Both the position numbers and the translations under genes were made by a program. A stretch of 64,000 nucleotides of DNA from Rhizobium rhizogenes (GTDB lineage: Bacteria > Pseudomonadota > Alphaproteobacteria > Rhizobiales > Rhizobiaceae): assembly GCF_002005205.3 (NCBI RefSeq), contig NZ_CP019702.2:2112001-2176000 (forward strand). Reading direction: 5' to 3'. A model generated the notes under the pieces. It did not search any database. It was not told where the DNA came from and worked only from the letters and a program-made list of their open reading frames with translations. Positions within the stretch are counted from its first letter, which is position 1. Each line of letters begins with the position of its first letter. Positions 1 through 64,000 of this stretch are shown in pieces.

Positions 1-524
1 TCTATGTGACGCATGACCAGACCGAGGCGATGACGCTCGCCGACAAGATCGTCGTGCTGCGGGCGGGCAATATCGAGCAGGTCGGCGCGCCGCTCGATCT
101 CTATGACGATCCCGCCAACCGCTTCGTTGCCGGTTTCGTCGGTTCGCCGAAGATGAATTTTCTCGACGCCACCATCATCGGCAGCGGCGCCGACAGCATC
201 ACGCTCGCTCTCGACAGCGATCCTGCGGTGCGGCTGACTTTGCCGATAAAGGAACGCGTCAACGAGGGGGCCAAGGTCTCGCTTGGCATCCGGCCGGAGC
301 ATTTTGCCGATGCGGGCGGGGGCGATGCCGATCTCACCGTGCATGTCGATGTCGCCGAACATCTCGGCAATACCAGCTATGTCTATGCCCGAACCGAAGG
401 CGGCGAGCAGCTGATCATCGAACGGCCGGAATCGCGCGATGTCGGCAATCGCGACCGGCTGACGGTCGGCCTTTCCGCCCGCCGGGCTTTCCTTTTCGAC
501 GGCAAGGGCGAACGCCTGCGCTGA
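1..524 (+). CDS. Sugar ABC transporter ATP-binding protein, C-terminal part (truncated by window edge)
   Basis: Only the last 170-odd residues are in the window; the reading frame is open to the left edge. What is visible begins at the H-switch ([10 protein letters not shown]), followed by the FVGSPKMNF segment and the C-terminal OB-fold/TOBE region (GIRPEHF) typical of CUT1 importer ATPases of the MalK/UgpC type. Walker A, signature and Walker B motifs lie outside. It ends 45 bases before the next gene on the same strand, so it probably closes an ABC importer operon that also contains the fused oxidoreductase downstream. Family is certain, substrate unknown. Confidence 0.9.
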
Positions 525-569
525 ACCCTTTCCCAAGCACCCAAGACTGATATGAAAGACGAGGATTTC

Positions 570-2573
570 ATGACGACCGTACAACCGATCCGCTGGGGCA
601 TCATCGGCCCGGGCACCATCGCCAGAACCTTTGCTGACGGTATTGCCCATTCCCGCACCGGCAGGTTAGAGGCCATCGCCACCCGCAATCCGGACAAGCC
701 CGGCCTTGCAGAAGCTTTTGCCGGCGCGCGCATTATCAAGGGTTACGATGCCCTGCTTGCCGATCCCGCTATCGATGCCGTCTATATCGCCACGCCCCAT
801 ACCGGCCATGCCGAATGGGCGATCAAGGCGATCCGGGCCGGCAAAAACGTGCTGGTGGAAAAACCCATCGCGCTCTCGGCCTATGATGCCGACGCCATTT
901 TCCACGAGGCGAAAAAGGCAGGCGTTTTCGCCGGCGAGGCCTATATGTACCGCCTGCATCCGCAGACGGCGAAATTGCTGGAACTGGTGAAAGCCCGGGC
1001 GGTGGGCGATATCCGCATCATCCGCTCCAGCTTCGGTTTCAACATGGGTTCGTTCCGGGCCGATCACCGGCTGTTCGCCAATGAAACGGCGGGCGGCGGC
1101 ATTCTCGATGTCGGCGGTTATCCGGTTTCCATGGTGCGGATGATCGCCGGTGCCGTGGACGGAAAACCCTTTGCCGAGCCGGAAAAGGTTGCGGGTGCGG
1201 CGCATCTCGGCCAGTCGGGCGTTGATGAATGGGCCTCGGCCGTGCTGAAATTCGCAAACGGCATCGTCGCCGAGGTCTCGTGCTCGATCATGGCGGCGCA
1301 GGACAATGTGCTGCGCATCATCGGCTCGGAAGGGCGCATCGAGGTCAAGGATTTCTGGTTCGCCGCCGGCCACAAGGGCGGCACCGGCCGGATCGATATC
1401 ATCAGGGGCGACAAGGTCAAAACCATGGAATTGCCGGAGGATCGCTGGCTTTATTCCTTCGAGGTCGATGCAGCGGGTGAGGCAATCCGCCAGGGCAGAC
1501 ATGAATTCGCGGCACCTGGCATGGCCTGGGCCGACAGCCTCGGCAATCTGCGTGTCATGGACCAGTGGCGGGCTTCCGTCGGGCTGGAATACAGCATCGA
1601 AAAGGCGACATCGCGCATCGGAAATATCGCCGGTGGCAAGGTCGTCGCCGGAAATTCGGTTCCCAAGCGGCAGATACCGGGCCTTGCCAAGCCCGCTTCC
1701 GTGGTCGCGCTCGGTTTCGAATTCTTCCCCAACTTTGCCTCCGCATCCCTGACGCTCGATGCCTTTTACGAGGCCGGCGGCAATCTCTTCGATACGGCCT
1801 ATGTCTACGGCGCTGGCAGGACCGAGGCGATTTTCGGCGACTGGCACACCAGCCGCAATGTGCCGCGTGAAGAGATCGTGCTGATCGGCAAGGGTGCGCA
1901 TTCGCCGCTCTGCTATCCCGATATGATTACCAAACAGCTCGATCAGTCGCTGGAGCGGCTGAAGACGGATTATGTCGATGCCTATTTCATGCATCGCGAT
2001 AATCCCGACGTGCCGGTCGGTGAATTTGTCGATGCCATGGATGCCGAAGTCCGGCGCGGCCGCATTCGCGGCATTTTCGGCGGCTCGAACTGGACGCGCG
2101 AGCGCATGGACGAAGCCGCGGCTTATGCGCAGAAGAACGGCAAGCAGGCGCCCGGCGCGCTTTCCAACAATTTCTCGCTTGCCGAAATGCTCGATCCCAT
2201 CTGGGCAGGCTGCGTGGCGGCATCAGACGACGAGTGGAAGGCCTGGCTGCGATCGCGCCAGATCCCCAATTTCGCCTGGTCCAGCCAGGGGCGCGGTTTC
2301 TTCACCGACCGGGCAGGGCGCGACAAGCATGACGATGAGGAAATCGTCCGCGTCTGGTATTCCGACCGCAACTTCGTCCGCCGCGACCGGGCGATCGAGC
2401 TTGCGCAGAAACTCGGCCGCCACCCGATCCACATTGCGCTCGCTTATGTCATCGCCCAGCCTTTCCCGGTCATCCCGCTGATCGGGCCGCGCACGATTGC
2501 GGAGCTGGAGGATAGTCTTTCGGCGCTGGATATCGCGCTGACGCCCGAACAGGTGAAGTGGCTGGAGGCGTGA
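570..2573 (+). CDS. Fused Gfo/Idh/MocA dehydrogenase - aldo/keto reductase
   Basis: A single 667-residue frame carries two complete NAD(P)-dependent sugar oxidoreductases. Residues 1-350 are a Gfo/Idh/MocA protein with a nucleotide-binding loop (GIIGPGTIA) and the family EKP motif at about residues 97-99. Residues 375-667 are an aldo/keto reductase with the whole catalytic tetrad: Asp408 and Tyr413 in FDTAYVYG, Lys441 in LIGKG and His475 in YFMHRDN. The start at 570 has a GAGGA ribosome site; an ATG at 552 is in frame but has none. It follows an ABC ATPase, so the substrate is probably an imported sugar. The two halves could act in sequence or as an oxidation/reduction pair; the reaction is not known. 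Confidence 0.85.
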   Translation: MTTVQPIRWGIIGPGTIARTFADGIAHSRTGRLEAIATRNPDKPGLAEAFAGARIIKGYDALLADPAIDAVYIATPHTGHAEWAIKAIRAGKNVLVEKPIALSAYDADAIFHEAKKAGVFAGEAYMYRLHPQTAKLLELVKARAVGDIRIIRSSFGFNMGSFRADHRLFANETAGGGILDVGGYPVSMVRMIAGAVDGKPFAEPEKVAGAAHLGQSGVDEWASAVLKFANGIVAEVSCSIMAAQDNVLRIIGSEGRIEVKDFWFAAGHKGGTGRIDIIRGDKVKTMELPEDRWLYSFEVDAAGEAIRQGRHEFAAPGMAWADSLGNLRVMDQWRASVGLEYSIEKATSRIGNIAGGKVVAGNSVPKRQIPGLAKPASVVALGFEFFPNFASASLTLDAFYEAGGNLFDTAYVYGAGRTEAIFGDWHTSRNVPREEIVLIGKGAHSPLCYPDMITKQLDQSLERLKTDYVDAYFMHRDNPDVPVGEFVDAMDAEVRRGRIRGIFGGSNWTRERMDEAAAYAQKNGKQAPGALSNNFSLAEMLDPIWAGCVAASDDEWKAWLRSRQIPNFAWSSQGRGFFTDRAGRDKHDDEEIVRVWYSDRNFVRRDRAIELAQKLGRHPIHIALAYVIAQPFPVIPLIGPRTIAELEDSLSALDIALTPEQVKWLEA

Positions 2574-2580
2574 AAGGCAA

Positions 2581-2608
2581 TGAGACGGCGGATTTATCCG
2601 CCGTCTCA
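2581..2608. repeat. Perfect 12-bp hairpin after the fused oxidoreductase
   Basis: The two 12-base arms (2581-2592 and 2597-2608) are exact reverse complements around a TTTA loop, 8 bases after the stop codon. No T-run follows, so it is not a textbook intrinsic terminator. It may protect mRNA ends or be part of a rhizobial intergenic palindrome that continues to 2668. Confidence 0.7.
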
Positions 2609-2631
2609 ACGACATTGGGCAAGAGGTTGCG

Positions 2632-2668
2632 GCTTGTTTCTTCTCCCCGCCAGGGAGAAGAAACAAGC
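2632..2668. repeat. Perfect 16-bp palindrome, rhizobial repeat-like
   Basis: Arms 2632-2647 and 2653-2668 are exact 16-base reverse complements around a 5-base loop. Together with the hairpin at 2581-2608 it fills most of the 233-base gap before the M24 gene. The arm core, TTCTCCC pairing with GGGAGAA, resembles the short dispersed palindromes recalled from Rhizobium/Agrobacterium intergenic regions. Copy number in the genome cannot be judged from here. Confidence 0.65.
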
Positions 2669-2806
2669 GGTAATCGCTCGCTCGAACTGACGATCTTCGG
2701 GGTGGAGATGTCATCTTCCACCTTCATTCATCTCCCGGCGACTGCTAAAGCGTAGGTCCATAAACGTGTCGCGAAACACGGCAGCCAAACAATCACCGGG
2801 GTTCCC

Positions 2807-4039
2807 ATGAGCGATATCGACCGAAGCCGTGCCCAGCAGCTGATGCGGGAAGCGGGCATGGATGCGCTGGTGCTGTTCCAGCCCGAAGCCTTCCGCTATG
2901 CCGTCGGCGCCCATGCCGGTGTCGCGACCATGTGGGGCAGGGCAGGTTCGGCAATTGCGCTGGTGCCGGGCGATGCCGATGGGCCGCTTGCCGCTGTCGT
3001 CAGCGATCATGCCGCCCCGCTCATCAGGAAGGCGGCACCTGATGTCGATCTGCGCTGCCATCGCATCTGGATCGATTTGGTCGATCTTTCGGGTGTGGAA
3101 ACCGTCGCGCAGGTGGACAACGCCTATCGCCGCAACAATTCCGGTGGACCGCGGCCGGAAACATTCGATCGCACCGCCTGTTTCGGCTTGCTCTCCGATC
3201 TTTTGCGGGATCGCGGGCTGGCTGCTGCGCGCATTGGTGTCGATCTTGAATTCATGCCAGCCGCCGATTTTTCAGCGCTTCAGCAGGCGCTGCCCGAGGT
3301 GAACTGGATTGATGGTTCGACGGTGCTGAAACGTTTGAGGGCGGTGAAGTCAGAAGGCGAGATCAAACTTCTCAGGCAGGCGGCAGCCGCCGCCGAGGCA
3401 GGGTTGGTCGAGATGGCGGCCGCCGTCCGACCGGGAGCAGCCCTTGGTCAGCTCTCCGCCGCCTGGAAATCCGGCGCGCAGGCATATGCCGCGACATCCG
3501 GTTTTTCGCTGAGCGGGCATTGGGACTATATTTCCGTCGGTCCGGCCCTGTCGGATATGACGGCAGTGGTCACACAGGGCGCGCTGATCAAGGCCGATGT
3601 CGGCACGCTGGTCGACGGTTACTCGTCCGATGGCGCAAGAACTTTTTCGTGGGGGCCGGTCTCGGCTCTTGCTGCCGATATTTTCAGGGCGCTGGAGGCA
3701 GCCTTCGCCTGCGGGCTGGAAGCGCTTCGCCCCGGCAACGGCTTTAGCGCGGTGCACGCGGCCATGCTGGCCTCGATGCGCAGGCAAGGTTTCGGCGAAT
3801 ATTATCGCGGCCATTTCGGCCATTCCGTCGGCGGCGGCGTGGGTATCGAGGAATGGCCGTTCTTTTCCCATGACAATCCGGAAATCATCCTTCCCGGCAT
3901 GGTGGTCGCACTCGAAGCGCCCTTCTATGGCGAAGGGCTGGGCGCGCTGATGATCGAGGATCAGTTCCTCGTCACATCGTCAGGTGCGGAGTGCATGAAC
4001 AGCCTGCCACGCACTCTGCGGGATCTGTCACGGCAGTGA
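2807..4039 (+). CDS. M24-family metallohydrolase (aminopeptidase P / creatinase-like)
   Basis: A 410-residue protein with an N-terminal creatinase-type domain (about 1-170) and a C-terminal pita-bread domain (about 175-405). The five metal ligands of M24 enzymes are visible: Asp264 (KADVG) and Asp275 (SSDGA), His339 (GHFGHS), Glu370 (ALEAPF) and Glu384 (MIEDQ). It should therefore bind two metals and cleave Xaa-Pro dipeptides or a related C-N bond. It sits in a gap between the fused oxidoreductase and the convergent uronate operon. Why a peptidase-like enzyme lies here is unclear; some M24 relatives are amidohydrolases rather than peptidases. Confidence 0.8.
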   Translation: MSDIDRSRAQQLMREAGMDALVLFQPEAFRYAVGAHAGVATMWGRAGSAIALVPGDADGPLAAVVSDHAAPLIRKAAPDVDLRCHRIWIDLVDLSGVETVAQVDNAYRRNNSGGPRPETFDRTACFGLLSDLLRDRGLAAARIGVDLEFMPAADFSALQQALPEVNWIDGSTVLKRLRAVKSEGEIKLLRQAAAAAEAGLVEMAAAVRPGAALGQLSAAWKSGAQAYAATSGFSLSGHWDYISVGPALSDMTAVVTQGALIKADVGTLVDGYSSDGARTFSWGPVSALAADIFRALEAAFACGLEALRPGNGFSAVHAAMLASMRRQGFGEYYRGHFGHSVGGGVGIEEWPFFSHDNPEIILPGMVVALEAPFYGEGLGALMIEDQFLVTSSGAECMNSLPRTLRDLSRQ

Positions 4040-4061
4040 CGGCCTGCCGCCGTTCCTGCCT

Positions 4062-4379
4062 TTAGAGAAAGTCGTCGCGACGCGGGGTGAAGCAGTCGAT
4101 CAGCTCACCCTCTTCCAGACACAGGCAGCCATGCTCGATATGGCCGGGAATGACGAGGCTATCGCCTTTTTGAAGATCGTAGGCTTCGCCGTCGCGATAA
4201 AAGCGGAAGCTGCCGCTGGCGACATAGGTGGACTGCACATGCGGATGGCTGTGCAGCTTGCCTTCTGCGCCGGTCTTGAACCGGAAGGACACGACCATCA
4301 GCTCCGGCGCTTCGGAAAGCACGGTGCGTTCCACACCGTCATCGGGTGAAACGGTGGGGAATTTGGGAAGCTGCTGCAT
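4062..4379 (-). CDS. kdgF: KdgF-like cupin, unsaturated uronate linearisation
   Basis: A 105-residue single-domain cupin. The metal-binding set HSHPHVQ (His43, His45, Gln49) and the second-motif His83 (HIEHG) and the tail LIDCFTPRRDDF closely follow KdgF, which helps convert 4,5-unsaturated galacturonate from pectin oligomer cleavage into the open-chain keto form (DKI), the substrate of KduI. The start was set at 4379 because GGAGAACGAC precedes it; a longer frame upstream has no ribosome site. It is the last gene of a minus-strand udh-GntR-kdgF run and lies 31 bases after the regulator. With kduI and kduD nearby this completes the upper unsaturated-uronate route. Confidence 0.83.
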   Translation of the reverse strand: MQQLPKFPTVSPDDGVERTVLSEAPELMVVSFRFKTGAEGKLHSHPHVQSTYVASGSFRFYRDGEAYDLQKGDSLVIPGHIEHGCLCLEEGELIDCFTPRRDDFL

Positions 4380-4410
4380 GTCGTTCTCCTCTGTCTTGCA
4401 ATATTGATTT

Positions 4411-5148
4411 TCAGCGCGGCGCACGCAGCATGGCGCGATAACGTGTCTGGCTGCTTTTCAGGTGGTTGCGCATGGCGCTGCGCGCCGCATCCTCGTTGCC
4501 ATCCTGTATGGCGATCAGGATCGCTTCATGCTCGCCGACGAGGCGGCTGAGATCGGCGGGTGAAAGCACGGTTTCTGCGCCATTATCAGCCACGGCGCGG
4601 CGCGGAATGACGGTTGGGCCAAGCACCTGCAGAAACTCGCTGAAGCGGGGATTGTTGGTCGCTTCGGCCACGGCGAGATGAAAGGCAAAATCGGCCTCGG
4701 CCGTCGGAATGCCCCTGGCGGCGCTGGCGCGGAAGGCGTCGAAGGCCTCGATGATCTTTTCTTCCTGCGCCGGTGAGCGGCGAATGGCGGCAAGGCCGGC
4801 GGCATCGCCTTCCACGGCGGTGCGCAATTCCAGCATCTCGATCAGCGACGAGACGCGGGCGAGATCGACATTGTGGAAAGGCCGCCGCTCGGTGGGGGCT
4901 GGCTCCAGCACGAAGACGCCGGCGCCCTGACGCGGCTCCACCAGGCCGTCGGAGCGCAGCGAGGCAATCGCCTCGCGCACCACGGTGCGGCTCACGCCGA
5001 ATTCCTGCGTCAGCTGCGCTTCCGATGGCAGGCGGTCGCCCGTCTTGTAACGGCCCTTGGCGATCTGGCCGCGGAGTTCCTCCGAAACCTTCACCACAAG
5101 CGTTCTGCCCTGTGGAGCTGCCGGTTCGGAGGTTGTCGCTTTTGTCAT
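4411..5148 (-). CDS. GntR-family (FadR/FCD) regulator of the uronate locus
   Basis: 245 residues: an N-terminal winged helix-turn-helix (about 20-80, GDRLPSEAQLTQEFGVSRTV) and a C-terminal all-helical FCD sensor domain (about 95-235), which in this family binds a metal and a small organic acid. It lies between udh and kdgF on the same strand, so it is probably autoregulated with them. By context its ligand should be a galacturonate or galactarate-pathway intermediate. A 21-base palindrome at 7762-7782 and a related site at 6103-6119 are its likely operators. Domain assignment is firm; ligand and targets are inference. Confidence 0.87.
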   Translation of the reverse strand: MTKATTSEPAAPQGRTLVVKVSEELRGQIAKGRYKTGDRLPSEAQLTQEFGVSRTVVREAIASLRSDGLVEPRQGAGVFVLEPAPTERRPFHNVDLARVSSLIEMLELRTAVEGDAAGLAAIRRSPAQEEKIIEAFDAFRASAARGIPTAEADFAFHLAVAEATNNPRFSEFLQVLGPTVIPRRAVADNGAETVLSPADLSRLVGEHEAILIAIQDGNEDAARSAMRNHLKSSQTRYRAMLRAPR

Positions 5149-5237
5149 CTGTGTCGCCGTTCTAAAAAGGGTGCGGGGTTGCGTCCGGATGTCCTCGATA
5201 CGTTATTCGCGGCCCGGCTTGCAATCCCGCTGATCAC

Positions 5238-6035
5238 TCAGCTTTGCTTGAAGATCGGGTTGTCGACAAACGTGCCGCCCTGGAACCGCACCAGCGCATC
5301 CTTCGGGTCCGGCTTCGGTGTGGTCTCGGCAATATGCTGCCGGAAGGCCTCGGCATTGTCCTTCGGTTTCCAGCCCAGGAAGCCGAGATGCGAATTGTCC
5401 CACCAGCCGGCCTCATTGGCCGACGCCCCCCACACGACCGGGCAGCCGAGCACTGGTGCCCGAAACACCGCCTCGATCAGCGACACAAAATCATCATATG
5501 AAAACCAGGTGGACAACATGCGGTAATTATTGGGCACCGGCGTGCAGGAGCCGATGCGCACCAGCGCCGTCTCCTGTCCGAATTTATCGAAATACATGCG
5601 GGCGAGGTTCTCGCCGAAACATTTGGAGACGCCGTAAAGCCCGTCCGGTCGCACCGGAACATCGGGGCCGAGCCGCTCGGTCTGGGGATAATAACCGATC
5701 GTATGGTTGGAGCTGGCAAAGACGATCCGCGGCTGGCCGTGGGCGCGGGCGGCCTCGTAGAGATTATAAAGCCCGATGATATTGCCCTGAAGAATCTGCT
5801 CGAAGGGCTTCTCCACCGATATGCCACCCAGATGAACGATGCCGTCGCAACCGGCAACCATGGCATTCACGGCATCCGCATCGGCAAGGTCGCATTGCAC
5901 GCATTCCTCGTTCGGACCGGCCGCATCGAGCGGGGAGAGATCGGCAAGACGCAATATCTCCGCCATCGGTGCCAGACGTTCACGCATGACGCGGCCAAGC
6001 TGGCCCGCCGCACCGGTAACAAGAAGCCGTTTCAT
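5238..6035 (-). CDS. udh: Uronate dehydrogenase
   Basis: 265 residues, short-chain dehydrogenase/epimerase fold with the NAD loop TGAAGQLG near residue 7 and the YGVSK catalytic motif. The sequence agrees with the characterised Agrobacterium tumefaciens Udh over its whole length as I recall it. It oxidises D-galacturonate or D-glucuronate at C1 with NAD+ to the aldarolactone, feeding Gli and Gci encoded across the divergent promoter. The start at 6035 is preferred over 6041 because GGGAG is correctly spaced only for it, and it gives the published 265-residue length. It leads the udh-GntR-kdgF operon. Confidence 0.95.
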   Translation of the reverse strand: MKRLLVTGAAGQLGRVMRERLAPMAEILRLADLSPLDAAGPNEECVQCDLADADAVNAMVAGCDGIVHLGGISVEKPFEQILQGNIIGLYNLYEAARAHGQPRIVFASSNHTIGYYPQTERLGPDVPVRPDGLYGVSKCFGENLARMYFDKFGQETALVRIGSCTPVPNNYRMLSTWFSYDDFVSLIEAVFRAPVLGCPVVWGASANEAGWWDNSHLGFLGWKPKDNAEAFRQHIAETTPKPDPKDALVRFQGGTFVDNPIFKQS

Positions 6036-6102
6036 TGCCATTCTCCCTCAGCGTTTGCACGTCTCCGATACGGTCGAGATATGGCGGCACCTCTTGACCT
6101 TG

Positions 6103-6119
6103 TCATACAGATCGTACAA
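6103..6119. promoter_or_regulatory. Candidate GntR operator in the udh/kduI divergent region
   Basis: TCATACA, three bases, then CGTACAA. The left half is identical to the half-site of the perfect palindrome at 7762-7782 and the right half matches it at 4 of 7 positions. It lies midway between the two divergent starts (6035 and 6175), where one bound repressor could block both. A second short inverted repeat (ACATA/TATGT) is at 6130-6142. Confidence 0.5.
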
Positions 6120-6174
6120 AAAGCGGATAACATATATTATGTGCCATACGCAACAATCATGAAGGATGAGTTTG

Positions 6175-6999
6175 ATGTTGACCGTCGAAACAAGGCAGGC
6201 CGTGAACCCGGAATATGCGAAGACGCTGGATACCGAAGGGCTCCGCCGGCATTTCCTCGCCAACGACATGTTCCGTTCCGGTGAAATCAGGCTGATCTAC
6301 ACCCATTATGACCGGTTCGTCATGGGTGGCGCGGTGCCTGATGGTGCGCCGCTGACGCTGGACAAGGTGGAAGAAACCAAGACGCCGTCCTTCCTTGATC
6401 GTCGCGAAATGGGCATCGTCAATATCGGCGAGAGCGGCACCGTCAGCGCGGGCGGGCAGACCTACACGCTCAATCGCGGCGATGTGCTTTATCTCGGTGC
6501 CGGCAGCGGTGCTGTCACCTTTGATGGCGCTGGCCGATTCTACATCACCTCCTGCCCGGCGCATCGCAGCCTGCCAGCCAAGCTGGTGACGCTCGCCAAC
6601 AGCAAGGAAGTCAAGCTCGGCGCGACGGAAACCTCCAACAAGCGCACCATCAACCAGTTCATTCACCCGCTGGTGATGGAAAGCTGCCAGCTGGTGCTGG
6701 GCTATACGATGCTGGAGGACGGCTCTGTCTGGAACACGATTCCCTCGCATATTCACGACCGCCGCATGGAGGCCTATCTCTATTTCGGCATGGATGAAAA
6801 GTCGCGCGTGCTGCATCTGATGGGTGAACCACAGGAGACCCGCCATCTGTTCATTTCCAACGAAGAAGGCGCCATTTCGCCGCCCTGGTCGATCCATTCC
6901 GGCGCCGGCATCGGCTCGTATACCTTCATCTGGGCAATGGCTGGCGACAATGTCGATTACACCGACATGGACTTCATCCAGCCGGGGGATCTGAAATGA
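6175..6999 (+). CDS. kduI: 5-dehydro-4-deoxy-D-glucuronate isomerase
   Basis: 274 residues, double-cupin isomerase that converts DKI to 2,5-diketo-3-deoxygluconate in pectin and hyaluronate breakdown. The zinc-site segment HIHDRRMEAY and the later SIHSGAGIG correspond to the HTHERRMEVY and SIHSG segments of E. coli KduI, and the N-terminal AKTLDTEGLRRHF pattern is shared. The start at 6175 was chosen because AAGGA is 8 bases upstream; ATG at 6166 sits on top of that site. It overlaps kduD by four bases. It receives its substrate from KdgF. Confidence 0.95.
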   Translation: MLTVETRQAVNPEYAKTLDTEGLRRHFLANDMFRSGEIRLIYTHYDRFVMGGAVPDGAPLTLDKVEETKTPSFLDRREMGIVNIGESGTVSAGGQTYTLNRGDVLYLGAGSGAVTFDGAGRFYITSCPAHRSLPAKLVTLANSKEVKLGATETSNKRTINQFIHPLVMESCQLVLGYTMLEDGSVWNTIPSHIHDRRMEAYLYFGMDEKSRVLHLMGEPQETRHLFISNEEGAISPPWSIHSGAGIGSYTFIWAMAGDNVDYTDMDFIQPGDLK

Positions 7000-7739
7000 G
7001 AAACCCCTTTTCGCTTGAAGGGCGCAAGGCGCTTGTGACGGGCGCAAATACCGGTCTTGGTCAGGCGATAGCGGTGGGTCTTGCCGCCGCTGGGGCGGAG
7101 GTGGTCTGCGCCGCCCGCCGTGCGCCGGATGAAACGCTTGATATCATCGCAAAAGAAGGCGGCAAGGCGAGCGCGCTGCTGATCGATTTTGCCGATCCGC
7201 TGGCGGCGAAGGACAGCTTCGCCGATGCCGGTTTCGATATCCTCGTCAACAATGCCGGCATCATCCGCCGTGCCGATTCCGTCGAGTTTTCCGAACTCGA
7301 CTGGGATGAGGTGATGGACGTCAATCTGAAAGCGCTGTTTTTCACCACGCAGGCTTTCGCGAAAGAGCTGCTGGCGAAAGGCCGCTCCGGCAAGGTGGTC
7401 AATATCGCTTCGCTTCTGTCGTTCCAGGGTGGCATCCGCGTGCCGTCCTACACGGCGGCGAAACATGGCGTTGCGGGTCTCACCAAGCTTCTGGCCAATG
7501 AGTGGGCCGCCAGGGGCATCAACGTGAATGCCATTGCCCCCGGTTATATCGAAACCAACAATACCGAGGCGCTGCGTGCGGATGCCGCCCGCAACAAGGC
7601 CATCCTCGAGCGCATTCCGGCAGGCCGCTGGGGGCACTCGGAAGATATCGCCGGAGCGGCGGTATTTCTGGCGTCGCCGGCGGCGGATTACGTGCATGGC
7701 GCCATTCTCAACGTCGATGGCGGCTGGCTGGCGCGTTAA
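6996..7739 (+). CDS. kduD: 2-dehydro-3-deoxy-D-gluconate 5-dehydrogenase
   Basis: 247-residue classical short-chain dehydrogenase with the cofactor loop TGANTGLG (16-23), NNAG at 85-88 and the catalytic Ser139, Tyr152 and Lys156 (YTAAK). Start overlaps the kduI stop as ATGA, indicating translational coupling. The enzyme reduces 2,5-diketo-3-deoxygluconate to 2-keto-3-deoxygluconate. The following kinase and aldolase (KdgK, KdgA) are not in this window, so that branch must be finished elsewhere. Confidence 0.93.
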   Translation: MRNPFSLEGRKALVTGANTGLGQAIAVGLAAAGAEVVCAARRAPDETLDIIAKEGGKASALLIDFADPLAAKDSFADAGFDILVNNAGIIRRADSVEFSELDWDEVMDVNLKALFFTTQAFAKELLAKGRSGKVVNIASLLSFQGGIRVPSYTAAKHGVAGLTKLLANEWAARGINVNAIAPGYIETNNTEALRADAARNKAILERIPAGRWGHSEDIAGAAVFLASPAADYVHGAILNVDGGWLAR

Positions 7740-7761
7740 TCTGTCACAGATTTTCAAAATT

Positions 7762-7782
7762 CATCATACAAGATGTATGATG
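7762..7782. promoter_or_regulatory. Perfect 21-bp operator palindrome upstream of the galactarate genes
   Basis: CATCATACA - AGA - TGTATGATG: two exact 9-base arms around a 3-base centre, 68 bases before the dehydratase start and 5 bases upstream of a TTGACA box. Size and symmetry fit a GntR/FCD dimer site. The half-site recurs at 6103 in front of kduI/udh, so the GntR protein at 4411-5148 is the most likely ligand. Confidence 0.75.
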
Positions 7783-7787
7783 AGTTG

Positions 7788-7816
7788 TTGACAAAGATGC
7801 GGCAAGCGGCTTAGGT
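7788..7816 (+). promoter_or_regulatory. Candidate promoter for the dehydratase-gci-gli operon
   Basis: A consensus -35 box TTGACA (7788-7793) stands directly after the operator palindrome. With a 17-base spacer the -10 falls on TTAGGT (7811-7816), a poor match, so the -10 is uncertain. A repressor on the palindrome would cover the upstream face of the -35. Confidence 0.45.
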
Positions 7817-7832
7817 GGCTTTCAGTCAGTGA

Positions 7833-8765
<933 letters not shown>

Positions 8766-8789
8766 TCACGGCATAACGGGAGGGGAGCC

Positions 8790-9926
8790 ATGAAAATCAC
8801 TGCGGTGCGCACGCATCTGCTCGAACACCGGCTGGACACGCCGTTTGAAAGCGCTTCCATGCGCTTTGATCGTCGCGCCCATATTCTGGTGGAGATCGAA
8901 TGCGATGACGGAACGGTCGGCTGGGGCGAATGCCTCGGCCCGGCCAGACCGAACGCCGCCGTGGTTCAGGCTTACGCCGGCTGGCTTGTCGGCCAGGACC
9001 CGCGCCAGACCGAAAAGCTGTGGGCCGTGCTTTATAATGCCCTGCGCGATCAGGGCCAGCGCGGCCTCAGTCTTACTGCCTTGTCTGGTATCGATATCGC
9101 GCTCTGGGATATCAAGGGCAAGCATTACGGTGCTTCAATCTCCATGCTGCTTGGCGGGCGCTGGCGCGACAGCGTGCGCGCCTATGCCACCGGCAGCTTC
9201 AAGCGCGATGGTGTCGACCGCGTTTCAGACAATGCCTCGGAGATGGCGGAGCGCCGGGCGGAAGGCTTTCACGCCTGCAAGATCAAGATCGGTTTCGGCA
9301 TCGAAGAAGACCTCAGGGTCATCGCCGCCGTGCGCGATGCCATCGGGCCGGATATGCGGCTGATGATCGACGCCAATCACGGTTATACCATCACCGAAGC
9401 CATTATGCTCGGCAACCGCGCTGCCGACTATGGCATCGACTGGTTCGAGGAGCCTGTTGTTCCCGAACAGCTGGATGCCTATGCCCACGTGCGAGCCGGC
9501 CAGCCGATCCCGGTTGCGGGCGGTGAGACCTGGCATGGACGTTACGGCATGTGGCAGGCGCTTTCCGCCGGAGCCGTGGATATTCTCCAGCCTGATCTCT
9601 GCGGCTGCGGCGGTTTTTCCGAAACGCAGAAGATCGCCACGCTTGCCACGTTACATGGCGTGCGCATCGTGCCGCATGTCTGGGGCACGGGTGTCCAGAT
9701 CGCCGCCGCGCTGCAATTCATGGCGGCGATGACGCCCGATCCGGTTCGCGTCAATCCGATAGAGCCGATCATGGAATTCGACCGCACCTATAATCCGTTC
9801 CGGCAGGCGGTTCTGAGCAAGCCGATCGAAGCGGTCAATGGCGTTGTCGCCATTCCCGATGGTCCGGGTCTCGGCATCGAGATCAACCGGGATGCCCTTA
9901 CCGAATTCAGGATGCCGGACGCATGA
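8790..9926 (+). CDS. gci: D-galactarolactone cycloisomerase, enolase superfamily
   Basis: 378 residues with an enolase N-terminal capping domain (1-120) and a mandelate-racemase-type barrel. The characteristic residues are visible: Lys164 and Lys166 (KIKIG), metal ligands Asp194 (IDANH), Glu220 (WFEEP) and Glu246 (GGETW), then Asp269 and His296 (PHVWGTG). Length and these positions match the characterised Agrobacterium Gci. It opens the aldarolactone made by Udh/Gli into 3-deoxy-2-keto-hexarate. It starts 24 bases after the dehydratase gene behind a GGGAGGGGAG site and overlaps gli by four bases. Confidence 0.94.
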   Translation: MKITAVRTHLLEHRLDTPFESASMRFDRRAHILVEIECDDGTVGWGECLGPARPNAAVVQAYAGWLVGQDPRQTEKLWAVLYNALRDQGQRGLSLTALSGIDIALWDIKGKHYGASISMLLGGRWRDSVRAYATGSFKRDGVDRVSDNASEMAERRAEGFHACKIKIGFGIEEDLRVIAAVRDAIGPDMRLMIDANHGYTITEAIMLGNRAADYGIDWFEEPVVPEQLDAYAHVRAGQPIPVAGGETWHGRYGMWQALSAGAVDILQPDLCGCGGFSETQKIATLATLHGVRIVPHVWGTGVQIAAALQFMAAMTPDPVRVNPIEPIMEFDRTYNPFRQAVLSKPIEAVNGVVAIPDGPGLGIEINRDALTEFRMPDA

Positions 9927-10801
9927 GTGAGCTTGTCAGAAAACTATCAGGCGTTGCGCCGAATCCTGCTTTTCCGAAAGGCGCCGTCGATACGCAGATG
10001 CATCTTTATCTGCCCGGCTACCCCGCCTTGCCGGGCGGGCCGGGCCTGCCGCCGGGCTCGCTTCCCGGTCCCGCCGACTACCGGAAGCTGATGCAATGGC
10101 TCGGCATCGACCGGGTCATCATCACCCAGGGCAATGCCCATCAGCGTGACAATGCCAATACGCTTGCCTGCGTTGCTGAAATCGGCGAGGCGGCCCGCGC
10201 GATTGTCATCATCGATGCGAGCACCACCGAAAAGGACATGGAAAGCCTCACCGCTGCCGGTACCGTTGGGGCGCGTATCATGGATCTGCCGGGCGGTGCG
10301 GTGAACCTGTCCGAGCTGGAAGCGGTCGATGAGCGGGCGCACGCCGCCGACTGGATGGTGGCGGTGCAGTTTGATGGCAATACGTTGCTCGATCACCTGC
10401 CGCGCCTTCAGAAAATCCGCTCGCGCTGGGTGTTCGATCACCACGGCAAGTTCTTCAAGGGCATCAAGACCAATGGCCCGGAGATGGCGGCGCTCCTGAA
10501 GCTCATCGACCGTGGCAATCTCTGGTTCAAGTTCGCCGGCGTCTATGAAAGTTCGCGCGACAGCTGGCCCTATGAAGATGTCGCCGCCTTTTCGCGGGTG
10601 ATTGCCGCCCATGCGCCGGAACGCATCGTCTGGGGCACCAACTGGCCGCATAATTCCATCCGCGAGACGGCGGCCTATCCCGACGATGCCCGCCTTGCGG
10701 AACTGGTGCTTGGCTGGCTGCCGGATGAGGCGGCGCGCCATCGTGCACTGGTGGAAAACCCCGAGGCCCTGTTCAGGCTGCCGCCATTTGCAACGGCATA
10801 G
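9923..10801 (+). CDS. gli: Galactaro-delta-lactone isomerase, amidohydrolase superfamily
   Basis: 292 residues of the PF04909 amidohydrolase type. The start overlaps the gci stop (ATGA). VDTQMHLYL stands where the HxH metal pair usually is, so the first His is replaced by Gln, and FDHHGKF and the terminal GTNWPHN are present. This fits the Agrobacterium Gli, a metal-independent enzyme as I recall, that isomerises the 1,5-lactone released by Udh to the 1,4-lactone used by Gci. Last gene of the dehydratase-gci-gli operon; a terminator follows at 10847. Confidence 0.92.
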   Translation: MSELVRKLSGVAPNPAFPKGAVDTQMHLYLPGYPALPGGPGLPPGSLPGPADYRKLMQWLGIDRVIITQGNAHQRDNANTLACVAEIGEAARAIVIIDASTTEKDMESLTAAGTVGARIMDLPGGAVNLSELEAVDERAHAADWMVAVQFDGNTLLDHLPRLQKIRSRWVFDHHGKFFKGIKTNGPEMAALLKLIDRGNLWFKFAGVYESSRDSWPYEDVAAFSRVIAAHAPERIVWGTNWPHNSIRETAAYPDDARLAELVLGWLPDEAARHRALVENPEALFRLPPFATA

Positions 10802-10846
10802 TTCAATTGCGGGACGATCGGTAACCTCCGGGCTCCGCCGTAATAA

Positions 10847-10870
10847 GGCCCCGCTATGCCGGGGTCTTTT
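10847..10870 (+). terminator. Rho-independent terminator between gli and the AraC gene
   Basis: A 7-bp GC-rich stem (10847-10853 with 10860-10866, one G-T pair) and a 6-base loop are followed by TTTT. It lies between two convergent genes and overlaps the AraC stop codon, so it mainly serves the gli side. Confidence 0.65.
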
Positions 10871-11780
10871 CCGTTTTAGCGGCAAGCAGCCTCTGCTGTT
10901 CATGCTCGTCAAAGGCCATCAGGTTGCCGTGCCGGCTGCGGCGTATGCGGTTCATATGGTCGCGCGGGCTTAAGCCCAGCGTGCGTTTGAACATGCGTGA
11001 GAAATAATAGGGGTCGCCATAACCGACTTCGGCGGCCGCTGCCGAGACCGAAAGCCCCGCCTCGAGAAAATGCATGGCGCGTTCCATGCGTTTGAACTCC
11101 TGATATTTACGCGGCGTCCGTCCCACCCGTTTCTGGAATTCACGCAGAAAATAATCGCGATTATAGGGCGCCGCCTCGGTCGCCCGGCCGGCAATGTCGG
11201 GGTCGAGCGGATTGGCCGAAATCATGGTGATCGCCTTCATCACCGCAAGGTCGAGGCCTTCCGTGCCCTCCGGCTGAAAACTCGGTCGGTCCACCCATCC
11301 GAGGAAGGCATCGTCGATGAAGGCGATCAGAAGCACCATGAAGAGATGGTGCTGGCCAAGCGTGACGGAGGAGGGCGGGGCGCTCTGGCGATAGTGGCGC
11401 ACCAGCGGCTCCAGAAGCGGCCAGCGGCTCAGCCGCAGTTTCGGCTTCAGGTCCATCTGCGCGATCAGGTTGTGGCGGCCGTAAATATCCAGCGTGAAAT
11501 GCTGCGCCACGCCGCGATAGGTCACGGCCTGTTCGTTCCAGCCGACAAAGTGCTGGCCGCGGAAAATCAGCATGGCGTCGCCGGGTTCCAGCACCCGAGC
11601 CTCGCCATCGACGAGATAATGCCCCCGCCCTTCCAGACAGATGATGAGGTCGTCCACCTGGTTGGATTTGTCGATCTGCCAGGTGCGCGAATGCTCCATC
11701 TTGATCGTCGCGCGCGTGAGGTTGAGGTTGAGCGCCGCAGGCGGAACGGATGACAGAATGCCACCTTCGATTTCGTCCAT
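10854..11780 (-). CDS. AraC-family regulator
   Basis: 308 residues: an N-terminal cupin-type ligand domain (about 25-150, EGRGHYLVDG...LEPGDAMLIFRG) and a C-terminal double helix-turn-helix (about 190-285, LSVSAAAAEVGYGDPYYFSRMFKRTLGLSP). The start at 11780 has AGGA spaced correctly; the ATG at 11792 has no ribosome site. It is divergent from the pectin-oligomer importer, with about 210 bases between the starts, and is the likely activator of the importer-GH28-GH105 operon in response to a uronide. Target assignment is by position only. Confidence 0.87.
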   Translation of the reverse strand: MDEIEGGILSSVPPAALNLNLTRATIKMEHSRTWQIDKSNQVDDLIICLEGRGHYLVDGEARVLEPGDAMLIFRGQHFVGWNEQAVTYRGVAQHFTLDIYGRHNLIAQMDLKPKLRLSRWPLLEPLVRHYRQSAPPSSVTLGQHHLFMVLLIAFIDDAFLGWVDRPSFQPEGTEGLDLAVMKAITMISANPLDPDIAGRATEAAPYNRDYFLREFQKRVGRTPRKYQEFKRMERAMHFLEAGLSVSAAAAEVGYGDPYYFSRMFKRTLGLSPRDHMNRIRRSRHGNLMAFDEHEQQRLLAAKTEKTPA

Positions 11781-11992
11781 CTTTTTCCTCATCTTTGTTA
11801 ATTCACCTTGGCGCGGAAATTTGGTTTTGTCACCGCATAAATAGCTTTTACGCGCCGTATCAATGAGGGAGGAGATCGGTCGCGGTGAGAAATTGCGCCT
11901 TCATGCGCCCGCCGCCGGCCGTTCCGGGAGAATCACTTGTACGAAATTGTATTCTGTCATTCGCGTTCCGCCGGGGCGCGGGGGGGAGCGTC

Positions 11993-12874
11993 ATGAAATC
12001 TCAACGCTTCCTCGGGCTGGGATATCTGACGCCTTATATCGTCGGGCTGCTGGTCTTCACGGCCATCCCGTTTCTCGGCTCGCTCTATCTCAGCTTCACC
12101 CGTTACGATCTGATGAGCGATCCCAGCTGGGCTGGATTGGCCAATTACGAGCGGCTCTTCACCCGTGACCGCACCTTCATGAAATCTCTGAACGTTACCC
12201 TGTTCTACGTGTTTCTGACGGTGCCGCTGAAGCTTGCCTTCGCGCTGTTCATTGCGGCCATACTCAATTATAAGCTGCAATTCATCAATTTCTTCCGCAC
12301 CGCTTTTTACGTGCCGTCCATCCTCGGTGGCTCCATCGCGATTGCGGTTCTGTGGCGTTATATCTTCGCAAGCGAGGGGCTTGCCAATATGGCGCTTGCC
12401 GCCATCGGCCTGTCGCCGGTGGACTGGTTCGGCGATCCGGGCAATGCGCTTTTCACCATCACGCTGCTGCGCTGCTGGCAGTTCGGTTCGGCCATGGTGA
12501 TATTCCTCGCCGCGCTGCAATCCATCGACAAGTCGCTTTACGAGGCCGCGGCCATCGATGGCGCGGGCAAGGTGAGGACCTTCTTCTTCATCACGCTGCC
12601 GCTTCTGACGCCGGTGATCTTCTTCAATCTCATCATGCAGATGGTGCAGGCGTTCCAGGAGTTTAACGGCCCTTACATCATCACCCAGGGCGGGCCGCTG
12701 AAGTCCACTTATCTCTTGCCTCTCTACATCTATGACGAGGCCTTCAAGAAGTTCAACATGGGCTATGCCTCCGCCATCGCCTGGGTGCTCTTCACCATCA
12801 TCACCGTACTGACCCTCGTGGCCTTCTGGTCCTCGAAGAAGTGGGTCTATTACGCCGGCGACAAGCGGAACTGA
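11993..12874 (+). CDS. CUT1 sugar ABC transporter permease (MalF type), oligogalacturonide importer
   Basis: 293 residues with six predicted membrane spans and the EAA loop (YEAAAIDGAGKVRTFFFITLPLL) that contacts the ATPase. The ATG at 11993 follows a G-rich ribosome site; the longer frame from 11885 adds a non-membrane leader with no homology that I recognise. First gene of an operon permease-permease-ATPase-binding protein-GH28-GH105. The two cytoplasmic pectin enzymes at its end point to oligogalacturonides as cargo, as for the TogMNAB-type systems. In the upstream region, TTGTACG and TGTATTC at 11937-11954 loosely resemble the GntR operator with a longer spacer. Confidence 0.88.
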   Translation: MKSQRFLGLGYLTPYIVGLLVFTAIPFLGSLYLSFTRYDLMSDPSWAGLANYERLFTRDRTFMKSLNVTLFYVFLTVPLKLAFALFIAAILNYKLQFINFFRTAFYVPSILGGSIAIAVLWRYIFASEGLANMALAAIGLSPVDWFGDPGNALFTITLLRCWQFGSAMVIFLAALQSIDKSLYEAAAIDGAGKVRTFFFITLPLLTPVIFFNLIMQMVQAFQEFNGPYIITQGGPLKSTYLLPLYIYDEAFKKFNMGYASAIAWVLFTIITVLTLVAFWSSKKWVYYAGDKRN

Positions 12875-12878
12875 TGCC

Positions 12879-13763
12879 ATGACCGATATTGCAACCCTGA
12901 ACGATATGCAGGCGGCCCGCCGGGCACGGCTGAGGCTCGTCTCCACCTCTGTCCGTTATGTGCTTCTCTTCGCGGTCGGCCTCATCATGCTCTACCCGCT
13001 GATCTGGCTGGTGGGCGCGAGCTTCAAGACCAATTCGGAAATCTTCTCCGGCGCCGGCTTCATTCCTGAAAACCCGACGCTGGATGGATATATACGCGGC
13101 TGGGAAACCTCGACGCCCTATACGTTCGGCCGGTTCTTCTGGAATTCGTTCCTGATCATCCTGCCGAAAGTCATCGGTACGGCGATTTCCTGCACCATGG
13201 CGGCCTATGCCTTTGCCCGCTTCGATTTTCCGCTGAAGAAGATTCTGTTCGGCTCGGTCATCGCCATCCTGCTGCTTCCGAATGTCGTCACCCGCATTCC
13301 GCAATATATCCTGTTTCGCGATCTCGGCTGGCTGGACAGCTTCCTGCCGCTCTGGGTGCCCTCGGCACTCGCCGGCGATGCCTTCTTCGTCTTCATGCTG
13401 GTGCAGTTCCTGCGCTCGCTGCCATCGGACATGGAAGAGGCCGCCCGGGTGGATGGCGCCAACAGCCTGCAGACGCTCATCTACATCGTGGTGCCGATGC
13501 TGGCGCCGGCACTGATCTCGGTCTGCCTGTTCCAGTTCATGTGGACGATGAACGATTTCCTCGGGCCACTGATCTACCTGTCCTCGGTCGACAAATATCC
13601 GGTGAGCCTTGCGCTCAAACTCTCCATCGACACCACCGAAGCCTTTGAATGGAACCGCATCCTGGCGATGTCGGTGCTGACGATCGCGCCTGCGCTGATC
13701 GTGTTCTTCGCTGCGCAACGGTATTTCATTGAAGGGATCTCGTCTGGCGGGGTCAAGGGCTGA
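12879..13763 (+). CDS. CUT1 sugar ABC transporter permease (MalG type), oligogalacturonide importer
   Basis: 294 residues, six predicted spans after a 25-residue cytoplasmic start, with the EAA loop at EEAARVDGANSLQTLIYIVVPML. It begins four bases after the first permease and two bases before the ATPase gene, so the three are tightly coupled. It forms the inner-membrane channel as a heterodimer with the preceding protein. Confidence 0.88.
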   Translation: MTDIATLNDMQAARRARLRLVSTSVRYVLLFAVGLIMLYPLIWLVGASFKTNSEIFSGAGFIPENPTLDGYIRGWETSTPYTFGRFFWNSFLIILPKVIGTAISCTMAAYAFARFDFPLKKILFGSVIAILLLPNVVTRIPQYILFRDLGWLDSFLPLWVPSALAGDAFFVFMLVQFLRSLPSDMEEAARVDGANSLQTLIYIVVPMLAPALISVCLFQFMWTMNDFLGPLIYLSSVDKYPVSLALKLSIDTTEAFEWNRILAMSVLTIAPALIVFFAAQRYFIEGISSGGVKG

Positions 13764-13765
13764 AA

Positions 13766-14866
13766 ATGGCAAGCGTTCAACTTAAAAATCTCGAAAAAGT
13801 CTATGGCGGCAGCTTCAAGGCCGTGCATGGCATCAATCTCGACGTCGAGGATGGCGAGTTCATGGTGTTCGTCGGCCCTTCCGGCTGCGCCAAATCCACG
13901 ACGCTGCGCATGGTGGCGGGGCTGGAGGAAATCACCGGCGGTGAAATCCTGATCGGCGACCAGCGCGTCAACGACCTGCCGCCCGGCAAGCGCTCCATTG
14001 CCATGGTGTTCCAGAATTACGCGCTTTATCCGCATATGAAGGTGCGCGGCAATCTCGCCTTCGGCCTGAAGATCGCCGGTGTCGCCAAGCCCGAGATTGA
14101 AAAGGCAATCAACAATGTCGCGCGCATTCTCGAAATCGAGCCGCTGCTCGACCGCTTGCCGAAGCAGCTTTCCGGCGGGCAGGCGCAGCGCGTGGCGCTT
14201 GGCCGTGCGCTCATCAAGAAGCCCGGCGTGTTCCTGTTCGATGAGCCGCTGTCCAATCTCGACGCCAAGCTGCGCGCCTCCATGCGGGTGCGCATCACCG
14301 ATCTGCATCGCCAGTTGAAAGCGGAAGGCCTGTCCTCGACGGTCATTTATGTCACCCACGACCAGACGGAGGCCATGACCATGGGCGACCGCATCTGCGT
14401 CATGCAGGCGGGCCGCATCATGCAGGTCGCGACACCCAAGGAGCTTTACAACCATCCCGCCAATCTCTTCGTCGCCGGTTTCATCGGCACGCCGGAAATG
14501 AACCTGGTGGATGTGGCAATCGGCGGTGCGGAATTTGTGATCGCCGGCCAGCGCCTGCCGATCGGCGCGCATCTGGAGCAGCGGCTTTCGGCCAGACCCG
14601 CAGATGCCGTCATCGGCATCCGCCCGCAGCATCTTTCACTGGCAGGGGAAGCCGATGGTCCGGTGCTGCGGGCGAAACTCACCAATGCGGAGTTCATGGG
14701 CCACGAGGTCTATCTGCACGCCGATCTCGGTGGGCAGAAGATCGTCAGCGTGGTTGGCGCGGCGGAATTCGAGGCGCTCGGGCGCGACGGTATCCTGCGG
14801 CTGAAACCGGACCCGGAGAAGCTGCATATTTTCGACAAGGCCGATGGCCGCAACGTCTCGCTGTGA
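13766..14866 (+). CDS. CUT1 ABC transporter ATP-binding protein with Gly-to-Ala Walker A
   Basis: 366 residues: nucleotide-binding domain (1-235) and C-terminal MalK-like OB domain (240-366). Signature LSGGQAQR, Walker [13 protein letters not shown] and H-switch VTHDQ are intact. The Walker A reads GPSGCAKST, with Ala in place of the Gly that normally precedes the Lys. The other CUT1 ATPases of the window whose Walker A is visible (37735, 47844, 52061) have GCGKST. The change seems a family variant rather than inactivation, since everything else is conserved. It energises the two preceding permeases. Confidence 0.88.
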   Translation: MASVQLKNLEKVYGGSFKAVHGINLDVEDGEFMVFVGPSGCAKSTTLRMVAGLEEITGGEILIGDQRVNDLPPGKRSIAMVFQNYALYPHMKVRGNLAFGLKIAGVAKPEIEKAINNVARILEIEPLLDRLPKQLSGGQAQRVALGRALIKKPGVFLFDEPLSNLDAKLRASMRVRITDLHRQLKAEGLSSTVIYVTHDQTEAMTMGDRICVMQAGRIMQVATPKELYNHPANLFVAGFIGTPEMNLVDVAIGGAEFVIAGQRLPIGAHLEQRLSARPADAVIGIRPQHLSLAGEADGPVLRAKLTNAEFMGHEVYLHADLGGQKIVSVVGAAEFEALGRDGILRLKPDPEKLHIFDKADGRNVSL

Positions 14867-14909
14867 GGAGGGGACGGGCGTGCCTGATTTTTCGAGGAGG
14901 AGAAGAACA

Positions 14910-16178
14910 ATGAAGACGATGACAGGAATGATGACGATGCTTGCCGGTGCCGCCTATGTGGCGATGGCGATGGCCCCGGCGGCAGGTGCTGCGGAACTGC
15001 GCATGTCGTGGTGGGGCGGCGAAAGCCGTCACGTGGCGACCCAGAAGGCCATTGCCGCCTGTGGTGAGAAATATGGCCACACCATCAAGGGCGAGTTTAC
15101 CGGTTTCGATGGTTATCTGGAGAAACTCACCACGCAGATGGCGGGCAAGACGGAAGCCGATATCGTTCAGGTCAACTGGCCGTGGCTGCCGCTGTTTTCC
15201 AGGAATGGCGAAGGTTTTGCCGATCTACGCCAGCTGAAACCGCTCGATCTTTCGCAATGGGCCGAGAGCGATCTGGACGCGGGCTCTATGAACGGCGTGT
15301 TGCAGGGGCTTTCCGTCTCCACCACCGGTCGCGTCTTCTTCTTCAACGCCACCACCTTCGAAAAGGCGGGTGTTGAGATTCCGAAAACGTGGGATGAATT
15401 CTTCGCGGCAACGAAAACCATCAAGGAAAAGCTCGGCAAGGACTATTACACCTTCAATGCGGTGAAGGAGACTGCCCAGCTGCTGGCGACGCTGGCTGTC
15501 GTGCAGAAGACCGGCAAGGATCTGGTCGATCCCAAGACCAACCGCGTGGCCTGGACGCCGGAGGATCTGGTCGAGGGTATCTCTTTCGTCGGCAAGCTGG
15601 TCGAAACCGGCTCCATCCGCTCCCAGAAAGAGGAAGCGGCCGATGGCAACGTCAACCTCTATGAAAAACCGTCCTGGTCCGAAGGCCGCATCGCCGGCTC
15701 CTATGAATGGGACTCGACCTATTCGAAATATGCCGATCCCTTGAAGGAGGGGCAGGTTCTGAAACCCGTGCCGATGCTGAAGCGTGCCGATGCCGTGACC
15801 GAAGGTGTCTATCGCAAACCTTCCATGGTGTTTTCGATCTCGAAAAACTCGAAGAACCCGGAAGCGGCTGCACAGATACTGAACTGCCTTTTGAACGAGC
15901 CGGAAGGCGTCGATGCGCTCGGCACCTCACGCGGCCTGCCGGCCTCGAAGGCCGCGGCGGCCCGTCTGGGCGACAAGGGCGAGCCGGAAGTGCGGGCCGC
16001 CAACGCCATCGTCATGGCGGCATCGGGACCGGTGGTTTCACCCTTCAACGAACATCCGGAAATCCGCTCGGCCTTTATCGATACGCTGGAGGAATATGCC
16101 TATGGCCAGCTGACGGCGGAAGAGGCGGCCGAGCAGATCATCGATTCCACCAATGACGTTCTGGCCAAATTCGATTGA
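14910..16178 (+). CDS. Extracellular sugar-binding protein of the pectin-oligomer importer
   Basis: 422 residues with a Sec signal peptide (hydrophobic stretch to about residue 27, AGAAEL) and a family 1 solute-binding fold. The mature protein opens with LRMSWWGGESR, the same WWG motif as the binding proteins at 34526 and 43825, so the three are paralogues. Start at 14910 has GGAGGAGAAG in front. It follows the ATPase gene by 43 bases and is separated from the GH28 gene by a strong hairpin. It should capture oligogalacturonides in the periplasm; the exact ligand is inferred from the linked hydrolases. Confidence 0.88.
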   Translation: MKTMTGMMTMLAGAAYVAMAMAPAAGAAELRMSWWGGESRHVATQKAIAACGEKYGHTIKGEFTGFDGYLEKLTTQMAGKTEADIVQVNWPWLPLFSRNGEGFADLRQLKPLDLSQWAESDLDAGSMNGVLQGLSVSTTGRVFFFNATTFEKAGVEIPKTWDEFFAATKTIKEKLGKDYYTFNAVKETAQLLATLAVVQKTGKDLVDPKTNRVAWTPEDLVEGISFVGKLVETGSIRSQKEEAADGNVNLYEKPSWSEGRIAGSYEWDSTYSKYADPLKEGQVLKPVPMLKRADAVTEGVYRKPSMVFSISKNSKNPEAAAQILNCLLNEPEGVDALGTSRGLPASKAAAARLGDKGEPEVRAANAIVMAASGPVVSPFNEHPEIRSAFIDTLEEYAYGQLTAEEAAEQIIDSTNDVLAKFD

Positions 16179-16186
16179 CGACAATG

Positions 16187-16216
16187 GCCCGCCGCCGCTT
16201 CGGCATCGCGGCGGGC
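16187..16216 (+). promoter_or_regulatory. Intercistronic hairpin between binding protein and GH28
   Basis: Nine-bp GC-only stem (16187-16195 with 16208-16216) and a 12-base loop, six bases after the binding-protein gene's last codon region. No T-run. Such hairpins often stabilise the binding-protein message and lower expression of downstream genes. Confidence 0.5.
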
Positions 16217-16294
16217 TCTCTATCCGGCTGCCGGATGATATGAAACATGTCGGCCGGGCGTTTGGCGGATATGCGCAAAAGACGAGAAAAGAGC

Positions 16295-17848
16295 ATGAAC
16301 AAACCCCTTATCATCGCGTCTTCGGCGCGAACGGCAGCGCTTTGCCTTGCCGCGCCCGGCGCGCGTTATCATCTGCCGGCACAAACGGCATGGCGTCTGA
16401 CATCGCAGGACGGCGCTGAGCAGCGCGGTGAAACGGCAACCGTTGTGACGTTGCTGCACGAGTTGCTTCCGGATACGCGGTATGTCTTCGACGCGGAGGG
16501 GTTCGGTAGCGTGGAATTCACGACCGCACCCTGCGCCGGGCTTGTCGAAGCCGCGGCATATTCCCTGCGGCCGGATATTGGGCTCGATGATGAGGAGGGT
16601 GCGCGCGCCAATACGCAGGCGCTCGAAAATGCCGTTGCCGCCGTGCCCGCGGGCGGCACCTTGCGGCTTGGTCCAGGTGTCTGGACCGCCTTTCCGGTGC
16701 GGCTGAAAAGCGACATGACGTTGCATCTTGCAGAAGGCGCCGTGCTGCGCGCGCCTTCCATCCGCAGCGGATGGCCGATATTGCCCGCACGCGATGAGGC
16801 GGGCCGGATGCTGGGCAGCTGGGAAGGCTTGCCGGATGCCTGTTTTACCGCGCCGCTCCACGCCATCGGGGCAGATAATCTCGTGATCGAGGGCAGGGGT
16901 GTTCTGGATGGCTCCGGCGACAGGGGCGATTGGTGGAGCTGGCCGAAAGGAACGCGTGACGGCGCGCGGCGTCCGCGCGGCCTGCATCTCGTTTCCTGCC
17001 GCAAAACACAGCTTCTTGCTTTCACCATCCGGAATGCAGCCTCCTGGACGATCCATCCGCAGGGCTGCGAGGACCTGATCGCTGCGGGTCTCACCGTCGT
17101 TGCGCCGCACGACAGTCCGAATACCGATGGCTTCAATCCCGAAAGCTGCCGTAACGTGACGATTGCCGGCGTGCGCTTTTCCGTCGGCGATGATTGTATC
17201 GCGGTGAAGGCCGGGAAACGCGGTCCCGATGGCGAGGACGATCATCTGGCGGAAACGCGCGGCGTCCGTGTGCGCCATTGCCTGATGCAGCGCGGCCATG
17301 GCGGGCTGGTGATCGGTTCGGAAATGTCGGGCGGTGTGCATGACGTGGCGGTGGAGGATTGCGATATGGTCGGTACGGATCGCGGCCTGCGTCTCAAGAC
17401 GCGGCGCGGTCGCGGTGGTGCGGTCAGCAATATCGCCATGCGCCGGGTGCTGCTGGACGGCGTGGAGACCGCGCTTTCCGTCAATGGCCACTATCATTGC
17501 GATGCCGACGGCCATGATGAATGGGTCCAGTCGCGAAACCGGGCGCCGGTCAATGACGGCACGCCCTTTATCGATGGCATTACCGTGGAGGATGTCGAAA
17601 TCCGCAATCTCGCCCATGCCGCCGGCGCCTTTCTCGGCCTGCCGGAAGCCCCCATCCGCAATCTCGTCATTCGCAATCTCGCCATCGTCTCCCATGATCC
17701 GTCGGCGATAGCGACGCCGCCGATCATGGCCGACCGGGTGCGCCCCATGCGCCATGAGGCGATTGTTTTCGAACAGGCGGACGTCATCTGCGATGATCCG
17801 GCTCTTTTGAGTGACGCCTCCGTCTCCATTTCGTCAGATTTCGATTGA
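16295..17848 (+). CDS. GH28 polygalacturonase, probably cytoplasmic exo-enzyme
   Basis: 517 residues: a small N-terminal beta domain (about 1-80, fibronectin-like) and a right-handed beta-helix GH28 domain (about 90-480). The four GH28 signatures are present in order: [24 protein letters not shown] and LRLKT, giving the catalytic aspartates, histidine and substrate-binding Arg/Lys. No convincing signal peptide is seen at the chosen start ([10 protein letters not shown]), so it most likely trims imported oligogalacturonides from an end inside the cell. The frame extends upstream to 16247 without a ribosome site. It is followed after 8 bases by GH105. Confidence 0.9.
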
Positions 17849-17856
17849 GAAAATCC

Positions 17857-18951
17857 ATGAAACATACTGATTATTTTGATCAATTCTCCGAACGATACAG
17901 GCACTACAAGGGCGGCAGCTGGTGTTATGAGGATGGCTGTGTCTATCGTGGTCTGCTGCAATTGTTCGAGGCCACCGGTGAGGTTCGCTGGAAGGAGCAT
18001 CTGCACCGTTTGTCCGGCGCCCAGGTGGCGAAGGATGGAACGCTCGCCGGTTACGATCCGCAGGAATACAATATCGACCATATCCTCGCCGGGCGTATCC
18101 TCTTTCCCCTTGCGGTACAAACCGGCGATGCACGTTATCTTGCCGCTGCGGAACATCTGGCGGGTCAGCTCCGCAGCCATCCACGTATCACCTCGGGCAA
18201 TTATTGGCACAAGAAGCGGTATCCGCATCAGGTCTGGCTGGATGGGCTTTACATGGGGCTTCCCTTCCAGATCGAATATGCGCAGGCGACGGATCGCACG
18301 GAACTGATCGGCGATGCGCTTCGGCAATTCTCAGCCGCGCTTGCGCTGACGGCCGATGCCGGCGGGCTTTACGTCCACGGTTATGACGAGAGCCGCAACC
18401 AGCGCTGGGCCGACCCCGTGAGCGGCAAGTCGTCGGCCATCTGGGCACGGGCGGTTGGCTGGCTCGCCATGGCGTTGGTGGATGCACTGGTCATTTTGCC
18501 GGATGATGGCGCAACGGCTGAGCTTCGGGAAAGCGCGCGTCTGCTTCTGGCCGGTATTGTTGAGCGGCAGAGTGACGCCGGCCTGTGGATGCAGGTGCTC
18601 GATAATCCGGGTCTTGCCGGAAATTACGAGGAAACCTCGGCCTCGGCCATGTTCGCCTATGCGCTGCTGCGTGCGGTGCGGCTCGGGCTGGTGCAGGGCA
18701 AGGAGGCGCAGGCCGCCCTTTCGGCGGGCCGCCGGGCACTTGCGGCACTTCTGGAAACACGCCTCAAGGCGGATGACGGGGGCGTAACCCGCCTTGTCGG
18801 CATTGTGCATGTCGCAGGGCTGGGCGGCTTTGAAGGCAATTATCGTGATGGAACGCCTGAGTATTATCTGAGGGAGCCGGTCGTTTCCGATGACGCGAAG
18901 GGCGTCGGGCCGCTGATGATGGCTTACGCCGAAAGCCTGCTTCTGGAGTGA
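17857..18951 (+). CDS. GH105 unsaturated galacturonyl / rhamnogalacturonyl hydrolase
   Basis: 364 residues, (alpha/alpha)6 barrel of the YteR/YesR family. The two essential aspartates appear as Asp74 (YNIDHILAGR) and Asp129 (VWLDGLYMG). It removes the 4,5-unsaturated uronic acid left by pectate or rhamnogalacturonan lyases, releasing the substrate for KdgF. No signal peptide, in line with action on imported oligomers. The start at 17857 lies 8 bases after the GH28 stop; a TTG at 17845 is in frame. It is the last gene of the importer operon and converges on the histidine kinase gene. Confidence 0.9.
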   Translation: MKHTDYFDQFSERYRHYKGGSWCYEDGCVYRGLLQLFEATGEVRWKEHLHRLSGAQVAKDGTLAGYDPQEYNIDHILAGRILFPLAVQTGDARYLAAAEHLAGQLRSHPRITSGNYWHKKRYPHQVWLDGLYMGLPFQIEYAQATDRTELIGDALRQFSAALALTADAGGLYVHGYDESRNQRWADPVSGKSSAIWARAVGWLAMALVDALVILPDDGATAELRESARLLLAGIVERQSDAGLWMQVLDNPGLAGNYEETSASAMFAYALLRAVRLGLVQGKEAQAALSAGRRALAALLETRLKADDGGVTRLVGIVHVAGLGGFEGNYRDGTPEYYLREPVVSDDAKGVGPLMMAYAESLLLE

Positions 18952-18993
18952 CTGGCGAACCGCTCGCCGGACAGAGAGTGTCGCGGCGTGGGA

Positions 18994-20256
18994 TCATGCC
19001 GCTCTGTTGAAGATCACAGTCTGGATCAGTCCCTGTTTCTTGTGGTTCGCGATGGTGATCCTGCCGCCGAAGCGTTCGATGATTTCCCGGGCGATGGCAA
19101 GGCCCAGCCCGACCCCGGGGATCGATTTGCGCCGCGCGAGATCGACGCGGAAGAAGGGCTCGAAAACCCGCCCGATCAGTTCCTGCGGAATGCCGGGGCC
19201 TTCGTCCCGGATTGTCACGACGATCTCGCTGTCGTCCTCGGTCAGATCGATATGCGCCTTCTTGCCGTGGGTGACGGCGTTGAGCATGAGGTTGCGCAGG
19301 GCCCGTTTGAGAGCCAGCGGTGCCGCCCTTATGGTCATGGCCGTATCCGGCTCGGTAAAATCGAGTGCGCCGGCATGGCCGAGATCGGAGAGTTCAACGA
19401 CGATTTCGCCAAGAAGCGCGGCAAGATCGATCGTCTGGACACTGTCCTGGCTCACTTCCTCGCGCACCAGCAGAATGGCGCTGTCGGCAATGGCGTCCAG
19501 TTCCTCGAGGTCAGCAAGCCATTTGGTCCTTTCCTCGTCATTTTCGATGAATTCCGCCCTCAGGCGCATACGGGTCATCGGTGTTCTAAGATCGTGGCCG
19601 GCGGCGGCGACGAGGCGCATGCGGCTTTCCATAGCCGCTTTCAGGCGGCTGGCGAGTTCGTTCAGCGCCCGCGCCGTGGCGCGAATTTCACCCGGACCCG
19701 TTTCCGGCAGGTGCGGCAGGGAACCGTCGGGCCCGATGCTGGCGGCGGCATTTTCCAGCATGTCGAGCGGGCGGGTGATCTTGCTGGCGGCAAAGACCGA
19801 GACCGCGGCACTGCCGAGGATGATCAGCCCGATCCACATGCCGAAAATCTTCCAGCCGCCCGGCGGCGGACCCATATGCGGAATTTCCGCCACCAGCCAT
19901 CCGTCTTTTTCCAGCGCGATAGCCGCCATGGGGGCAGGATTTCCCGGTGAACGGATGACCATTGCGGTGCGTGGCTCTCCAACCCGGGCCAGCGCCTTTT
20001 CCAGAAACTCCGACAGCATGCCGTCGAGATCGCCTTCCGGCGGCTTCTGTTCGATGCGGAAATAACCGGGCTGCTGCAGGGAGGGGTCGCGTTCGGCCAT
20101 GGTGACGGCAAAAGCGAGACTGCGGGCCAGCGGCTCTATCGTGGCGCCGGGCGGCGGCGGCTGCAATGTCCGGTCGGCCACAATGGTGGCAAGCGCGATG
20201 ACCGCAATGATGGAGGCGATCAGCAGGGCCGCGATGCGGTTTCTCAGCGAATTCAT
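18994..20256 (-). CDS. Sensor histidine kinase
   Basis: 420 residues. Two membrane spans (about 8-28 and 137-157) enclose a 110-residue periplasmic sensor; then HAMP (158-210), H-box with His221 in AGHDLRTP, N-box NLMLNAVTHG, and ATP-binding G-boxes DEGPGIP and GVGLGLAIARE. The start overlaps the response-regulator stop (ATGA). The pair is divergent from a periplasmic LTXXQ-like protein and a MacAB-type exporter, which suggests an envelope-stress or metal/peptide sensor. Signal unknown. Confidence 0.92.
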   Translation of the reverse strand: MNSLRNRIAALLIASIIAVIALATIVADRTLQPPPPGATIEPLARSLAFAVTMAERDPSLQQPGYFRIEQKPPEGDLDGMLSEFLEKALARVGEPRTAMVIRSPGNPAPMAAIALEKDGWLVAEIPHMGPPPGGWKIFGMWIGLIILGSAAVSVFAASKITRPLDMLENAAASIGPDGSLPHLPETGPGEIRATARALNELASRLKAAMESRMRLVAAAGHDLRTPMTRMRLRAEFIENDEERTKWLADLEELDAIADSAILLVREEVSQDSVQTIDLAALLGEIVVELSDLGHAGALDFTEPDTAMTIRAAPLALKRALRNLMLNAVTHGKKAHIDLTEDDSEIVVTIRDEGPGIPQELIGRVFEPFFRVDLARRKSIPGVGLGLAIAREIIERFGGRITIANHKKQGLIQTVIFNRAA

Positions 20257-20984
20257 CGCTGCACCGGCAGGGTTCTCACCTGAACCGTCATCTGGTAGCC
20301 GCCATTGCGCACGGTCTTGAAGATCGGGGTTTGGGTGTCGGCGTCGAGCTTCTTGCGCAGCCGGCTCATCAGCACGTCGATGGAGCGGTCGAACGGTCCC
20401 CTGTCCTTGCCCTGTGTCAGGTCAAGAAGCTGGTCGCGGGAAAGAAGCCGGCCGGGCCTGTCGAGGAACACTTTCAGCAGATCGAATTCCGCTCCGGTCA
20501 GTTCGATCTTCTCGCCGCTGGCGCGTATGACCGAACGCTGTTCGGGATCGGCAGTGAAATCCGCAAAACCATAGGCGGCGGATGAGGGGCGCGGCGCTTC
20601 CTGCGGTGTCGCGCGGCGCAGCACGGCCTTGATGCGCGCCGTCAGTTCGCGCGGATTGAAGGGTTTGCCGAGATAATCGTCGGCGCCGATCTCCAGCCCG
20701 ACGATGCGGTCCACATCCTCCTTCAGCGCGGTGAGGAGAATGACCGGCGTGCGTGGCCGGCGGCCCTGCAGATCGCGGCAGATATCGAGGCCGGAACCGT
20801 CAGGCAGCATCACGTCGAGCACGATGAGATCGGGATCGGAGCTTGAGATGCGCTCCTCGAACTCGCGCCTGTCGGCCGCCATCGAGACCCGAAACCCCTG
20901 CGAACCGAGATATTTCGCGAGCAATGTACGTATTTCCGGATCGTCATCAACGATCAATATATGTGTCACCGAAACCGTCGTCAT
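20253..20984 (-). CDS. OmpR-family response regulator
   Basis: 243 residues: receiver domain (7-120) with acidic pocket DDD at 13-15 and phospho-acceptor Asp57 (LIVLDVMLPDG), and a C-terminal winged helix (140-235, LTGAEFDLLKVFLDRPGRLLSRDQLL). The start at 20984 (MTTVSVTHIL) was preferred to the longer frame to 21128, whose extra residues do not look like a receiver domain. It shares a 4-base overlap with the kinase gene. Probable targets are its own promoter and the divergent exporter operon. Confidence 0.92.
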   Translation of the reverse strand: MTTVSVTHILIVDDDPEIRTLLAKYLGSQGFRVSMAADRREFEERISSSDPDLIVLDVMLPDGSGLDICRDLQGRRPRTPVILLTALKEDVDRIVGLEIGADDYLGKPFNPRELTARIKAVLRRATPQEAPRPSSAAYGFADFTADPEQRSVIRASGEKIELTGAEFDLLKVFLDRPGRLLSRDQLLDLTQGKDRGPFDRSIDVLMSRLRKKLDADTQTPIFKTVRNGGYQMTVQVRTLPVQR

Positions 20985-21110
20985 ATCGTCCAACCTTTTG
21001 ATGCCACTATACATAAGCGGCGAAAAGAAACGGCGGATTTTTGCAACGAAAGCTTTCCGGGGCGGCTCTGGCAACATTCGGTTACAAATCGGCCCATTGC
21101 GGAGGAGGAC

Positions 21111-21140
21111 CGGAAACATTCGGACCAAGGCCGGAAACGT
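21111..21140. promoter_or_regulatory. Direct repeat, possible response-regulator site
   Basis: CGGAAACAT (from 21111) and CGGAAACGT (from 21132) stand 21 bases apart, two helical turns, in the divergent region between the response regulator and the LTXXQ-like gene. ACATTCGG also repeats at 21074 and 21116. OmpR-type regulators bind direct repeats, so this is a candidate operator, unproven. Confidence 0.35.
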
Positions 21141-21186
21141 AACGCTCCTATCGTCCTTTCATGTTGGAAAACGGAAGGAAGGTAAG

Positions 21187-21816
21187 ATGAGACACTCGCT
21201 ACTGGCCACCGCCGTCATCGCGACAGCAATTATTGGCGCTTCGGCCGCTACGCAAGCGGCGGAAGAGAATGCGCCCGCACCCCAGCCGACGGAACAGGCC
21301 GCGCCGCCCTCCGCCAACCCTGACTTCGGTCCCGATCGTGGCCCGGATACGGGGCTGCGGCCGCCACATATGCGCAGGATGCCCGGGCCGGATGTCCTGG
21401 CGCTGGCGACGAAGCTTTCCGCGGCCGAAATCTATCTCGGCGTCACGCCGGAACAGCTTGGCCCGTGGCGTGCCTATACCACGGCGCTGATCGATCTCGT
21501 CTCGCCCGGCCCGGAGCGCAACCCGTTGCCGCCGATGCCGGGTGAAGGCAAGGCCAAACCTGAGCCGCGTCTTGCCGGCGAGGAGCTGGCAGGCATCATC
21601 GCGCAGAAGGCGGAAAAGGCGAAAGCCCTTCAGGATGCCGTTGCGGCGCTGAAACCGAAGCTTTCGCCGCAGCAGGTGCTGAAGCTTGCCGAGCTCGAGC
21701 GCGCCCTGATGCCGCCTCCGCCTCCCGGCCCGCGCCATGGGCCGTCCGAGGAGGGCCGCCTGCCGCCCCGGCACGGCGATATGCGGCCGCCGGTTCCCGA
21801 AATGGACCGGGGCTGA
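21187..21816 (+). CDS. Periplasmic Spy/LTXXQ-like protein
   Basis: 209 residues with a clear signal peptide (cleavage near ATQAAEE, about residue 25). The mature part is rich in Pro and charged residues and carries two LTxxQ-like motifs, GVTPEQLGPW and LSPQQVLKLAELERAL, as in the Spy/CpxP group of small periplasmic chaperones and stress sensors. GGAAGGTAAG precedes the start. It is the first gene divergent from the two-component system and probably feeds back on the sensor or protects the periplasm. Similarity to Spy is weak outside the motifs. Confidence 0.7.
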   Translation: MRHSLLATAVIATAIIGASAATQAAEENAPAPQPTEQAAPPSANPDFGPDRGPDTGLRPPHMRRMPGPDVLALATKLSAAEIYLGVTPEQLGPWRAYTTALIDLVSPGPERNPLPPMPGEGKAKPEPRLAGEELAGIIAQKAEKAKALQDAVAALKPKLSPQQVLKLAELERALMPPPPPGPRHGPSEEGRLPPRHGDMRPPVPEMDRG

Positions 21817-21832
21817 CACGGGTTTTCGAAGC

Positions 21833-21867
21833 TTCCTCCTTTAATCTGCCCCCCAGTAAAGGAGGAA
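21833..21867 (+). promoter_or_regulatory. First hairpin after the LTXXQ-like gene
   Basis: An 11-bp perfect stem (21833-21843 with 21857-21867) encloses a 13-base pyrimidine-rich loop. The right arm contains AGGAGG. It lies in the 121-base gap before the next small gene, where it could act as an mRNA boundary or attenuator. Confidence 0.5.
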
Positions 21868-21889
21868 ACCAGCCGGCAACGGCTGCAGC

Positions 21890-21917
21890 CGGGGGATCGC
21901 TCGCCTGCGATCCCCCG
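21890..21917 (+). promoter_or_regulatory. Second hairpin after the LTXXQ-like gene
   Basis: An 11-bp perfect GC-rich stem (21890-21900 with 21907-21917) and 6-base loop; no T-run immediately follows. Two strong hairpins in a row between the LTXXQ-like gene and the exporter suggest partial termination or RNA processing here. Confidence 0.5.
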
Positions 21918-21940
21918 CATGATTTTAAAGCAGGACGATG

Positions 21941-22237
21941 ATGATGAGATATTTCTATCTGATGCTGGCAACGGCCTTTGGTTTGAGCTTTGCCTGGTCG
22001 GTCGCGGCGAGAGAAAAGGCGGTTGACGTGCCGGCCGCGAAATCGCGGCAGGAAGGCAAACAGTGCCAGCCCGTCTGCGCCAGGGATCAACGTGAAAAGG
22101 CGGGCTCCGGGCGTCTTCGCAGCGCATGCCGCAAGGCAGCTGCGGGAAAATCCGCCGCTGCCTACGAATGGATCGAGGCTGAAAGAGGTTTCGTCCTCGT
22201 GAAACACGACATGACGCCGGTGTCTTCCTTTGAATAA
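21941..22237 (+). CDS. Small secreted protein of unknown function
   Basis: 98 residues. A short hydrophobic signal segment (residues 3-20) is followed by a basic, cysteine-containing tail (KQCQPVCARD, SACRKAAAG) and a hydrophobic end. Three ATGs in a row (21938, 21941, 21944) lie behind CAGGACG; the middle one was taken. It is 21 bases before the membrane-fusion gene and probably co-transcribed with it. I do not recognise the family; it might be a periplasmic partner of the exporter. Confidence 0.55.
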   Translation: MMRYFYLMLATAFGLSFAWSVAAREKAVDVPAAKSRQEGKQCQPVCARDQREKAGSGRLRSACRKAAAGKSAAAYEWIEAERGFVLVKHDMTPVSSFE

Positions 22238-22258
22238 CCGGCCGGACAGGACATCAAG

Positions 22259-23482
22259 ATGAAAACGGCACGCAAGGCAGGCGCATTGCTGGCGGTCGTC
22301 GCGCTCGCGGCGGGTGGTTACTGGCTATCCTCGCAATATACGCGGGCTGCCACGCCCTCCTACATCACGTCGCAGGTCACGCGCGGCGATATTGAGCAGA
22401 CGGTGCTGGCGACCGGAACGCTGAAGCCGGTTCGCCTTGTCGCTGTCGGCGCGCAGGCCTCCGGCCGCATCACCGCCGTCAAGGTGGCGCTTGGCGATAC
22501 CGTCGAGGCGGGTGATCTCATTGCCGAGATCGATTCCGTGACCCAGACAAACAGCCTGCGCACGGCGCAGGCGGCGCTTGCCAACGTGAAGGCGCAGCGG
22601 GTGGAAAAACAGGCGACACTGGTTCTCAATCGCCAGAGCCTCGCCCGCCAGCAGGAGATGGTGTCGAAAAACGCCGCCTCCCGCGCCGATTTCGAAAGTG
22701 CCACCGCGGCGCTCGCCGTCACCGAGGCGCAGATCAAGGCCATCGATGCGCAGATCGAGGAAGCGCAGGTTGCTGTCGAAACAGCCGAGGCCAATCTTGG
22801 CTATACGAAGATCACCGCTCCCATCGAAGGCACGGTTCTGTCGATCGTCAGCCAGGAGGGGCAGACCGTTAATGCCACGCAATCGGCACCGACCATCGTC
22901 ATTCTCGGCCAACTGGACCGCATGACGGTGCGCACGGAAATATCCGAGGCGGATGTAACGCGGGTAAAACCGGACCTGCCGGTCTATTTCACGGTGCTGG
23001 GCGAACCGCAGCAGCGTTACGATGCGACGCTTGCCTCGATAGAGCCGGCGCCGGAATCGGTGCGCAGCGATTCCAGCTTCAGTTCCTCGACGTCCTCGTC
23101 ATCCACTTCGTCCTCTTCCAGTACGTCGTCGTCGGAGGCGATCTATTATAATGGCGTATTCGAGGTGCCGAACCCGGATGGCAAGCTGCGCACCTATATG
23201 ACGGCCGAGGTTCATATCGTTCTCGGTGAGGCGAAGGACGTGCTGACCATTCCGGCGTCGGCCCTCGGCAGCATGGATGGAAACGGTGGCTACGCCGTCC
23301 GCGTTGTTGATGCCAACGGAAAAATTTCCGACCGCAAGGTCGAAATCGGCCTGAACAACAAGGTCACGGCGGAAGTGCGCTCCGGTCTTGCCGAGAACGA
23401 ACGCGTGGTGACCGGTGAGCGCTCGGCTGAAACCGCCACCAACGCCATGCCGGGGCCGGGTGGCCCGCCGATGGGGTTTTAA
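22259..23482 (+). CDS. macA: MacA-like periplasmic adaptor with a serine-rich insert
   Basis: 407 residues: N-terminal membrane anchor (about 7-24), barrel-sandwich (lipoyl) halves flanking a long alpha-helical hairpin (about 90-190), then beta-barrel and membrane-proximal domains. It should link the MacB ATPase to an outer-membrane duct for export of a peptide, lipid or macrolide-like compound. Residues about 270-294 are almost only Ser and Thr, a low-complexity insert within the beta-barrel region that MacA homologues normally lack. It lies three bases upstream of macB. Symbol is by family; function in this organism is not shown. Confidence 0.82.
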   Translation: MKTARKAGALLAVVALAAGGYWLSSQYTRAATPSYITSQVTRGDIEQTVLATGTLKPVRLVAVGAQASGRITAVKVALGDTVEAGDLIAEIDSVTQTNSLRTAQAALANVKAQRVEKQATLVLNRQSLARQQEMVSKNAASRADFESATAALAVTEAQIKAIDAQIEEAQVAVETAEANLGYTKITAPIEGTVLSIVSQEGQTVNATQSAPTIVILGQLDRMTVRTEISEADVTRVKPDLPVYFTVLGEPQQRYDATLASIEPAPESVRSDSSFSSSTSSSSTSSSSSTSSSEAIYYNGVFEVPNPDGKLRTYMTAEVHIVLGEAKDVLTIPASALGSMDGNGGYAVRVVDANGKISDRKVEIGLNNKVTAEVRSGLAENERVVTGERSAETATNAMPGPGGPPMGF

Positions 23483-23485
23483 ATC

Positions 23486-25444
23486 ATGACCGAACCCCTG
23501 ATTTCGCTCAAATCCGTGCGGCGGGATTATCCCTCCGGCGAAGGCACGATCAGCGTGCTGAAGGATATCGACCTTGCCATCGAGGCGGGCGAGATGGTGG
23601 CAATCGTCGGTGCGTCGGGATCGGGCAAATCGACGCTGATGAATATTCTCGGCTGCCTCGACCGGCCGACTTCGGGAAGCTACAGCATCCGGGGGCGGGA
23701 AACGGGAGGGCTCGATGCCGATGCGCTTTCGGCGCTGCGGCGTGAAAATCTCGGTTTCATCTTCCAGCGCTATCATCTGCTTTCAGAGCTTTCCGCGCTC
23801 GGCAACGTCGAAATTCCGGCGATCTATGCCGGAAAGGCGCAGGGAGATCGCAGGCACAATGCCGCAAGACTGCTGGGCCGCCTCGGCATGGCCGAACGCC
23901 TCGGTCACCGTCCCGGCCAGCTTTCCGGCGGCCAGCAGCAGCGTGTCTCCATCGCCCGTGCCCTGATGAACGACGCCGAGATCATTCTCGCCGATGAGCC
24001 GACCGGCGCGCTCGACAGCGCCAGCGGTGACGAGGTGCTGCGCATTCTCGATGAGCTGCATGCCGAAGGCCGCACCGTCATCATTGTCACCCATGACATG
24101 TCGATTGCCAGGCGTGCCGGACGGGTCATCGAAATCAGCGACGGGACGATCGTCTCCGACCGCAAGTCGGATAGGGTTGCCGCGCCGCGGGAGGAAACCC
24201 CGGCCGCTGCCGTTTCCGGCGGGATGTCCGGTATCGCCGGTCTTTTTTCCTCGCTGCGCGAAGCCCTGCACATGGCGCTTCTGTCGATGCGGGCGCACAA
24301 GCTGCGCACCTTCCTGACCATGCTCGGCATCATCATCGGCATCGCATCGGTCATCAGCGTCGTGGCCCTGGGGCAGGGGTCGCAGCAGCGCGTGCTGCAA
24401 AATATCTCCAGCCTCGGCACCAATACGCTGGAGATCTTCGCCGGCAAGGATTTTGGCGATATAAGATCGGGCAAGATCACCACGCTGGTCGTTTCCGACG
24501 CCGAGGCACTGGCCAAGCAATCCTATGTCGCGGCGGTGACGCCCACGGTCTCGACCTCCAGCACCGTGCGTTTCGGCGCAAAGGAGGCGAATGCGCTGGT
24601 GAATGGCGTCAGCGAGCGTTATTTCGTCGCCAAGGGCACCAAGCTGTCGCAGGGGCGCTTTTTCGATGCCGCAAGTGTCACGCAGAAGGCGCAGGAAGTT
24701 GTGATCGACGAGAACACCCGAAAATCGCTGTTTGCGGATTTCGACGGCAGTCCGGTCGGTCAGGTCATTCTCATCGGCAAGGTGCCGGCCCGTATTGTCG
24801 GCATAACGCAGGCGCAGCAGGGTGGTTTTGGCTCAAGCCAGAATCTCTCGCTTTACCTGCCCTATACTGCCGTCCAGTCGCGCTTTCTCGGCAGCCTGTC
24901 GCTGCGCAGCATCACGGTGCAGGTGGCTGATGATGTCGATGCCGCCATTGCCGAGCAGGCGGTGACGACACTTCTCACCCAGCGTCATGGCACGCGGGAC
25001 TTTTACATTCTCAACACTGACGATATCCGCCAGACCATCACCAGCACCACGCAGACCATGACGCTTCTGGTCGCGGCGATTGCGGTGATTTCGCTTCTGG
25101 TGGGCGGTATCGGCGTGATGAACATCATGCTCGTTTCCGTTTCCGAACGCGTCTCGGAAATTGGCGTGCGCATGGCGGTGGGTGCGCGGCGCACCGACAT
25201 TCTGCGCCAGTTTCTGATCGAGGCGGTGCTTGTCTGCATCATCGGCGGAACGCTCGGGGTCCTGGGCAGCCTCGGCTTCGGCGCGCTTTTTTCCGTCTTC
25301 AGCAGCAATTTTGCGATGGTCTATTCCACGACGTCTATCATCGCCGCTTTTGTCTGCTCGACGCTGATCGGCGTGGTCTTCGGTTACCTGCCGGCCCGCA
25401 ACGCGTCGAAACTCGATCCCGTCGCGGCGCTCTCGGCGGGGTAG
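23486..25444 (+). CDS. macB: MacB-like ABC exporter (ATPase fused to permease)
   Basis: 652 residues. ATPase domain (1-235) with Walker [10 protein letters not shown], signature LSGGQQQR and Walker [13 protein letters not shown]; then a membrane span at about 270-295, a large periplasmic domain (295-525) and three C-terminal spans, the MacB layout (mechanotransmission type). With the preceding adaptor it forms the inner part of a tripartite exporter; the outer-membrane TolC is not encoded nearby. The operon is probably controlled by the divergent two-component system. Confidence 0.88.
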
Positions 25445-25600
25445 ATCACGGATATCATGCCGGGTCTGGCGACCTGCGGGCGATGCGGATAAAATTCGGA
25501 CAGCGTTGAACGGTTTGTGACTGGAAGAGATGAGCCGCGGCGCGATAAACCTCGTTTTTCGCAGTATAATCCGAATCCAGTGTCACCGAGCCCCAACGCC

Positions 25601-26698
25601 ATGATCCCATCGCCCCCGGAACGCTTCATCTTGCTTGACGGCATAAGGGGTGTGGCTGCGCTCTTTATCGTTCACCGCCATGCGGAGCAGTTTTTCGGCA
25701 GGGATCCGGCGTCGAGCTATCTTGCCGTGGATCTGTTTTTTGCTCTCAGCGGCTTCGTGCTGGCCCATGCCTACAGCAGGAAATTATACGAGGGCGCGAT
25801 TACGCCCGGCTTTTTCATGAAGGCACGCTTTGCGCGTCTTTATCCGCTCTACGTTCTGGCGCTGGTGCTGATGGCGGCCTATTTCATCTGCCTTTATGTG
25901 CTGGGCCTGCCGACGCCGATCGACGATCTGCATCGTCTCATCGATCCCGGCGAACTGGCTTTTGCCCTGGTGACCGGGTTGCTGTTCTTGCCCGCGCCCT
26001 TCACGCTGACCCTGAATGGCGCGCTGTTTCTCGTTAGCCCGGCATGGTCGCTTTTCAATGAGCTGGTGGTGAATGCGGTTTATGCCCGCTGGGGTGTCCG
26101 TGCGACGACAAGACAGACGGCGGTGGTGCTCTTCATAAGTGCCGTTGTGCTCATGGTGGCGGCCGCGGAATTCGGCAAGCTGCATGCCGGTTTCCGCTGG
26201 CATGAAATGTATGCCGGCATGGGCCGTGTGTTCTTCTCGTTTTTCGCCGGTGTGCTGATCTACCGTTTTCGCAATCGCGTGCCGGAATTAAAGCCGGTTC
26301 AGGCCGCTCTCTGTCTCGTGCTGGTCTGCTTCATCCTCGCCGTGCCCATGTCCGGCGGGCTTCGGCCGTATTTCGATCTCGTCGTGGTGCTGCTCGTCTG
26401 GCCGCTGCTGCTGTTCGTGGCCAGCAGGACGGTTCCGGGGCCGAAGGTCGGTGCTGTCTCGGCGTTCCTGGGCACGGCGTCCTATGCGGTCTATGTGCTG
26501 CACATTCCGCTTCTGGCCTGGACGGAGTTTCTGATCCCGGCGGCCACGCGGCAGGGCGTCGCCCTGCCGGCCGGCATCGCCTTCCTCGTCGCCACGACGT
26601 GCCTGTCATGGTGGCTGACGGTTTATTATGACCAGCCGGTTCAGAGATGGCTGAAAAACCGTCTGAGAAAACACGCGCAAATCCGCCAGCCGGTCTAG
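25601..26698 (+). CDS. Acyltransferase 3 family membrane protein (OafA/ExoZ-like)
   Basis: 365 residues with about ten membrane spans. The N-terminal LLDGIRGVAALFIVHRHAEQF carries the R and H motif of the acyltransferase-3 family, and FALSGFVLAHAYSRK is the second conserved block. Members O-acylate surface polysaccharides, lipopolysaccharide or Nod factors. The start at 25601 was chosen as the ATG nearest to the conserved block; a GTG at 25517 is in frame, and neither has a strong ribosome site. Stands alone; substrate unknown. Confidence 0.82.
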   Translation: MIPSPPERFILLDGIRGVAALFIVHRHAEQFFGRDPASSYLAVDLFFALSGFVLAHAYSRKLYEGAITPGFFMKARFARLYPLYVLALVLMAAYFICLYVLGLPTPIDDLHRLIDPGELAFALVTGLLFLPAPFTLTLNGALFLVSPAWSLFNELVVNAVYARWGVRATTRQTAVVLFISAVVLMVAAAEFGKLHAGFRWHEMYAGMGRVFFSFFAGVLIYRFRNRVPELKPVQAALCLVLVCFILAVPMSGGLRPYFDLVVVLLVWPLLLFVASRTVPGPKVGAVSAFLGTASYAVYVLHIPLLAWTEFLIPAATRQGVALPAGIAFLVATTCLSWWLTVYYDQPVQRWLKNRLRKHAQIRQPV

Positions 26699-26721
26699 TT
26701 CAGCGGGCCGGTCTGCGGATT

Positions 26722-26835
26722 TCAGTAATGGGCGAAAATCGGTGCCGTCAGCACGAAAGCTGCGACGAGGCTGATGATCGTCAGTTTTGCCGCTCGCATG
26801 CGGCGCATTCTGCGGCCGCTCCAGTCATACGTCAT
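26722..26835 (-). CDS. Very small membrane protein (37 residues)
   Basis: A basic start (MTYDWSGRRMRRMRAAK) is followed by one hydrophobic span (LTIISLVAAFVLTAPIF) and a stop. An unusually good ribosome site, GGAGGGTGAG, is placed directly before the ATG at 26835, which is the main reason for calling it. No family recognised. It could be a small inner-membrane regulator or a stand-alone secreted peptide. Confidence 0.5.
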   Translation of the reverse strand: MTYDWSGRRMRRMRAAKLTIISLVAAFVLTAPIFAHY

Positions 26836-27039
26836 ACTCACCCTCCACGCAGACGCAAAACGCATCGGATGGAGCCCGTCCGCACTTCTGCAGGCCGGGC
26901 ACGGCAGTGCCGCACATCCCATCCGCAAACCGCGTGCCACGCCTGATCCGTGCACGGCAGTTCCAATTTCAGTTTTGCCTGATATACGGCATTTGCCAAG
27001 CCGTTATTTTCATCGGTGATTTTGAAGGTCTCGACCGCC

Positions 27040-27327
27040 TTACCGATAAAGCGGCGGCAGGCCCTGGATCGCATAACGCGGCAGGGGCTTCCAGGGCTTG
27101 ACGCGCTCATGTTTGTGAACGCCGAAGAGAAAGAGCATTTCCTCCGAAAGATCGACAGGGTCGGTCAAGCCGTTCTGAAACAGCTGGATCACCTTGCGGG
27201 CTGCATTGGTGTAGAGAATGGCCTCATCATCGATGAGATCGTGGTCATAACCCAGACCTTCGAGTACCGACTGGAGCATTTTGAGGTCCTGCGACGAGAT
27301 GATGCAATTGTCACATGCGGAAGACAT
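27040..27327 (-). CDS. Hypothetical protein
   Basis: 95 residues, no signal peptide, start at 27327 behind GGAGGACATC. The N-terminus has CDNC, and the body is a soluble helical segment (DLKMLQSVLEGLGYDHDLIDDEAILYTNAARKVIQLFQNG), ending in a Pro-rich tail. I do not recognise it. The strong ribosome site and non-random amino acid use argue that it is real. Nothing nearby suggests a role. Confidence 0.6.
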   Translation of the reverse strand: MSSACDNCIISSQDLKMLQSVLEGLGYDHDLIDDEAILYTNAARKVIQLFQNGLTDPVDLSEEMLFLFGVHKHERVKPWKPLPRYAIQGLPPLYR

Positions 27328-27662
27328 GATGTCCTCCTTTCCTGTGGAGTGCGCAAAGCCGGAGCGCCACGCGTCCGCCCGGACGCCATGCGAGGGCGCT
27401 TCAACGTCTTGAATGACGGGCAACGCCAGAAACCGTATCCGGTGTCCCGGCCGATGCCGCCATGCATGTCGTGTAAAATCGCGAAACGGTCCTGTCGGTC
27501 AACGACATGCGCAGGACGGGCAGGGACGGCATGAAGCCTGGCGGCGATACGCCCTTTCATTACCGATGCCGGAGCGTGCGCCCTTTAAGGGGGATAGGCA
27601 AGTTAATTCCGTTGCAGGCGCCTGTGCGATGAAATTTGTGATCGCGGATATGACAGGCAACA

Positions 27663-27802
27663 AAAAAGGCCGGGGCAATATTGCACCGACCTTCCTCATA
27701 TCGCTCTCAACACCAGTGCCAGTACATCCGTGGTCAAAAGTCTGAAGCGACTAGAGCAACTGCGAACGACGATTTCATTCGCGCTCACCAGCAGTTGCCA
27801 TG
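27663..27802 (-). ncRNA. Candidate small RNA sharing its 3' end with the cspA transcript
   Basis: On the minus strand a promoter-like pair is present: TTGTTT (27836-27831), 16 bases, TTATAT (27814-27809). About 140 bases later lies an intrinsic terminator: a stem of AGGTCGG with CCGGCCT followed by seven Ts. Just before it stands an 18-base sequence (27735-27718) repeated exactly in the cspA 3' untranslated region. No open frame with a ribosome site is inside. Boundaries are estimates. Confidence 0.42.
27718..27735. repeat. 18-base repeat, copy A
   Basis: Exact copy of 28030-28047 (plus strand begins GCCAGTACATCCG). In both copies the repeat is followed, on the minus strand, by 25-30 unrelated bases and then a similar terminator stem. 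Confidence 0.85.
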
Positions 27803-27932
27803 ATGGTGATATAAGTGGGCATTGTGGCCAAAACAAGTCCGGCATCCCTGATAATGCTTCTGGTGTCGTGACTTTCCGCCTCACGCCCTGCATTGTTTCT
27901 TTGCCATCCGTGACGCTGGCCAGCGAAACGGC

Positions 27933-27957
27933 ATCGCCGCAAGGGGGCGATTTTTTT
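27933..27957 (+). terminator. Intrinsic terminator on the plus strand without an assigned gene
   Basis: Six-bp stem ATCGCC (27933-27938) with GGCGAT (27946-27951), 7-base loop, and an uninterrupted run of seven Ts. The only plus-strand material upstream is the intergenic region itself, so it may end an unrecognised short transcript. Confidence 0.55.
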
Positions 27958-27977
27958 GCAGGAGGGCTCAAAAGCCC

Positions 27978-28007
27978 AAAACAAAAGGCCGGGCTTTAAC
28001 CCGACCT
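27978..28007 (-). terminator. Intrinsic terminator of cspA
   Basis: On the minus strand an 8-bp stem (28007-28000 with 27993-27986, one wobble pair) is followed by TTTTGTTTT. It lies about 62 bases after the cspA stop codon. Confidence 0.8.
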
Positions 28008-28029
28008 CTCACAATCACTCGAACCTGCA

Positions 28030-28047
28030 GCCAGTACATCCGTGGTC
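28030..28047. repeat. 18-base repeat, copy B, in the cspA 3' untranslated region
   Basis: Identical to 27718-27735. It lies between the cspA stop and its terminator, so the cspA message ends with the same module as the putative small RNA. Confidence 0.85.
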
Positions 28048-28068
28048 TGCGGGGTCAAATGATGAATA

Positions 28069-28278
28069 TCAAGCTGCCTGAAGGTTGTCGGCAGAGCTTT
28101 TTCCAGACCGGCGGTCCTGAACGATCTCGTAGCTGATCTTCTGGCCGTCGTTCAGCGAACGCATGCCTGCGCGCTCGACAGCGGAAATGTGAACGAAAAC
28201 GTCCGTGCCGCCATTGTCAGGCTGAATGAAGCCGAAGCCCTTGGTGGCGTTGAACCATTTTACAGTACCAGTGTTCAT
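28069..28278 (-). CDS. cspA: Cold-shock protein
   Basis: 69 residues, one cold-shock domain. The RNA-binding motifs KGFGFIQP (RNP1) and DVFVHIS (RNP2) are intact. It acts as a single-stranded RNA/DNA chaperone. The start at 28278 ([10 protein letters not shown]) is the family start; longer frames upstream belong to the leader. A promoter at 28410-28437 implies a leader of about 125 bases, typical for temperature-regulated csp messages. Its 3' untranslated region shares a module with a neighbouring candidate small RNA. Confidence 0.95.
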
Positions 28279-28409
28279 AACGATTTTCTTTCCTGGAATC
28301 GTTGTGGTTCCCGCGATACCTTGCGGGATTGGATCGATTATTTGAGAGGAAATCCGACGGGGAACATGGTGTTCCGGAAACGACGTCACAAGCAATGGTC
28401 GATGGAATT

Positions 28410-28437
28410 AATATAGGCACAATTTTTGATTTTGCAA
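28410..28437 (-). promoter_or_regulatory. cspA promoter
   Basis: On the minus strand TTGCAA (28437-28432), a 16-base spacer, and TATATT (28415-28410), in an AT-rich block. Transcription from here would start near 28403. Confidence 0.6.
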
Positions 28438-28540
28438 TGATCGCTTCGGGAAAATGGGTATTCCACGCCTCTTGATCGGTTAAGCTTCTGTTTCTAATCC
28501 AGAATATAATTCCTGCACGAGGCTGCTGCGCAATCGGCGG

Positions 28541-28711
28541 TCAGCCGGCCCCGGGGGTCACATCCTTAGCGTCGTCGTCCGGCAGGCTGCCTGCGCCTGG
28601 CGTCTTGTCATGGTCGGTCAGAGAAGGTTTGGCGTGCGGGCCGGCGGGCGGGATATCACTTGCCTTGGAGGCTTTTTTGTCTTCCGTTTTCGGCTTCTGC
28701 GGCTGTGTCAT
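28541..28711 (-). CDS. Small disordered hydrophilic protein
   Basis: 56 residues, almost entirely Lys, Pro, Asp, Gly, Ala and Thr, with two copies of TPGAG and no hydrophobic segment, so it should be unfolded. AAGGAGAACGCC before the ATG at 28711 supports translation. I recall similar short Pro/Lys/Asp-rich proteins in Rhizobiaceae but know no function. Possibly a stress-related hydrophilic protein. Confidence 0.58.
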   Translation of the reverse strand: MTQPQKPKTEDKKASKASDIPPAGPHAKPSLTDHDKTPGAGSLPDDDAKDVTPGAG

Positions 28712-28792
28712 CGGCGTTCTCCTTTGGAAAGGAAAACGCGGGGAAGAGGGTGAGGTTCCGCAGCCGCGCAAGGCGGAAACGGCCTTGAAACG

Positions 28793-28912
28793 TCAGCGGC
28801 GGGACCGCGGTTTCTTTTCTTCCCGGTTCATGTCGCGCCCCACCCATTTGAAGAAAATGAACAGGCTGACGCCGATGATGATGAGCGGAACGAAGGATTC
28901 AAAACTGGACAT
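28793..28912 (-). CDS. Very small membrane protein (39 residues)
   Basis: The frame from 28912 encodes a short polar start, one span (VPLIIIGVSLFIFFKWVG) and a strongly basic tail (RDMNREEKKPRSRR) obeying the positive-inside rule. It lies 81 bases upstream of the small disordered protein on the same strand. The ribosome site (AGTGAATC) is weak, so confidence rests on the membrane-plus-basic-tail pattern. No family recognised. Confidence 0.5.
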   Translation of the reverse strand: MSSFESFVPLIIIGVSLFIFFKWVGRDMNREEKKPRSRR

Positions 28913-29002
28913 GATTCACTCTTTCTTCCCCCGGCCATCATCTTACCGGCATGGAAGAAACGCGTAATCTGCGGAATGTCGTCCGTTCTTTTTTGGCAAT
29001 TG

Positions 29003-29039
29003 CGGCGCGCGGCCCGGCGCTCGAAAGGGCCGCGCGCCG
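29003..29039 (-). terminator. Strong hairpin at the end of the Gfo/Idh-DUF993 operon
   Basis: Thirteen-bp almost pure GC stem (29003-29015 with 29027-29039) and 11-base loop, six bases after the stop codon of the last operon gene. The minus strand has no T-run right after it, so termination may be factor-assisted. Confidence 0.5.
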
Positions 29040-29045
29040 AAGATT

Positions 29046-30281
29046 CTAGAGCGGCAGTGATTTCACCGCTTCGGAGCCGCCCTCGCGGGCACTCTTCAAT
29101 GCCGCCACGCCACAGAGAACCGACATGGCGCCGGCGCGTGAACCCGCCCGCTGGCGCAGCCGGTCATTCGAGCCCGGTTTGAAGATCATGTCACGCATAC
29201 GGTTATCGCCACCGTAATGGCCGCCCGGCTCATGCGGCACCCAGATGCGCTCGACGCCGCCGCCGAAGCTTTTGACCAGCAGGATTTCATCGGCCGGCGG
29301 CTCCGTCCAGGGCTGCTTTTCATATTGGCGCATCTCGATGCGGCCCTTATGGCCGTTGAAGGCGATGTGATGACCCTCGATCGGCATATAGGTGTTGAGC
29401 GAATAGGATACCTGCACGCCGCTCGCATAACGGATCGAGGCGCTCATCGTATCGGGGATATCGATCTCTTCGCGGAAGACGCAGGCATCACGCATATAAC
29501 CGTCAATGCTCGAAGGATCTTCATAGAGCGCATCGAGGAAAGGATCGGCGCCGAGATCCATGAAATAATCGCACTCATCCTTGTGCGGACAGGTGCGACA
29601 GCGCGTTCCGCGGAACGGGCCGTTCTTGCCGTAATGCAGCAGCTGTCCGAACCCCTTCACTTCCACGGGATCGGAATCGAGATACCAGTTCAAGAGATCG
29701 AAATGGTGGGTGGCCTTGTGCACGAACAGGCTGCCGGAATGTTCGGTGAAGGCGTGCCAGCGGCGGAAATAATCCGCGCCGTGCTGGTTATCGAGATACC
29801 AGTGGAAATCGACTGACGTGACCGTGCCGATGGCCCCGTCGTCGATCAGTTCCTTGATCCGCGCGGCGGTGGGAGAGAAACGGTAATTGAAGGACACATC
29901 GACCCGGCGGCCGCTTTTGGCCTCCGCTGCACGAATACGATCGATCTTTTCCGGGGTGGTGGTCATGGGTTTTTCGCTGATGACATCGGCACCGCCCTCC
30001 AGCGCCCGGATGATGATGTCGTCATGGGTATCGTCAGGCGTGCAGACGATCACCAGTTCCGGTTTTTGCTCCAGCATCATCCGGTCGAAATCGTCATAAA
30101 GCGGTGCGTTCGATCCCATCATGGCGCGGGCGCGTTCGGCGCGCATCAGGTTCAGGTCGCAAATGCCGACCAGCTCGACATAATCGCTCCAGCCGGCCAG
30201 AAGTTCGCGGCCCCACATGGTGGTGCCGCGATTGCCGGTGCCGACCAGCGCATAGCGTTTGCGTTTCACCTTTTCAGGCAT
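29046..30281 (-). CDS. Gfo/Idh/MocA oxidoreductase with a cysteine cluster
   Basis: 411 residues. N-terminal Rossmann domain with VGTGNRGTT and the EKP motif (VISEKPMTTT), followed by the Gfo/Idh alpha/beta C-domain (NYRFSPTAARI, HKATHHFDLLNWYLD). An insert near residue 235 reads GTRCRTCPHKDEC, three cysteines spaced like a small metal site, not seen in the other Gfo/Idh proteins here. Last gene of a four-gene minus-strand operon controlled by the TetR operator at 33525. It probably oxidises or reduces a hydroxyl of the sugar imported by the divergent ABC system. Confidence 0.85.
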   Translation of the reverse strand: MPEKVKRKRYALVGTGNRGTTMWGRELLAGWSDYVELVGICDLNLMRAERARAMMGSNAPLYDDFDRMMLEQKPELVIVCTPDDTHDDIIIRALEGGADVISEKPMTTTPEKIDRIRAAEAKSGRRVDVSFNYRFSPTAARIKELIDDGAIGTVTSVDFHWYLDNQHGADYFRRWHAFTEHSGSLFVHKATHHFDLLNWYLDSDPVEVKGFGQLLHYGKNGPFRGTRCRTCPHKDECDYFMDLGADPFLDALYEDPSSIDGYMRDACVFREEIDIPDTMSASIRYASGVQVSYSLNTYMPIEGHHIAFNGHKGRIEMRQYEKQPWTEPPADEILLVKSFGGGVERIWVPHEPGGHYGGDNRMRDMIFKPGSNDRLRQRAGSRAGAMSVLCGVAALKSAREGGSEAVKSLPL

Positions 30282-30299
30282 CGTCTCTCTCCCGGATAA

Positions 30300-31121
30300 T
30301 CAACAAACAGTCTTGAAACGCTCGACCACGGTGGACAGGACCTCGTCCATTGGCCGTGCCTGCCAGCGATGCGAAAAGATTTCCACTTCCTGCGGGCCGT
30401 GGAAGCCGGCGGCCTCGATCATGGCGCGAAATGCCTTCAGGTCAATCACGCCGTCGCCCATCATGCCGCGATCATTGAGCGGATCGGTGGTCGGCACCAG
30501 CCAGTCGCAGATGTGATGGGCAAGGATTTGCCCGTTCCTGCCGGCCCGCGCCACCTGTTCCTCCAGTTCCGGGTCCCACCAGACGTGGTAAACGTCGATG
30601 GCAACGCCGGTGCCGGCCCCCAGCCGGTCGCAGAGATCAAGCGACTGTTTCAGTGTGTTGAAGCAGGCTCGCTCGGCGGCGTAAAAGGGGTGAAGCGGTT
30701 CGATGGCCAGCGGCACGCCGGCGTCCCGCGCATAGGGCAGAAGTTCGGCCATGCCGTCTTCCACCATCTGCCGCGCGCCTTTCAGATCGCGCGAACCGGC
30801 GGGCAGGCCACCGACAACAAGCACAAGGCAATCGGCCTTCATTGCTGCCGCTTCATCGACGGCGCGTTTATTATCCTCGATGGCGCGGCGACGGCCTTCC
30901 GCATCGGGGGCGGGGAAAAAGCCGCCCCGGCAATGGCCGCTGAGGCGCAGGCCGTTCTGTTCGACAATGCGGGCGGCTTCCGCGAGCCCGACGCCGTGCA
31001 CCTGTTCGCGCCAAGGCGAAATGGCGGTGATGCCATGGGCAAGGCAGGCATCAACGATGGCGCCAAAAGCACCGCCCTGGCGCACGGTGGCGAAATTGAT
31101 GGAAAGGCCCTCAAGGCTCAT
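30300..31121 (-). CDS. Sugar phosphate isomerase/epimerase (AP2/xylose-isomerase-like TIM barrel)
   Basis: 273 residues, PF01261 fold, with the metal-binding acidic and His residues in IEPLHPFY, DVYHVWWD, HICDW and QEVEIFSHRW. Members isomerise or epimerise sugars, or cleave 3-keto-glycosides when paired with Gfo/Idh dehydrogenases. It lies between a DUF993 gene and a Gfo/Idh gene, with gaps of 27 and 18 bases, clearly in one operon. Substrate not known. Confidence 0.83.
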   Translation of the reverse strand: MSLEGLSINFATVRQGGAFGAIVDACLAHGITAISPWREQVHGVGLAEAARIVEQNGLRLSGHCRGGFFPAPDAEGRRRAIEDNKRAVDEAAAMKADCLVLVVGGLPAGSRDLKGARQMVEDGMAELLPYARDAGVPLAIEPLHPFYAAERACFNTLKQSLDLCDRLGAGTGVAIDVYHVWWDPELEEQVARAGRNGQILAHHICDWLVPTTDPLNDRGMMGDGVIDLKAFRAMIEAAGFHGPQEVEIFSHRWQARPMDEVLSTVVERFKTVC

Positions 31122-31148
31122 ATCGATATCTCCCCTAGTTCTGCTGCC

Positions 31149-32312
31149 TCAGCCAATGCCCCGGACCGAAAGAAACGCCTTCATGCGGTGCGTTGCGAGA
31201 TCCGGTTCGGCGAGCACATTGGCCCTGTCCGCCAGCCGGAAAAGCTCGGCGAAATGCTGCGTGGAGCGGGTGCTTTCCTGCCCGCCGACCATGGTGAAAT
31301 GCTCCTGCAATCCGTTGAGATAGGCGAGGAACACCACGCCGGTCTTGTAGAAGCGCGTCGGGGCCTTGAAGATATGGCGCGACAGCGCCACCGTCGGCTC
31401 CAGAATATCGAAGAATTCATTGTCCGCGCCACGCTTCAGGCTGGCGAGAGCTTTGGAGGCAGCCGGCGCAATGGCGTCGAAAATGCCGAGCAGGGCGTCC
31501 GAATGCCCCTGTTCGTCACCGGCGATCAATTCGGCATAGTTGAAGTCGTCGCCGGTATACATGCGCACACCAGCCGGCAGGCGGCGGCGCATGACGATTT
31601 CCTTTTCCTTGGAAAGAAGCGAAATCTTGATGCCGTCGATCTTGTCGGCATTTTCCTCGATCATGGCAAGGCAGGTTTCCATGGCCTGCATGTGGTCACC
31701 GGAGCCCCAGTAACCCTCGAGTGCGGGATCGAACATTTCACCCAGCCAGTGGATCACCACTTTCTGCTCGGCGCGGGAAAGCACCCTGGCATAAGCCTTG
31801 AGATAATCATCCGGCGAGCGGGCAGCAGCGGCCAGCGCGCGGCTTGCCATAAGGATAACGCGCCCGCCTTCCCCCTGAACAAAATCAAGCTGTTCCAGAT
31901 AGGAGTCGATAATCTGGTTTAGATCATAACCGCCACTATCAAGATGGTCTGTGCCCACACCGCAGGCAATCAGCGCATCCTTGCGGCTGGCTGCTTCCCT
32001 CAGCGAACGGGAGATCAGTTCCTGCGCCTGCGGCCAGGCCAGCCCCATGCCGCGCTGCGCCGTGTCCATCGCCTCGGCGACACCGAGGCCAAGGTCCCAC
32101 AGGCGGTGACGGAAGCGCAGGGTCGCGTCCCAGTCGATGGCGGGCGTCAGCCACGGGTCATTATCGGCAAACGGATCGGCCACCACATGGGCGGCGGCGA
32201 AAGCGACGCGGTTGAAATCCGCAGCACTTCGTTTTTCAACCGCGACGGGCGTGCCGGACAATTTGTAGACCTCGATACTACGGTCGTCCTTCGGTAGCTT
32301 GAGTTCGCTCAC
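31149..32312 (-). CDS. DUF993 protein, distant dihydrodipicolinate-synthase-like lyase
   Basis: 387 residues. It fits what I recall of the DUF993 family, TIM-barrel proteins placed near the DHDPS/NAL lyases. A lysine in DKIDGIKISLL is at the place expected for the Schiff base, and VRMYTGDDFNY follows. If it is a class I aldolase or dehydratase it could cleave the keto-sugar acid made by its two Gfo/Idh neighbours. No member that I know has an assigned reaction, so this is the least understood enzyme of the operon. Confidence 0.72.
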   Translation of the reverse strand: MSELKLPKDDRSIEVYKLSGTPVAVEKRSAADFNRVAFAAAHVVADPFADNDPWLTPAIDWDATLRFRHRLWDLGLGVAEAMDTAQRGMGLAWPQAQELISRSLREAASRKDALIACGVGTDHLDSGGYDLNQIIDSYLEQLDFVQGEGGRVILMASRALAAAARSPDDYLKAYARVLSRAEQKVVIHWLGEMFDPALEGYWGSGDHMQAMETCLAMIEENADKIDGIKISLLSKEKEIVMRRRLPAGVRMYTGDDFNYAELIAGDEQGHSDALLGIFDAIAPAASKALASLKRGADNEFFDILEPTVALSRHIFKAPTRFYKTGVVFLAYLNGLQEHFTMVGGQESTRSTQHFAELFRLADRANVLAEPDLATHRMKAFLSVRGIG

Positions 32313-32322
32313 GTCAGCCTCC

Positions 32323-33465
32323 TCAAGAGATTGCGGGAACGTCGAGCCAGCGGCGTTCCTTCCACGATCTCAGTCCCAGTTCGGCAAGCTGCACGCCCTT
32401 CACGCCTTCCATCAGCCCGTAGGGCCATGGGTCATTGTCGACGAGATGGCGCACGAACATTTCCCATTGCGCCTTGAAGCCGTTGTCATAGACGACATTA
32501 TCAGGCACTTCCTGCCAGGTCTTGTAGAAATCGATGGTCTGCGGCTGGTCGGGGTTCCACACCGGTTTCGGGGTATTGGTGCGGTGCTGGGTGAAGCATT
32601 TGGTCAGGCCCGCCACCGCCGAACCATGGGTGCCATCCACCTGGAAGGTGACGAGATCGTCGCGGCGCACCCGCACCGCCCATGAGGAGTTGATGTGGGC
32701 AATGGCGCCGCCTTCCAGCTCGAAAGTGGCATAGGCCGCATCGTCGGCATCCGCCTTATAGGCTTTGCCCTGCTCATCGAAACGTTCCGGAATATGGGTG
32801 GCGCCGAGGCAGCTCACCGATTTCACCGGGCCGAACAGATTGTCGAGCACATAACGCCAGTGGCACAGCATATCGAGAATGATGCCGCCGCCATCCTTCA
32901 GGCGGTAGTTCCATGACGGGCGCTGCGCCGGCTGCCAGTCGCCCTCGAACACCCAGTACCCGAACTCGCCGCGCACCGAGAGGATTTTGCCGAAAAATCC
33001 GCTGTCGCGCAGCATGGCGAGCTTGCGCAGGCCGGGCAGGAACAGCTTGTCCTGCACCACGCCGTGCTTGATGCCGGCGCTTTCGGCGAGCCGGGCAATC
33101 GCCAGCGCCTCTTCCATCGTGTCGGAAATCGGCTTTTCGCAATAGACGTTCTTGCCAGCCTTGATGGCTTTCTCCAGCAGGCTGCCGCGCATCTGCGTCG
33201 TGCCGGCATCGAAGAACAGCGTATCGTCAGGGTTTGCAAGCGCCGCATCGATATCGGTCGTCCAGCGGGCGACATTATGCTTTTTCGCGATTTCCTCGAT
33301 CTTTGCGCCGTTGCGGCCGACCAGAATGGGGTCAAGCATGACCCTTTCGCCGTTCTTCAAAAGCACGCCGCCCTGATCGCGAATAGCGAGAACGGAGCGA
33401 ACGAGATGCTGGTTGTAACCCATGCGGCCGGTGATGCCGTGCATGATGACGCCGATACGTTTCAT
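32323..33465 (-). CDS. Gfo/Idh/MocA oxidoreductase
   Basis: 380 residues, first gene of the operon. N-terminus IGVIMHGITGRMGYNQ is a slightly unusual nucleotide loop; the EKP motif is in VYCEKPISDTMEEAL, and DGGGIILDMLCHWRYVLDNLF is the conserved catalytic helix region with a His. Start at 33465 with AGGAAATTC in front, 60 bases after an exact TAACCA-TT-TGGTTA palindrome. It probably carries out the first oxidation of the imported sugar. 10 bases separate it from the DUF993 gene. Confidence 0.86.
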   Translation of the reverse strand: MKRIGVIMHGITGRMGYNQHLVRSVLAIRDQGGVLLKNGERVMLDPILVGRNGAKIEEIAKKHNVARWTTDIDAALANPDDTLFFDAGTTQMRGSLLEKAIKAGKNVYCEKPISDTMEEALAIARLAESAGIKHGVVQDKLFLPGLRKLAMLRDSGFFGKILSVRGEFGYWVFEGDWQPAQRPSWNYRLKDGGGIILDMLCHWRYVLDNLFGPVKSVSCLGATHIPERFDEQGKAYKADADDAAYATFELEGGAIAHINSSWAVRVRRDDLVTFQVDGTHGSAVAGLTKCFTQHRTNTPKPVWNPDQPQTIDFYKTWQEVPDNVVYDNGFKAQWEMFVRHLVDNDPWPYGLMEGVKGVQLAELGLRSWKERRWLDVPAIS

Positions 33466-33524
33466 GAATTTCCTCCCAAGGCGGCCTTTTCCCGAAAGCC
33501 GCTTCCGTCAAACATGGCAATTTG

Positions 33525-33538
33525 TAACCATTTGGTTA
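33525..33538. promoter_or_regulatory. Operator palindrome of the Gfo/Idh-DUF993 operon
   Basis: TAACCA-TT-TGGTTA, perfectly symmetric. A near copy stands at 34451-34464 between the TetR gene and the ABC importer. The pair brackets the regulator, which is strong evidence that TetR binds both. Confidence 0.75.
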
Positions 33539-33562
33539 TTTGTGATCGTGAAGGATGCGATC

Positions 33563-33568
33563 TGTCAA
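33563..33568 (-). promoter_or_regulatory. -35 box for the Gfo/Idh-DUF993 operon
   Basis: TTGACA on the minus strand, 24 bases upstream of the operator. The -10 would fall at about 33540-33545, where only weak matches exist; the operator would then cover the transcription start. Confidence 0.45.
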
Positions 33569-33634
33569 GGTGTTTTTGGCGGACAGAATTCAAATTTCGA
33601 GAGAGGCCGACGTCCGCCTTCTTCACCGCGCCGC

Positions 33635-33675
33635 AAAAGAAAACGACGCGCTTCGCGGATGCGAAAGCGCGTCGT
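33635..33675 (-). terminator. Intrinsic terminator of the TetR gene
   Basis: An 11-bp perfect stem (33675-33665 with 33653-33643) followed on the minus strand by TTTCTTTT. It isolates the TetR transcript from the catabolic operon downstream on the same strand. Confidence 0.8.
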
Positions 33676-33709
33676 CGCTGTTGTTAAACGAGAATTCGGT
33701 TCTGCCGGC

Positions 33710-34408
33710 TCAGACTGGCCGCACTGCAGCAAGCAACGTGTCGACGATGTGCTGGCCCCATCTTTCCAGTTCGGCAGGGTCGGTCAGGTCGCGCTGGAAG
33801 ATCGTCGAGAGCGTGAACCGGTTCGAAAGATAGAAAGCGCCGAGTGAAGCGATGGTCAGATAGACGTCGATCGGATCGAGGCCGTCACGGAACTCGCCGG
33901 TGTCACGGCCGCGCCGCAGCACCTCTTCCAGCTCCGAAATGAAATTCGAATGCATGGCGGCAATCGTCGGGGATTGCCTGAGATAGCGGGCTTTATTGAG
34001 GTTTTCGGTGGCGAGGATGCTCAGGAATTCGGGGTGATCGAGGAAATAATGCCAGGTGAAAAGCGCAAGCTCCCGCAGCCCCTCCGATGGGGGCTTGCGG
34101 GTGAGGTCGAGCCGCCTTTCGGTGTGGCGAATATGGCGATAGGCATCTTCCAGAACCGCGAGATAAAGCGCATCCTTGTCGCCGAAATAATGGTAGATCA
34201 TCCGCTTGTTGGTGCCGGCGCGGCGGGCGACTACATCTATCCGTGCCCCCGCCAGCCCCTTGGCGGCCACCTCGCGGCGGGCGGCTTCAAGGATGGCGGC
34301 CCGGGTTCTCTCAGGGTTTCGCACCTGTGCGGTGGCGCGTTTGCGCTTGGGGGCAGGCGCTTTTTCCGAAGCCGGATCGAGTGGCTGGTTTTTTGTCGTT
34401 TCTTCCAT
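33710..34408 (-). CDS. TetR-family repressor
   Basis: 232 residues. A Lys/Pro-rich leader (1-35) precedes the TetR DNA-binding domain (about 40-90: RAAILEAARREVAAKGLAGARIDVVARRAGTNKRMIYHYFGDKDAL), then a helical ligand domain. The start at 34408 was chosen over the long frame to 34543, which crosses the importer promoter. It is divergent from the ABC importer, and two TAACCA palindromes flank it, at 33525 and 34451. It most likely represses importer, catabolic operon and itself until the sugar or a derivative binds. Confidence 0.88.
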   Translation of the reverse strand: MEETTKNQPLDPASEKAPAPKRKRATAQVRNPERTRAAILEAARREVAAKGLAGARIDVVARRAGTNKRMIYHYFGDKDALYLAVLEDAYRHIRHTERRLDLTRKPPSEGLRELALFTWHYFLDHPEFLSILATENLNKARYLRQSPTIAAMHSNFISELEEVLRRGRDTGEFRDGLDPIDVYLTIASLGAFYLSNRFTLSTIFQRDLTDPAELERWGQHIVDTLLAAVRPV

Positions 34409-34420
34409 TTCAGCACCCGC

Positions 34421-34464
34421 TTGACAATGTTTGCGATCAGTGTTCCCATGTAACCAATTAGTTA
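34421..34464 (+). promoter_or_regulatory. Importer promoter and second TetR operator
   Basis: A consensus TTGACA (34421-34426) with a weak -10 (TCCCAT, 34444-34449) is followed at once by TAACCAATTAGTTA (34451-34464). This palindrome differs from the one at 33525 by one base in an arm and shares its flanking GT on the left. Binding there would block transcription start. Confidence 0.62.
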
Positions 34465-34525
34465 TAAAACGGCAAGTGTCGTTTACGTTCATCATCAATT
34501 GGCAGTCAATAGGGAGGAGTTGCCA

Positions 34526-35815
34526 ATGCCCATGATGCTTCACAGGAGAGGTGTGCTTTCAGCAGGGCTTGCGGCCCTGTCGCTTGCAACATTGGGAGGA
34601 GGGTCGGCGCAGGCGCAGGCCGCGCGCCTTCGCATGTTGTGGTGGGGGTCGCAGGAACGCGCCGATCGCACCAACAAGGCGATATCGGCCTACAAGCAGG
34701 TCAAGCCGGATCTCGATATTGCCGGCGAATTCGCCGGCTGGAGCGATTACTGGCCGCGCCTTGCCACGCAGGTGGCGGGCCGCAACGCGCCTGACCTGAT
34801 CCAGATGGATTATCGTTACATCTTCGAATATGGCCGTCGCGGCGCGCTTGCGCCGCTCGATGAATATATCGGCAAGGGCCTGAAGATCGAAGATTTCGGC
34901 AAGATGAACATCGATTCCGGCCGGGTCGATGGCAAGCTTTACGGCATTAATCTCGGCGTCAATTCCAGCGCCGTTTTCTTCGACCAGGCGGCCTGGGAAA
35001 AATCCGGCGCGACGCCGCCGGCGACCGGCCAGACCTGGGAAGAATTCGCCGAAAACGCCGCCAAGCTCAGCAAGAACAAGCCGAAGCCCGGTTATTACGC
35101 CACGGCCGACGCCAGCGGCGTGGAGCCGAGCTTCGAGAACTGGCTGCGGCAGAACGGTAAATCGCTTTATACGCAGGATGGCGGTATCGGCTTTGATCCG
35201 ACGGATGCGACCAAGTGGTTCACCATGTGGGCGGATCTGCGCAAAAGCGGCGCCTGTGTGCCGGCCGATGTTCAGGCACTGGACCAGCTCAATATCGAGA
35301 CCAACCCGTTGACGACAGGCAAGGCGGCGACCGCTTTTGCCCATTCCAACCAGTTCGTGGGATATCAGGCGCTCAATAAGTCCAAACTGGCGATCAGCTC
35401 CTATCCGAAGAGCGCGAAGGATGGTCCGTCCGGCCATTATCTGAAACCCTCGATGCTCATCAGCGTTGCCAATGGCAGCGCCGGCATTGAACAGGCGGTC
35501 GGTTTCATCAACTTCCTCGTCGCCGAACCACAGGGCATCGATATCCTCGGTGTCGAACGCGGCGTTCCGGCCTCGGAGTCCATGCGTAACGCGCTTACCC
35601 CCAAGCTCGATGACGTCAGCAAGAGCATGGTGGAATATATTGCCGAGATTACCCCCGGCGTCGGCGATCTGCCGCCGGCGCCGCCTCCGGGCGCAGGCGA
35701 GTTCGCCTTTGTCCTGAAACGCACGGCGGAGGAAGTCGGCTTCGGCAAGATTTCGCCTGAAGAGGGCGGTGACCGCCTCGTCAAGGAATCTGAAACCGTT
35801 ATCAAACGGAAGTGA
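34526..35815 (+). CDS. Sugar-binding protein with a twin-arginine-like signal
   Basis: 429 residues. The signal peptide begins MPMMLHRRGVLSAG, with paired arginines and a moderately hydrophobic core ending at AQAQA, which resembles a Tat signal more than a Sec one. The mature part starts LRMLWWGSQERADRTN and has the family 1 binding-protein fold, paralogous to the proteins at 14910 and 43825. GGGAGGAG precedes the start. It delivers sugar to the two permeases that follow; the linked TetR-controlled enzymes should degrade the cargo. Ligand unknown. Confidence 0.87.
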   Translation: MPMMLHRRGVLSAGLAALSLATLGGGSAQAQAARLRMLWWGSQERADRTNKAISAYKQVKPDLDIAGEFAGWSDYWPRLATQVAGRNAPDLIQMDYRYIFEYGRRGALAPLDEYIGKGLKIEDFGKMNIDSGRVDGKLYGINLGVNSSAVFFDQAAWEKSGATPPATGQTWEEFAENAAKLSKNKPKPGYYATADASGVEPSFENWLRQNGKSLYTQDGGIGFDPTDATKWFTMWADLRKSGACVPADVQALDQLNIETNPLTTGKAATAFAHSNQFVGYQALNKSKLAISSYPKSAKDGPSGHYLKPSMLISVANGSAGIEQAVGFINFLVAEPQGIDILGVERGVPASESMRNALTPKLDDVSKSMVEYIAEITPGVGDLPPAPPPGAGEFAFVLKRTAEEVGFGKISPEEGGDRLVKESETVIKRK

Positions 35816-35821
35816 TTGCGT

Positions 35822-36775
35822 ATGGCATTTCGATCTGAAACTCTTGTGGGGGAGAGCCGTGGCGCGGCTCTCCCGAAGCGGGGCAGCGTGAAGCGGATGT
35901 TCGACCGCAATATTCACGCCTACCTGTTTCTTCTGCCCTGGCTGATAGGCTTCTTCGGCCTGACGCTGGGCCCGGCGCTCGCGTCGCTTTACCTGTCTTT
36001 CACCAATTATGACCTGTTGCAGTCGCCGGACTGGGTGGGGGCGGCAAACTATGTGCGCATCGCCACCGATGATCCGAAATTTGCAGCGGCCATGCAGGTG
36101 ACGTTTACCTATGTGCTGCTGTCCGTGCCGTTAAAGCTCATCTTCGCCCTGCTGGTGGCGCTCGCCTTCAATCGCGGCATCAAGGGTTTGACGCTCTACC
36201 GGGCGATCTTCTATCTGCCGTCGCTGCTGGGTTCCAGCGTGGCCATTGCCGTGCTCTGGCGCCAGCTTTTTGCCTCCGACGGTCTCGTCAACATGATCCT
36301 GTGGCAGGCTTTCGGTTATGAAGGACCAAGCTGGATTTCCAACCCGGATTATTCGATCTACACGCTGGTCATCCTGTCCGTCTGGCAGTTCGGTTCGCCG
36401 ATGATCATCTTCCTCGCGGGTCTGAGACAAATCCCGCAGGATATGTATGAAGCCGCCGAAATCGATGGTGCAAGCAAGGTGCGGCAGTTCTTCCGCATTA
36501 CCCTGCCGCTCCTGACCCCGGTGATCTTCTTCAACGCCGTGATCCAGACGATCGATGCCTTCAAGGCCTTCACGCCTGCCTTCATCATCTCCGAAGGCAC
36601 CGGCGGGCCGATCAACTCGACGCTGTTCTACACGCTCTACCTCTATCAGGAAGCCTTTGGTTTCTTCCGCATGGGCTATGCCTCGGCGCTTGCCTGGATT
36701 TTGGTGATCATCATCTCGCTGTTCACGGCCTTCTCGTTCCTCAGCGCGAAATACTGGGTGCATTACGATGACTGA
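35822..36775 (+). CDS. CUT1 sugar ABC permease (MalF type)
   Basis: 317 residues, a 30-residue cytoplasmic leader and six spans, EAA loop at YEAAEIDGASKVRQFFRITLPLL. The ATG at 35822 is six bases after the binding-protein stop; a TTG at 35816 is also in frame. It overlaps the next permease by eight bases. Closely similar in arrangement to the permease at 11993. Confidence 0.87.
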   Translation: MAFRSETLVGESRGAALPKRGSVKRMFDRNIHAYLFLLPWLIGFFGLTLGPALASLYLSFTNYDLLQSPDWVGAANYVRIATDDPKFAAAMQVTFTYVLLSVPLKLIFALLVALAFNRGIKGLTLYRAIFYLPSLLGSSVAIAVLWRQLFASDGLVNMILWQAFGYEGPSWISNPDYSIYTLVILSVWQFGSPMIIFLAGLRQIPQDMYEAAEIDGASKVRQFFRITLPLLTPVIFFNAVIQTIDAFKAFTPAFIISEGTGGPINSTLFYTLYLYQEAFGFFRMGYASALAWILVIIISLFTAFSFLSAKYWVHYDD

Positions 36776-37643
36776 CGCTGTTACCGCCCCTCGGCCCGGA
36801 CAAGGCCCGCAACGCACACCGCTGAAATCGGTGATGCTCCACACCGCGCTGATCATCGCTTCCTTTGCGATGCTCTATCCGATCCTGTGGATGATTTCAG
36901 GTTCGTTCCGGCCGCAGGATGAGCTGTTCGGTTCTTCCTCGCTCATTCCCTCGTCGGTCGATATCGGCGGTTATATCCGTGGCTGGACCGGGCTGCAGGT
37001 GAGTTTCGGGCAGTTCTTCTGGAACTCCTTCTTCATCTCGGTGCTCGCCACCATCGGCAATGTGGTCGGCTGCTCGCTCACAGCGTTCGCTTTTGCAAGG
37101 CTGCGGTTCGGTGGGCGCAATTTCTGGTTCGCGCTGATGCTCGGCACCTTGATGTTGCCCTATCACGTCGTGCTCATCCCGCAATATATCCTGTTTCTGG
37201 AAATGGGCTGGGTGAACACCTCGCTGCCGCTGATCGTGCCGAAGTACCTCGCGACGGATGCCTTCTTCATCTTCCTGATGGTGCAGTTCTTCCGCGGTAT
37301 CCCGCGTGAACTGGACGAGGCGGCTGTCATGGATGGCTGCTCGCCCTTCCGCATCTACTGGAAGATCATGCTGCCCCTGTCGCTGCCGGTGCTGGCGACG
37401 GCCGCCATCTTTTCCTTCATCTGGACCTGGGACGATTTCTTCGGTCCGCTGATCTATCTGAACGACATCAACACCTACACCGTGCAGCTCGGCCTCAGAT
37501 CCTTCGTGGATTCCACCGGCAGCTCGGACTGGACCTCGCTTTTCGCCATGTCCAACCTGTCACTGGTGCCGGTCTTCCTGTTCTTCCTGTTTTTCCAGCG
37601 GCTGCTGATCGAAGGCATCGCCACGACGGGAATGAAACGCTGA
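36768..37643 (+). CDS. CUT1 sugar ABC permease (MalG type)
   Basis: 291 residues, six spans, EAA loop at LDEAAVMDGCSPFRIYWKIMLPLSLP. It starts inside the end of the preceding permease, implying translational coupling. A 32-base hairpin in the 91-base gap separates it from the ATPase gene. Confidence 0.87.
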   Translation: MTDAVTAPRPGQGPQRTPLKSVMLHTALIIASFAMLYPILWMISGSFRPQDELFGSSSLIPSSVDIGGYIRGWTGLQVSFGQFFWNSFFISVLATIGNVVGCSLTAFAFARLRFGGRNFWFALMLGTLMLPYHVVLIPQYILFLEMGWVNTSLPLIVPKYLATDAFFIFLMVQFFRGIPRELDEAAVMDGCSPFRIYWKIMLPLSLPVLATAAIFSFIWTWDDFFGPLIYLNDINTYTVQLGLRSFVDSTGSSDWTSLFAMSNLSLVPVFLFFLFFQRLLIEGIATTGMKR

Positions 37644-37688
37644 ACCGAGGAAACCGGACCGAGAACGCATTTTATAAGACCATCAACA

Positions 37689-37720
37689 CTGTCGCGGCCG
37701 CCCTTGGCGCGGCGCGACAG
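37689..37720 (+). promoter_or_regulatory. Intercistronic hairpin before the ATPase gene
   Basis: CTGTCGCG (37689-37696) pairs with CGCGACAG (37713-37720), with additional GC pairing inside. It lies 14 bases before the ATPase start codon and could tune its translation or mRNA stability. Confidence 0.5.
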
Positions 37721-37734
37721 TCGGGAGAAACAGC

Positions 37735-38808
<1,074 letters not shown>

Positions 38809-38866
38809 GAGTGGGTGGGTGAGAGCTGTCTCACCACAGGGCGGCTAACGAAGTCCGCAAAGCTCG

Positions 38867-38948
38867 CGTTATCATCCTCGGGCCTGTCCCGAGGATGATA
38901 ACGTGTTGATTTTGTTCAACTTGATTAGATTCCCGGCACAGGGCCGGG
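38867..38948. repeat. Mosaic of two rhizobial-type palindromes between convergent operons
   Basis: A perfect 16-bp palindrome (38867-38882 with 38888-38903, loop CCTGT) is followed by a second shorter one (38932-38937 with 38943-38948). Their cores, ATCATCCTCGGG and CCCGGC...GCCGGG, resemble dispersed intergenic repeats recalled from Agrobacterium and Rhizobium. They occupy the gap between convergent operons and may also act as a bidirectional terminator. Confidence 0.7.
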
Positions 38949-38980
38949 GATGACGTCGCGTGTGAGGTTGCAATCGTGCA

Positions 38981-39769
38981 CTAATCGGCCACTCTGTGGC
39001 CGGCGAGTATCTCGCGTAGCGTCACCGCATCTTCCGCAAACTGGCCGACATCGTCGCCCCTGACGAATTCCAGCATTGCATAAGCCGGTTTCGTCCATTC
39101 GCTCTGCGGTAACGCCTCGACACACGACCGCCAATAATCGGCGCGCTCGGCAAGCGGCAGGCGACTGGTGTCGGCAAGCCATGCAAAGACGTGCAGATGG
39201 CAGATGCGTGAGCCGATTTCCGATATTTCAGCGAGAGCCTTTTCGAGCGGCAGGCCGGGTGCCGGCTGCCAGTAGAAAAAGAGGTTGGGCATGGCCAAAT
39301 CCTGCGCCAGTTGCAGTGCCGAGGGCAGGGTGTCCGTCAGTGAATTGGGGTGATATTCCAGCCCGATCGTCATGCCGTAATCTTGCGCATGGCGGGCGAT
39401 CTCTGCCAGTGCCTCGGTGGCCGTGCGGCGCTCGGCGGGAGAGTAGTCGGTGGAGGGCCTTTTGCGTTGGCCCGGCCAGATGCGGATATGGCCGGTGCCG
39501 AGCGTTTTGGCGGTTTCGAGAACGGCGGTCAAATCTTGCCGCGTGAAATCCGGCGCGAAGATGTAGGAGCCGTAGGAGGAGACGGTCAGGCCCGCTTTAG
39601 CGGTCCGCTCGGCCACATCCCTTGCGTTTTCGAGATCGCCCGGCGGCACATGGATATCCGCGCCCCACTCTATTGCCTTGATGCCGTTTGCGACGGCAAG
39701 GTCGATGGCGGCCTGCGGCGACAGGGAGCGGAAGGTGACGGAGCAGAGGCCCGGCTCGAAAATTCTCAT
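38981..39769 (-). CDS. Sugar phosphate isomerase/epimerase (AP2-like TIM barrel)
   Basis: 262 residues, PF01261 type; metal-site candidates are Glu and His in GLEYHPN, CHLHVF and YAMLEFVRGD. It starts with MRIFEPGLCSVTF and overlaps the upstream dehydrogenase gene by four bases. It is the last gene of a LacI-DUF2264-dehydrogenase-isomerase operon. It probably interconverts a keto- and aldo-sugar acid in that unknown pathway. Confidence 0.8.
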   Translation of the reverse strand: MRIFEPGLCSVTFRSLSPQAAIDLAVANGIKAIEWGADIHVPPGDLENARDVAERTAKAGLTVSSYGSYIFAPDFTRQDLTAVLETAKTLGTGHIRIWPGQRKRPSTDYSPAERRTATEALAEIARHAQDYGMTIGLEYHPNSLTDTLPSALQLAQDLAMPNLFFYWQPAPGLPLEKALAEISEIGSRICHLHVFAWLADTSRLPLAERADYWRSCVEALPQSEWTKPAYAMLEFVRGDDVGQFAEDAVTLREILAGHRVAD

Positions 39770-40782
39770 GCGATCAGTTCCAGATGTTCCGGCCGCACCT
39801 GCTGTTCAAGTGCCGCGCCCTGGCAAAAGCGTTCGATTTCCGCGATTGCCATGTCGCCCAGCCTGGCGCGTTCGAGGCCTACGGCGCCGGCGATGTGCGG
39901 TGTCAGAAAGACGTTGGGCAGGCTGTAGAAGGCAGAGTCCGGCGGCGGCACTTCCGGATCGGTCACATCGATGACGGCTTCGATACGCCCGGTTTTCAGT
40001 TCCGCCAGCAGCGCCTCTTCATCGACGAGTGCACCGCGCGCCGTGTTGATCAGGGTTGCGCCGTCCTTCATCCGGGCGAGCGCTTCCGCGCCGATCATAT
40101 GCCGGGTCTGCGGCAGCGACGGCGCATGCAGCGAAATGACGTCGCTGATTGCCATCAGCGCATCAAGCGCTACCAGTCGCACACCAAGGCGCTCCGCCTC
40201 TGCTGCGCTTAAAAACGGGTCGAAAAGGATGATGTCGAGATCGAAGGGTTTCAGCAGATTAATGACCCGACGTCCGATGCGCGACGCGCCGACCACGCCG
40301 ACCGTCCGTCCGAGATTGCCGATGGCCTGCGATTGCAGGCGATCGACGTTTTCCCGCCCGCGATCGTTTCCATAAAGCCGTCGAAAGCTGAATACGCGCT
40401 TGCCGGCAAGCAGGATCATCGCCTGTGTAAATTCGGCGACCGGCTGCGCATTGGCTTCCGCCGCGCTGCACACGGTGATGCCGCGCTCGAAGACCGCCTG
40501 CGAGAGGAAATATTTCACCGTGCCGGCGGCATGGGAAATCAGCTTGAGCCGTGGCATCAACGCCAGTTCCCGCGCGCCGATATCGGGACAGCCCCAGCCG
40601 GTCAGGAGAATATCCGTCCGTTCCAGCTGGTCTTTTACCGATGGATTGTGAAAGTCGCAGATCCGGCTGATATCTATGATATCGACGCTCTGCGACAGCC
40701 TTTCGAGCGCCTGTGGTGTCAGCACATGCTGTGTCCGCTCCGGGTCCATGGCAAGGCTGAGACGCGGAAGCGGGCTCGTCAT
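39766..40782 (-). CDS. D-isomer-specific 2-hydroxyacid dehydrogenase
   Basis: 338 residues, D-3-phosphoglycerate dehydrogenase superfamily. NAD loop VGVVGASRIGRRV, catalytic Arg in NTARGALVDEEAL, Glu region in DVTDPEVPPPDS and catalytic His in TPHIAGAVG are visible. The start at 40782 overlaps the DUF2264 stop as ATGA; a longer frame to 41085 runs through that gene and was rejected. It should oxidise or reduce a sugar-derived 2-hydroxy/2-keto acid, such as a hexulosonate. Confidence 0.87.
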   Translation of the reverse strand: MTSPLPRLSLAMDPERTQHVLTPQALERLSQSVDIIDISRICDFHNPSVKDQLERTDILLTGWGCPDIGARELALMPRLKLISHAAGTVKYFLSQAVFERGITVCSAAEANAQPVAEFTQAMILLAGKRVFSFRRLYGNDRGRENVDRLQSQAIGNLGRTVGVVGASRIGRRVINLLKPFDLDIILFDPFLSAAEAERLGVRLVALDALMAISDVISLHAPSLPQTRHMIGAEALARMKDGATLINTARGALVDEEALLAELKTGRIEAVIDVTDPEVPPPDSAFYSLPNVFLTPHIAGAVGLERARLGDMAIAEIERFCQGAALEQQVRPEHLELIA

Positions 40783-42656
40783 CGTGGCTCTCCCGTCGCC
40801 GCCATGCTGCTGACCGGGACGCCGTGCTCTGCAAACAGGCGGTCGAGCGCCTTGATATCCGGGAGCGCTGGAACAGCTGCCAGGGCTTTTTTGCTTTCTG
40901 GCCCGGCCAGCCCCACAAAAACGGCGCAGGCAAGCAGAGTTTCGCCGGCTGGAATGTCCCCGCGCAATTGCGGCACCGTGGTTTTGGCATTGATGAGATT
41001 GGTATTGGGTAGCGCCTTCAGTGCGATGCCCTGGCGGGATATGACGGAGCCGAGATCGATGATCGCGGAAATGTCGGTGCCGCAATCCGCCGATGCATGG
41101 CCGGCTGTCTCGGTTACGGCATCGCTGTCGCCGTCGTTGCGATTGATGGCGAAGCCGCCCTCGGTGACGGAAAGCGGCCGGGCGCTGGTGATCCGATGCA
41201 GCCGGATGTGCCAGTCGTCAGCGGCAACCAGCGTCGTTTCAACCTCGACATCGGGGAAAGGTTTCCATGTGGCCCGCAGATTGTCCCCGGCCAGCAGAAC
41301 CTTTTCGTTGGTTTCGCGCACGCGGTAATGCAGGACGTCGTCAGAGAAGGCCAGCATATTGTCAAAACCATTGGTCTTGAAGCCGCGCTCATCCACTTCC
41401 ACACCAAAACCATAACGGGAGGAATAGGCGAATTTGGCATATTTCTCCGACCCGCCGCGCATGGAGAGGGTTTCCTGCCCGCTGGAAAGTGCCGTGACGT
41501 TGCCTTTGGTCCGCATCATCACCATGCCGGGATGAATGAGCGGCCGTGGTTTGGTGGAGGTTTCGGGCAGCTTTTCTTCCGCCTGCCAGAAGGGGTGGCT
41601 TTCCGGCAGCGCGAGCGGCAGGAAGGCCTTGAAGGCCCAATAGGGCGAACCGGCCGAATTGTAACTTTCCGACATGGTCAGCTGCGGATAGGCGTAACCG
41701 ATGGAGAGAACGCCGTCGCGGTCGGCAATCGGTTTTTGCGCCCACCAGCGCAGATGCTGCAGATAAAGCCCCTTGATCTCGCCCCAGGGCAGGGCCTCTT
41801 CATTGGCAAAGGCAAGGCCCGCCCAGAAGCCGCCGCAGGCGAAACGATAGGTCATGGACCGGCCGAAGGCGAGCGCCCCGCCATCTTCATCGAACCAGCT
41901 GGCAAAATCGCCGGCAAACAGGCGGGCGCGTTCACGGTAACGCTCGGCGTAAGCATCGTCAGGCTTGCTGAGTTTCGCGTAGATCAGGCCGTAAAAATGC
42001 ATGGCGAAGGCGATATAGTGGTCGATGCGGCGATAATCGCCGTCCCGATACCAGCCGTCGGCAATGTAGAATCCGTCCAGCTCCGCCTGGAAGGTTTCCG
42101 TCAGGCTGCGGTCGAAATCTATGCCGAGATGATCGAGCGCCATGTCGACCATCACCCGGAAGAACTTCCAGTTATTGTCGGCATAATTGCGCTCGCGCGC
42201 CGTCAGCAGATAGCGGCGGACATTGTCTTTCTGCGTGTCGGAGAGGGGTTCCCAAAGATGTTGCGGTGCAAGCCGAAGCGCGAAGCCCAGAGCTGCAAGT
42301 TCCACCAGCCGCTGATCCTTCTGGCGCACGTCGCCCCAATAATCGGGATGGGCGGGATCGGTGCCGTTGGCGATGCCTTTTGCCAGAAGCGGCCAATGCT
42401 CAAAGCTGTCGCCGCTGAGCGCCAGCGGCGCGATGCCCCAGAGCGGCCGGGCAAATCCTTCCAGATCGGCCGCCGCCCGGTCAAAATGCGCGGCAGCGCC
42501 GCTGAGTGTCACCCTTGCGCCGCTTTGCGAAAAATAGGGCAGAAGCGGTGCGAAACTGTCATCCAGCGCCTTTCTGACATCGGTGCGGGTTTTGAGCGGA
42601 TTACCATGGAGCGGATTGAAACGGGTCATCGGATCATTGTTTGCCGCATCATGCAT
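40779..42656 (-). CDS. DUF2264 protein, probable (alpha/alpha) barrel carbohydrate enzyme
   Basis: 625 residues, cytoplasmic, no signal peptide. It fits my memory of the DUF2264 family: an N-terminal all-helical half with aromatic repeats (WDEDGGALAFGRSMTYRFACGGFWAG, FDEDGG) and a beta-sandwich C-terminal half, a layout shared with helical-barrel glycosidases and polysaccharide lyases. The ATG at 42656 overlaps the LacI stop by eight bases (ATGCATGA). No catalytic assignment is known to me. By context it should release a sugar from an imported oligosaccharide. Confidence 0.75.
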   Translation of the reverse strand: MHDAANNDPMTRFNPLHGNPLKTRTDVRKALDDSFAPLLPYFSQSGARVTLSGAAAHFDRAAADLEGFARPLWGIAPLALSGDSFEHWPLLAKGIANGTDPAHPDYWGDVRQKDQRLVELAALGFALRLAPQHLWEPLSDTQKDNVRRYLLTARERNYADNNWKFFRVMVDMALDHLGIDFDRSLTETFQAELDGFYIADGWYRDGDYRRIDHYIAFAMHFYGLIYAKLSKPDDAYAERYRERARLFAGDFASWFDEDGGALAFGRSMTYRFACGGFWAGLAFANEEALPWGEIKGLYLQHLRWWAQKPIADRDGVLSIGYAYPQLTMSESYNSAGSPYWAFKAFLPLALPESHPFWQAEEKLPETSTKPRPLIHPGMVMMRTKGNVTALSSGQETLSMRGGSEKYAKFAYSSRYGFGVEVDERGFKTNGFDNMLAFSDDVLHYRVRETNEKVLLAGDNLRATWKPFPDVEVETTLVAADDWHIRLHRITSARPLSVTEGGFAINRNDGDSDAVTETAGHASADCGTDISAIIDLGSVISRQGIALKALPNTNLINAKTTVPQLRGDIPAGETLLACAVFVGLAGPESKKALAAVPALPDIKALDRLFAEHGVPVSSMAATGEPR

Positions 42657-43713
42657 TACGTATCGCCTTTCCCGTCTTTTTCGCCTGTCCGGCGGTCTGT
42701 CCTTCCACCAGCTGCACACCCAGCTGCACCTGCCGGGCATTGGCGGAAGGTTCCGTCAGTCGGCGGCGCATCAGTTCCACGGCCTCGCGGGCAATTTCGC
42801 GGCGGTCGACGCGGATGGTGCTGAGGCGAGGGGTGGAGAGTTCGGCAAAGGGCAGATCATCGAAACCGATGATGGAAAGATCATCCGGTACGCCAAGGCC
42901 AAGCTCCTGCGCGGCCCCCAGCGCGCCGAGCGCAATCGCATCATTCATGCAGAAAATGCCCGTCAGGTCAGGGTTCTTGGCCAACAACTGGCGAACCGCA
43001 TCGCCCGCCTGTCCAAAGCCGCTATCCACCGTCGTCAGCAGGAACTCCTCATAAATGGCTCCCTCCTGTTCGAGGATGGTGTGGCGGAAGCCGCGCATGC
43101 GTTCGCGTATGGTGTGGCGGTGGTGCGGGCCGATATAGGCGACCTTGCGGTGGCCGAGTTCCAGAAGCCGCCGCGCCGCCATCGCACCGCCGTAAAAATT
43201 GGAGGGTGAAACACAATCCAGCGTCATCGAGGGGTCGGCGCTGTTGACCAGAACCGGCTGAAGCACTCCCTGCGTGATGCGGTGGATGATTTCCTCTTCA
43301 GGGTCGAGGCCGATGGCAAGAAGGCCGTCCGCCTCGCAGACTCGCTGTGTCAGCGCGTCATCCACCTGTTTCTGGTGAAGCAGCCGGATATCGAGTTCAA
43401 ACCCGTCCGTCTGGGCGAGGCTGCGCAGCATGTCGAAAATATCGTGATAAAAAGCGCCGATATCGCCGGTTGCCCTCTCGGCGGACATGAGGGCGAGAAC
43501 CTTCTTGCCCTCCAGCGGCACGCCGCCGGCCTGGCTGGTGACCGGCCGCAGCGGATAACCGAGTTCCGCCGCAACCCCCAGAACCTTTGTCTGGATCGAA
43601 GCGCTGATGCCTTTTTCCCCGGCGAGAACACGAGAGACGGTGCTGATGGAAACACCGGCTCGCTGGGCGATATCCGACTGGCGCGGGCGGCTGATGTCGG
43701 GCGTATCGTTCAT
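42649..43713 (-). CDS. LacI-family repressor
   Basis: 354 residues: N-terminal helix-turn-helix and hinge (SDIAQRAGVSISTVSRVLAGEKGIS, residues 14-38) and a periplasmic-binding-protein-like sensor domain. The start at 43713 has CAGGAGACGAC before it. It is the first gene of its operon, overlaps the DUF2264 gene, and is divergent from an orphan sugar-binding protein. Four copies of an ATTTGCAA-type half-site stand in the shared promoter and are its probable operators. Confidence 0.9.
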   Translation of the reverse strand: MNDTPDISRPRQSDIAQRAGVSISTVSRVLAGEKGISASIQTKVLGVAAELGYPLRPVTSQAGGVPLEGKKVLALMSAERATGDIGAFYHDIFDMLRSLAQTDGFELDIRLLHQKQVDDALTQRVCEADGLLAIGLDPEEEIIHRITQGVLQPVLVNSADPSMTLDCVSPSNFYGGAMAARRLLELGHRKVAYIGPHHRHTIRERMRGFRHTILEQEGAIYEEFLLTTVDSGFGQAGDAVRQLLAKNPDLTGIFCMNDAIALGALGAAQELGLGVPDDLSIIGFDDLPFAELSTPRLSTIRVDRREIAREAVELMRRRLTEPSANARQVQLGVQLVEGQTAGQAKKTGKAIRNA

Positions 43714-43747
43714 GTCGTCTCCTGCGCTTGCAAAAAAATCTATTATG

Positions 43748-43808
43748 ATGCAAATATTGCAAATACAGAAAATTTGCAAGAATTAAGTAGTTAGTGAAAA
43801 ATTTGCAA
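43748..43808. promoter_or_regulatory. Cluster of ATTTGCAA half-sites in the LacI/binding-protein divergent promoter
   Basis: ATGCAAAT at 43748, TTGCAAAT at 43757, and AATTTGCAA at 43771 and 43800 lie in one 61-base AT-rich block. The first two form GCAAATATTGC, an inverted repeat. The spacing would let LacI dimers occupy both promoters. Confidence 0.5.
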
Positions 43809-43824
43809 AACGCGGGAGGAGCAG

Positions 43825-45117
43825 ATGCAAACTATCGACAGACGTGGATTTTTGGTGACGGCGGCGCTGGCCGGTCTTGGGGTTGCGGCGGGCGGTTTTA
43901 GCGCGCTGGCGGCCGAGACCCGGCTTCGTTGCGTGTGGTGGGGATCAGCCGATCGCAACAAACGCACCAATGACGTTATCGCCCTTTACCAGAAGGCCGA
44001 TCCGCAGACGGTGGTCAGCGGCGAAATGATCGCCGGCTCCGATTACTGGACCAAGCTTGCAACCTCGATGGCCGGACGCAATGTCGCCGATATCTTCCAG
44101 CTGGAACCATCCACCATCGCCGATTATTCCGGCCGTGGCGCCTGCATGGAACTGGACCAGTTCGTCGGCTCGGCGCTTGATCTTTCCAGCTTCGGCAAGA
44201 GCGAGATCGATCTTTGCCGCATTGACGGCAAGCTCTACGGCGTCGGTCTCGGTCTCAACTCCTTCTGCATGATGTATGATGCCGAGACGCTGAAGGAAGC
44301 CGGCGTTTCCATGCCGGAAGGGCAGATCACCTGGACGGCGCTGGCGGAACTGGCGCGCGATTTCAAGAAGAACGGCCCGGCGCGGCGCAATTACTGGGCG
44401 GTGCCCTATGGTGCGCGCTACCACTATGTCTTCGATGTCTGGCTTCGCCAGCGCGGCAAGCTGCTGTTCCAGGATGGCACCATCGGCTTCAACAAGGAAG
44501 ACGCCAAGGAATGGTTCGCCTATTGGGAGAAGCTGCGCGAGGACAAGCTCTGCGTTTCCGCCGATATCCAGACGCGTGATGACAACACCATCGAATCCAA
44601 CGCCTTGACGCTTGGCAATTCCGCCATCGGTTTTGCCTATTCCAACCAGCTTGTGGGTTATCAGGCGCTGAACAAGAAGACGCTGTCCATCGGCATGCTG
44701 CCGGGTGAGGGGGCTGGCAAGCCGACCGGGCATTATTACCGGCCGGGGCTTATCTGGTGCATTTCGTCCACCTCCACCAATCCGGAAGCGGCGGCGAAGT
44801 TTATCAACTTCTTCGTCAATGATCTCGATGCCGGCAAGGTACTGGGTGTCGAGCGCGGCGTGCCGCCGGCAAAGAAGGTGCGTGAGGCGGTGTTGCCAAG
44901 CCTTAACGAGACCGAACGCAAGACGGTGGATTATATCGAGAGCCTGTCCGGCAAACTCGATCCCTATCCCGAGCCCGCCCCCATCGGCGCCAATGAGTTC
45001 GACCGCGGCGTGATGCGTCCGATTGCCGATTCGCTCGCCTTCGGTCGCGCCAGCGTGGATGAAGCGGCGCAGAATCTTGTCGACACCGGCACGCGGACCC
45101 TGCGCAAGCGCGGTTGA
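43825..45117 (+). CDS. Orphan sugar-binding protein with Tat-type signal
   Basis: 430 residues. The signal begins MQTIDRRGFLVTAA, a good twin-arginine motif, with a hydrophobic core to about residue 30. The mature part opens LRCVWWGSADRNKRTND and matches the binding proteins at 34526 and 14910. No permease or ATPase follows: a strong terminator stands 10 bases after the gene and the next gene is a regulator. It may share the permeases of a paralogous system, such as 35822-38808. GGGAGGAGCAG precedes the start. Ligand should be the substrate of the divergent DUF2264 operon. Confidence 0.86.
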   Translation: MQTIDRRGFLVTAALAGLGVAAGGFSALAAETRLRCVWWGSADRNKRTNDVIALYQKADPQTVVSGEMIAGSDYWTKLATSMAGRNVADIFQLEPSTIADYSGRGACMELDQFVGSALDLSSFGKSEIDLCRIDGKLYGVGLGLNSFCMMYDAETLKEAGVSMPEGQITWTALAELARDFKKNGPARRNYWAVPYGARYHYVFDVWLRQRGKLLFQDGTIGFNKEDAKEWFAYWEKLREDKLCVSADIQTRDDNTIESNALTLGNSAIGFAYSNQLVGYQALNKKTLSIGMLPGEGAGKPTGHYYRPGLIWCISSTSTNPEAAAKFINFFVNDLDAGKVLGVERGVPPAKKVREAVLPSLNETERKTVDYIESLSGKLDPYPEPAPIGANEFDRGVMRPIADSLAFGRASVDEAAQNLVDTGTRTLRKRG

Positions 45118-45126
45118 CGACAAAGG

Positions 45127-45167
45127 GGCATCGCCACGCGGCCAAGGCTGCGTGGCGATGCCTTTTT
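45127..45167 (+). terminator. Intrinsic terminator after the orphan binding protein
   Basis: Perfect 13-bp stem (45127-45139 with 45150-45162), 10-base loop, then TTTTT. The strongest terminator of the window; it makes the binding-protein gene monocistronic. Confidence 0.93.
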
Positions 45168-45274
45168 CATGTCTTTAACCTTCAGATATGCCCGAACGAT
45201 AAACAACACTGGACAAGTATAGGGTATTTAAGCCAGAAATCCTGATCTGGATCGATAAATCTGAAGATTAGAGA

Positions 45275-46204
45275 ATGGCGCCCAATTTCCTCCTGGTTGA
45301 TGCTGAAAAAGAATTCGATGTCCTGAAAGCGGCCGCATCTTTGATCCGCGTGCAGATATTGAAGCTGCTGCACGAGACGAGCGGTCTGAATGTCAACGAG
45401 ATCGCGCAGCGGCTGGATCTGCCTCAGTCCACGGTATCCGCCGGCGTGGCCGTTCTTGAAGAGGCGGGGCTGCTGCGAACCGAGACGCGCAAGGCGCGCA
45501 AGGGCAGCCAGAAAATCTGCTTTGCCACCTGCGACGAACTCATCGTTTCCTTCCGAAAACCCGAGACACCGGCGGCCTCCAATTACATTGCGGTGGCCAT
45601 GCCGCTTGGCCTTTACACCCAGAGTTCGGTAACGGCACCCTGCGGCATCTGTTCGCCTGATGGTATTATCGGGCTTCTCGATGTGCCCGATACCTTCATG
45701 GATCCTGACCGCATGAAGACGGCGCTCTTATGGCTGACGTCGGGCTTCGTGGAATATCAATTCCCCAATAATGCCAAGATTCAGGGCCGAAATGTCGAGG
45801 AAATCGAGTTTTCGATGGAGGTCAGTTCCGAGGTGCCGGGAACGCACAGCAACTGGCCGTCGGACATAACCCTTTCCGTCAATGGCAAGGAGATCGGCGT
45901 GTGGACCTCGCCGGGCGACTTTGGTGACAAGCGGGGTGTGTTTACGCCCGATTGGTGGAAACTCTCCGGTTCGCAATATGGCATGCTCAAAACCTGGCGC
46001 ATCACCGCGCAGGGAACCTATGTCGATGGCACCCGCATTTCGGATGTGACGCTGGCGGATATCGATCTGGTTAGCCATCGTTCCATCCGTCTGCGCATCG
46101 AGGTCAAGGCCGATGCGAAACATCCGGGCGGGCTGAATATCTTCGGCAGGGGTTTCGGAAATTACGATCAGGACATCGTCCTGCGCCTGCGCACGGCAGA
46201 CTGA
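45275..46204 (+). CDS. ArsR-type regulator with large C-terminal domain
   Basis: 309 residues. Residues about 12-95 are a winged helix of the ArsR group (LIRVQILKLLHETSGLNVNEIAQRLDLPQSTVSAGVAVLEEAGLL). The remaining 210 residues form a beta-rich domain (WPSDITLSVNGKEIGVWTSPGDFG, TPDWWKLSGSQYG) that looks like a carbohydrate-binding sandwich rather than a metal sensor; a CGIC motif is near residue 123. It is 120 bases upstream of the GH51 gene and a 20-base palindrome lies between, so it probably senses arabinose oligomers and controls that operon. Confidence 0.75.
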   Translation: MAPNFLLVDAEKEFDVLKAAASLIRVQILKLLHETSGLNVNEIAQRLDLPQSTVSAGVAVLEEAGLLRTETRKARKGSQKICFATCDELIVSFRKPETPAASNYIAVAMPLGLYTQSSVTAPCGICSPDGIIGLLDVPDTFMDPDRMKTALLWLTSGFVEYQFPNNAKIQGRNVEEIEFSMEVSSEVPGTHSNWPSDITLSVNGKEIGVWTSPGDFGDKRGVFTPDWWKLSGSQYGMLKTWRITAQGTYVDGTRISDVTLADIDLVSHRSIRLRIEVKADAKHPGGLNIFGRGFGNYDQDIVLRLRTAD

Positions 46205-46236
46205 GCCTTCAAATTTTAAAAGTATGATTTTCGCGG

Positions 46237-46293
46237 TTGACAGGCGCGGATTCCCCCGGCAACTATATTATCAAATATGGTTTATACCATATT
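46237..46293 (+). promoter_or_regulatory. Promoter and operator of the arabinofuranosidase operon
   Basis: TTGACA (46237-46242) with an AT-rich -10 area (AACTATATT, 46261-46269) is followed by AATATGGT-TTAT-ACCATATT (46274-46293), a palindrome with two exact 8-base arms. The operator would cover the transcription start, suiting a repressor such as the ArsR-type protein just upstream. Confidence 0.62.
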
Positions 46294-46324
46294 TTATGAT
46301 ATAAATGCGCAGGGAGGAGAGCCT

Positions 46325-47836
46325 ATGAAAGCGCGGGTTTCAGTCCACCGGGACTTCCGGATTGGGCGTATCGACGATCGCCTGTATTCCGCCTTCATCG
46401 AACATATGGGGCGTGCGATCTATGGCGGGATTTACGAGCCCGGCCATCCGCAGGCGGATGAGAACGGCTTTCGCAGGGATGTCCTGAAATTCGTGCAGGA
46501 CTTGAAAATTCCCGCCATCCGTTATCCCGGCGGCAATTTCGTTTCGGCCTATCGCTGGGAAGACGGTATCGGCCCGCGCGACAAGCGGCCTATTCGTCTG
46601 GACCTCGCCTGGCGGTCGAAGGAAACCAACCAGATCGGCATCAATGAATTTGCAGACTGGGCCTCTATGGCCGGCATCGAGATGATGCTTGCGGTCAATC
46701 TCGGCTCCCGTGGTCTGGATGATGCCCGCAACTTCCTTGAATATGTGAATTTCCCTGGCGGCACCGAGCTTAGCGATTTGCGCCGCAGCCACGGCACCGA
46801 GAAACCGCATGGCGTCAAGATGTGGTGCCTCGGCAACGAGATGGACGGCCCCTGGCAGATCGGCCACAAGACGGCGGTGGAATATGGCCGGCTCGCCAAT
46901 GAAACCGCCAAGGCTTTCAAGGGCTTCGACCCGACAATTGAAGCGATCGTCTGCGGCAGTTCGAATGACGGCATGCCGACCTATCCCGAATGGGAACGCG
47001 AGGTGCTGGAAGAATGCTACGAGAATGTCGATCATATCTCGCTGCACAAATATTTCGGCAATAACAGCCGCGACACGCTGAATTATTTCGGCAAGATCGA
47101 AGAGACAGGCCGTTATATCCAGACGATTGCCGGCGTCATCGATTATGTGAAGGCCAAGAAGCGCGCCAAAAACGATGTTTCCATCTGCTTTGACGAATGG
47201 AACGTCTGGTATCACATCCGCGAAGACGACAGCAAACGCATCAAGAGCTGGGACTGGCCGGAAGCGCCGGCCCTGCTGGAAGAGACCTATAATTTCGAGG
47301 ATGCGCTTTTCGTTGCCGGTCTGCTGAATGAGTTCATTCGCCGCTCAGACCGGGTGCGCATCGCCTGCATCGCCCAGCTCGTCAACGTCATCGCCCCCAT
47401 CCGGGCGGAAAAGAACGGGCCGGCCTGGCGCCAGACGATCTATTACCCCTATCAGTTCGCCTCGCTTTATGGCCGTGGCGTTGCGCTGAATGTCGCAGTC
47501 GATTGCCCGACCTACGATTGCAACGCGGCTGATGACGTCAAATATCTCGATGTTGCCGGGGTCTTCAGCGAGGAAGAGGGCGTGGTGACGCTATTTGTCC
47601 TCAACCGCCATCTCACCGAGGCGGCGGAGATCAATGTCAGCCTCACCGGATTTTCATCCGCCACCCTCAGCCTGCATCTTGCGATGGCCGGGTATGACCT
47701 GCTGGTTGGAAACGGCCCCGACCAGCCCGACCGCGTCGTGCCGGTGCCGGGCAGTGGCGTCGCTGTCGAGGATGGGGCGCTCAAAGGCTCCGTGCCGGCC
47801 CTGTCCTACCATGTGCTGCGCCTGAAGGTTCAGTGA
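46325..47836 (+). CDS. abfA: GH51 alpha-L-arabinofuranosidase
   Basis: 503 residues: a (beta/alpha)8 barrel followed by a C-terminal beta-sandwich, the usual GH51 size. The acid/base is Glu172 in WCLGNEMDG and the nucleophile Glu291 in CFDEWNVWYH; the N-terminal IRYPGGNFVSAYRWEDGIGP block is diagnostic. No signal peptide, so it acts in the cytoplasm on imported arabino-oligosaccharides from pectin arabinan or arabinoxylan. The start at 46325 has GGGAGGAG; the frame from 46277 runs through the operator. An importer follows 7 bases later. Confidence 0.94.
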   Translation: MKARVSVHRDFRIGRIDDRLYSAFIEHMGRAIYGGIYEPGHPQADENGFRRDVLKFVQDLKIPAIRYPGGNFVSAYRWEDGIGPRDKRPIRLDLAWRSKETNQIGINEFADWASMAGIEMMLAVNLGSRGLDDARNFLEYVNFPGGTELSDLRRSHGTEKPHGVKMWCLGNEMDGPWQIGHKTAVEYGRLANETAKAFKGFDPTIEAIVCGSSNDGMPTYPEWEREVLEECYENVDHISLHKYFGNNSRDTLNYFGKIEETGRYIQTIAGVIDYVKAKKRAKNDVSICFDEWNVWYHIREDDSKRIKSWDWPEAPALLEETYNFEDALFVAGLLNEFIRRSDRVRIACIAQLVNVIAPIRAEKNGPAWRQTIYYPYQFASLYGRGVALNVAVDCPTYDCNAADDVKYLDVAGVFSEEEGVVTLFVLNRHLTEAAEINVSLTGFSSATLSLHLAMAGYDLLVGNGPDQPDRVVPVPGSGVAVEDGALKGSVPALSYHVLRLKVQ

Positions 47837-47843
47837 GGCGGCG

Positions 47844-48917
47844 ATGGGTGTCCGTCTCAACAATATCGCCAAGTCCTTCGGATCGTTCGCAGCGATCCGG
47901 GACGTCTCGATGGAAATCCCGACCGGCAGCTTCGCGGTGTTCGTGGGGCCTTCCGGTTGCGGAAAATCCACCCTGTTGCGCATGATCGCCGGGCTTGAGG
48001 AAACCAGTGGCGGCCGCATCGCCATTGACGACCGCGATGTCACCGCGGTCGAACCGGCGGATCGCGGCGTTGCCATGGTCTTCCAGAATTATGCGCTCTA
48101 TCCGCATCTGACGGTGTTCGAGAACATGGCTTTCAGCCTGCGGCTCGCCCGCCGGCCGAAGGCGGAGGTGAATGAGAGGGTGGGTGAGGCCTCCCGTATC
48201 CTGCAACTTGACGAGCATCTGCACAAAAGGCCCTCGCAGCTTTCGGGCGGCCAGAGGCAGCGTGTCGCCATCGGCCGCGCCATCGTGCGGCAGCCGAAGG
48301 TGTTCCTGTTCGATGAACCCCTGTCCAATCTGGACGCCGAGTTGCGCGTGCAGATGCGGCTGGAACTGACGCGGCTTCATCGCAAGCTCGGCGCGACCAT
48401 GATCTATGTCACGCATGATCAGGTGGAGGCGATGACGCTTGCCGACAGGATTTTCGTGCTGAAGGGCGGCATCGTGCAGCAGGCTGGCGCGCCGCTGACG
48501 CTTTATGACGATCCCGACAATCGTTTCGTGGCGGGTTTTATCGGATCGCCGGCGATGAATTTCCTGCAGGCCGATGTGGTGGAACAGCGCGATGGCCGCG
48601 TGACGCTGGCGCTCGAAGGCGGCGAGCGGCCTCTCGAAGCGCAGTTGTCGCAGCCGGTGTCGCCCGGCCAGCGGCTGGAGATCGGCATCAGGCCGGAACA
48701 TCTGGCGATCACGGATGAAGGCGTCTTGCCCGTCATCGTCGAGGTGGCCGAGGAGCTTGGCGATCTGTCTTACCTCTATACCCGCACCGGGGCGGGAAAG
48801 GAGCTTATCGTGCAGCGGCAGGGCTCCCGCGAGCAGCTGGATGGCCGGTCCGTCTCGCTCAGCGCCTCGCCCGACCGGATTCTGGTTTTCGACAGCGACG
48901 GCAAAAGGTTGCGATAG
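47844..48917 (+). CDS. CUT1 ABC ATP-binding protein, arabino-oligosaccharide importer
   Basis: 357 residues. Walker [10 protein letters not shown], signature LSGGQRQR, Walker [14 protein letters not shown]-switch [10 protein letters not shown] and a C-terminal regulatory domain (GIRPEHL). It lies between the GH51 gene and the binding-protein gene, so enzyme and transporter are one operon. The ATPase-first order differs from the other importers of the window. Confidence 0.9.
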   Translation: MGVRLNNIAKSFGSFAAIRDVSMEIPTGSFAVFVGPSGCGKSTLLRMIAGLEETSGGRIAIDDRDVTAVEPADRGVAMVFQNYALYPHLTVFENMAFSLRLARRPKAEVNERVGEASRILQLDEHLHKRPSQLSGGQRQRVAIGRAIVRQPKVFLFDEPLSNLDAELRVQMRLELTRLHRKLGATMIYVTHDQVEAMTLADRIFVLKGGIVQQAGAPLTLYDDPDNRFVAGFIGSPAMNFLQADVVEQRDGRVTLALEGGERPLEAQLSQPVSPGQRLEIGIRPEHLAITDEGVLPVIVEVAEELGDLSYLYTRTGAGKELIVQRQGSREQLDGRSVSLSASPDRILVFDSDGKRLR

Positions 48918-48989
48918 GCGCGAGGAGGCGCCTTTCGATGCAGCAAACCATCCCCTGACGGGGTGTTTCAAGAAACGGGAGGAATGACG

Positions 48990-50264
48990 ATGCGATTGAT
49001 CAAGACATTGCTTATCGGCACGGTTCTGGGTTTGACCGCCATGCCGGCGCTTGCCAAGCAGGATATCATCTGGTGGGACTTTCTGGCCGGTGGTGACGGC
49101 GTGCGCATGAAAGCGCTGATCGAGGCCTTCAACAAGGAACATCCCGATATCCAGATCAAGGGCACGACGCTGGAATGGGGCGTTCCCTTTTACACCAAGG
49201 TCAGAACGGCCTCTGCGGTGGGTTCAGGGCCGGATATCATGACCTATCACCTGTCGCGCGCGCCGCTTGGCCTTGAAGAAAAAGTGCTGAGCGAAATCAC
49301 CGCGAAGGATATTGAGGATGCCGGGCTGAAGACGGAAGACTTCTTCAGCGCGCCGGTGGAGGCGGCCACCCAGGACGGCAAGCTTTATGCCGTGCCGTTC
49401 GATATTCACGCCCTTGTCCTTTATTACAATGCCGATCTTCTGAAGGGCTCTCCCTATCTCGATGCCGAAGGCAAGCTGACGGGCATCGAGACGATCGAGG
49501 ATTTCGAAAAGGCGCTCGCCTGGGCGAAGGAGAATGGCGTTGAGACGCCGATCACCTATCAGTCGGGCGGCGAAGGCGGGGTGTGGCGGGTGTTTTACAC
49601 GCTGCTGTCGCAGCAGGGTGGCGAACTCGTCACCGGCAAGGAGGTTCTGGCCGGCGACAATGCCGAAAAGGCCGCCAAAGCCATCGACACAATGTCCAGA
49701 TGGCGGGAAAACGGCTGGGCGCCGGAACAGGCGGAATATGAGGCCTCGGTGGCGCTGTTTTCCGCCGGCAAATCCGCTTTCCAGCTGAATGGCGTCTGGG
49801 AAGTGCCGACTTACAAGGATCTGGAAAAGAACGGCAAGCTCGGTTTCAAATGGAGCGCGGTGGAAGTGCCGCCTTTGATGGGCAAGCGTGCCACCTGGGC
49901 GGATTCCCACGCTTTCGCCATCCCCAATGAAGGCGACAAGACGGTTTCCGGCGAAAAACGCGCCGCCGTCATGACGGTGATCGGCTGGATGGAAAAACAC
50001 GCCATCAGCTGGGCCGATGCCGGACATATTCCAGCCTATAAATCGATTACCGAAAGCCCCGAATATAAGGCCATGCAGCCCAACGCCACCTATGCCACGC
50101 TGGCGGAGACGGCGGTGTTTGACCCCAAGACCACGATTACCGGGGTTGCCTCGCCGGCCTATGACGCGGCACTCAACGTCATCGCACCGGCCATTCAGGG
50201 GTTTGTCGGCAGCGCGGAAGCCGTCGAGCAGATCCAGTCCGAACTTCAGGGCAAACTCAAATAA
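48990..50264 (+). CDS. Sugar-binding protein, arabino-oligosaccharide importer
   Basis: 424 residues with a Sec signal peptide (LIKTLLIGTVLGLTAMPALAKQ). The mature part starts DIIWWDFLAGGDG and has the family 1 binding fold, but lacks the LRxxWWGxxxR opening of the other three paralogues and belongs to a different subgroup. The second of two close ATGs (48990) is spaced correctly from GGGAGGA. A hairpin follows the gene. Ligand is inferred from GH51. Confidence 0.88.
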   Translation: MRLIKTLLIGTVLGLTAMPALAKQDIIWWDFLAGGDGVRMKALIEAFNKEHPDIQIKGTTLEWGVPFYTKVRTASAVGSGPDIMTYHLSRAPLGLEEKVLSEITAKDIEDAGLKTEDFFSAPVEAATQDGKLYAVPFDIHALVLYYNADLLKGSPYLDAEGKLTGIETIEDFEKALAWAKENGVETPITYQSGGEGGVWRVFYTLLSQQGGELVTGKEVLAGDNAEKAAKAIDTMSRWRENGWAPEQAEYEASVALFSAGKSAFQLNGVWEVPTYKDLEKNGKLGFKWSAVEVPPLMGKRATWADSHAFAIPNEGDKTVSGEKRAAVMTVIGWMEKHAISWADAGHIPAYKSITESPEYKAMQPNATYATLAETAVFDPKTTITGVASPAYDAALNVIAPAIQGFVGSAEAVEQIQSELQGKLK

Positions 50265-50272
50265 TCCACGCC

Positions 50273-50301
50273 TGCCCTCCGGCCCCAATGGCTGGAGGGC
50301 A
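50273..50301 (+). promoter_or_regulatory. Intercistronic hairpin after the binding-protein gene
   Basis: An 8-bp perfect outer stem (50273-50280 with 50294-50301) is extended by four inner pairs. It sits 9 bases after the binding-protein stop and 33 bases before the permease start, the usual place of an mRNA-stabilising hairpin that raises binding-protein over permease expression. Confidence 0.55.
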
Positions 50302-50333
50302 TCGCGCAATGCGCAGAGGCCCGGAGGCATTCC

Positions 50334-51218
50334 ATGGCAATGATTGAAAACCGGCGGAAGAAGTCGCTGATCGCGCTGTCGATGGTGACGCCATTCATCG
50401 TCGTCTTCGCCACCTTCTTCCTTTATCCGCTGATCGAGATGGTGCGCATCAGCTTTACCGATGCGCCGCTGATCGGTGAGGGAAACTGGGTCGGGTTTGA
50501 AAACTACGCGAAACTGCTGGGCGACCGGCTGTTTGTCACCTCGCTGAAGAACAACGGTTATTTCGTTCTCTTGACCGTGGTGCCGACCACCGTCATCGCG
50601 CTGATGATTTCACTCGCCGTCAGCCGGCTGTCGGGCATCGGGCAGACAATCGCCATGAGCCTGTTTTTCCTGCCTTACGTGCTGCCGGTTTCTGTGGTGA
50701 CGGAGATCTGGGCCTGGATGCTCGATCTGCAGTTCGGTGTTCTGCAACCGGTCATTTCGCTGCTGGCGGGCAAGCCGGTCGCCGTCTTCAAGAACCCCTA
50801 TTGGGTGATGCCGATGGTCGCTGTCGTCACCATCTGGTGGACGAACGGTTTTAACGTGCTGCTGTTCATTGCCGGCTTGCGCAATATTCCGGCCGAGCTT
50901 TATGAAGCGGCGGCGCTGGATGGCGCCACCACCTGGCAACGCTTCCGCCGCGTCACCTGGCCGCTTCTGTGGCCCGTGACAGCTCTTGTCCTGACGTTGC
51001 AACTGATCCTGCAGCTGAAGATATTCGACCAGATCTACCTTCTAAGCGGCGGCGGCCCGTTCAATTCCAGCTTCGTGCTTCTCCTCAAGGTCTACCGGGA
51101 AGCGTTTCAGATGAACAATGGCGGTTATGCCTCGGCCGTCGCGACCGTGCTTTTCCTGTTGATCGTTATCGTTTCCGTTCTTCAGTTCCAGCTGCTGCGC
51201 ATCCGGAGGAACTCATGA
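50334..51218 (+). CDS. CUT1 sugar ABC permease (MalF type), arabino-oligosaccharide importer
   Basis: 294 residues, six spans, EAA loop YEAAALDGATTWQRFRRVTWPLLWP. It begins with a short basic segment (IENRRKKS) facing the cytoplasm. It overlaps the following permease gene by four bases (ATGA). Confidence 0.87.
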   Translation: MAMIENRRKKSLIALSMVTPFIVVFATFFLYPLIEMVRISFTDAPLIGEGNWVGFENYAKLLGDRLFVTSLKNNGYFVLLTVVPTTVIALMISLAVSRLSGIGQTIAMSLFFLPYVLPVSVVTEIWAWMLDLQFGVLQPVISLLAGKPVAVFKNPYWVMPMVAVVTIWWTNGFNVLLFIAGLRNIPAELYEAAALDGATTWQRFRRVTWPLLWPVTALVLTLQLILQLKIFDQIYLLSGGGPFNSSFVLLLKVYREAFQMNNGGYASAVATVLFLLIVIVSVLQFQLLRIRRNS

Positions 51219-52042
51219 GCCCGACCCGAAAACTCGAAAATATCGTTCTCACCCTTTTGACCTTTTCGGTGGCGCTGGTGTGGATCTTTCCGCTCTACTG
51301 GAGTTTCGTCACGTCGCTTCGCTCCGATGAAAATGTCGCCGGCAACACATCGCTGCTGCCGGATGAGTTCCAGCTGGGCGCCTATGTGAACGCCATCTTC
51401 AACACGCGGCTGCTGACCTGGTATGTCAATTCCATCGGTACCGCTGTCATCGTCACGGTCTCCGTTCTGTTCATTTCGATGCTGTGCGCCTATGCGCTGT
51501 CGCAAATCCGCTTTCCGGGACGGCGGCTGCTCTATGGCATCGTGCTGGCAAGTTTCATGGTGCCGGCGCAGACACTTGTCGTCACGCAGTTCATCCTGAT
51601 GAAGAACCTCAACCTCATCAACACCTGGGCCGGCATTATCCTGCCGCAGCTCATCACCCCCATCGTCATCATCGTCTACAAGCAGTTCTTCGACAGCGTG
51701 CCGAAGGAGATGCGCGAAGCCGTGGTGCTGGATGGCGGCGGCGAATACACGATCCTGTTCCGGGTCTATCTGCCGCTCAACTGGGGGATCACGACCGCCA
51801 TGGCGATCGTGACCTTCATTTCGGTGTGGAACGCCTTCTTCTGGCCTTTCCTCGTCGTCACCTCGGAAAACATGATGACCATCCCCGTCGGCATCACCCA
51901 GGTCAACGACGCCTTCGGTGTCGCTTATGCGCGCCTGATGGCCGTTGCGATGCTCGCAGCACTACCGGTCATCATCGCTTACGTCATCTTCCAGCGCCGC
52001 GTGACGGAGGCCATCATGATTTCGTCAGGCGTGAAGGGGTAA
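51215..52042 (+). CDS. CUT1 sugar ABC permease (MalG type), arabino-oligosaccharide importer
   Basis: 275 residues, six spans, EAA loop REAVVLDGGGEYTILFRVYLPLNWG. The ATG at 51215 has CGGAGGAACTC in front; a longer frame from 50969 overlaps the other permease and was rejected. Last gene of the GH51 importer operon, converging on ugpC; only 18 bases lie between the stops. Confidence 0.87.
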   Translation: MSPTRKLENIVLTLLTFSVALVWIFPLYWSFVTSLRSDENVAGNTSLLPDEFQLGAYVNAIFNTRLLTWYVNSIGTAVIVTVSVLFISMLCAYALSQIRFPGRRLLYGIVLASFMVPAQTLVVTQFILMKNLNLINTWAGIILPQLITPIVIIVYKQFFDSVPKEMREAVVLDGGGEYTILFRVYLPLNWGITTAMAIVTFISVWNAFFWPFLVVTSENMMTIPVGITQVNDAFGVAYARLMAVAMLAALPVIIAYVIFQRRVTEAIMISSGVKG

Positions 52043-52060
52043 GCCGAAAGGCCTTGTCTT

Positions 52061-53185
52061 TTAGACCGCCAGCAATGCCTCCTTGCCGACATTATTGGCC
52101 TCGGCTGCTCCTTCCGTTTCGATCCGCTTGCCGGTGGCCGGGTCGAAGAAATGCAGGTGTGCAGGCGGCATGGTGAGGTGGATGCGCTGGCCGGGTTTGA
52201 CCGAAAGGTCTTCGCCGATTGCGGCGGAGAAGGTTTCGCCGGCGATCTCGGCATGCACGATGCGGCCGGAGCCGAGCTCTTCGACGAAATCGACGATTGC
52301 CGGTACGCCAGTGCCTTCTTCCGTGCTGACAAGGCACTGTTCCGGGCGAATGCCCACCGTCACGTCGCGGCCGCGCAGTTCGAGACCGGTCTCCGGGAAG
52401 AGCTTGACCGCCGCGCCGCCCAGCATCACGGCGGGTGATTCAACTTCGACCCTTGTCGTGAACAGGTTCATCGCCGGGGAGCCGATGAAGGATGCGACGA
52501 AGGTGGTGGCCGGGCGATGATAGATGTCGAGCGGATGGCCGACCTGTTCGACATTGCCCTTGTTCATCACCACCAGCCGGTCGGCCAGCGTCATCGCTTC
52601 CACCTGGTCATGGGTGACGAAAACGGAGGTGGCGGACAGGCGCTGGTGCAGCTTGCGAATTTCGGCACGCATGGTGACACGCAGCTTGGCATCGAGGTTG
52701 GAGAGCGGTTCGTCGAAGAGGAACACCTGCGGTTCGCGGATGATCGCGCGGGCCATGGCGACACGCTGGCGCTGGCCACCGGAAAGGGCGGCGGGTTTGC
52801 GCTCCAGATAGTCGGAAAGGCCGACGATCTTTGCGGTTTCCTCGATGCGGCGCAGGCGCTCGGCCTTGGCGACGCCGGCAACCTTCAGCGCATAACCGAT
52901 ATTGCCGGCGACCGACATATGCGGATAAAGCGCATAATTCTGGAACACCATGGCGCAGCCGCGTTCGCGTGGCTCGAGCGTGTTGACGACGCGCCCGCCA
53001 ATGACGATTTCACCTGATGTAATGTCTTCCAGCCCGGCGATCATGCGCAGAAGCGTGGATTTTCCGCAGCCCGAGGGGCCGAGGATGACGACGAATTCGC
53101 CGGATTGGAAAGAGAGATCCACGCCATGCAGGGTGGGTGTCTTGCCGTAGGATTTGCGGACCTGGCGGATATCGATCTGAGCCAT
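52061..53185 (-). CDS. ugpC: Glycerol-3-phosphate ABC importer ATPase
   Basis: 374 residues with Walker [10 protein letters not shown], signature LSGGQRQR, Walker [14 protein letters not shown]-switch [10 protein letters not shown] and the C-terminal regulatory domain. Its place after ugpB, ugpA and ugpE identifies it as UgpC, although by sequence alone it is simply a CUT1 ATPase. It hydrolyses ATP to drive uptake of sn-glycerol-3-phosphate or its diesters. Confidence 0.87.
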
Positions 53186-53218
53186 GATGGGAAACCTTGT
53201 TGTTGAAAGCCGCGCGCG

Positions 53219-54103
53219 TCACTTGTCGGACGAAACGAGACCGCGGACGAACCAGCGTTGCAGGAAGGCCACGACGAGAAGCGGCGGTGTGATGATGATG
53301 AGCGAGCCGGCGAGCGTGACGTTCCAGTCCGGTGTGCCGTCTTCGGCGGGCAACAGCGCCCGCAGCGACATCATCACCGTCTTGTAGGAAGGGTCGGTGA
53401 CCATCAGCAGCGGCCAGAGATACTGGTTCCAGGCATAAACGAACATGATGGTGGTGAGCGCCGCCATGTTGGTGCGTGACAATGGCAGGAGCATTTCCAC
53501 GAAGAAACGTATCGCGCCCGAGCCGTCCATGCGCGCTGCTTCCGCAAGCTCGTCCGGGATGGTCATGAAGAACTGCCGGTAGAGGAAGGTGCCGGTGGCG
53601 GTGGCGACCAGCGGCAGGGTGAGGCCCGCATAGGAGTTGAGAAGGTTCCATTCCACCGTCACCTCGATGCCGAACAGGCCGAGAATGGAGCGGAACGGCT
53701 GGAACAGATCGGCGGCCACCGAATAGGTCGGCACGACGCGCACTTCGAGCGGCAACATCAGGGTGATGAACACCGTCCAGAAGAACAGATGTTTGAGTGG
53801 CGAACGGAAGAAGACGATGGCGAAGGCGGTAAACGCCGAAAGCGCTACCTTGCCGATCGTGACGAGCGTCGCCATGATCATGCTGTTCCACAGCGCGTTG
53901 CCGAGGTTGGCGCGTTTCCAGGCCGTCTCGGCATTGGCGAAAAATTCGCCCTGCGGCATGAAGTTGAACGGTACGCTGTTGACCTGGGTTATCGTCTGGC
54001 TCGCTCCGGCGATGATGACGACGAAGGGGCCGATGAGCAGAAGAAAGCCGGCGACCATCAGGATATAGGTCAGGGCGTCGGCATAGGGGGTGCGCTGGAT
54101 CAT
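53219..54103 (-). CDS. ugpE: Glycerol-3-phosphate ABC importer permease
   Basis: 294 residues with six spans; EAA loop LAEAARMDGSGAIRFFVEMLLPL. The segment FKTVMMSL-like region and PTYSVAADLFQPFRSILG follow UgpE. It starts eight bases after ugpA ends, in the usual ugpBAEC order. It forms the membrane channel together with UgpA. Confidence 0.87.
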   Translation of the reverse strand: MIQRTPYADALTYILMVAGFLLLIGPFVVIIAGASQTITQVNSVPFNFMPQGEFFANAETAWKRANLGNALWNSMIMATLVTIGKVALSAFTAFAIVFFRSPLKHLFFWTVFITLMLPLEVRVVPTYSVAADLFQPFRSILGLFGIEVTVEWNLLNSYAGLTLPLVATATGTFLYRQFFMTIPDELAEAARMDGSGAIRFFVEMLLPLSRTNMAALTTIMFVYAWNQYLWPLLMVTDPSYKTVMMSLRALLPAEDGTPDWNVTLAGSLIIITPPLLVVAFLQRWFVRGLVSSDK

Positions 54104-54110
54104 CGCCGCC

Positions 54111-55001
54111 TCACTTGTAATGGACCTGCCGCTCGACGAAGCGGAACTGGATGAAGGTGAAAACCATGATGAGGCCGATGAGGACGAGGCTCTGCGCCGA
54201 GGCGCCGGAATAGTTCAGCCCCTCGAAGGCTTCGCTGACGATGCGGTAGACCATCACTTCCGTGGCGCGGTTGGGGCCGCCCTCGGTGGTGGTGGCGACG
54301 ATGCCGAACGTGTCCGCCCCGACAAAGCCTTCAGTCATCATGATCACGGTCAGAAAGAACAGTGTGGGCGCGAGCAGCGGCACCTGGATATCGATGGCGC
54401 GGCGAATGGGGCCTGAACCGTCCATGGCGGCTGCTTCCGTCAGCGAGCGCGGCACGGATTGCAGGCCGGCAAACAGGAAGATGAAGGTGTATCCCGCCCA
54501 TTTCCAGATGAAGATGACGATGACGAGGATCAGCGCATGTTCGCCGTATTTGGCCGGGTTCCAGATATCCGGCCACCAGGCGTTGAGGGAGGCGGCAAGG
54601 CCGCGCTCGGGCGACAGGATGAAACGGAAGGCCATGCCGGCGGCAGGACCCGCGATGGCATAGGGCAGGATATAAAGCACCCGGAAGAAACCGGAGCCGG
54701 GCAGGGCGCGGTCGACGCACAGCGCCAGCACGAGGCCGATGAGGATGGTGAAGAACGGGCCGGCAATGGCGAAAACCATGCTGACGAGCACCGATTGCCA
54801 ATAAAGCGGATCGAGGAAGGTCTCCTCGAAATTGGCAAGGCCGACAAATTCCGCGGCGCCGCCAAAGGGCGGTTCGAGCGTGAAGGCCCAGTTGATGACC
54901 GCCGCCACGGGCCAATAGAAGAACAGGAAGATCAGCAGAAGCTGCGGCAGGGCGAACAGCACGGGCAACCACGTGCTTTTGAAGACGGCGCGCTTTTCCA
55001 T
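54111..55001 (-). CDS. ugpA: Glycerol-3-phosphate ABC importer permease
   Basis: 296 residues, six spans, EAA loop LTEAAAMDGSGPIRRAIDIQVPLL; ends QFRFVERQVHY, as UgpA proteins do. It lies 87 bases downstream of ugpB. Partner of UgpE in the inner membrane. Confidence 0.88.
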   Translation of the reverse strand: MEKRAVFKSTWLPVLFALPQLLLIFLFFYWPVAAVINWAFTLEPPFGGAAEFVGLANFEETFLDPLYWQSVLVSMVFAIAGPFFTILIGLVLALCVDRALPGSGFFRVLYILPYAIAGPAAGMAFRFILSPERGLAASLNAWWPDIWNPAKYGEHALILVIVIFIWKWAGYTFIFLFAGLQSVPRSLTEAAAMDGSGPIRRAIDIQVPLLAPTLFFLTVIMMTEGFVGADTFGIVATTTEGGPNRATEVMVYRIVSEAFEGLNYSGASAQSLVLIGLIMVFTFIQFRFVERQVHYK

Positions 55002-55088
55002 GAAAAAACCGGCAATACTGGAGAGATGGGCGAACTTGCCCGCAATGCGCGAGGCGGTGCGGGCAAGTCCTTCGAAGGCGACGCGAGC

Positions 55089-56432
55089 TTAGTTCAGCTT
55101 TGCGCCGGCATAGGTCTTTTCGAAGCGGCGCAGGCCGGCATTGGAGCGCTCGACAGCCTTGTCGAGTTCAGCCTGGACATCGGCATTCTGCATGAAGATG
55201 GCTTCGAGCGAGGTGGCGACTTCCTTGCGGATCTGAGTGAAACCGCCAAGGCGGATACCGCGGGTATATTCCGAAGGCGGCGTGAAGGTCAGGCTTTCGA
55301 TCGCCTTTTCGCGGCCCTTATAGGGAGCCTTGTCATAGAAGCCATTGGCTTTCATGGCGTCGAAGCCGGTCTTGGTGACCGGGATGTAACCGGTGACCGT
55401 CGACCACCACTGAACCATCTCCGGCTGGGCGATGAAGTTCAGGAATGCGGCTGCACCCTTGTATTCGGCATCCGGACGACCGGCCATGACCCACAGGGAC
55501 GCGCCGCCGACCAGCGAATTGTGGCGCTCGGTGCCCTTCCAGACCGGCAGCATGGCGACATCCCACTTCACGCCTTCCGGCATGGTCTTGGCGACGGTGC
55601 CGTGATTGGCGATCGAGGTCATGAACATCTGGCAGGTCTGTGAGGTGAAGGCGGGCAGGATGTCCATGCCGAGCTGCTTGGTCTTGACGACGAACAGCTT
55701 CTCGTCCTGCATCTTCTTGAAGAATTTCACGTGATCGACGAATTTCGTCTTGTTGATCGTCAGTTCGGCGTCGAGGCCCTGGTAACCGTTGCCCTTGGTG
55801 GCGATCGGCTGGTTGTGGATGGCGGAGAACTGCTCCATCAGCATCCAGGTGTCGAAGTTGAAAGCCAGCGGGCATTCAAAGCCGGCGGCCTTGAGCTTCG
55901 TCGCGGCTTCCTGAACCTCTTCCCAGGTGTCCGGCTTGAAGGTGATGCCGGCCTTCTCGAAAGCGTCGACATTATAATAGAACATCGCGGTGGAGGAGTT
56001 ATAGGGGAAGGAGTTCAGCTCGCCCGAAGCGGTGGCATAATAATTGGCGATGCCGGGGAAATAATTGTCCCAGTCGATCTTGTAGCCGTTGTCGGCCATC
56101 AGCTTCTTGGCGGGAACGAAAGCCTTGGACAGCATCATGTCCAGCGTGCCGGCATCATAGATCTGGGTGATGGCGGGCTGCTTCTTGGCGCGGTAGGCGG
56201 CAATGGTGTTCTGCAGCGTGGCGTCGTAATCGTTCTGCGAGGTGCAGACGATCTCGAATTCGGCCTGCGATTCATTGAACTTCTTGCAGGTATCCTGAAC
56301 GCGGTCGCCAAGGTCGCCGGAAAGGCCGTACCAGAATTCGAACTTGGTCTTTTCTGCGTGGGCGGCTGTTGCGCCGAGAGCGGCGGCAATGGCGACGCCG
56401 GCCGCGAAAGAAGTCAGAGCGGAAGATTTCAT
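55089..56432 (-). CDS. ugpB: Glycerol-3-phosphate-binding periplasmic protein
   Basis: 447 residues with a Sec signal peptide cleaved near AHAEK. It follows E. coli UgpB in many places: FWYGLSGDLGDRVQ near the start, PYNSSTAMFYYNVDAFEKAG, LVGGASLWVMAG, TGYIPVTKTGFDAMKANGFY and the terminal ERSNAGLRRFEKTY. It is the first gene of ugpBAEC. In many bacteria this operon is induced by phosphate starvation, but I could not see a clear Pho box in the 260 bases upstream. Confidence 0.94.
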   Translation of the reverse strand: MKSSALTSFAAGVAIAAALGATAAHAEKTKFEFWYGLSGDLGDRVQDTCKKFNESQAEFEIVCTSQNDYDATLQNTIAAYRAKKQPAITQIYDAGTLDMMLSKAFVPAKKLMADNGYKIDWDNYFPGIANYYATASGELNSFPYNSSTAMFYYNVDAFEKAGITFKPDTWEEVQEAATKLKAAGFECPLAFNFDTWMLMEQFSAIHNQPIATKGNGYQGLDAELTINKTKFVDHVKFFKKMQDEKLFVVKTKQLGMDILPAFTSQTCQMFMTSIANHGTVAKTMPEGVKWDVAMLPVWKGTERHNSLVGGASLWVMAGRPDAEYKGAAAFLNFIAQPEMVQWWSTVTGYIPVTKTGFDAMKANGFYDKAPYKGREKAIESLTFTPPSEYTRGIRLGGFTQIRKEVATSLEAIFMQNADVQAELDKAVERSNAGLRRFEKTYAGAKLN

Positions 56433-56692
56433 GAGTTGAGCCCCGTTGATGGAATGATGGCCTGACCGGCAGGGACGTCATATCCTCAGCACGAAGCCAC
56501 GGGCTCTGCTAACAGCCGTCTTTGACGGATGGCTTACACTTTGTTGAACGTTTTATGATGACTGGCCGCGCAGGACGATCTGCGCGGCAAAGCGAAAGGC
56601 AGAATGGCTACGAACCGGAATTTCCCGTTATCTTTCAGGTTATTACGGGATCACAACCGTTTCTCTACTTGCTGCTGAACAGCCTATCCGCA

Positions 56693-57166
56693 TCAACCCC
56701 GACGTGCTGCCTCGATGGTGGCGACGTCGATCTTCTTCATGTCCATCATCGCGTCGAAGGCGCGTTTGGCCTCCGCGCCGCCGGCCGCCATGGCATCCAT
56801 CAGCACGCGCGGGGTGATCTGCCAGGAGACACCCCACTTGTCCTTGCACCAGCCGCAGGCGCTTTCCTCTCCGCCATTGCCGACGATGGCGTTCCAGTAG
56901 CGGTCGGTTTCTTCCTGGTCTTCGGTCGATATCTGGAACGAGAAAGCCTCGGTCTGCTTGAAGACCGGGCCGCCATTGAGGCCGATGCACGACACACCGG
57001 CAACGGTGAACTGCACCGTCAGCACATCGCCCTTCTTGCCAGAGGGATAGTCGCTCGGCGCGTGGTGAACCGCGGTCACGGCGCTGTCGGGAAAGGTCTC
57101 GGCGTAGAATCTGGCGGCGGCCTCGGCGTCCTTGTCGTACCAGATACAGATCGTGTTCTTTTTCAT
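56693..57166 (-). CDS. VOC-family protein, PhnB/3-demethylubiquinone methyltransferase-like
   Basis: 157 residues, two beta-alpha-beta-beta-beta units of the vicinal-oxygen-chelate fold. CIWYDKDAEAAARFYAETFPDS at the start, FTVAGVSCIGLNGGP in the middle and GWCKDKWGVSWQITPRVL near the end are the blocks of the PhnB-like group. The start at 57166 has GGAGGAGCACGCAG; the longer frame to 57250 does not. Members of this group are abundant and mostly of unknown activity. Monocistronic. Confidence 0.83.
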   Translation of the reverse strand: MKKNTICIWYDKDAEAAARFYAETFPDSAVTAVHHAPSDYPSGKKGDVLTVQFTVAGVSCIGLNGGPVFKQTEAFSFQISTEDQEETDRYWNAIVGNGGEESACGWCKDKWGVSWQITPRVLMDAMAAGGAEAKRAFDAMMDMKKIDVATIEAARRG

Positions 57167-57326
57167 CTGCGTGCTCCTCCACGTTGGAACTGATTTTCGT
57201 ATTGCCCCCGAAAGGGCAAGAAAATTCGCCAGCCACGGCCGGCCCCCCATCCGGCATAAAATGCCTGCGGGGGATGAATGTTCCGAAAAAGCCGAAGAGC
57301 CGCGGTCGGCCCCGGCCAGACGGTCG

Positions 57327-57917
57327 CTACAGCCAGCGCCTCACCCTGCGCCGATAGGCGTCATATTCCGGGCCAAGCTCTTTCGTCAGCACCCGTTCTT
57401 CAATAGTCACCTGCAGCGACACCGCGATGACAAGGGCGATGGCGACGGCTAGCTGCAGAACCGATGGAAACACCAGCACCAGCCCGACAAACAGCACGAT
57501 CTGGCCGACAAAGACCGGATTTCTGGAGAGGCCGAAAGGACCGCTATCCACGATCGTGCCGAGATGGCCCTCGGCCGCCCCGATGCGCCATGACCTGCCC
57601 ATATGGTTCTGCGCATAAAGTGCGATCAGGCCGCCCGCCAGCACCATCACCATGCCGCCGATACGGATTGTCGCGCCGGGATTGCCGCGGCTCAGAAGCC
57701 AGACCGTCCCCTGCGGCTCCAGCCACAGGGTAACGAGAGGCAGAAGAGCGCCGAGCAGAAAGGCAAGGCGAAAGAGCGTGGCGGGCAGGGTTTGCCGCTC
57801 GCGGCCTTTTGCGAAAAGCCAGATCGGCTCTCCCGTCTTTCTTGCCAGCCGCGTCGTCAGAAACAGAAATCCGGCAATATAGGCCCACACGGCAAGCGCG
57901 GTCGCGGCATCAATCAT
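57327..57917 (-). CDS. Isoprenylcysteine-methyltransferase-like membrane protein
   Basis: 196 residues, about five spans. The C-terminal block GPFGLSRNPVFVGQIVLFVGLVLVF and EERVLTKELGPEYDAYRRRVRRWL is that of the ICMT/PEMT-like membrane methyltransferases, which bind S-adenosylmethionine at the end of the last helices. GGGAGGAACC precedes the start. Bacterial members have no agreed substrate; lipids or small thiols are possible. Confidence 0.78.
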   Translation of the reverse strand: MIDAATALAVWAYIAGFLFLTTRLARKTGEPIWLFAKGRERQTLPATLFRLAFLLGALLPLVTLWLEPQGTVWLLSRGNPGATIRIGGMVMVLAGGLIALYAQNHMGRSWRIGAAEGHLGTIVDSGPFGLSRNPVFVGQIVLFVGLVLVFPSVLQLAVAIALVIAVSLQVTIEERVLTKELGPEYDAYRRRVRRWL

Positions 57918-58216
57918 GGTTCCTCCCGAAGATAATGACAGGCCGGATCGTCTCGACGAAGGACAGCCCTATCCGATTCGTCCGGCGCCTGAAGTATAAA
58001 CAGCAATAATGCGTGATTGTTACGCTGCGTCTTCGCGCTTTATGCCGGATGGATAAAACTGCGGAAAGAAATGCAATACGGTTTGACGCTGGAATTTGTC
58101 TGTCGAACAAGTTTGAGAATGTCAACTTTGTCATTAAATATTGTTTAACGATGTAATCGTAATATTATTGAATGATTTTCAACAGAAATCAATTATATGT
58201 CATCGGAGAATTGCTC
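57918..58216. other. 299-base intergenic region, AT-rich at its right end
   Basis: Contains the divergent control regions of the membrane methyltransferase-like gene and the chemoreceptor. From about 58080 the sequence becomes clearly richer in A and T (for example AATATTATTG), unlike the rest of the window. No hairpin or open frame with a ribosome site was recognised. Confidence 0.5.
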
Positions 58217-60001
58217 GTGAGTTTCATTGATCGTGGTGCCAATGCTTTTGCGGTTCTTGCCGCGCTTTCCAAGTCGCAAGCCATCATAGAATTTGACCTT
58301 TCGGGGAAAATTCTCACCGCCAACGAGAATTTCTGTCGCGCACTCGGTTATGAGCTTTCGGAAATCGTCGGCAGGCATCACAGCATGTTCGTTGAACCTG
58401 CTGTTGTGTCTTCGCAGGATTACAAGGCCTTCTGGGCAAAGCTTTCGGCCGGTCAGTTCGACCAGCAGCAATACAAGCGCATCGGCAAGGGCGGCAGGGA
58501 AGTCTGGATCGAGGCTTCCTATAATCCGGTATTTCGCCGTGGCAAGCCGGTAAAGGTCATCAAGATCGCCACCGATATCACCGGGCGCAAGCTGAAGGCG
58601 GCGGAAGATGCGGGCAAGATCGACGCCCTCTCGCGGGCGCAGGCCATCATTGAATTTTCTCCCAATGGCGAGGTCCTGACGGCCAACGAGAATTTTCTGG
58701 CGGCGCTGGGTTATTCGCTGGCGGAAGTGCAGGGCAGGCACCATTCGATGTTCTGCGAACCGGCCTATACGCAGTCCGTGCAATACAGGCAGTTCTGGGA
58801 AAGGCTCGCCGGCGGCGATCTCGTGGCAGATGAATTCATGCGTCTGGGCAAGGGCGGCCGCAAGGTCTTCATCCAGGCCTCCTACAATCCGATCTTCGAT
58901 CTCAACGGCAGGGTGTTCAAGGTCGTCAAATTCGCGACAGATGTGACCGGCCGTGTCGAGAATGTCGAGAAGCTCGCGCAATGCCTCACCGATCTCGCCG
59001 AGGGTGATCTGTCGCAGAGCATCGACAAGCCATTCATCCCCTCGCTTGAGAGATTGCGGACGGATTTCAACGCGGCCTCGGAAAAGCTGAAGAGAGCGAT
59101 GACGCTGGTCTCGGAAAATGCCGGCGCGATTTCCTCCGGCTCGAACGAGATACGCTCCGCTGCCGATGATCTCGCCAAACGCACGGAACAGCAGGCCTCC
59201 TCGATCGAGGAGACGGCCGCCGCGCTGGAGGAAATCACCACGGCCGTCAACGATTCCAGCCGCCGTGCGGAAGAGGCCGGCAAGATCGTCGCCCGGGCCC
59301 GCGACCATGCCGAACATTCGGGTCAGGTGGTGCGCGATGCGATTGGCGCCATGGACCAGATCGAAAAATCATCGCGGGAAATTTCCAACATCATCGGCGT
59401 GATCGACGAGATCGCCTTCCAGACCAACCTCCTGGCGCTGAATGCCGGCGTGGAAGCGGCGCGGGCCGGCGAGGCGGGCAAGGGCTTTGCCGTCGTGGCG
59501 CAGGAAGTGCGCGAACTGGCGCAGCGCTCGGCAACGGCAGCGAAGGAAATCAAGAGCCTCATCAATGCCTCTGGGTCGCAGGTGGAAAACGGCGTCGGTT
59601 TGGTCACCAGGGCGGGATCGGCCCTGCAGGAAATCGCGGAGCAGGTGCGAGATATCAACACCAATGTCGTGGCGATCGTCGAAGCCGCGCGCGAACAGTC
59701 CACGGCGCTTGCGGAAATCAATCAGGCGGTCAATACCGTCGATCAGGGCACGCAGCAGAATGCTGCGATGGTGGAGGAGCAGACCGCCGCCAGCCACAGC
59801 CTTGCCCGGGAAGCCACCGCCCTGTTCGAGCTTCTGGGGCAATTCAGGTTCGATGAGGCGCCGCGTTCGGCTTCGTCTTCGCGAAGCGTCCCGGAGGCGC
59901 GGCCGGCACCGGTCCATCCGCGCCGTCCGGTATCCCGCCCCGTCGCGTCGCGTGGATCCGCCGCGCTGGCGGTCAATCATGACGAGTGGCAGGAATTCTA
60001 G
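58217..60001 (+). CDS. Soluble methyl-accepting chemotaxis protein with two PAS domains
   Basis: 594 residues from a GTG with GGAGA eight bases upstream (an ATG at 58172 is in frame without one). Two similar PAS domains (about 10-125 and 130-250, each with TANENF..ALGY and GRHHSMF) are followed by a short HAMP-like linker and the MCP signalling hairpin, whose tip ([21 protein letters not shown]) is near residue 400. No membrane span exists, so it is cytoplasmic. It ends in EWQEF, an xWxxF pentapeptide expected to tether the CheR methyltransferase. The double PAS with HH resembles receptors that bind haem or another cofactor. A terminator follows. Confidence 0.92.
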
Positions 60002-60035
60002 AAGATTTCCTGTTAAAGCGGGTAAACCAGAGCTT

Positions 60036-60068
60036 CCAGCCAGTCCGGCAGCCGGGCTGGCTGGTTTT
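60036..60068 (+). terminator. Intrinsic terminator of the chemoreceptor gene
   Basis: Thirteen-bp stem with one wobble pair (60036-60048 with 60052-60064), 3-base loop and TTTT, 35 bases after the stop codon. Confidence 0.88.
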
Positions 60069-60146
60069 CTGTGACGAGCCCTACAATCGGTGCGGACGTC
60101 CGTTGATGGCGCCTGAAACAGAAACTTCCATTGAACAAGACCAAAG

Positions 60147-61133
60147 GTGCGGGCATATTTTCGCAATTGCCCGATAATCGGTGCTTCGCGTCAGGAATTT
60201 GCGGGGGTCGTTCGCTTGGCAGGGATATGGACAGGCCGTGTCGCTCTTGCCTTCTGCCTGCTGGCGACAGCCGGCGGCGGCGCTCGGGCCGGGGAGCCGG
60301 CGGAGGCGAAAAACGCCTGTGCCTACAGCCATGCCATTGCGCCGGAACTGTGCATTCGGGCGGGCAGCTACAATAATGACCTGTGCCACGCGATCGAGGT
60401 TCTGGCCGCCCGCCATTCCGTTCCGCCGGATTATTTCGCCCGGCTCATCTGGCGCGAAAGCCTGTTCCGGGCCGATGCGGTCAGTCCGAAGGGTGCCGAA
60501 GGCATCGCCCAGTTCATGCCCGGAACGGCAAGGTTGCGTGGTCTCGAAGACAGCTTCAACATCATTGCCGCCCTTGAGGCATCGTCGCGTTATCTTTCCG
60601 AGCTGAATGCCCGGTTCGGTAATTTCGGCCTTGCCGCCGCAGCCTATAATGCCGGCGAGGCGGGCTTGCGGACATTCATCGCCACCGGCCGCCTGCCTAT
60701 GGAAACCCGCGATTACGTGTTTGCCATCACCGGATATCCCGTTGAAAACTGGAAGGACAATCCGCCGGAAAAGGCCGCCCCGGCGCTGGATGACAGCCGG
60801 TCCTTCATCGATGCCTGTCTGCGTCTGGCAGACACCCGCACCATGAACGATCCCGTCCTCGTCTCCTCGGCCGACTGGGCACCCTGGGGTGTGCAGCTTG
60901 CCGCGCATTACAATCCGACGGTGGCGAACCGGCTGTTTACCCGCGCGATCGGCGGATTGTCGAAGCCGCTCAATGCGGAGCGGGCGCTCATCATCAGGCA
61001 AAGAGGCGGGAATTTCGGTTCACGCCCGCGTTATGCCGCCCGCATCGGCCGCGAGACCCGCGCCGAAGCCAACCGGCTTTGCGGGGAGATCCGGCAGGCG
61101 GGCGTGCCGTGCACGGTGTTCCGCAACAGGTAG
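60147..61133 (+). CDS. Lytic transglycosylase with SPOR-like tail
   Basis: 328 residues. A signal segment (about 27-48) precedes an SLT domain with catalytic Glu104 in IWRESLFR, the AEGIAQFMPGTA motif and AAAYNAGEAGL. The last 40 residues (RYAARIGRETRAEANRLCGEIRQAGVPCTVFRN) resemble a SPOR peptidoglycan-binding repeat. It cleaves murein glycan strands, for remodelling or insertion of envelope machines. The GTG at 60147 gives a long leader; a TTG at 60216 would place the signal peptide at the usual distance, so the start is uncertain. Confidence 0.85.
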   Translation: MRAYFRNCPIIGASRQEFAGVVRLAGIWTGRVALAFCLLATAGGGARAGEPAEAKNACAYSHAIAPELCIRAGSYNNDLCHAIEVLAARHSVPPDYFARLIWRESLFRADAVSPKGAEGIAQFMPGTARLRGLEDSFNIIAALEASSRYLSELNARFGNFGLAAAAYNAGEAGLRTFIATGRLPMETRDYVFAITGYPVENWKDNPPEKAAPALDDSRSFIDACLRLADTRTMNDPVLVSSADWAPWGVQLAAHYNPTVANRLFTRAIGGLSKPLNAERALIIRQRGGNFGSRPRYAARIGRETRAEANRLCGEIRQAGVPCTVFRNR

Positions 61134-61307
61134 CGGAGTGCCAATGTCCGGCGTGGACCACCATCGCCCCGTGCAAGCCGATCATAACAAGTTGATCGGC
61201 ATTTCGTTCGCCGCTTCTTTCGGCGCAAAACGATCATGCCTAGATTTGCGCTTTCGTGACGGTCGCAACGCCTGTGGCCGGCAATCTTTATGAGGGGATG
61301 ACGTGGC

Positions 61308-61721
61308 ATGAAATGGGTTGAAACTGGGTGTCTGGCTGCCGTGCTTGGCATTGTTGCGGCGTGCACCAGCGCTGGGGAAACCGAGATTTCCCGCACGGTC
61401 GCCGGCTTTGTGGGCCAGCCCCGTGATGCCGCCATCGCAAGGCTCGGCCGCCCCAACAAGGTCATCATCGAAAACGGTGCGACCGAATCCTACTGGCTGA
61501 AGGTCGATGTGGAGACTTATGCCGGCCTCAGCAACCGGCGCGAATACAAGACGGTGAACGGCGAGACCCGCATGACGGAAACGGAGGGCATGAAAATCAA
61601 GGAGCATCGCCGCGATTGCATCATCAAGATCACCGCGGATACCGGCTCCATCATCAGGACGAGCGAGATCATCGGCAATCCCGCGAGTTGCGAAACTATT
61701 CTCAGTCGTCCGGCTTCGTGA
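61308..61721 (+). CDS. Small lipoprotein of unknown function
   Basis: 137 residues. A short signal ends in GIVAAC, a lipobox that would place a lipid on Cys19. The mature domain (GFVGQPRDAAIARLGRPNKV, SYWLKVD) recalls small BamE/SmpA-like outer-membrane lipoproteins, in which GxxxxxAIxxLGxP is a recurring opening. GAGGGGATGACG stands upstream of the ATG. No operon partner; the neighbour on the right is convergent. Confidence 0.68.
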   Translation: MKWVETGCLAAVLGIVAACTSAGETEISRTVAGFVGQPRDAAIARLGRPNKVIIENGATESYWLKVDVETYAGLSNRREYKTVNGETRMTETEGMKIKEHRRDCIIKITADTGSIIRTSEIIGNPASCETILSRPAS

Positions 61722-61796
61722 GCGACCTTATGCGCCTGTGGGACACGAGCCGCGCACCCGGCAGGCGCACGGCTCGAAAGATTGCGGAGATTGTCC

Positions 61797-64000
61797 TTAG
61801 AACCGATAGTTCAGCCCGACCTTGATGGCATGCAGGTTCAGCGAGTTGGAAGCGTTGCGGCCATTGGCAATTCCGGAAGTCCCGACATGATCGACATATT
61901 CGTAGATCGGCGATTCATAGGGCTCGCAGACTTCCGGCATGGAATCGCAAAGCCAGGCCATGTTCGGATCGCCCTTCAAGCCGGGATCGACCATCTCCGT
62001 GCCCGTCTGCTCACTGGTGCGATAATCCTTGCCGGTGCCGGCGCGGGCGTCCTTGAACTTGAACGATTTGGCGCGGAAATGGCTGTAGCTGTAATCCGCA
62101 CGGATCGACCAATTATCGTTCAGCGCATATTCCGCACCGAGGCCGATGGTGAAGCCGGCACGTGTTCCGGAAGCCTTCTCCACGAAGAATGCCGTCGTTT
62201 CAGAGCCGAGAGGATTGCTCGCGCTCGCGCCGTCGGAAATATACTGGTCGCGCCACTGGGTTTCTTTCGCCAGCGCCAGGCCGGCGGTGGAGTAAACGAG
62301 AAGCCTGTCATTCACGGCATAACCGAGCTTCGCCCGCAGACCGGCCGTCCAGTCGATATCGTAGCTGGTCGTTGCGTCCACGTGGCCGCTCTTTGCCAGC
62401 ACCGGATCGGTGGAACCGAACTTTTCGAGGCCACGAAGATAGGTCTTGGTGTAATCGGCCTCGACGCCGACGACAAAGCCGTTTTCCAGCTGCCGGTCAT
62501 AACCGGCCTGCAGTCCAAACGCGCCGCCCCGCAGGTTGAAATCGGCTGATTCCCGTGCGGCCGCATCGTTGAATGTGCCATCCAGCGAGGTCGTATTTCC
62601 GGCAAAATTCAGGAAATCGCCGCCGGCATGGGCACCCACATGGAAGCCGGTCCAGTCACGCACGAAGGATGCGTCCGTCGGGCTGCTGAAGGGGGAAAGG
62701 CCGGGCAGGGCCTCGCCGCCGCCGATCGTCGCGGTAAGGCTCGCATAGATCGTGCGGCCGGGACCGGGCTGCGTGACGAGGCCGAGCGGATCGACATAAA
62801 AACGGTCGAACAGGTTCTCCACCCGCAGGCTCGCGGTCATATTGTCGTTGATCTTGTATTCGGTAAACAGATCGACCAGCGTATAGGGCTCCCAGTCGAC
62901 AAGTGCGATGAATTGCGACGCGCCCTGCGCGGTGACGTCGCCGTGGCCGATGGCGCGCGGGCCGACATAGGAGACGCGGCCGCCGACCGTCAGCCGGTCC
63001 TCGAGGAATTTCTGCGAAAGCGTCAGGTCGACCGTATATTCCGGCTGAACATGGTTCGTCGCGTAGTCGCCATAGAGAGACTTGCTGTCGCAGGTCTGGG
63101 TCGTGCGGCAATATTCGACATTCAGGAAGTAGTTGGCGGAAAGATCGGCCGAAAATCCGCCATTGGTGTAACGGCCGGAAAGTTCGAGACCGGAAAATTT
63201 GGCACGCGGAATATTGCCGATATTTAGCGTCAGCTGCGGTTCGGTCACGACGGTGCGCGAGATGTAATTCTTCACATCCCAGTTGAAATAACCGAACTTG
63301 ATCATGGCGGTATCATCGTCGGAGAAGATGCCGTCGCGAATGATGTTGGTGCCGATTTCCCAGTTGCTGGAGCGTTCCGGCAGGACGCCGGCATTCGCGA
63401 TGACGCTGTTGAAAGCCGAGACGGATTCAATGATGGATGGCGAGCGCAGCGTATTCGAATAATTGACGTAGAACTGGGTGTTGTCGAACGGTTCCAGCGT
63501 CACTCCGGCAGATGGGCTGAAACCGCCGTCATCCACTTTCAGGCCAACCGGCTTGTCCTGCGCCTGATAACGCTCATAGGGATCAAATCGGTCTTCAACC
63601 CAATAATGGGAATATCGCAGGCCGCCATTAAGGGTAAGCCAGTCCACCGGCTTGTAAGCTGCCTTGGCAAAGGCTGCACCTTCATGGCGAATGGCGTCGC
63701 GCGGGGTCAGCCAGCCCTCCAGAACGGCGGTGTGGTTGCTGCCCTTGGTGTCTTCGGCGCGGTAGGAAAATCCGTAATTCAGGTCGAAATCGCCGTAATC
63801 CAGGCTGAACTGCGAGCGGTTGGTAATCTCCGCTCCCCACATATTGGTATCGGTGCCGACCCGGAATCCCGATGGCAGGCCGATCTTCTCCGGCGTCAGG
63901 CCACGCCCGCCGCGCACGGGGTTGCGGACTTCGAGATGGTTGAAATAGAAATTCGACTTGAAGTCGATGAGGTCGTTGTCTTCGGGGTTCCAGTTGTATC
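61797..64000 (-). CDS. TonB-dependent receptor fused to an Omp25/31-like barrel (N-terminus outside window)
   Basis: The last 733 residues are visible; the frame is open at the right edge. From 64000 to about 62720 it is the barrel of a TonB-dependent receptor of the haem/siderophore group, with LRSPSIIESVSAFN and the final strands TASLRVENLFDRFYVDP and RTIYASLTATIG, where such proteins normally end. After a 20-residue linker, 285 further residues form a second domain of the Omp25/31 surface-protein type: DWTGFHVGAHAGGDF, GGAFGLQAGYDRQLENGFVVGVEADYT, and a terminal VGLNYRF with C-terminal Phe. No stop or frameshift divides them. It converges on the lipoprotein gene. Ligand is unknown, iron-haem likely. 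Confidence 0.86.
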   Translation of the reverse strand, partial: YNWNPEDNDLIDFKSNFYFNHLEVRNPVRGGRGLTPEKIGLPSGFRVGTDTNMWGAEITNRSQFSLDYGDFDLNYGFSYRAEDTKGSNHTAVLEGWLTPRDAIRHEGAAFAKAAYKPVDWLTLNGGLRYSHYWVEDRFDPYERYQAQDKPVGLKVDDGGFSPSAGVTLEPFDNTQFYVNYSNTLRSPSIIESVSAFNSVIANAGVLPERSSNWEIGTNIIRDGIFSDDDTAMIKFGYFNWDVKNYISRTVVTEPQLTLNIGNIPRAKFSGLELSGRYTNGGFSADLSANYFLNVEYCRTTQTCDSKSLYGDYATNHVQPEYTVDLTLSQKFLEDRLTVGGRVSYVGPRAIGHGDVTAQGASQFIALVDWEPYTLVDLFTEYKINDNMTASLRVENLFDRFYVDPLGLVTQPGPGRTIYASLTATIGGGEALPGLSPFSSPTDASFVRDWTGFHVGAHAGGDFLNFAGNTTSLDGTFNDAAARESADFNLRGGAFGLQAGYDRQLENGFVVGVEADYTKTYLRGLEKFGSTDPVLAKSGHVDATTSYDIDWTAGLRAKLGYAVNDRLLVYSTAGLALAKETQWRDQYISDGASASNPLGSETTAFFVEKASGTRAGFTIGLGAEYALNDNWSIRADYSYSHFRAKSFKFKDARAGTGKDYRTSEQTGTEMVDPGLKGDPNMAWLCDSMPEVCEPYESPIYEYVDHVGTSGIANGRNASNSLNLHAIKVGLNYRF

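Follow-up and report, generated by a model that had tools for sequence, protein, structure and literature searches.

A probable HasR-like heme receptor from Rhizobium rhizogenes with a second, predicted eight-stranded outer-membrane barrel in the same chain

The window, a 64,000-nucleotide stretch of a Rhizobium rhizogenes genome (G000:C2:2112001-2176000), contains part of a gene whose product is, on domain searches and structure models, almost certainly an STN-bearing TonB-dependent receptor joined by a linker to a second complete 8-strand barrel in one protein. The minus-strand reading frame (61797..>63998) is free of stops and exits the window at its right edge. At the genome level, the open reading frame begins with an ATG and encodes 1,217 aa (L004:5797-9450), while a second, internal ATG gives a 1,195-aa form (P0001), whose residue numbering is used throughout unless the 1,217-aa form is named. 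The features of the gene that fall in the window are as follows.

61797..63998, minus strand: two-barrel, probable heme receptor, the part inside the window (733 aa plus stop; the rest lies to the right of the window)
62724..63998, minus strand: C-terminal part of the HasR-like TonB-dependent receptor barrel (22-strand-type), P0001 residues 463-887
about 62724-62759, minus strand: last strand of the receptor
62655..62723, minus strand: inter-barrel linker of 23 residues, P0001 888-910, presumably periplasmic
61800..62654, minus strand: C-terminal 8-strand barrel of the Omp25/31 type (the tail), P0001 911-1195
62241..62252, minus strand: R-x-Q-Y motif specific to the tails (Arg1045, Gln1047, Tyr1048), where strand 5 reaches the extracellular side
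61860..62054, minus strand: long last extracellular loop of the tail (L4), residues 1111-1175
61857..61865, minus strand: tail-specific N-G-R motif (1174-1176) at the top of strand 8

Pfam places on this one chain an STN domain (PF07660), a Plug domain and a TonB-dependent receptor barrel extending to residue 880, followed by an OMP_b-brl domain (PF13505) at 932-1137 (both in the 1,217-aa numbering) that scores 59.1 bits against a cut-off of 28.7 (E 8e-16). The closest named relatives are 98% identical; their records bear the names Agrobacterium tumefaciens and Rhizobium rhizogenes. In the AlphaFold2 model of a 98%-identical ortholog, a full HasR-like receptor is followed by a low-confidence linker and 8 additional transmembrane strands, and the tail of the window sequence modelled alone also has 8 strands, with a pLDDT of 90.6. 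The receptor part has a plug and a complete 22-strand-type barrel, the PF13505 barrel pairs its Pfam score with an 8-strand model, and models and Pfam together predict at least two complete membrane barrels in the chain. An earlier note on this DNA had placed the last receptor strand near nt 62720 and had read the following 285 or so residues as a covalently joined, Omp25/31-like barrel. This description has held up well: the computed end is at 62724, the extension is 285 residues long (Trp911 to Phe1195), the AlphaFold2 models give two separate barrels, and the suggested domain search past the linker returned PF13505, with 8 strands in the model and distant relatives called 'outer membrane immunogenic protein' in their source records.

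Such an architecture could in principle arise from a frameshift or sequencing error fusing a receptor gene to an adjacent barrel gene, or the 285 residues could be loops of a single barrel, but we consider either extremely improbable. The hidden stop near 62720 that the note had named as a danger was looked for and is absent, and nothing about the window gene favours an artefact. Frame breaks of their own do occur in three receptor relatives (L068, L080 and L047, from records of Pseudochrobactrum, Nitratireductor and Brucella cytisi). Full-length matches with 93-100% identity are present in 8 of the 39 genus genomes, a count that includes the window's own genome, and a ninth carries a more distant fused gene. 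The tail was also found in 41 of 76 usable named loci, a fraction not to be read as a frequency because the loci (79 distinct, 76 of them usable) are the best 80 of 300 confirmed stretches in a contig scan seeded with fused proteins. Because the in-frame junction thus recurs in independent assemblies, both among the genus genomes and among the named loci, a hidden stop or assembly error was ruled out. A single barrel with long loops was likewise discarded, since the structure models separate two barrels.

Genes for a FecR-type protein (PF04773) and a FecI-type sigma factor (Sigma70 r2/r4) lie directly upstream of the receptor gene on the same strand. With its STN domain, the receptor thus has the make-up of a signalling transducer of the FecA/FpvA type. 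Upstream of the sigma gene, again on the same strand, is a 321-aa ORF (L004:11210-12175, minus strand) that matched no Pfam or NCBIfam family. P0001 scores 337.1 bits against TIGR01785, above the curated cut-off of 316.85, and among solved proteins HasR matches it best, both by sequence (E 3e-57) and by structure. Gene clusters neighbouring the receptors at the 76 loci, with a Pfam check on one to three members of each, include FecR-like (63), sigma-like (46), TonB-like (28) and ExbD-like (6) proteins. A heme oxygenase-like gene is found near 16 of the 76 receptors (11 of 41 tailed and 5 of 35 tail-less); 13 of these 16 genes are co-oriented with the receptor and begin at most 147 bp downstream of it (one overlapping as called), and all three members tested match PF01126. 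No heme oxygenase gene adjoins the window gene, and the sole match in its genome lies elsewhere. Because of the oxygenase-like genes beside related receptors, heme is very probably the ligand. The tail-less relatives (39 of the 83 aligned receptors described below) share the same type of genomic context, the oxygenase-like gene at 5 of 35 loci included, so the basic function can do without the tail.

The receptor part resembles HasR of Serratia marcescens and the TIGR01785 family in its STN domain, plug, 22-strand-type barrel and FecI/FecR-type neighbours. It differs from HasR by the second, C-terminal barrel, and also at the positions on the plug and loop that we take to hold the two heme-ligand histidines of HasR: these align with Tyr225 and, at the second site, a Phe. 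A HasR-type His pair was sought by alignment and is absent. Tyr225 is kept in 82 of 83 aligned receptors (44/44 fused, 38/39 tail-less), and a ligand pair other than that of HasR is possible. Because Tyr225 and Phe replace the histidines, we call the receptor HasR-like rather than HasR.

To follow the tail among relatives, 83 receptor rows were aligned, comprising the 76 loci, the window, five further genes of the genus and the other Has-like receptor of the same genome. The broken or truncated L068, L080 and L087 were left out before rows were counted. L011 was also dropped, a frame on the wrong strand having been picked for it, although its gene carries the tail. The homologue count that the earlier note had proposed gave 44 tailed receptors of 83, the window included, with tails of 222-322 aa and linkers of 18-34 residues. 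All but one of the 39 tail-less rows end exactly at the last receptor strand, typically with GRTFYASLTAxF-stop. The exception, L060, ends with TTTLGGE-stop three residues past that strand; no tail remnant was found at its locus, but its end resembles a fused-type junction cut short and suggests loss of a tail. A tail match above 200 bits was obtained in at least 3 of 397 genomes of the order, its own included, with at most 6 candidates scored per genome. These matches lie in frames of 1,244 (its own), 1,121 and 1,208 aa, and the next best among the matches listed for the 397 genomes scored 150 bits in a 370-aa frame. The claim that the architecture is very unusual therefore stands in part: few genomes have it, but it is found across the Hyphomicrobiales and also in Caulobacterales and Sphingomonadales, and a class of multi-barrel proteins had already been described.

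A search with the tail alone returned 44 hits, of which 37 (P0067-P0103) are non-fused and only 27-34% identical. The remaining seven (P0060-P0066; 163-440 aa, 48-88% identity, on contigs of 1.0-3.7 kb) are probably pieces of fused genes, given that PF00593 is present in one and that another is named hemoglobin/transferrin receptor. One candidate for the tail as a stand-alone gene, a full-length profile match in a 329-aa frame (G104), was rejected as an ordinary Omp25-type protein with, by eye, a leader of its own.

On the receptor tree, which was built by a quick method and drew long-branch warnings, 7 changes of the tail label are required (mean of 28 after shuffling), and well-supported branches force at least 5 of them, each a gain or a loss of the tail. 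In the tail tree, 41 of the 44 tails form one group (SH-aLRT 91), separate from 9 domains taken from other multi-barrel chains and from the 37 further PF13505 proteins, and three short tails (L089, L095 and L096) fall outside it. Tails of the one group sit on receptors as low as ~34% identical to the window receptor (Bradyrhizobium). A single origin followed by losses and a transfer of tails between receptors are both compatible with the trees. Tail dN/dS was 0.04-0.24 in 14 of 14 pairs and exceeded that of the receptor part in 12 of 14, with pairs that share rows and are therefore non-independent and with some dS values saturated (above 1); by this measure the tail is under purifying selection.

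The tail resembles the Omp25, Omp31 and Hbp (Pap31) barrels of rhizobia, Brucella and Bartonella (PF13505) in its 8 strands, its conserved periplasmic half, its W-x-G-x-Y/H start and its NYRF-type end. Its relation to Omp31 and HbpA is at the level of Pfam and fold only; the full model matches Pap31 only weakly by fold, at 19% identity. Sequence comparison of the tail with the PDB gave only chance ribosomal hits, and a viral fold library returned a phage SusC-like receptor and generic barrels, which were uninformative. Unlike the free barrels, the tail is fused behind a receptor, has longer extracellular loops and carries an extracellular set of residues of its own (Arg1045, Gln1047, Tyr1048, A-x-A-G and NGR). 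Among 30 non-redundant tails, Arg1045, Gln1047 and Tyr1048 are kept in 30, 30 and 27, and Asn1174, Gly1175 and Arg1176 in 23, 28 and 30. The corresponding counts among the 37 other PF13505 proteins (P0067-P0103, seven of which have 457-517 aa and possibly more than one barrel) are 0, 3 and 1, and 1, 0 and 1. Loop L4 opens with a conserved A-x-A-G (1113-1116), and its cysteines 1146 and 1153 persist in roughly half of the tails (22-27 of 44 rows, according to the alignment used). Together, Glu945, Arg1045, Gln1047, Tyr1048, Ala1113/Ala1115/Gly1116 and Asn1174-Gly1175-Arg1176 form a cluster of tail-kept residues at the extracellular rim that are not kept in the 37 other PF13505 proteins.

An initial enrichment of signature residues on the outside (23 of 27 extracellular versus 4 of 40) was set aside for a weaker but fairer matched control, because the residues compared had been picked by different criteria. 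The control consisted of the 30 best Omp25-type loci from 297 genomes of the order, obtained with one barrel of the same genome as query and including paralogues. Non-redundant sets were matched for mean pairwise identity (30 tails, 0.416; 26 controls, 0.418), with the outlying tails L017, L089, L095 and L096 left out. Conserved columns in the extracellular half numbered 26 of 182 in the tails versus 3 of 74 in the control barrels (p 0.017, corrected for loop length), and the periplasmic halves were equal (40 of 96 filled columns conserved in the tails, 40 of 95 in the controls). With the four outlying tails included (34 tails), 20 extracellular and 37 periplasmic positions were conserved. The extracellular face of the tail thus appears more conserved than that of other Omp25-type barrels, although the effect is modest. 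Since barrels of this kind usually vary most in their loops, conservation of the outer face points to a partner or ligand that is itself conserved. A scan for conserved His, Tyr and Cys residues gave no convincing heme ligand pair in the tail, and no known heme site was recognisable by sequence in the protein. His919, considered as a tail-specific ligand, was rejected: 13 of the 37 other PF13505 proteins have it too, and by parity it faces the barrel interior.

Based on these observations, we propose that the two barrels lie next to each other in the outer membrane and are connected by a periplasmic linker. The large barrel would import heme with TonB-derived energy, and the arrival of heme would be signalled through STN, FecR and FecI. 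The small barrel, rather than serving as a heme channel, would act as a surface module on a tether, capturing or docking heme or a heme-protein next to the mouth of the receptor. Omp31 is reported to bind haemin (Delpino et al. 2006, cited in PMC9728373), as is the HbpA/Pap31 group of the same broad family (PMC8877253), and it is these reports together with the conserved outer face that suggest capture or docking. Taken whole, the picture of a signalling HasR-like heme receptor with a tethered capture or docking barrel seems to us evenly poised between right and wrong, and the capture or docking role of the tail, considered by itself, is slightly more tentative than that. Of the functions that the earlier note had offered for the second barrel, a haemin-binding platform or co-receptor is favoured because the protein appears to belong to the heme receptors, heme oxygenase-like genes adjoin its relatives and the extracellular face is conserved. 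Loops of the receptor itself, lipopolysaccharide or another protein are equally possible partners of the conserved face. A more specific version, in which the tail is a membrane-embedded, Hbp-like tethered hemophore with a heme site of rim Tyr and Arg residues (Tyr1048, Arg1045 and Arg1176) and passes heme laterally to the receptor mouth, is unlikely. If true, a single chain would combine the tasks that the separate proteins HasA and HasR divide between them.

The main rival to capture or docking is an assembly or organising role, in which the tail supplies the terminal beta-signal and aids insertion of the large barrel by BAM, or packs on the receptor loops and fixes its orientation or partners. 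From what is generally known of BAM, the tail, as bearer of the chain's sole terminal beta-signal, may be the first part to enter it. Phe terminates 43 of the 44 tails, the exception (L047) being frame-broken near its end. The last residue of the receptor part in the 44 fused proteins is Phe in 27, Ile in 9 (the window among them) and Leu in 8, and tail-less receptors end with Phe in 37 and Trp in 1 of 39, with L060 as the sole non-aromatic case. Scored as aromatic or not, fused and tail-less receptors differ in a pooled Fisher test (p 4e-5), but the difference is non-significant on 5 independent tree pairs (median p 0.5). Moreover, receptors without a tail exist, and any C-terminal fusion would relax the receptor end. 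We therefore regard this role as rather unlikely, if a little less so than the last reading to be weighed, namely that an Omp25-type gene was joined once and retained by inertia, leaving the tail an ordinary small surface barrel for adhesion or membrane integrity. The repeated changes of the tail label on the quick tree, the possible junction relic at L060 and the rarity of the fusion in the order are in keeping with such an incidental tail, and purifying selection in all pairs, the conserved extracellular face and the spread of one tail group over receptors as divergent as those of Bradyrhizobium speak against it; we think it improbable.

Multi-barrel outer-membrane proteins are known mainly by prediction, and why barrels should share a chain is little understood; combinations with 8-strand barrels reportedly prevail. 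To our knowledge, there is no other link between Omp31/Hbp-type barrels and a heme transporter, and a demonstration that the second barrel captures ligand would provide one. Natural pairs of tailed and tail-less heme receptors occur within one genus and even within one genome (L048 with L077; L040 with L098), and with the defined conserved surface of the tail they make a direct test of ligand capture possible. In having more than one membrane barrel per chain, the protein resembles the class described by Solan et al. (2021, PNAS; as cited in PMC11494523), for which GfcD serves as an example in the citing article (PMC11494523). The class is thus already known, and the heme-receptor combination is added here as a further member; no description of a fusion between a heme receptor and a barrel was found in the openly licensed PMC literature.

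Several other combinations fit the described class. P0040 (1,358 aa, source name Methylocystis bryophila) and P0046 (1,150 aa) each join a siderophore-type TonB receptor to two PF13505 domains and are predicted three-barrel chains. Further multi-barrel chains have three tandem PF13505 domains (P0041, P0042), an omptin between or beside PF13505 domains (P0039, P0043), or an OprB domain preceded by a PF13505 barrel at the N-terminus (P0048, whose source name for the OprB part is 'Mn2+ porin'). A 1,071-aa protein of G073 (L109:3522-6737) combines a different TonB receptor, by eye without STN, with an Omp25-type tail and looks like an independent receptor-barrel fusion.

No hemophore was recognised beside the window gene when its ORFs were inspected by eye and the genome was searched for the HasA family, a search run without a positive control. 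The same genome has a second Has-like locus (L005:3041-10982; G000:C2:1851041-1858982) with a FecR gene, a tail-less STN receptor (923 aa), a gene for a 251-aa protein and, by eye, an ABC exporter and a membrane fusion protein. The 251-aa protein (L005:7065-7820) was considered as a HasA and rejected, the likeness being by eye only and the Pfam HasA family giving no match. Finally, a record named 'Bacillus subtilis strain SK6B4' (L086) holds a TonB receptor that groups with those of Brucellaceae and is probably a contamination or mislabelling.
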